A program made the translations under genes and the position numbers. 20,170 bases of DNA, taken from IMG/VR virus record IMGVR_UViG_3300025168_000901, positions 1 through 20,170 of that record. The stretch is one strand, 5' to 3'. How positions within the stretch are numbered: the first letter of the stretch is position 1; each line of letters begins with the position of its first letter. The notes beneath the pieces were generated by a model. That model searched no databases. It saw nothing but the letters and a program-made list of their open reading frames with translations, and was not told the DNA's origin. This DNA is from a virus. Shown here piece by piece: positions 1 to 20,170 of the stretch.

Positions 1-281
1 GGGCTAGTCCAGGTGTTTAGATCGGCTGCGCTGGGTGGATCGGCTGCGCTGGGTGGATCGGCTGCGCTGGGTGGATCGGCTGCGCTGGGTGGATCGGCTG
101 CGCTGGTCCATGGTCCAAGGATCCTCGACATCGATCAAAACTAAGAAACCGCAGAAAACCGCCATTTTTTCCAAAATCGCCAAACCCCCCCGCCAGTGGC
201 ACACCTTGACCTTGTTTGTCACAAATAAAGCTATGCAAAACTGAATCGGTTATTTATAGTGCCTAAGTTAGGAGTTATCCC
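1..281. other. Non-coding leader with GC-rich left end
   Basis: No convincing gene lies here. Bases 20-106 are a GC-rich tandem repeat (listed separately). The rest is AT-rich with homopolymer runs and leads into a TAGGAG ribosome site ahead of the ATG at 282. Open frames cross the region on both strands, but they owe their length to the repeat, whose 18-bp period keeps every frame open. A TTGACC at 206-211 resembles a -35 box, but no good -10 lies at the right distance, so no promoter is called. No tRNA fold or inverted terminal repeat was seen. Confidence 0.6.
20..106. repeat. 18-bp tandem repeat, about 4.8 copies
   Basis: The unit GATCGGCTGCGCTGGGTG occurs four times without a mismatch (20-37, 38-55, 56-73, 74-91), followed by a 15-base partial copy at 92-106. 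It is far richer in G+C than the genes to its right and lies close to the window edge. Each unit carries one GATC. The unit length matches plasmid iterons (roughly 17-22 bp), but no replication gene is visible beside it. It could also be a packaging, origin or recombination site, host-derived sequence, or an assembly edge effect. Confidence 0.95.
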
Positions 282-509
282 ATGAAAACAATTGTCCACG
301 TTAATCAACACATAGTGAAAAAAAATACAAAAACAGGTAGCCGTGAGCCGGTATTAACGGTAAAAACTTATAAGTCCAATGACTACGCTCACGAAGTCGT
401 GATCAAGGGTCCCTCTAGGGTTGTTCACAGCCCTGATAAGCCTTTGTCCTGTGGAGCGCGGGTTTGGATAGAAACTGAGGGAGAAGTTGAGGTGAAAAAA
501 TTTTTATAA
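282..509 (+). CDS. Small conserved hypothetical protein (75 aa)
   Basis: I cannot assign a function. The predicted protein is short, basic at its N-terminal half and mostly beta-like, with no membrane segment, signal peptide or cysteine cluster (a single Cys near residue 58). A TAGGAG ribosome site lies about ten bases before the ATG, which supports this start. It is the first gene of the window and is followed by a 57-base gap that holds the parS-like palindrome. Small proteins with a similar start (MKTIVHVNQH) seem familiar from marine phages near the terminase gene, but this rests on memory only. A small DNA-binding protein is possible but unsupported by any motif. Confidence 0.8.
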   Translation: MKTIVHVNQHIVKKNTKTGSREPVLTVKTYKSNDYAHEVVIKGPSRVVHSPDKPLSCGARVWIETEGEVEVKKFL

Positions 510-527
510 AAATTTTATACTTTTCGA

Positions 528-543
528 TGTTTCACGTGAAACA
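528..543. other. parS: Perfect parS-type centromere palindrome
   Basis: TGTTTCACGTGAAACA is a perfect 16-bp palindrome and extends by one matched pair to 18 bp (527-544). It equals the consensus chromosomal parS site bound by the CTPase ParB in most bacterial phyla. It lies in the 57-base gap between two small phage genes, just before the ribosome site of the second, so it does not interrupt coding sequence. With no loop and no T-run it is not a terminator. No parA or parB gene is visible in the window, so any ParB would come from the host or from another part of the genome. No second CACGTG-centred copy was noticed. Confidence 0.88.
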
Positions 544-566
544 TTATAGGATAAGGACATAAAGTT

Positions 567-725
567 ATGAATAAAGTAGTATGCAAAAACTGTGGGCACG
601 AATCCCATTGTGGGGTCCCTCTTAGGAAAAACATTAGTGACTCTACCAACGCTTCATGGACCAATGTTGAAGTTTGTAAAAACTGTCGTTGTTTAAAATG
701 TGAAACAAAAATGGATTTTGGATAA
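567..725 (+). CDS. Cysteine-rich zinc-finger microprotein (52 aa)
   Basis: A 52-residue open frame fills the gap between the parS-like site and terminase. The ribosome site AAGGA sits about ten bases before the ATG, and the TAA is followed at once by the terminase ATG at 726, so the two are likely co-translated. Cysteines fall in pairs: C6-x2-C9, then H11, H14 and C15, and C37-x2-C40-x-C42-x2-C45. This is the pattern of a protein binding one or two zinc ions. The position just before the large terminase is where the small terminase often lies, but this protein is too short and of the wrong type for a typical TerS. It may be regulatory or bind nucleic acid; the function is unknown. Confidence 0.75.
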   Translation: MNKVVCKNCGHESHCGVPLRKNISDSTNASWTNVEVCKNCRCLKCETKMDFG

Positions 726-2189
726 ATGCTACGTGCAGAAACCCCTGAGATAGAAGAGCGCCGTTTAAAGTTACAATTACGATTAGCCCAGCTTGAAGAA
801 GTAAAAACGTGTCAAGATGATTTCTTAGCTTACGTGAAAAAAGTCTGGCCTGAGTTTATTGTAGGCGCTCACCATAGAATGATAGCAAAAAAGTTTGAAG
901 ACATAGCAACAGGTAAAAATAAACGCCTTATAATTAACATGCCTCCAAGACACACTAAGTCAGAATTTGCCAGCTATCTTCTTCCTTCATGGATCATTGG
1001 CCGTGCACCAAAGACCAAGATCATTCAAACAACACACACGGCTGAACTTGCTGTTAACTTTGGCCGTAAGGTACGAAACCTTCTGGATACAGATATGTAC
1101 CAGTCTATTTTTGAAAAAGTAGAACTACAGGCTGACAGTAAAGCCGCGGGACGATGGTCCACGAACCATGGCGGGGAGTACTTTGCTGCGGGTGTTGGTG
1201 GTGCCATTACAGGTCGGGGTGCTGATTTGTTGATTATTGACGATCCGCATTCAGAGCAGGACGCACTTTCTGAAACAGCTATGGAACATGCCTATGAGTG
1301 GTACACTTCGGGTCCCCGGCAAAGACTTCAACCGGGAGGGGCTATTGTTATTGTTATGACGCGGTGGTCTTTGAAGGATCTCACTGCAAAAGTAATCAAG
1401 GCCCAAGGCTATGCGGACCATTCAGATAAGTGGGAGATAGTGGAGTTCCCTGCTATCATGCCTTCTGGAAAAGCTTGCTGGCCTGAGTACTGGGACGTTA
1501 ACGAGTTGGAAGGGGTCAAAGCTTCTTTGTCTGTAGGTAAGTGGAATGCTCAGTGGCAGCAGAACCCTACTTCAGAAGAAGGTGCTATTATTAAGAAGGA
1601 GTGGTGGAATATTTGGGAAGAGGATGAGGTTCCGCAGCTTGAATATATAATACAAAGTTATGACACGGCGTTTAGTAAGAAGGAGACGGCTGACTACTCT
1701 GCTATAACAACGTGGGGAGTATTTTATCCAAAAGAAGAGGGTCCCGCTAATCTTATACTTCTGGATTGCAAAAAAGGCAGGTGGGATTTTCCTGAATTAA
1801 AAATAGAGGCTATGGAACAATACAAGTTTTGGGAGCCTGAAACCGTTATTATAGAGGCAAAAGCATCTGGAACACCCCTAACTCAAGAATTGAGGCAGTT
1901 AGGAATTCCTGTTGTTAACTTTACACCGAGCAAAGGAAACGATAAGATAACACGAGTCCATTCCGTATCTCCTCTTTTTGAAAGCGGGATGATATGGGCA
2001 CCGGATGAACGTTGGGCAGATGAAGTCATTGAAGAATGTGCAGCTTTCCCAAATGGGGATTACGATGACTTAGTTGATAGCACCACGCAAGCCTTGATGA
2101 GGTATCGCCAAGGTAACTTTGTACAATTACCGAGTGATGACTGGATGGATTCAGAACCATCTACAGAGATACGGACTTATTATGGCTGA
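726..2189 (+). CDS. terL: Terminase large subunit
   Basis: This is the packaging motor: an ATPase that drives DNA into the prohead through the portal and a nuclease that cuts concatemers. The ATPase half shows a Walker A-type loop, MPPRHTKS, at 72-79 (a variant typical of terminases rather than classic GxxxxGKT), a Walker B LLIIDDP at 168-174 and the coupling motif MTRW at 211-214. The C-terminal RNase H-like nuclease shows the acidic set D313 (SYDTAF), E377 (IIEAKASG) and D447/D448/D451 (DYDDLVDSTTQ). At 487 residues it is full length. The gene starts directly after the zinc-finger microprotein, and its end overlaps the next gene by eight bases. No small terminase is recognised upstream. Confidence 0.96.
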   Translation: MLRAETPEIEERRLKLQLRLAQLEEVKTCQDDFLAYVKKVWPEFIVGAHHRMIAKKFEDIATGKNKRLIINMPPRHTKSEFASYLLPSWIIGRAPKTKIIQTTHTAELAVNFGRKVRNLLDTDMYQSIFEKVELQADSKAAGRWSTNHGGEYFAAGVGGAITGRGADLLIIDDPHSEQDALSETAMEHAYEWYTSGPRQRLQPGGAIVIVMTRWSLKDLTAKVIKAQGYADHSDKWEIVEFPAIMPSGKACWPEYWDVNELEGVKASLSVGKWNAQWQQNPTSEEGAIIKKEWWNIWEEDEVPQLEYIIQSYDTAFSKKETADYSAITTWGVFYPKEEGPANLILLDCKKGRWDFPELKIEAMEQYKFWEPETVIIEAKASGTPLTQELRQLGIPVVNFTPSKGNDKITRVHSVSPLFESGMIWAPDERWADEVIEECAAFPNGDYDDLVDSTTQALMRYRQGNFVQLPSDDWMDSEPSTEIRTYYG

Positions 2190-5085
2190 TGAACCCAAAC
2201 AACCCTCTACTGTTTTTCAAGATGACTTTCTTGATTGGGCCTCTAGGAATGATCAGCAAAGTCCTCCCCCTGCTGAGGTATCCCCAAATGATGCTTTAAT
2301 ACTTCCTTGCGGAGGAACAAAGGATCCCGCCTCATGTGCCATGGAAGCTTACAAGAGATACGTTGGTCCTACGTGGAACGAAACACGTAAAGCTTTAGGA
2401 GGAGAAGGTTTTCCTCGTTATCAGGACAAATCTCAAAACATACCGCAAGCCCTTAAAAACATGGGTGTTGATATGTACGTTTTATCTGCGGAGTACGGTT
2501 TAATACCCGCAGACACTCTTATAGAAAATTATGACCGGAGAATGACCCCTGATAGAAGAGAAGAGATTAAAGCTGACAAAAACCTTAGCCAAACTATATC
2601 CGACACTCTTTCCAAGTATAACCCTGAGAAGATTCATTTAGGTACTCCTAAAGATTACACCAAGCTTATTACGGATGTCATGGGAAAGAACTATCAATCT
2701 GTTTTTCCGGAAGGCTCTGGTCAGGGAAGCCAGAAGAAAGGCATAGTAGATTTTTTAAAGCTTAGGCTTCTGAAAGATGTAACCAAGGCCACCGGACAAG
2801 AACTTATTCCTTTTGGAGAAGACCCTGGACAAATTACCTTACCTATGGGTGAAAAGAAATCTAAGGAAGGTGTAGCATCAAAGATGTGGAAAGGTATTGG
2901 ATCCCTTGCGAGGCAAAGAGTTCCTATAATGGAAATAATAAGTGCTGCTCAAGGCACTTGGAATCAGATGGATCCTAAGACCCAACAAGAAATAACAAAT
3001 TTTATGCAAACACCATTCTACGAGTTACTTGGAATGGAAAAAGAAGGGATTGATTATTTCAGGGGCTTGGTAGGTTTGCCGCCCGGTGGCATTACTGATG
3101 TAGTTGACGATCCGATGGGTGATATGTCGAGGCAGTTAGACCTTGTAAAAGACACAGTTCTTGAAGAAGATTATCAACTAGAGAAAATGTATCTTGACCT
3201 AAAACTTACTCCCGAAGATCGAGAAGATGTTCAAAATATAAAAAAATTAAATAAAGGTTTAACCGAGCTTGAGTCTTTAAATCTGTGGCGCAGAAGACAA
3301 CCATCGGTGGTTCGAGATTTTTCAGGAAATGCATTTCCTAATCCTCAAGAACTGTCCCACGAAGAGTGGCAAAGAACTGCTCCGAAAAAGGAACTTGATA
3401 AGTTTACAAAAGACAAAGTTAAGAATGAAGGCATAGGTGGGCTGTTTGATTTTGACTTTGGAGAAGGCTCTTCGGGTGCCCAAAGAAAGAAGCAGTTAGA
3501 AGATTTTGAACGCCGCAGAAGGCAAGGTATTATGGCTAAGGCAGAAAATCCTGTTGAGACTAAGCAAGTTAAACGTTTCGGACAAACAGTAGACAAGCAA
3601 TATAAGCTACCTAGTGACCCCTTGTTTGAGGTTTCAAATGTTGATTTAGAAGAAAGTATTAGGCCAAGAGGTGGTCGGACTTCAAAAAACTATAAGTATC
3701 GTGAGCTAATGGGTGACGATCCAAAACTCTTATCAGAAAACCTTCCTCGCGGTTACTCTGAAAAAGATTTAGAATGGTTAAGGGAAAAAGGACTTACTTA
3801 TGAACAAGGACCTAAAGCAGTGAAACCTGAACAAGCTGGTTATTTAACCGTGGACCGTCCTGTTGAAAAACCTGAGTATGATTACACTCCGGCAGGTCAG
3901 TACAAAATGGAAACTAATAGTCTTGAAGGTTCTTTTTTAAAGCAGGGTAAAGGTGATGAACTTGGTATAAAATACGCCCCGCATAAAGACGAAGGAAGGC
4001 CTGATAACCCCATAGTTTTTCTTGAAAGCAGTACTAAAATAAAAGACAATCTTTTAGAAAAAGCAGAACGCGGTGAACTGTACCGCGCAAAAAACACGGG
4101 TGCTAAGAGTATTTATTCAAAAGAATATATGAATATTCCTGCTCTTAAAAAAGAAGCCCAAGAATTAATATCTTATCAAGAGGGTGTTATAGATTCATAC
4201 AAAAGAAATCTTAAAAATATTGATGAACGACTTGAACGGATGACAACTAATCCAACTCTTTACGGCCTTGATTTAACTGAAGTTGAAGATGATATAAAGG
4301 CTTACAAGAACTTCTCAATTCCTAATATAAATAAAAGAGTAGGTGATCTTGGTGACGAAGTGGAACATTTACAAAGGTTTATTAACGGTGAGAGTATATA
4401 TACCAAAAAAATGTATGATGAGGATAGTATAAAACAACGTGCCGAACTGGAAGCGGCTGGCGTAGAAATTATACCTTTTCATAAAAGAAACTCTAATCTT
4501 ATTAGCTACCGTCAAGGACTAAGGAAATTTTTAAGTGGGATGAAAGGTCATAACCAAGGCCCACCTATGGATGAAGATTCTGAATTTCCAAAGACACATA
4601 ACCAAGGCCCACCTATGGATGAAGAAGATCAGGGGGTTAAGGTAAAACTTAGAGGAATGTCAAAGGAGCCAAACCCCTTTATTGAATCTGTGGCTTCTGT
4701 TTATCCAGAAGAATCTCTTCCTTTTGGCGAAAATAAATTAGGTGAAGGTACTAGTAGATTTAATTTTAATGATAAAGGATGGGTTACATTAAGAAAAACA
4801 GAAAGCCCAAACACAGCCAAAATCGAATCCATACAAGCTTTTGAACCGGGTAAAGGCTTTGGAAATGAGGTGATGCAGGCTCTTGTTAAAAAAGCTGATG
4901 AAACGGGTGTTACTTTAACAGGTAATGTAGAGCCTTTTGGAAATGAGGAGAGGATGAGTAAAGAGCAGTTAGAGGAATTTTACAAGAGATTTGGCTTTCA
5001 GGTTTATGAAGAGGGTGACATAACGAGAGCTGTTCGGCTCGTTCCTGTAAAAGTAAAACTACAAGGCTTTAAAAGGAAGTACTAA
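2182..5085 (+). CDS. Large multi-domain polyvalent-like protein (967 aa)
   Basis: An unusually long protein between terminase and portal. I start it at the ATG at 2182 (MADEPKQPS), which overlaps the terminase stop by eight bases; the frame stays open back to 2119, but that stretch lies inside terminase. Residues 36-170 resemble the DUF6884/YaaA-like fold: a strand ending in LPCGGTKD (C-x3-K), then AYKRY, then VLSAEYGLIP and a conserved YDRRM. The middle (about 180-770) has no recognised domain; it is charged, with helical coiled-coil-like stretches near 650-770. Two copies of HNQGPPMDE begin at residues 790 and 806. The end (about 865-960) looks like a GNAT acetyltransferase core, with a GKGFGNEVMQAL cofactor-loop-like motif and a final EEFYKRFGFQVYEEG. 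Such mixed architectures are typical of polyvalent proteins that enter with phage DNA. The acetyl-donor site and activity are inferred. Confidence 0.75.
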   Translation: MADEPKQPSTVFQDDFLDWASRNDQQSPPPAEVSPNDALILPCGGTKDPASCAMEAYKRYVGPTWNETRKALGGEGFPRYQDKSQNIPQALKNMGVDMYVLSAEYGLIPADTLIENYDRRMTPDRREEIKADKNLSQTISDTLSKYNPEKIHLGTPKDYTKLITDVMGKNYQSVFPEGSGQGSQKKGIVDFLKLRLLKDVTKATGQELIPFGEDPGQITLPMGEKKSKEGVASKMWKGIGSLARQRVPIMEIISAAQGTWNQMDPKTQQEITNFMQTPFYELLGMEKEGIDYFRGLVGLPPGGITDVVDDPMGDMSRQLDLVKDTVLEEDYQLEKMYLDLKLTPEDREDVQNIKKLNKGLTELESLNLWRRRQPSVVRDFSGNAFPNPQELSHEEWQRTAPKKELDKFTKDKVKNEGIGGLFDFDFGEGSSGAQRKKQLEDFERRRRQGIMAKAENPVETKQVKRFGQTVDKQYKLPSDPLFEVSNVDLEESIRPRGGRTSKNYKYRELMGDDPKLLSENLPRGYSEKDLEWLREKGLTYEQGPKAVKPEQAGYLTVDRPVEKPEYDYTPAGQYKMETNSLEGSFLKQGKGDELGIKYAPHKDEGRPDNPIVFLESSTKIKDNLLEKAERGELYRAKNTGAKSIYSKEYMNIPALKKEAQELISYQEGVIDSYKRNLKNIDERLERMTTNPTLYGLDLTEVEDDIKAYKNFSIPNINKRVGDLGDEVEHLQRFINGESIYTKKMYDEDSIKQRAELEAAGVEIIPFHKRNSNLISYRQGLRKFLSGMKGHNQGPPMDEDSEFPKTHNQGPPMDEEDQGVKVKLRGMSKEPNPFIESVASVYPEESLPFGENKLGEGTSRFNFNDKGWVTLRKTESPNTAKIESIQAFEPGKGFGNEVMQALVKKADETGVTLTGNVEPFGNEERMSKEQLEEFYKRFGFQVYEEGDITRAVRLVPVKVKLQGFKRKY
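4549..4625 (+). repeat. 29-bp direct repeat encoding HNQGPPMDE
   Basis: Bases 4549-4577 and 4597-4625 are identical over 29 bases and lie 48 bases apart in the same reading frame. They encode two copies of the peptide HNQGPPMDE inside the large protein. Identity at silent positions points to a recent duplication. Short GHN-x-x-PP motifs occur in other phage proteins, often close to a terminus or between domains; here they sit in the linker before the GNAT-like domain. Confidence 0.9.
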
Positions 5086-5117
5086 ATTAACACTTTTTAT
5101 AATGGAAAGAGAATGCT

Positions 5118-5267
5118 ATGGTAGAACAGGAAATTATTTATGATCATGTTTGTTCGAGATGCGGGTGTAATAAACCGAAGGTCGAGGTACATGGTCACTA
5201 TCAGTGCGCCGACTGCAAATGTGTTACTGACGAATGTTGCCAAGGTGAACGGACCACGGCCCAATGA
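5118..5267 (+). CDS. Small zinc-ribbon protein (49 aa)
   Basis: A 49-residue frame between the large protein and the next gene. It carries two near-identical cysteine knuckles, C12-x2-C15-x-C17 and C30-x2-C33-x-C35, followed by C40-C41, with HGHYQC between them. This spacing is that of a zinc ribbon. It starts at ATG 5118, with GGAAAGAGA upstream as a weak ribosome site, and ends 18 bases before the next ATG. I associate this type (HVC..CGC, HGHYQC..C, DECCQG) with marine phages near terminase, but have not searched for it. The role is unknown; nucleic-acid or protein binding is the usual job of such ribbons. Confidence 0.75.
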   Translation: MVEQEIIYDHVCSRCGCNKPKVEVHGHYQCADCKCVTDECCQGERTTAQ

Positions 5268-5285
5268 CCATTAGGAGATCTTAAA

Positions 5286-5963
5286 ATGGCTGATACAATG
5301 ATGGAAAGGCTTAGCAATTATTTTGGGGGGGACCCTGATGCTGATCGAGGCCCTTTTTTAGACCCCGGACCGTTAGGTGGTATGGAGGATTTTAAACAAT
5401 CTTTTCGTAATATGGTTGCTATGAATGATCCGGAAGCTTTAAGAGAATTCATCAGGGCTTCCATGGGGGACATGATGACGATAGCACAGGACGACCCAGC
5501 TTTTGCTGCTGAGTTCTACAAAGCAGCCAATATGTTTCCAGAGACAATGGAAATGTTACCACCTTCTCTTAGAACTCCGGACATGGATGAAGTTCGAGGT
5601 AATATGGGACGCATGTCCGGCATGGATGCTGCGGGAGGCCTCACCACTACGGTTGCCCCAAACTTCGGTCCTCAATTTCTACCCGGTGAAGACAATGGTC
5701 CTTTTGACAGGGATCTTTCCGCAGGTACAGAAGGTGGGTATGGTATGGAACCAATGCCTATGGAGTACGCTTCTGGAGGTTATGTAAATAAACCTATGGA
5801 ATATGCTTACGGTGGTTATGTTAATAAGCCAAGAGCCATGGGCCATGGTGGGTATGTTCAAGGATCTAGTATGGACATGGCAGAGAAAGAAAATGTAAGA
5901 CCTGTTAATCGTACTTTATCAACGGCTCTTTCCCCAACCTTATCCATAAAACTTTTTGGGTAA
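5286..5963 (+). CDS. Hypothetical protein with C-terminal GGYV repeats
   Basis: Function not recognised. The ATG follows a TAGGAG site at good spacing. The N-terminal part is acidic, methionine-rich and helical (about residues 33-90, with NDPEALREFIRASMGDM). The central part is proline- and glycine-rich. Residues 158-193 form three 12-residue repeats, each centred on GGYV (PMEYASGGYVNK, PMEYAYGGYVNK, PRAMGHGGYVQG). No signal peptide or membrane segment is present. It lies directly upstream of portal with a 22-base gap, so it is expressed with the head genes and may be a minor virion or assembly protein. The low-complexity tail suggests a flexible, binding or multimerising segment. Confidence 0.8.
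   Translation: MADTMMERLSNYFGGDPDADRGPFLDPGPLGGMEDFKQSFRNMVAMNDPEALREFIRASMGDMMTIAQDDPAFAAEFYKAANMFPETMEMLPPSLRTPDMDEVRGNMGRMSGMDAAGGLTTTVAPNFGPQFLPGEDNGPFDRDLSAGTEGGYGMEPMPMEYASGGYVNKPMEYAYGGYVNKPRAMGHGGYVQGSSMDMAEKENVRPVNRTLSTALSPTLSIKLFG
5757..5864 (+). repeat. 36-bp in-frame tandem repeat, three copies
   Basis: Three consecutive 36-base units (5757-5792, 5793-5828, 5829-5864) encode the 12-residue GGYV repeats. The first two differ at only a few bases, mostly silent; the third is diverged and keeps mainly the GGYV core. Confidence 0.85.
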
Positions 5964-5985
5964 TCTTAAATAATAGGAGATTTGT

Positions 5986-8418
5986 ATGGCTGATCAGAGG
6001 CTTCCTAAAAGTAACTTTGGCACGGCTTCTTTAGTTGACCGCAGGGATTCTATTCCGGAAGTTCCTCTTGATATAGAAGAAGGCGCAGAAATAGATCTTC
6101 AAGAAGAGATGCCGAGTGGGGAAGACGTTAACATACAAATGGAAGAAGACGGCGGCGTTGTAGTTGATTTTAATCCTGTTTCTATGGATGATCGTCCAGA
6201 CATTGGCTTCTATGATAATATTGCAGAATCCTTATCAGAAGGTGAGTTATCAAGTATTTCTTCGGACCTTCTTGGAGAATATGAAAACAATAAAGGTGGA
6301 AGAAAAGATTGGGAAGAAGCTTACAGTAAAGGTTTGGAACTTCTTGGTTTTAAGTATGAAGAAAGAGTAGAGCCTTTTAAAGGAGCAAGTGGTGTAACAC
6401 ATCCTCTTTTAGCTGAAGCTGTAACACAATTTCAAGCTCAGGCTTTTGGAGAACTTTTACCTGCTGGTGGTCCGGTTCGAACGGAGATTGTTGGTCGGAT
6501 AACTCCTGATACAGAAGATCAAGCAGAGCGGGTTCGTCATTACATGAACTACCAGCTTACTTGTATAATGAATGAGTACACACCTGAATTTGATCAGATG
6601 TTATTTTACCTACCTCTTGCAGGGTCTACCTTTAAGAAAGTTTATTACGATGAATTTTTAGGTCGGGCTGTTAGTAAATTTGTACCCGCAGAACAACTTG
6701 TTGTCCCGTACACGGCTACTGATATGGAAACAGTAGAGAATGTATCTCATGTTATTCAAATGACGGAAAATGAGTTACGTAAGAAACAAGTAGCAGGGTT
6801 TTATCTGGATGTTGAGGTAAGTGCGTCACAGGTAGACCCTTCTCAAGTAAAGGAGGAAATGGATGATATTTCAGGTGTTGCTCCGACACACATGGATACT
6901 GATGTTACGTTACTTGAGTGTCATGTTAATTTGGATCTTGAAGGTTTTGAGGACGTATCTGAAGACGGGGAACCGACTGGTATCAAGTTACCTTATGTTG
7001 TCACGTTATCGGAAGAGACTGGAAAGGTCCTAAGTGTAAGAAGAAACTGGAAAGAACAAGATCCGGACAAAAACAAAATTCAATACTTTGTTCATTTTAA
7101 ATTTTTACCGGGGTTTGGCTTTTATGGGCTTGGTTTAATTCATATGATTGGCGGGTTAAGTCGAACAGCTACTGCTGCGCTTCGTCAACTTATAGATGCT
7201 GGAACTTTGGCTAACCTTCCTGCGGGATTTAAGGCTAGAGGTTTAAGAATTAGAGATGATGCAGAGCCTCTTTCACCGGGTGAGTTTAGAGATGTAGATG
7301 CTCCAGGAGGCGCTATACGTGATTCGTTAATGCTTCTACCTTATAAAGGAGCGGATAGTACACTATTTCAATTAATGAGCTTTTGTGTAGACGCTGGTCA
7401 ACGATTTGCGGCTGTATCCAATCTTCAGGTAGGTGACGGCAACCAGCAAGCTGCCGTTGGTACTACTATTGCGCTTCTTGAACAAGGGGCCAAGGTTATG
7501 TCTGCTATACATAAGAGGCTCTATTATGCACAGAAAGAAGAGTTTAAGTTACTAGCAGGAGTCTTTGGAGAGTACCTACCTCCTGAGTATCCTTACGATG
7601 TAGTGGGTGGAGAAAGAACTATCAAAGCTAAAGATTTTGATAGTAGGGTAGATGTAATACCTGTGGCTGATCCTAACATATTTTCTATGTCTCAACGTGT
7701 AACCATGGCCCAGACAGAATTACAATTAGCCCAAGCTGCTCCAGATATTCATAACCTACATGAAGCTTATCGAAGAATGTACAAGGCTTTAGGAGTACGT
7801 GATGTAGATGCTATATTAAAACCTGTGCAAGAAGGTGAGCCTACGCCTAAAGATCCAGCTATAGAAAACTCAGAATCTTTAGAGAACCTGCCTTTGGTAG
7901 CTTTTGAAGGTCAAAACCATGATGCTCACATTATGGCGCATCTAGTTTTTGGATCCTCTGGAATGGTTCAACAGATGCCCGCGGCTGTTATGGCTTTGCA
8001 AAAACATGTTATGGAACATGTTTCGATAAAAGCTAAAGAACAGGTAGCTGCTCAGTTGCAGCAACAGTCTCCCAATGCAGAACCTACTCAGGAAGAACTT
8101 ATTCAAATTGAATCTATGGTTGCAGAACTTATATCCCAAGGTATGCAGGAAGTTAAAGCGGTTAGTATGCAAATTAGTGGCGGTGGCGGTGAACAGGATC
8201 CGTTGATATCTCTTAAAGCTAAGGATCTTGAAATTCGTGAGAAAAGAGATCAGAATGAATCAATGATAGATTCACAAAGGTTGGCTCTTGAAAAAGAAAA
8301 AACCGCTATTAATGAAAGATTGGGTCAAGATAGGATACAGTCTACTGAAGATATAGCTCAAGCACGTATTAATGCGGCAAAAGAACGTGAATCAATGAGG
8401 CAAACACAGCAAAAATAG
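5986..8418 (+). CDS. Portal protein, P22-like (810 aa)
   Basis: The portal forms the dodecameric ring at one head vertex through which terminase pumps DNA and to which the adaptors attach. Residues 1-70 are acidic and probably disordered. The core (about 70-620) shows the features of long podovirus portals: GSTFKKVYYDEF, VIQMTENELRKKQVAGFY, GFGFYGLGLIHMIGGLSR (the long helix region) and GDGNQQAAVGTTIALLEQG. The end (about 740-810) is a charged, Gln/Lys/Glu-rich coiled coil, compatible with a barrel-type extension inside the capsid. At 810 residues it is slightly longer than P22 gp1 (725). TAGGAG lies ahead of the ATG. The location after terminase and before scaffold and capsid fits. The exact portal subfamily is inferred from pattern, not from a search. 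Confidence 0.9.
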   Translation: MADQRLPKSNFGTASLVDRRDSIPEVPLDIEEGAEIDLQEEMPSGEDVNIQMEEDGGVVVDFNPVSMDDRPDIGFYDNIAESLSEGELSSISSDLLGEYENNKGGRKDWEEAYSKGLELLGFKYEERVEPFKGASGVTHPLLAEAVTQFQAQAFGELLPAGGPVRTEIVGRITPDTEDQAERVRHYMNYQLTCIMNEYTPEFDQMLFYLPLAGSTFKKVYYDEFLGRAVSKFVPAEQLVVPYTATDMETVENVSHVIQMTENELRKKQVAGFYLDVEVSASQVDPSQVKEEMDDISGVAPTHMDTDVTLLECHVNLDLEGFEDVSEDGEPTGIKLPYVVTLSEETGKVLSVRRNWKEQDPDKNKIQYFVHFKFLPGFGFYGLGLIHMIGGLSRTATAALRQLIDAGTLANLPAGFKARGLRIRDDAEPLSPGEFRDVDAPGGAIRDSLMLLPYKGADSTLFQLMSFCVDAGQRFAAVSNLQVGDGNQQAAVGTTIALLEQGAKVMSAIHKRLYYAQKEEFKLLAGVFGEYLPPEYPYDVVGGERTIKAKDFDSRVDVIPVADPNIFSMSQRVTMAQTELQLAQAAPDIHNLHEAYRRMYKALGVRDVDAILKPVQEGEPTPKDPAIENSESLENLPLVAFEGQNHDAHIMAHLVFGSSGMVQQMPAAVMALQKHVMEHVSIKAKEQVAAQLQQQSPNAEPTQEELIQIESMVAELISQGMQEVKAVSMQISGGGGEQDPLISLKAKDLEIREKRDQNESMIDSQRLALEKEKTAINERLGQDRIQSTEDIAQARINAAKERESMRQTQQK

Positions 8419-8427
8419 GAGATTATT

Positions 8428-8625
8428 ATGGCTAAGAAAAAAGGTAAATCTAAAGAAACCGTTAGCAAAGGTATGGAAATAGACGGTCAAGGTTTTGTTC
8501 CCTACAATGGATCAGAAGAAATATCTTCCGAATCTGGAGATGGGGGTTACGCTGGTGGCATGGTTAGCGGAACGTCACGAGGAATGGGTGAAGCTATTCG
8601 AGGCGGTTCTTTTAAAGTTTGTTAG
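8428..8625 (+). CDS. Small glycine-rich hypothetical protein (65 aa)
   Basis: A short protein with a lysine-rich start (MAKKKGKSK), an acidic middle and a Gly-rich end, RGMGEAIRGGSFKVC. A strong ribosome site (TAGGAG) precedes the ATG, ten bases after the portal stop. It has no membrane segment or domain I recognise. The C-terminal motif with a final cysteine seems to recur in small proteins of marine phages behind the portal gene (memory, unsearched). It may be a minor virion component; the function is unknown. Confidence 0.8.
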   Translation: MAKKKGKSKETVSKGMEIDGQGFVPYNGSEEISSESGDGGYAGGMVSGTSRGMGEAIRGGSFKVC

Positions 8626-8634
8626 GAGTTTAAA

Positions 8635-8934
8635 GTGGCTAAAACTGCGGCTTGGCAAAGAAAAGAAGGTAAGAACCCAAAAGGTGGATTAAACGCCAAA
8701 GGTAGAAAATCTTACAAAGGAGGCACCCTCAAAGCACCTGTTAAATCAGGTGACAACCCTAGAAGAGCTTCTTTTTTAGCTCGGATGGGTAATATGAAGG
8801 GTCCTGAAAAAGATTCTAAAGGAAAACCTACTCGATTACTACTAAGTCTTCGGGCTTGGGGAGCTTCTTCCAAATCAGATGCTAAGTCTAAAGCAAAAGC
8901 TATATCCAAAAGAAACAAAAACAAAAAGGTTTAA
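8635..8934 (+). CDS. Lysine-rich conserved phage protein (DUF6321-like)
   Basis: A 99-residue, strongly basic protein starting at GTG 8635 behind TTAGGAG; no in-frame ATG would keep the conserved MAKTAAWQRKEGKN start. Visible motifs are AWQRKEGKNPKGGLNAKGR at 6-24, SGDNPRRASFLARM and KPTRLLLSLRAWGASSK. These match what I recall of the DUF6321 family of cyanophage and marine phage proteins; the family number is from memory. The high Lys/Arg content and disordered ends suggest binding to DNA or RNA, perhaps inside the head. The gene is nine bases after its neighbour and two bases before the next ATG, so translation is tightly coupled. Confidence 0.85.
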   Translation: MAKTAAWQRKEGKNPKGGLNAKGRKSYKGGTLKAPVKSGDNPRRASFLARMGNMKGPEKDSKGKPTRLLLSLRAWGASSKSDAKSKAKAISKRNKNKKV

Positions 8935-8936
8935 TT

Positions 8937-9068
8937 ATGTCTCTTTATGAAAATATAAACAAACGGAAAAAAACTGGAAAATCTAGAAGCAAGAAAAACA
9001 GCACTATTTCAAAAAAAGCTTACGATAATATGAAAAAAGGTTTTCCTAAAAAGAAAAAGAGGGCGTAA
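8937..9068 (+). CDS. Tiny lysine-rich protein (43 aa)
   Basis: A 43-residue frame between the DUF6321-like gene and the membrane protein gene. It starts at ATG 8937, two bases after the previous stop, and its TAA shares its last base with the next ATG (TAATG). Its start MSLYENINKRKK and end KAYDNMKKGFPKKKKRA contain about 16 lysines or arginines. It has the look of small phage proteins found behind DUF6321 in marine phages. The function is unknown; nucleic-acid binding is plausible from charge alone. Tight coupling on both sides is the main evidence that it is a real gene. Confidence 0.75.
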   Translation: MSLYENINKRKKTGKSRSKKNSTISKKAYDNMKKGFPKKKKRA

Positions 9069-9250
9069 TGATTAAAGACATAAAAAGTTGGTTGAAACAA
9101 AGATTTTTGGAACCTTCTAGTTGGGTTGCACTTAGTGTATGTGTTCTTTGCTTAGGTTTTTTATTTAATTCTTGGCTTTCATTTTTTGTTCTTTTAGCTG
9201 TTTTAATTAGCCTAGCCGGAATTTTTCTAAAAGAAAAAAGTGGTTTGTAG
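9068..9250 (+). CDS. Small membrane protein, two helices (60 aa)
   Basis: After a basic amphipathic start (MIKDIKSWLKQR), residues about 18-36 and 38-55 form two hydrophobic helices separated by a short turn, with the charged tail KEKSGL. It would sit in the inner membrane as a hairpin. The start overlaps the preceding stop by one base. It lies in a cluster with two other membrane proteins, one of them a probable holin, so a role in lysis (small holin, antiholin or pore partner) is reasonable but unproven. No family is recognised. Confidence 0.75.
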   Translation: MIKDIKSWLKQRFLEPSSWVALSVCVLCLGFLFNSWLSFFVLLAVLISLAGIFLKEKSGL

Positions 9251-9268
9251 TACCTTATTGGAAAAGAA

Positions 9269-9508
9269 ATGTTTTATTCTTTTGTTATTGTCTGCGTTTT
9301 AGCAGGTCCTTGCCCCATGAGGGTAGATGATTTGCGAGGGCCTTATGTTACGTCAGAGGAATGCCTTTTAAGAAGTTCTGTTTTAATTAAAGAAGTAGCG
9401 TTAAGGTATCCTGTAATTAAGGTAGAAGGTGTGTGCATTGAAGTCACCCCAGAAGAAAAAGAAGAAAAAGATGATTCAAAAGAAACTGGAACCGGGAAGT
9501 TCATATAA
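9269..9508 (+). CDS. Small probable exported protein (79 aa)
   Basis: The N-terminus (MFYSFVIVCVLAGPCPM) is a short hydrophobic segment that could act as a signal or anchor. It is followed by a small domain with cysteines at about 33 and 56 and a Glu/Lys-rich tail (residues 60-75). A GGAAAAGA ribosome site precedes the ATG. Its end overlaps the start of the EF-hand membrane gene by 38 bases. It lies among membrane and lysis-type genes. The function is not recognised; a periplasmic or membrane-tethered accessory of lysis is possible. Confidence 0.7.
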   Translation: MFYSFVIVCVLAGPCPMRVDDLRGPYVTSEECLLRSSVLIKEVALRYPVIKVEGVCIEVTPEEKEEKDDSKETGTGKFI

Positions 9509-9788
9509 TGAGCTTGATCTTAATGCTGACGGCGTGGTAGACGATTCGGAGTTAAATGTTGTCGAAGCTTTATCCCAACATGAAAAAGCTGATGCACAGC
9601 GAAGGATGGCTTGGGTAGCTATGATTTCAATGCTTGTCTTTACAGCCGCACTTTTCCTACCTATTTTTCCAGATGGACGAATTAAAGCTCTCGCAGATTT
9701 GTTTGGTTTATTTTATATTGGACAAGCAGGTGTAGTTGGTGCATATATGGGTATGACCGCATACATGAACGTGAGAAAAAGTAAATGA
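9471..9788 (+). CDS. Membrane protein with an EF-hand loop (105 aa)
   Basis: I choose the ATG at 9471 (MIQKKLEPGSS). The open frame reaches back to 9429, but those residues are only the lysine run read out of frame from the overlapping gene. Residues 16-27, DLNADGVVDDSE, form a complete EF-hand calcium loop with ligands at positions 1, 3, 5, 9 and 12 (D16, N18, D20, D24, E27) and the invariant Gly at 6. Two membrane helices follow, about 47-64 and 75-98, with a basic C-terminus. It overlaps the next gene by four bases (ATGA). The location directly before the probable holin suggests a membrane role in lysis that might respond to calcium; the calcium part is inferred from the motif alone. Confidence 0.8.
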   Translation: MIQKKLEPGSSYNELDLNADGVVDDSELNVVEALSQHEKADAQRRMAWVAMISMLVFTAALFLPIFPDGRIKALADLFGLFYIGQAGVVGAYMGMTAYMNVRKSK

Positions 9789-10267
9789 TTTCTTTGCTTG
9801 GAACTTTATTAGGACTTGGTACTTCTATAGTACCTGAAGTAATTGGTTTTTTTAAACAAAAACAGGCTGACAAACACGATTTAGAAATGCTGGAAGCAAA
9901 AGCTAAGTATGCAGACCAGATGTCTAAGTTAAAAATTAAAGAGTTAGACTCAGAAGCTGAGATAGCTGAAACCAAAGGTCTTTATGAGCATGATAGAAGT
10001 ATTGACGCTGGAGGATTTGTCAACGGTCTTAGGGGTTCTGTGCGCCCTGTCATTACTTATATGTTCTTCTTAATGTTTGCAGCCGTAAAAGGCACTATGA
10101 TCTATGCAATGATAACGAATCAAAACCTTGATTGGACTATAGCCATCGAAACAGCTTGGGATTCGGACACCGCTGCCGTTTTTTCGGCTATAATAGCGTT
10201 TTGGTTTGGAAATAGAGCCATGTCTAAGGCTAGAGCGTGGCAAGTTGAGAAAAAACAGTTAAAATAA
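9785..10267 (+). CDS. Probable holin, GTA three-helix type (160 aa)
   Basis: Holins form the inner-membrane lesion that triggers lysis. The protein has a hydrophobic N-terminal helix (2-23), a long charged helix (about 27-70) and two further membrane helices (about 88-110 and 129-142). It carries the motifs SVRPVITYMFF at 85-95 and AFWFGNRAMSKARAW at 138-152. This matches my picture of the three-transmembrane holin family of gene transfer agents and marine phages (GTA_holin_3TM). It starts by ATGA overlap with the EF-hand gene. No endolysin follows within the window, so the lysin must lie elsewhere. The holin call rests on topology and motif, not on a search. Confidence 0.75.
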   Translation: MISLLGTLLGLGTSIVPEVIGFFKQKQADKHDLEMLEAKAKYADQMSKLKIKELDSEAEIAETKGLYEHDRSIDAGGFVNGLRGSVRPVITYMFFLMFAAVKGTMIYAMITNQNLDWTIAIETAWDSDTAAVFSAIIAFWFGNRAMSKARAWQVEKKQLK

Positions 10268-10275
10268 GGGTAAAA

Positions 10276-10461
10276 ATGGACGGCATACACCTAGCAGAGC
10301 ACCTAATAAAGGTCATAGACGAAAGAAGAGCCCGTATTATTGAAATGTTAGCGGGTGATTCGGTAAAAAGTATGGAAGAATACAAAAAACTGGTTGGCTC
10401 AATTGAATCTTTAGATTATATAAGACTAGAGTTAAGAGAAATCCTAGAAAAGGTAGATTAA
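10276..10461 (+). CDS. Small helical conserved protein (61 aa)
   Basis: A short, fully helical, charged protein (HLAEHLIKVIDERRARIIEML, SMEEYKKLVGSIESLDYI, then a Leu/Glu-rich helix). The heptad-like spacing suggests a coiled coil or helical hairpin dimer. It has no membrane segment. A weak AAGGGTAAAA site lies before the ATG, and its stop shares a base with the ATG of the co-chaperonin gene. Similar proteins seem common in marine podoviruses between the lysis and capsid genes (memory only). The function is unknown. Confidence 0.8.
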   Translation: MDGIHLAEHLIKVIDERRARIIEMLAGDSVKSMEEYKKLVGSIESLDYIRLELREILEKVD

Positions 10462-10892
10462 TGTCAAAAAACACTAAGAATATTATTTCTATTGATGAAG
10501 CTTACATAAAACCAGCAGATAAGGTTCTGGATCCGGATAAAATTGATCAAGATTCTTTAGCTAGGTTACCTTCTCCTACCGGATGGCGGTTATTAATACT
10601 TCCTTATCGAGGTAAAGGTAAAACACAGGCTGGTATAATACTTCCTGACCAAGTATTGGAAAGGGAGTCTGTAGCCACTGTTTGTGGGTATGTATTAAAA
10701 GCTGGTCCTCTAGCTTATAAAGATGATAGTAAGTTTACTACAGGTCCTTGGTGCAAGGAAAAGGATTGGGTAATTTTTGGAAGATATGCGGGTGCTCGTT
10801 TTAAAATTGACGGCGGCGAGGTTCGTATTCTAAATGACGATGAGATAATAGCCGTTGTACAGGATCCGGAAGACATCCTGCATTATAACTAA
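10461..10892 (+). CDS. GroES-like co-chaperonin (143 aa)
   Basis: It would cap the host GroEL chamber, as phage co-chaperonins such as T4 gp31 do for capsid folding. The GroES fold is visible from residue 40: GWRLLILPYRG, then the mobile loop GKGKTQAGIILPDQ (51-64) with the hydrophobic tripeptide IIL (59-61) that docks onto GroEL. Next come a strand CGYVLKAG, a roof-loop region and GARFKIDGGEVRILNDDEIIAVV (112-133), which matches the end of GroES. It differs from bacterial GroES (about 95 residues) by a 38-residue charged N-terminal extension and a short C-terminal tail. It starts by TAATG overlap and lies directly before scaffold and capsid genes, which fits capsid folding. Details of specificity are inferred. 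Confidence 0.88.
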   Translation: MSKNTKNIISIDEAYIKPADKVLDPDKIDQDSLARLPSPTGWRLLILPYRGKGKTQAGIILPDQVLERESVATVCGYVLKAGPLAYKDDSKFTTGPWCKEKDWVIFGRYAGARFKIDGGEVRILNDDEIIAVVQDPEDILHYN

Positions 10893-10907
10893 CATGGAGA
10901 CAAGACC

Positions 10908-11798
10908 ATGCCTGAAACAGAAGAAGAGATGGTAGATATTCCTTCAGAAGGAGAATCTGTCAATATTGAAGTTAATCAAGAAGATGTGCCTGAAGAGTTA
11001 AAAACAGCGGGCATTGAATCTGATGAATCTGACGAAGAACATCAGGACTACAGTAAAAAAGTTCAAAAACGTATTGATAAACTTACTCGAAAAGCTAAAG
11101 AAGCAGAAAGGCAGCAGGAAGCGGCTTTAACTTTTGCTCGTAACGTGCAAGCTGAGAACGAGAACTTAAAAGGCAAAGTTCAAAATCTTGATGTAGGGTA
11201 TGTTAATGAGTACTCAGATAGGATTGATAGTCAGTCAGAATCCCTAGAAAGGGAGCTGGAAACGGCTATTGCAACTAGCGATACGTCAGCCCAAGTAGAA
11301 GCTCAGAAAAAACTTTCTCAGTTAGCTATAGAACAAGAGCGGGTGAGAGCGGCAAAGGCTGAACAAAGACGTATTCAAGATAGCGCAGCGGCACCACAGC
11401 AGCAAGCTAGTCCACCACAGCAACAAGTTCCTACAAGACCGGATCCTGAGGCAGAAGAATGGGCTAATAAGAACACTTGGTTTGGTGAAGATGATGCAAT
11501 GACTTTTGCAGCTTTTGGTATCCATAAAAAGCTTGTAGAACAAGAAGGCTTTGACACAAGCAGCCAAGAGTATTACACTGAAATAGACAAAAGAATTAGA
11601 GAGGCCTTTCCTCATAAATTTAAGGAAACTTCTCAAGAAATTCCTTTAACGGAAGCTCGTAGACCACAACAGTCTGTGGCTTCTGCAACCCGTTCCAGTA
11701 ATGCTGGACGCAAAACAGTTAAGTTATCGCCTAGTGAAGTTGCAATAGCGGCTAAATTGGGTGTTCCACTTGACGAGTACGCGAAATACAAACGCTGA
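10908..11798 (+). CDS. Capsid scaffolding protein (296 aa)
   Basis: Scaffold directs assembly of capsid subunits into a prohead and leaves afterwards. The protein is very acidic at residues 1-55, has a long coiled coil (about 45-155), a Gln/Pro-rich linker (about 160-180: PQQQASPPQQQ) and a conserved-looking part EAEEWANKNTWFGEDDAM followed by FGIHKKLVEQEGFDTSS and a helical end. The C-terminus is basic (GRKTVKLSPSEVAIAAKLG), as is common for the capsid-binding end of scaffolds. A GGAGA ribosome site precedes the ATG. Location between co-chaperonin and capsid genes, high charge and coiled coil all agree. No protease is visible nearby, so cleavage during maturation cannot be judged. Confidence 0.85.
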   Translation: MPETEEEMVDIPSEGESVNIEVNQEDVPEELKTAGIESDESDEEHQDYSKKVQKRIDKLTRKAKEAERQQEAALTFARNVQAENENLKGKVQNLDVGYVNEYSDRIDSQSESLERELETAIATSDTSAQVEAQKKLSQLAIEQERVRAAKAEQRRIQDSAAAPQQQASPPQQQVPTRPDPEAEEWANKNTWFGEDDAMTFAAFGIHKKLVEQEGFDTSSQEYYTEIDKRIREAFPHKFKETSQEIPLTEARRPQQSVASATRSSNAGRKTVKLSPSEVAIAAKLGVPLDEYAKYKR

Positions 11799-12286
11799 TG
11801 GAGAACGAAAACATGGAAAAGAATGAAATAGATCGCACTCCCCGCGCTTCCAAGACAGCGGCAAGAAAAGAACGCCGTAAACCTTGGACACCCCCGTCTT
11901 TATTAGACGCACCTCCAGCACCACAAGGCTATGTCCATAGATGGATAAGAGCAGAAGTTAGAGGCTTTGATGACCGAAAAAATGTTTCAGCCCGTTTAAG
12001 AGAAGGTTGGGAATTGGTTAGAAAAGAAGAGTACCCTGATTTTGAAGCTCCTACTCTTGATTCTGGGCGTTATGAAGGCGTTTTTGGTGTAGGTGGTCTG
12101 ATGTTGGCTAGAATTCCAAAAGAAATTGTTGAAGAACGGTCTGGTTACTTCAAAGATATGAGTGAAGATGTTATGCAAGCCGTAGACAATGACCTTTTGA
12201 AAGAAACCCAACATCATTCGATGGCTATTCAGAAACCTGAACGTCAATCGCGTGTTACGTTTGGTGGTCCTAAGCAACCTAGTTAA
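11798..12286 (+). CDS. Conserved head-region protein (162 aa)
   Basis: Function not recognised. The N-terminal 28 residues are charged and probably disordered; the core runs from KPWTPPSLLDAPPAPQGYVHRWIRAE through GFDDRKNVSARLREGWELVRKEEYPDF to a YEGVFGVGGLMLARIP segment and a helical end. The gene can start at ATG 11798 (sharing a base with the scaffold stop) or at ATG 11813, which has GGAG nine bases upstream (11800-11803) and so the better ribosome site; I keep the longer form. It sits between scaffold and decoration/capsid genes, so it is probably a head or assembly protein. I recall similar proteins in marine phages at the same place. Confidence 0.8.
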   Translation: MENENMEKNEIDRTPRASKTAARKERRKPWTPPSLLDAPPAPQGYVHRWIRAEVRGFDDRKNVSARLREGWELVRKEEYPDFEAPTLDSGRYEGVFGVGGLMLARIPKEIVEERSGYFKDMSEDVMQAVDNDLLKETQHHSMAIQKPERQSRVTFGGPKQPS

Positions 12287-12333
12287 GTTTAGGACTTTAT
12301 ATTAATTGTTTTGCTTTTATAAGGAATTAAAAA

Positions 12334-12978
12334 ATGGCAAATCTCAACGGAAGTTTTGGACTTCGACCTATTAGTAAATTAGGTGGTGGATCCAACTCTA
12401 CTGGTCTTACGGGATATACTCCTTATGAAATCGCTAATGGAAATACTGACAAAATTTATCATGGGCAGGTGGTTATACCTCTTGCTTCCGGTTATATCGA
12501 CCATACAGCTAACGCTGCTGGTGGAACTGTCAGTCATCTAGGCGTATTTCAAGGATGTGAGTATGTTTCTAGTACCACTGGAAAACCCACTTGGAGCAAC
12601 TACTGGCCCGGATCTGGTGCCGATAGTAATCACCCAGTTAAGGCATTTATAAATGACGATCCTAGTCAATTATATGCAATAGCTACGGATGCTTCGTGGA
12701 CAAGTAAGGCAACTGCTCGTGCAAGTGTCTTTTTAAATGCAAGTCTTTCTACCGGGATAACGGGTAGTGATACTAGCGGAATATCTTATGGCCGCTTAGC
12801 TATCAGTACTCTTGCTACAACCAACAGCTTGACTCTACGAGTTATGGGTTGGGTAGATGACGCATCAAACTCTGATTTCACCGCTGCGGGTATTGGTGCA
12901 ATCGTAAGGTTGAACAACAGCTTTAATGCACCTACGGGTTCCATTGCTGCTGGTACTGTTTCAACCACTGGCGTATAG
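12334..12978 (+). CDS. Probable capsid decoration protein (214 aa)
   Basis: A glycine-, serine- and alanine-rich, beta-type protein that starts MANLNGSFGLRPISKLGGG. It has no charge clusters, membrane segment or coiled coil. Proteins with an N-terminal FGLRP motif directly before the major capsid gene are common in marine phages and are usually taken as head decoration or stabilising proteins, which I infer here from position and composition. An AAGGA ribosome site lies ahead of the ATG. The 47-base upstream gap is AT-rich and could hold a promoter, but none is clear. Confidence 0.7.
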   Translation: MANLNGSFGLRPISKLGGGSNSTGLTGYTPYEIANGNTDKIYHGQVVIPLASGYIDHTANAAGGTVSHLGVFQGCEYVSSTTGKPTWSNYWPGSGADSNHPVKAFINDDPSQLYAIATDASWTSKATARASVFLNASLSTGITGSDTSGISYGRLAISTLATTNSLTLRVMGWVDDASNSDFTAAGIGAIVRLNNSFNAPTGSIAAGTVSTTGV

Positions 12979-12990
12979 GAGGCTTAGAAA

Positions 12991-13899
12991 ATGGCTATAA
13001 GTAGAGCACAACTCGTAAAAGAGTTAGAACCCGGCCTCAATGCCTTATTTGGACTTGAGTATGATCGTTATTCTCAGGAGCATAAGGAAATTTTCACTAT
13101 GGAAAATTCTGATCGTGCTTTTGAGGAAGAAGTCATGTTATCCGGTTTTGGATCAGCACCGACTAAATCTGAAGGGTCAGCAGTAACTTTTGATGACGCT
13201 CAAGAGGTGTATACAGCTAGATACACGATGGAGACAATTGCTTTAGCATTCTCCATTACTGAGGAAGCTGTAGAAGACAATCTTTATGATCGTCTTGCTT
13301 CTCGTTACACTAAAGCTTTGGCACGTAGTATGAGCCAAACTAAAGAGGTAAAAGGAGCATCTATTCTTAACAATGCGTTTGACAGTGGTTTTACTGGTGG
13401 TGATGGACTTGAACTATGTTCAACAGTTCATACGCTTGCCAGCGGAAACACTTTTCGTAACGAACTAGCAACAGCAGCAGATCTTAACGAGACTAGCCTT
13501 GAGCAGTCTTTGATTGATATTGCTGGGTTTGTTGACGAAAGAGGTCTTAAAATTGCAGTTCGAGGAATGAAAATGATTATTCCAAAAGAACTTCAGTTTA
13601 CGACTGATCGTTTGTTAGAATCTACACTTCGCCCAGGATCAGCAGATAATGATGTTAACGCCGTTAGGAACATGGGTATGCTTCCAGACGGGTATAGCGT
13701 TAACCATTTTCTTTTAGATCCTGATGCGTTTTTCATCATGACTGACGCACCAAATGGTTTGAAGGGTTTCAATAGAACCCCTGTAAGAACCTCTATGGAA
13801 GGTGATTTTGATACAGGTAACGTAAGGTATAAGGCTAGAGAACGCTATGCGTTTGGTTGGTCAGATCCTCGCGGTATCTTCGGATCGCCCGGTGCTTAA
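12991..13899 (+). CDS. Major capsid protein (302 aa)
   Basis: The main head shell protein. An N-terminal helical arm (residues 1-50, LVKELEPGLNALFGLEYDRYS) is followed by an E-loop-like stretch (GFGSAPTKSEGSAVTFDDAQ), a spine-helix-like part (TEEAVEDNLYDRLASRYTKALARSM) and an end typical of HK97-fold capsids (DPDAFFIMTDAPNGLKGF, RYKARERYAFGWSDPRGIFG). The length of about 300 suits an uncleaved HK97-fold subunit. It follows the decoration gene behind an AGGAGG site, the strongest ribosome site in the window, and is closed by a terminator, both signs of high expression. The assignment rests on position and general motifs. Confidence 0.88.
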   Translation: MAISRAQLVKELEPGLNALFGLEYDRYSQEHKEIFTMENSDRAFEEEVMLSGFGSAPTKSEGSAVTFDDAQEVYTARYTMETIALAFSITEEAVEDNLYDRLASRYTKALARSMSQTKEVKGASILNNAFDSGFTGGDGLELCSTVHTLASGNTFRNELATAADLNETSLEQSLIDIAGFVDERGLKIAVRGMKMIIPKELQFTTDRLLESTLRPGSADNDVNAVRNMGMLPDGYSVNHFLLDPDAFFIMTDAPNGLKGFNRTPVRTSMEGDFDTGNVRYKARERYAFGWSDPRGIFGSPGA

Positions 13900-13906
13900 T
13901 TGAATT

Positions 13907-13930
13907 AAGGAGAGGGGAAACTCTCTCCTT
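13907..13930 (+). terminator. Hairpin terminator after capsid gene
   Basis: The stem AAGGAGAG / CTCTCCTT (8 bp, 13907-13914 with 13923-13930) closes an eight-base loop and is followed by ATTTTCT and then a T6 run at 13942-13947. It lies eight bases after the capsid stop. The immediate T-tract is short, so read-through into the tail genes is likely. Confidence 0.75.
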
Positions 13931-14017
13931 ATTTTCTGGGATTTTTTGACCTTTTAGACTGCCCCAGCAGACGCTTACAAGACTATAAGGTCATTACTTT
14001 GTAAGGAGTAACCTATT

Positions 14018-14746
14018 ATGGGTACCACAACTTTTAACGGCCCAGTCCGTTCACAAAATGGTTTTCAAGAAATTACAGTGGCTGCTACTACTGGACTTGT
14101 TACACAAAAACAATTTGAGATACAAACTGTAGCGACTTCTGGTATTAATAATATTGTTGATACAAATGGTTTTTCTGGTACAGCAACGGCTGCTGGAGCC
14201 AACAACGCTAGTTTAGACACAGGAGCAACCATTTTTGGTATTACTCCTAACACTCACGGTTCTGGTATTCCAGACGTAGCCATTAACACTTTTGTTAACA
14301 AGGTTGGCGGTACTATTGTAACCTCTATTCTTGTTGATCTTCATGGCGGCTTTGACGGTTCTGCTTCGGTGGATCGAGTTATTGGTGACGGAACTGAAGC
14401 TAATGCTTATATCGCAGAATTAACTAAAGAAGTTAACGGTATACCTATTCTTCTTGAGTTTGGTTGCGTAGAAGTGCCAACAGGCGGTGATCCAGATATC
14501 AACGTAGATATTTCCGCTACAGGGACAACCGCTGGAGGAACCGCGCCTACCAGTACAACCCAGATGATGAACAACGGTGATCTTACTTTAGGCTATTACA
14601 ACTCTGTTGATGCGGGTGCTGTTATGGCAGCTTTGTCTAAAAAGTACGTCTATCTTGTTGCAGGGGCGGCTACAAACGCTGCTTATACAGCGGGTAAGAT
14701 TTGGATTCGCATAACTGGCATGAACGTTGACTACGCTAATGGTTAA
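14018..14746 (+). CDS. Virion structural protein (242 aa)
   Basis: A Gly/Thr/Ala-rich, beta-type protein without charge clusters. It starts MGTTTFNGPVRSQNGF behind AAGGAG and ends ITGMNVDYANG. It has its own 118-base leader after the capsid terminator and its own terminator behind it, so it is set apart from its neighbours, which suggests a separately tuned, abundant product. The N-terminal motif GPVRSxxGF is of a kind I recall in marine phage structural proteins. A head fibre, decoration or neck protein is possible. The precise role is unknown. Confidence 0.7.
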   Translation: MGTTTFNGPVRSQNGFQEITVAATTGLVTQKQFEIQTVATSGINNIVDTNGFSGTATAAGANNASLDTGATIFGITPNTHGSGIPDVAINTFVNKVGGTIVTSILVDLHGGFDGSASVDRVIGDGTEANAYIAELTKEVNGIPILLEFGCVEVPTGGDPDINVDISATGTTAGGTAPTSTTQMMNNGDLTLGYYNSVDAGAVMAALSKKYVYLVAGAATNAAYTAGKIWIRITGMNVDYANG

Positions 14747-14752
14747 TAATAT

Positions 14753-14776
14753 AGATGGGGGCTACAACCCCCATCT
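14753..14776 (+). terminator. GC-rich hairpin terminator
   Basis: A perfect nine-bp stem AGATGGGGG / CCCCCATCT (14753-14761 with 14768-14776) with a six-base loop CTACAA, then CCTTTT. It starts six bases after the stop of the preceding structural gene. The short T-run suggests partial termination. Confidence 0.8.
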
Positions 14777-14794
14777 CCTTTTAAGGAGTGAGCT

Positions 14795-15199
14795 ATGGCT
14801 GATGCTGTAACAACCACTACTATTATAGACGGTCCTAAAGAAACAGTAATTTATTGTACTAATACTAGCGATGGGACGGGTGAATCTGCTGTTACCAAAG
14901 TAGATATTTCTGAGTTATCTAAACTTCAGGACGGTACTGCTTGTACAAGTGTTAAACTTAAAAAAGTAGTGTTTACTAATGTTGGTATGGGAGTAAAAAT
15001 TCTTTGGAACGCTTCTACTAACGTCATAGCAGTTGAGTTACCTGCTGATTATTCCGATTCTCTTGACTATTCGGATATTAGTGGTCTTCCCAATGTTGCG
15101 GCATCTGGTGGTAAAACTGGAGATATAAAACTTACCACAGTTGGTCACACAAGTGGAGACACTTACTCTGTAGTACTGTATTGTTTAAAACAATATTAA
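14795..15199 (+). CDS. Small beta-type virion protein (134 aa)
   Basis: The protein begins MADAVTTTTIIDGPKETVIYC behind AAGGAG and is predicted all-beta, with the conserved-looking parts TNTSDGTGESAVTKVDIS and GVKILWNASTNVIAVELP. No signal peptide or membrane segment is present. Proteins with the DGTGESAVTKVDIS motif seem frequent in marine phage structural modules. It lies between two structural genes with its own ribosome site directly after a terminator. It is probably a minor virion protein; the role is unknown. Confidence 0.7.
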   Translation: MADAVTTTTIIDGPKETVIYCTNTSDGTGESAVTKVDISELSKLQDGTACTSVKLKKVVFTNVGMGVKILWNASTNVIAVELPADYSDSLDYSDISGLPNVAASGGKTGDIKLTTVGHTSGDTYSVVLYCLKQY

Positions 15200-15270
15200 G
15201 TAGTACTAAGGAAAGCCAGTACGTAGTTCTTTGAACGCTATCTGGCGGGATAGAATGAGAGGTTTTTATT

Positions 15271-16158
15271 ATGGCTGTTTCGGGGTCAAAGGATTTTGAA
15301 CCAAATGTAGCGGACTATATCGAAGAGGCTTTTGAAAGATGTGGTCTAGAGTTGAGAACTGGTTACGATGCTAGAACTGCTCGAAGGTCCTTAAATTTCT
15401 TGTTAGCAGACTGGGCTAATAGAGGTTTAAATCAATGGACAATAGGGCAGGTAACGCAAACGGTAGCTTCAGGTGTTGTAGAGTATCCTGTTGGAACTAT
15501 AACTTTAACCGTCACGGCTAGTTCAAGTTTTACTTTGGGTGAGTTAATTACGGGCGGTACTAGTGGAGCTACAGCCTCTGTTATAACTAAACCTTCTTCG
15601 ACTACTATGACAATAACGGTCCCTACGGGAACTTTTGTAGCTGCTGAAACAATTACCGGGGGAACTAGTTCGGCTACTACAGCGGTATCATCAGCACCTT
15701 CCTTTGAAGATGTGCAATCTACCATTGATTTACTGAACGCTGTTGTTCGCCGTGGTGGTGACGATCTTTCTATTAACCGAATCAGTAGAGATGATTATCT
15801 TTCTATTCCAAATAAGTCTACTACTGGAAGGCCTAACCAGTACTTTGTACAAAGGTTAATAACACCTGTTATCAAAATTTGGCCTACTCCAGAAAACAGT
15901 ACTGATCAGATAATTTACGACAGGCTTGTACGAATAGATGATGCGGATGCTTCTGCAAACACTCTTGGAATACCTTTTAGGTTTTACCCTTGCCTAGCCG
16001 CAGGTCTTTCCTATTACCTAGCGTTAAAAAGAGCCCCTGATAGAATACAGTTGTTGAAAGGCCTTTATGAAGAAGAGTTTGCTAGGGCTGCGGAAGAAGA
16101 TAGAGACAAAGTTAGTGTTAACTTAGTTCCTTCTTTTACGTTTGTAACGGGGGCCTAG
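15271..16158 (+). CDS. Head-tail adaptor-like protein with inserted repeat
   Basis: The head of the protein (about 10-60: DYIEEAFERCGLELRTGYDARTARR, LLADWANRGLNQW) and the later part (about 150-280: RRGGDDLSINRISRDDYLSIPNK, TGRPNQYFVQR, LALKRAPDRIQLLKGLYEEEF) match the pattern of P22 gp4-like tail accessory factors, which close the portal and start the tail. Between them, residues about 76-145 are an unrelated Ser/Thr/Gly/Val stretch with a duplicated motif, LGELITGGTSGATASV (89-104) and AAETITGGTSSATTAV (124-139). The usual adaptor has a short linker there. The start has GAGAGG upstream. The adaptor call is from pattern memory; the insertion is seen directly. Confidence 0.75.
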   Translation: MAVSGSKDFEPNVADYIEEAFERCGLELRTGYDARTARRSLNFLLADWANRGLNQWTIGQVTQTVASGVVEYPVGTITLTVTASSSFTLGELITGGTSGATASVITKPSSTTMTITVPTGTFVAAETITGGTSSATTAVSSAPSFEDVQSTIDLLNAVVRRGGDDLSINRISRDDYLSIPNKSTTGRPNQYFVQRLITPVIKIWPTPENSTDQIIYDRLVRIDDADASANTLGIPFRFYPCLAAGLSYYLALKRAPDRIQLLKGLYEEEFARAAEEDRDKVSVNLVPSFTFVTGA

Positions 16159-16160
16159 CT

Positions 16161-16676
16161 ATGGGTAAATGGGCTACTGGAAAATACGCTTTAGGGATTT
16201 CAGACAGGTCCGGAGCAGCCTATCCTTTACGTAGTATGCGTAAAGAATGGACGGGTATGCTTGTTGGATGGGATGAGTGGGAACCAAAACAACCTCAACT
16301 TAATCCTATCAAAGCACCTGCTGATGCAGAAGCTTTAAGAGATGCTAGGCCTGATCGTACAGCGCCCGCGGTAACCGTTTTACTGCCTTTGAATTCTTTT
16401 AAAAGTGGATCTTCTGGATCGAGTGTTATTACAGTTACAGAACCAGGACACGATAGAAGTACAGGAGATACAGTTTGTTTTAGAAGTTTAAATAATTTTG
16501 ATGGGTTTACGTCTGGAGCAATTGAAAATTCTAGCGGTTATTCCGTAACAAAAACAAATTCTTCAAAATATACTTTTGACGTTAGTAGTAGTGGTTCTAG
16601 CGAAACAGCCTCTACCGGAGATATCTCCGGTGGGGGAGGAACGGCCTCAGCAGGGCCTGTCACAGTGAGTGCATAG
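16161..16676 (+). CDS. Conserved neck/tail-region protein (171 aa)
   Basis: It starts two bases after the adaptor stop. Residues 1-66 form a compact conserved-looking part (WATGKYALGISDRSGAAYPLR, MRKEWTGMLVGWDEWEPKQP) rich in Trp. Residues 75-140 form a second beta-type part (KSGSSGSSVITVTEPGHDR, TGDTVCFRSL), and the end is Gly/Ser-rich and probably flexible. The two-part build and position between two adaptor-like genes suggest a neck or stopper protein with an added surface domain. I recall this type from marine phages without any assigned function. Confidence 0.75.
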   Translation: MGKWATGKYALGISDRSGAAYPLRSMRKEWTGMLVGWDEWEPKQPQLNPIKAPADAEALRDARPDRTAPAVTVLLPLNSFKSGSSGSSVITVTEPGHDRSTGDTVCFRSLNNFDGFTSGAIENSSGYSVTKTNSSKYTFDVSSSGSSETASTGDISGGGGTASAGPVTVSA

Positions 16677-16678
16677 AG

Positions 16679-17323
16679 ATGGCTTTTACCTTTACAACTC
16701 TTAAAACAGCAATACAAGACTACACTGAAAACACTGAATCAACTTTTGTAAGCCAGTTACCGCGTTTTATATTAAATTCAGAAGAACGTATTCTTAAAGA
16801 ATGTCAATTAGATGTTTTTAGAAAAAATTCTACCGGAACTGCTACTTCAGGGAATAAATTTTTAACAAAACCTACCGATTTTCTTTCTCCGTTTTCTTTA
16901 AGCGTTTCTAATAATTCTAATAATGAATTTCTTTTATACAAGCACGTTACTTTTATACAAGATTTTACACCTAACCCTAGCACTACAGGTGTTCCTGCTT
17001 ATTACGCCGATTGGAACGATACGGCTTTTATACTAGCACCTACCCCTGACTCAGCTTATACTGCGGAACTACATTATTTCTACAGGCCTACGTCTATTAC
17101 GACTTCTTCGGACGGAACAAGTTGGCTTGGAACAAATGCTGAGTTAGCTCTTTTATACGGTGCTTTAGTTGAAGCTTACACTTTTATGAAAGGTGAAGAT
17201 TCGTTACTATCTTTATATAATAACAGGTTTCTTGAAGCTATCCAATGGCTTAAAATTTTAGGGGAAGGTAGAAAAACAAGAGACGAGTATGTATATGATA
17301 AAGTAAGGAAAGATGTAGCCTAA
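16679..17323 (+). CDS. Phage adaptor protein, DUF6682-like (214 aa)
   Basis: It starts MAFTFTTLKTAIQDYTENTE and has the pattern of the tail-tube/adaptor family found in short-tailed phages: a helical N-terminus (QLPRFILNSEERILKE), a central beta region (LTKPTDFLSPFSLSV, GVPAYYADWNDTAFILAPTPDSAYTAELHYFYRP) and a helical end (LLYGALVEAYTFMKGEDSLLSLYNNRFLEAIQWLK). I recall this as DUF6682, related to T7 gp11-type tail tube proteins; the number is from memory. It starts two bases after the previous stop and shares a base with the next ATG. It probably forms a ring below the portal or first adaptor. Confidence 0.82.
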   Translation: MAFTFTTLKTAIQDYTENTESTFVSQLPRFILNSEERILKECQLDVFRKNSTGTATSGNKFLTKPTDFLSPFSLSVSNNSNNEFLLYKHVTFIQDFTPNPSTTGVPAYYADWNDTAFILAPTPDSAYTAELHYFYRPTSITTSSDGTSWLGTNAELALLYGALVEAYTFMKGEDSLLSLYNNRFLEAIQWLKILGEGRKTRDEYVYDKVRKDVA

Positions 17324-17613
17324 TGCTTGATTGTAATGGAAAAGGAGACATTGGGGATGTAATGGTTTATACATCTAATGACGGCGGTCATTCTTCCGAA
17401 CAAATTGCGGACATGGCTTTAAATAAAATTATGTTTGTTAGTGAAACCGCGCCTCCTGTCATACGGGATCAAGCCATGGCTCACCGAGACAAGTTAAAAG
17501 AAATACTTATGTATTACATGAAAAGTATGGCACAAAGTGAGAGAACAACAATTTGCGCTTTGATGGAAAAGCAAGGCCATAATGATATGGCTGAGATTAT
17601 AAGGAGACTTTGA
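17323..17613 (+). CDS. Small conserved helical phage protein (96 aa)
   Basis: After a short variable start, the core is helical (SEQIADMALNKIMFVSETAPPVIRDQAMAHR and KLKEILMYYMKSMAQSERTTICALMEKQG). The start at 17323 is coupled to the previous stop (TAATG). An alternative ATG at 17362 lies behind AAAGGAG at rather long spacing, so the first 13 residues are uncertain. It sits in the neck-tail gene block. Proteins with this core recur in marine phages at the same place (memory); function unknown, possibly an assembly chaperone of the tail. Confidence 0.78.
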   Translation: MLDCNGKGDIGDVMVYTSNDGGHSSEQIADMALNKIMFVSETAPPVIRDQAMAHRDKLKEILMYYMKSMAQSERTTICALMEKQGHNDMAEIIRRL

Positions 17614-17614
17614 T

Positions 17615-18124
17615 ATGGCTGTAGGCACTTCTGCAATATGCGGAACATTTAAAAGAGAGATATTAGCAGGTATTCATTTCTTAACTGCTCACACTAGAAC
17701 AGGGTCTAGTGCAATTGGTGCGGATACGATTAAGATTGCTATGTTTACTAATAGTTCTTCTATTGACGCTGATACTACTGGATATACTACCGGAAATGAA
17801 GTCAGTGGGACAAATTACACGGCTGGTGGAAATACTTTAGCAAGTATAACGATTGGGTTGGGGGACAATAGTAGCTCTGTTCCAACAGCTTTTGTTGATT
17901 GTGCAGATACTACTTGGTCCAGTTCAACTATTAGTAATGCTAGAGGGGCTTTGATATATAATAGTACGTTAAGTTCAGCCGGAACAGGGTCAACAACAAA
18001 TCACGCAGCAGACCCTTCGGTGGCTGTAATTAATTTTGGTGGTGATAAATCTTCAAGTGCTGGAGACTTTACTATTCAAATGCCTACTAATGATGCAAAT
18101 AGTGCACTGATTAGGATTGCATAA
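17615..18124 (+). CDS. Virion structural protein, beta-rich (169 aa)
   Basis: A Ser/Thr/Gly-rich beta protein. Visible parts are KREILAGIHFL near the start, DTIKIAMFTNSSSIDADTT, VSGTNYTAGGNTLASITI, VDCADTTWSSSTISNARGALIYNS and VAVINFGGDKSSSAGDFTIQMP. The set is typical of a conserved structural protein of marine phages. AAGGAG precedes the ATG at nine bases. It lies between adaptor and fibre genes, so it is probably a tail or baseplate-like part. No enzyme motif is present. Confidence 0.75.
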   Translation: MAVGTSAICGTFKREILAGIHFLTAHTRTGSSAIGADTIKIAMFTNSSSIDADTTGYTTGNEVSGTNYTAGGNTLASITIGLGDNSSSVPTAFVDCADTTWSSSTISNARGALIYNSTLSSAGTGSTTNHAADPSVAVINFGGDKSSSAGDFTIQMPTNDANSALIRIA

Positions 18125-18858
18125 TGTCTACAACGTTTACCGTAACTGTAGTTTCTACAGGAAGTGGTAATAAATATGCTATAAATGGCAATCAACAAGC
18201 TAGTTTAAATTTAGTAGAAGGGGCTATTTATAAATTTGACCAAGCAGATAGTTCAAATTCTGGTCATCCTTTAAGGTTGTCTACTACTTCTGATGGGTCG
18301 CACAACAGTGGTTCGGAATATACTACGGGAGTAACTACATCAGGAACTCCGGGATCTTCAGGAGCATACACTCAAATACAGGTAGCAGTAGGTGCTCCAA
18401 CTCTTTATTACTATTGCACGAATCACTCCGGTATGGGTGGAACGGCAACTACAGATGTTGCAATATCTGGATGGAATAGAGGAACATGGAATCAAGGTGC
18501 TTGGAACGAGGCGTTGCCTATTTCGATTACGGGTGTTTCAGCAGCCACTGCAACTGGTTCCCCTATAATTGCTTTTGTTACTAACGCAACGGGTGTTTCA
18601 GCAGCAGCTTCGGTTGGTTCCCCCACTGTAAACAGTGATATGGTGTTTATTCCTTCTGGTGTTTCGGCAGCAACTGCGGTAGGGTCTACAGAAGTTGATA
18701 TTATAGAAGTTATTTCTGGTGTTTCAGCAGTAGCTTCTGTTGGAAGCCCTATAATTTGGATGACAGTAAACACCTCCCAAGAACCGCATTTTGGGGCAGA
18801 CGATTGGAGTAATATTAGTACAACACAAACACCAAGCTGGACAGAAATAGCAGCATAA
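18124..18858 (+). CDS. Virion protein with cupredoxin-like domain (244 aa)
   Basis: It starts by TAATG overlap. Residues 1-112 look like a cupredoxin (plastocyanin/azurin-type) beta domain: a strand FTVTVV, then SGHPLRLST with H48, and YYYCTNHSGMGG with C98, H101 and M104. His, then Cys-x2-His-x2-Met, is the order of ligands of a type 1 copper site, although the His-Met gap is shorter than in plastocyanin. A linker WNRGTWNQGAWNEA (117-130) follows, then four repeats GVSAxxxxGSP at about 137, 157, 179 and 199, and a WTEIAA end. The repeats resemble known fibre or spike repeats of marine phages. It is probably a tail fibre or spike; copper binding is inferred. Confidence 0.75.
   Translation: MSTTFTVTVVSTGSGNKYAINGNQQASLNLVEGAIYKFDQADSSNSGHPLRLSTTSDGSHNSGSEYTTGVTTSGTPGSSGAYTQIQVAVGAPTLYYYCTNHSGMGGTATTDVAISGWNRGTWNQGAWNEALPISITGVSAATATGSPIIAFVTNATGVSAAASVGSPTVNSDMVFIPSGVSAATAVGSTEVDIIEVISGVSAVASVGSPIIWMTVNTSQEPHFGADDWSNISTTQTPSWTEIAA
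18531..18749 (+). repeat. Four in-frame repeats encoding GVSA..VGSP
   Basis: Four copies, with starts 60 to 66 bases apart, share the core GGTGTTTC(A/G)GCAG and encode GVSAATATGSP, GVSAAASVGSP, GVSAATAVGST and GVSAVASVGSP. Spacers between them differ in sequence, so the unit is a protein repeat and not a simple satellite. Confidence 0.85.
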
Positions 18859-18870
18859 TAGGATAAAGTC

Positions 18871-19950
18871 ATGGCATCATCATATACAACAAGTTATGGA
18901 ATAGAAAAAATAGGGTCTGGAGAACAGTCAGGAGCGTGGGGAACTACTACTAACCATAACCTTGATATTCTTGACCGTATAGCGGCATATAAATCAGTTG
19001 CGCTTTCTGGAAGCACTCACACCTTAACAGTTAGAGAAGCTTCTCCTGGATCAGGAACGGAAAACCTTCAAGATGGAATGTTTAGGGTAATTAAATTTAC
19101 AGGTGCTTTAGGGGCTAATAACACTGTAACAATAGCTCCGAACACTACTGCTGCTTATTTTTTAATAATAAACTCAACTACTGATTCAGGAGGGAGTGGA
19201 CCTTATAGCGTTATTCTTACTCAGGGTTCTGGTGCAAACGTAACAATTGCTAATGGATTTGCTGATCTTGTTTATTGTGATGGAGCGGGAGGTGGCGCAG
19301 TCGTATACAGCTTTTTTGCAAGTAAGTTAACATTAGGCGGTTTTTCAACAGCAGCAGCAACTATTACCGGAGGTTCTGTAACAGGTATTACTGATCTAGT
19401 TGTAGCTGATGGAGGGACAGGAGCGTCTACTTTTACAGATGGCGGTGTTCTTTTAGGAAATGGTACAGGCGCAATTCAAGCGATGGCTGTACTTACCGAT
19501 GGACAGATGATTGTTGGAGATGGAACAACTGATCCAGTTGCGGAAAGTGGTGCTACTCTTAGAACTTCTATTGGTGTAGCAATTGGAAGTGATGTTCAAG
19601 CATATAACGCAGATACTTTGTTTGCCGATGTAGCCGATAATCTCACGGCTGGTTTTTCAACAACGGTACACGATGCTGGAACCAAATCTTCAGGAACTTA
19701 TACACCCGATCAAGACGATGGTAACATTCAGAGGGCTATAAACGGTGGGGCGCACACACTAGCGCCAACTACAGATGATTGTGCCGTGATTATACAGTAC
19801 ACAAATAACGCCAGTGCTGGAACCATTACCACTTCTGGATTTACAAAAGTTGATGGTGATGACATTAGCACAACAAACGGAGACGACTTTTTTTTCTACC
19901 TGACTAAGGCAAACGGATTTTCACTTCTGACTGTGAAGGCTTTACAGTAA
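18871..19950 (+). CDS. Tail fibre-like protein (359 aa)
   Basis: It starts MASSYTTSYGIEKIGSGEQSG and WGTTTNHNLDILD, a start I associate with marine phage tail fibre or spike proteins. The middle (about 60-160) is a beta domain. Residues 178-233 contain the fibre-type motif GGTGASTFTDGGVLLGNGTG and DGQMIVGDGTTDPVAESG, followed by TLRTSIGV, common before trimeric fibre tips. The end (about 265-359) is another Gly/Thr-rich beta domain. No peptidase or lyase motif is seen. TAATAGGATAAAG lies ahead of the ATG. Its TAA shares a base with the ATG of the next fibre gene. It probably joins the tail to the distal fibre. Confidence 0.78.
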   Translation: MASSYTTSYGIEKIGSGEQSGAWGTTTNHNLDILDRIAAYKSVALSGSTHTLTVREASPGSGTENLQDGMFRVIKFTGALGANNTVTIAPNTTAAYFLIINSTTDSGGSGPYSVILTQGSGANVTIANGFADLVYCDGAGGGAVVYSFFASKLTLGGFSTAAATITGGSVTGITDLVVADGGTGASTFTDGGVLLGNGTGAIQAMAVLTDGQMIVGDGTTDPVAESGATLRTSIGVAIGSDVQAYNADTLFADVADNLTAGFSTTVHDAGTKSSGTYTPDQDDGNIQRAINGGAHTLAPTTDDCAVIIQYTNNASAGTITTSGFTKVDGDDISTTNGDDFFFYLTKANGFSLLTVKALQ

Positions 19951-20170
19951 TGTTCGCCTCTATTTACTCAATGCAGGGTGGCATATCGTCAGCGGCTGGT
20001 GGCGACTTCTTCGCTACAGGCGGCAACACTATCGCTGGTGCCGGCCTTGATATTGCCCACACATTCACGGCTAGTGGCACGTTTGCCGTTGTAGCTGGTT
20101 CAACTGCGGTTAGCTATCTCGTTATAGCTGGCGGTGGCGGCGGCGGTTCTGGGTTTGGTTCCGTTGGCGG
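19950..20170 (+). CDS. Distal tail-fibre gene, truncated at window edge
   Basis: An open frame from ATG 19950 (coupled to the previous stop) to the end of the window, 73 codons so far. It begins MFASIYSMQGGISSAAGG, then FTASGTFAVVAGSTAVSYLVIAGGGGGG. The SYLVIAGGGGGG motif opens the glycine-rich region of phage and bacterial adhesin-like fibre tips, often the host-binding part. Its G+C is about 57% (hand count of 220 bases) against about 44% in the previous 210. The 3' end is missing. It is probably a receptor-binding fibre of foreign or fast-exchanged origin. Confidence 0.7.
   Translation, partial: MFASIYSMQGGISSAAGGDFFATGGNTIAGAGLDIAHTFTASGTFAVVAGSTAVSYLVIAGGGGGGSGFGSVG

Follow-up and report, generated by a model that had tools for sequence, protein, structure and literature searches.

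The window, by which we mean the whole stretch of DNA analysed, comes from IMG/VR as a fragmentary record 20,170 bp long. Genes for the terminase large subunit (TerL), an SU10-type portal, a GroES-like protein and a major capsid protein identify it as tailed phage DNA, in agreement with the phage label it was originally given. Near the left end, three reading frames follow one another on the plus strand: a 75-aa ORF assigned to phrog_8676 (282–509), a 52-aa Cys-rich, zinc-ribbon-like ORF (567–725) and terL (726–2189). The first two are separated by a gap of 57 bp (510–566), as had been described. A weak sigma-70-like promoter (GTGAAA-18-TATACT, plus strand, 492–521) reaches into this gap; promoters of this kind were no commoner than in shuffled sequence. 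The contig edge to the left carries a perfect 18-bp tandem repeat (20–106, 4.8 copies, GATCGGCTGCGCTGGGTG), which could mark either the end of an assembly or a repeat region. Between terL and the portal gene lies a 965-aa protein (2188–5085) with a DUF6884 and a weak GNAT match; the interval at this position is highly variable among relatives and may encode polyvalent, injected proteins.

Bacteria use the DNA tag parS in chromosome segregation, and ParB is the protein that reads it. The gap contains a perfect 16-bp palindrome, TGTTTCACGTGAAACA (528–543, without strand), which begins 6 bp after the end of the promoter-like element and fits the bacterial chromosomal parS consensus TGTTNCACGTGAAACA (PMC7022226). 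The original prediction had placed a perfect parS at 527–544; the exact 16-mer was confirmed, and its true span is 528–543. It was the sole parS match in the window even at up to three mismatches, a threshold at which 10 of 100 dinucleotide shuffles of the window gave any match. The number of exact hits expected in the window was 4.7 × 10−6 with equal bases and 7.4 × 10−6 at the window GC content of 41%.

Relatives were gathered by TerL alone, blind to the parS site. Close relatives were defined by a TerL at least 85% identical and the presence of upstream sequence (n = 31). The exact 16-mer was found upstream of terL in 27 of them, three had one mismatch (L122, L136 and L138) and one, L128, had no site; after removal of near-duplicates at 95% terL identity, 19 of 23 were exact. 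The nucleotide identity of terL in the same set averaged 80%, with a minimum of 74%, and no invariant run in the gene exceeded 11 nt; conservation of the 16-mer thus surpasses that of the adjoining coding sequence. When the close relatives were aligned, parS stood out as a distinct block between variable flanks. The small Cys-rich gene between the site and terL was present in the window, L122 and L123 and missing from most close relatives; in the remaining ones the site lies 30–60 bp before terL. In most close relatives, a conserved −10 element resembling TGCTATAAT precedes the site by about 15–30 bp and terL follows it after 30–40 bp; TATACT occupies the same place in L122 as in the window. 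Absence or mutation of the site in close relatives had been set beforehand as a possible refutation, and the idea survived it. The claim that chance was unlikely held as well: with the expected counts given above and 27 of 31 close relatives exact, we reject a chance origin for the window's site on sequence grounds.

The site extends to a wider family, in which its position changes. In 1.31 Mb of TerL-retrieved DNA, parS occurred 31 times exactly and 45 times at up to two mismatches, compared with no exact matches and a mean of 0.55 at up to two mismatches for 40 palindromes built from shuffled half-sites. A site at up to two mismatches was present in 22 of 30 group records, most of them with a single site, and the reversed control gave none. 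Across IMG/VR, at least 120 stretches carried the exact 16-mer, and among those listed 34 had TerL, portal or head genes of the group (at least 45% identity); a control palindrome of equal composition was found in 33 stretches in the whole collection. In distant relatives (TerL 57–71%), the site lies 20–140 bp or 0.8–4 kb upstream of terL, or 60–800 bp after the portal gene, and in some it falls inside large ORFs of 793, 890, 1155 and 1578 aa. Gene calls in relatives were a simple choice of the longest ORF, so small site-containing ORFs, unlike the large ones, could be artefacts. Five records (L055, L084, L097, L121 and L067) have two or more sites each. In the nine site-bearing records of at least 30 kb, 12 of 13 sites, a set that includes one weak, non-palindromic match, were close to terL or the portal gene or no more than 8 kb away from them. 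The exception is a second site in G009, with one mismatch, at 38826 beside an exonuclease gene.

The nearest isolates or sequenced phages by TerL were HTVC027P, HTVC023P, 023Pt_psg01 and DSL-LC04 (61–68%). Pelagiphages of the HTVC023P/HTVC027P type resemble the window's group in gene content and in TerL (61–65% identical). A site with one mismatch lies between terS and terL in HTVC027P, whereas HTVC023P has no site at up to two mismatches; 023Pt_psg01, DSL-LC04 and several low-GC records also carry none. Two to five exact sites also precede terL in a second, distant tailed-phage lineage (L017, L044, L053 and L075), whose TerL is only some 27% identical to that of the window; in L017 (2657–3444) and L044 (10535–11462), five sites fall within about 0.9 kb.

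The main variants of the site were TGTTCCACGTGAAACA, TGTTCCACGTGGAACA and CGTTTCACGTGAAACA, with changes mostly at position 5/12 or 1 and a nearly invariant ACGT loop. Published consensus forms of parS are TGTTNCACGTGAAACA and t/cGTTt/cCACGTGAAAca; position 5 is N in the Corynebacterium and Burkholderia consensus, and T/C is tolerated at positions 1 and 5 in Caulobacter (table in PMC7022226). Compared with these forms, the deviating phage sites are mostly altered at positions where ParB is known to accept changes.

In Pfam searches, 30 group records, among them four complete genomes and three 55–62-kb contigs, gave no match to ParB_N (PF02195), HTH_ParB (PF17762), ParA, AAA_31 (PF13614) or tyrosine integrase (PF00589); the same searches were positive in bacterial controls. 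For the window's own clade, no ParB was found in G016, which covers 20 kb upstream of terL, or in the window, which covers 18 kb downstream, with perhaps a third of the genome outside both. The upstream genes of G016 encode helicases, a primase, PolA, an MT-A70 methylase, a cell-wall hydrolase, TerS and a DUF932-like protein. A phage-encoded ParABS system was rejected, its ParB_N, HTH_ParB and ParA domains being undetected in these records, and so was an integrated prophage, given that tyrosine integrase was undetected in them. The plasmid-like prophage proposed originally finds no support in gene content (tyrosine integrase, ParA and ParB not found in the 30 group records). The suggested look-up of parA and parB, which detected neither, fits the use of host ParB. 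With no recognisable ParB or ParA of the phage, the host's ParB is probably borrowed.

The same element occurs in unrelated phages. A doubled-parS query was fully covered in 169 phage records, versus 2 for a control palindrome, and none of the ten phages with exact parS that were checked had a ParB_N match. Exact sites without ParB_N were recorded in Ruegeria phage DSS3P8 (3), Lactobacillus phage Lpa804 (3), Gordonia phages PatrickStar (2) and Woes (2), two Microbacterium phages, Clavibacter phage CMP1 and a microvirus. The phi29-like phage B103 has one exact and one single-mismatch parS, and inovirus bajarodino virus 6 (L335) has six exact sites in 5.9 kb, most of them intergenic (635, 662, 1414, 2857, 4096 and 5628); ParB_N was absent from both. 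Only 4 of 50 other parS-bearing viral contigs had a ParB_N match. No enterobacterial phage appeared among 60 rows sampled across the ranked parS matches; this is not a counted test, but it fits the fact that enterobacteria are not known to have chromosomal ParABS. We give about even chances to the broader proposal that host parS without ParB is a general, convergent strategy of tailed dsDNA phages, filamentous phages and microviruses in ParABS-bearing hosts, by which non-integrating viruses would ride host segregation.

Two known systems come closest. Phage phi29, reported to use the host Spo0J (ParB) (Meijer et al. 2005, as cited in PMC9437464), similarly lacks its own ParB; the use cited there concerns spore entrapment in a Gram-positive host, whereas the present phages are marine, podovirus-like and probably infect Gram-negative hosts. 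Relatives of phi29 also carry the site elsewhere in the genome than the window's group does. The parS-like elements of SGI1 exploit the ParABS of IncC plasmids, with binding and stabilisation shown experimentally (PMC10954446). SGI1 is likewise a mobile element with parS mimics that use the ParAB of another replicon, but it relies on a plasmid parS and a plasmid helper, whereas here the element would be the chromosomal parS of the infected cell. A parS copy without an own ParB, the mark of host-parS exploitation in phi29 and SGI1, was found in the window's group. Alphaproteobacterial phages acquire binding sites for another host cell-cycle protein, CtrA, which tune infection (PMC9437464); CtrA, however, is a transcription factor and ParB a segregation clamp. 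Phage-plasmids such as P1 and mycobacteriophage RedRock (PMC7157519) also have a centromere on the phage genome, but with their own ParA, ParB and parS repeats, and neither gene was detected in the window's group. In the open-access literature on parS in pelagiphages or on phages exploiting host ParB, only phi29, SGI1 and engineered lambda-parS reporters were found, which is not proof of novelty. With phi29 and SGI1 as precedents, host-type parS on these phages is apparently a widespread, new form of an already known strategy.

We consider it likely that the 16-mer is a functional parS copy, on which host ParB would load and spread and so link the phage genome to the host ParA/SMC machinery. 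Host ParB, a CTP-dependent DNA clamp, would load on the phage parS and slide onto neighbouring phage DNA; the ParB-coated genome, infecting or replicating, would then be coupled to host segregation. Within the recruitment of host ParB proposed originally, the conserved parS-type element and the failure to detect phage ParB or ParA stand as observations, and binding itself is retained as the best reading of the site's identity, conservation, relocation and tolerated variants. Given such binding, the site may keep phage genomes attached to the nucleoid or co-segregated during slow or stalled infection, a step that we regard as quite possible but short of probable. Phage would then remain in both daughter cells, much as phi29 makes use of Spo0J. 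The variable location, the sites inside genes, the low copy number and the two precedents (phi29/Spo0J and SGI1/IncC ParABS) speak for tethering or partition. Against the proposed role of host ParB stand the members without a site (L128, 023Pt_psg01, DSL-LC04, HTVC023P and several low-GC records), and against a pure partition role the position of most sites within 8 kb of terL, for which partition has no need. Infected cells carrying engineered lambda-parS formed ParB foci and lysed nonetheless (PMC13190303); lytic growth can thus proceed with ParB loaded.

For the window's clade, the main rival is promoter control, suggested by the site just past a promoter-like element and by parS repression in P. 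aeruginosa. Transcription of the structural genes would be blocked or delayed by host ParB beside the terL promoter, which would tie the late switch to the host cell cycle, to the CTP state or to titration of ParB by multiplying phage copies. The spacing of about 15–30 bp past the TGCTATAAT-like element in most close relatives agrees with this, as do the window's site directly after TATACT and the repression of adjacent genes by the intergenic parS3 and parS4 of P. aeruginosa (PMC7022226). However, loss of Spo0J in B. subtilis left parS-adjacent genes unaltered (PMC7022226), the window's promoter prediction did no better than shuffles, and the sites of other lineages lie after the portal gene, inside ORFs of 793–1578 aa or kilobases from terL. 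Across the wider family the site changes its locus, which weakens the case for silencing that acts only locally, and control of the late operon appears rather unlikely. A pure promoter operator was rejected as a misfit with sites inside ORFs and at other loci.

Slightly less likely, in our estimate, is a decoy role, in which replicated phage parS copies would titrate host ParB (and ParA/SMC) and disturb host segregation or division to the phage's gain. Phage replication raises the number of parS copies, some phages carry up to six sites, and the parS-like sites of SGI1 destabilise its helper plasmid while stabilising SGI1 (PMC10954446); titration would nevertheless favour arrays, and most group members have a single site. 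The clustering of sites near terminase genes could alternatively reflect the packaging region. ParB recruits SMC at parS (PMC10197239), and ParB at the phage site might load host SMC, the phage DNA being folded or disentangled for replication or packaging. The position of 12 of 13 sites in the neighbourhood of terL or the portal gene suits such a role, which we hold to be distinctly unlikely; the terS-terL-portal region may merely tolerate insertions.

Binding of the palindrome by a phage repressor or by a very divergent phage ParB below Pfam detection, with the identity to parS coincidental or borrowed, is improbable. Operators are typically palindromic and most genes of these phages have no assigned function, but the same 16-mer occurs in unrelated phages of ParABS-bearing hosts, the site deviates where ParB is tolerant, and a ParB domain was undetected in the 30 group records. 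An RNA hairpin or terminator conserved for its structure is highly implausible: the symmetric variant TGTTCCACGTGGAACA would preserve the stem, but one-sided variants such as TGTTCCACGTGAAACA recur although they break it, a pattern that fits a ParB site better. In addition, the ACGT loop hardly varies, the site is not followed by a T-run and the control palindrome is unconserved.

The hosts of the window's phage group are probably Gram-negative. The best TerL matches in GTDB genomes are spread over SAR11 single cells and metagenome bins from many phyla, and so point to no particular host of the window's phage. The SAR11 cell AG-404-L13 (G026) has one exact parS elsewhere; on its related phage contig, no site was found within 10 kb of terL. 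Site-bearing phages mostly have 45–57% GC (41% in the window), and low-GC pelagiphage-like members are mostly without the site, which suggests, as a correlation only, that site-bearing hosts may be other than SAR11.

If host ParB loads as proposed, a widespread marine phage group would exploit bacterial segregation without integrating and without an own ParB. This would give a concrete handle on the persistence of apparently lytic phages in slow-growing ocean bacteria, and carrier-state infection could be tested by changing one 16-bp site. Isolated phages with the site that are practical for such work infect Gordonia, Microbacterium, Ruegeria, Lactobacillus and B. subtilis.

Several further features were noted in one relative, G001. 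Two parS sites in a single long ORF (L327, 15034 and 15715) share 9-bp flanks (GGGCGATGC...TCACCGCCC), as if site and flanks had been copied together. Its terL (L067, 4816–7326, minus strand) is a single ORF of 836 aa, interrupted by a LAGLIDADG/Hom_end insertion some 340 aa long that looks like an intein. The match to PolA on the same contig (L067/G001) is also split, with about 0.9 kb between its two parts.
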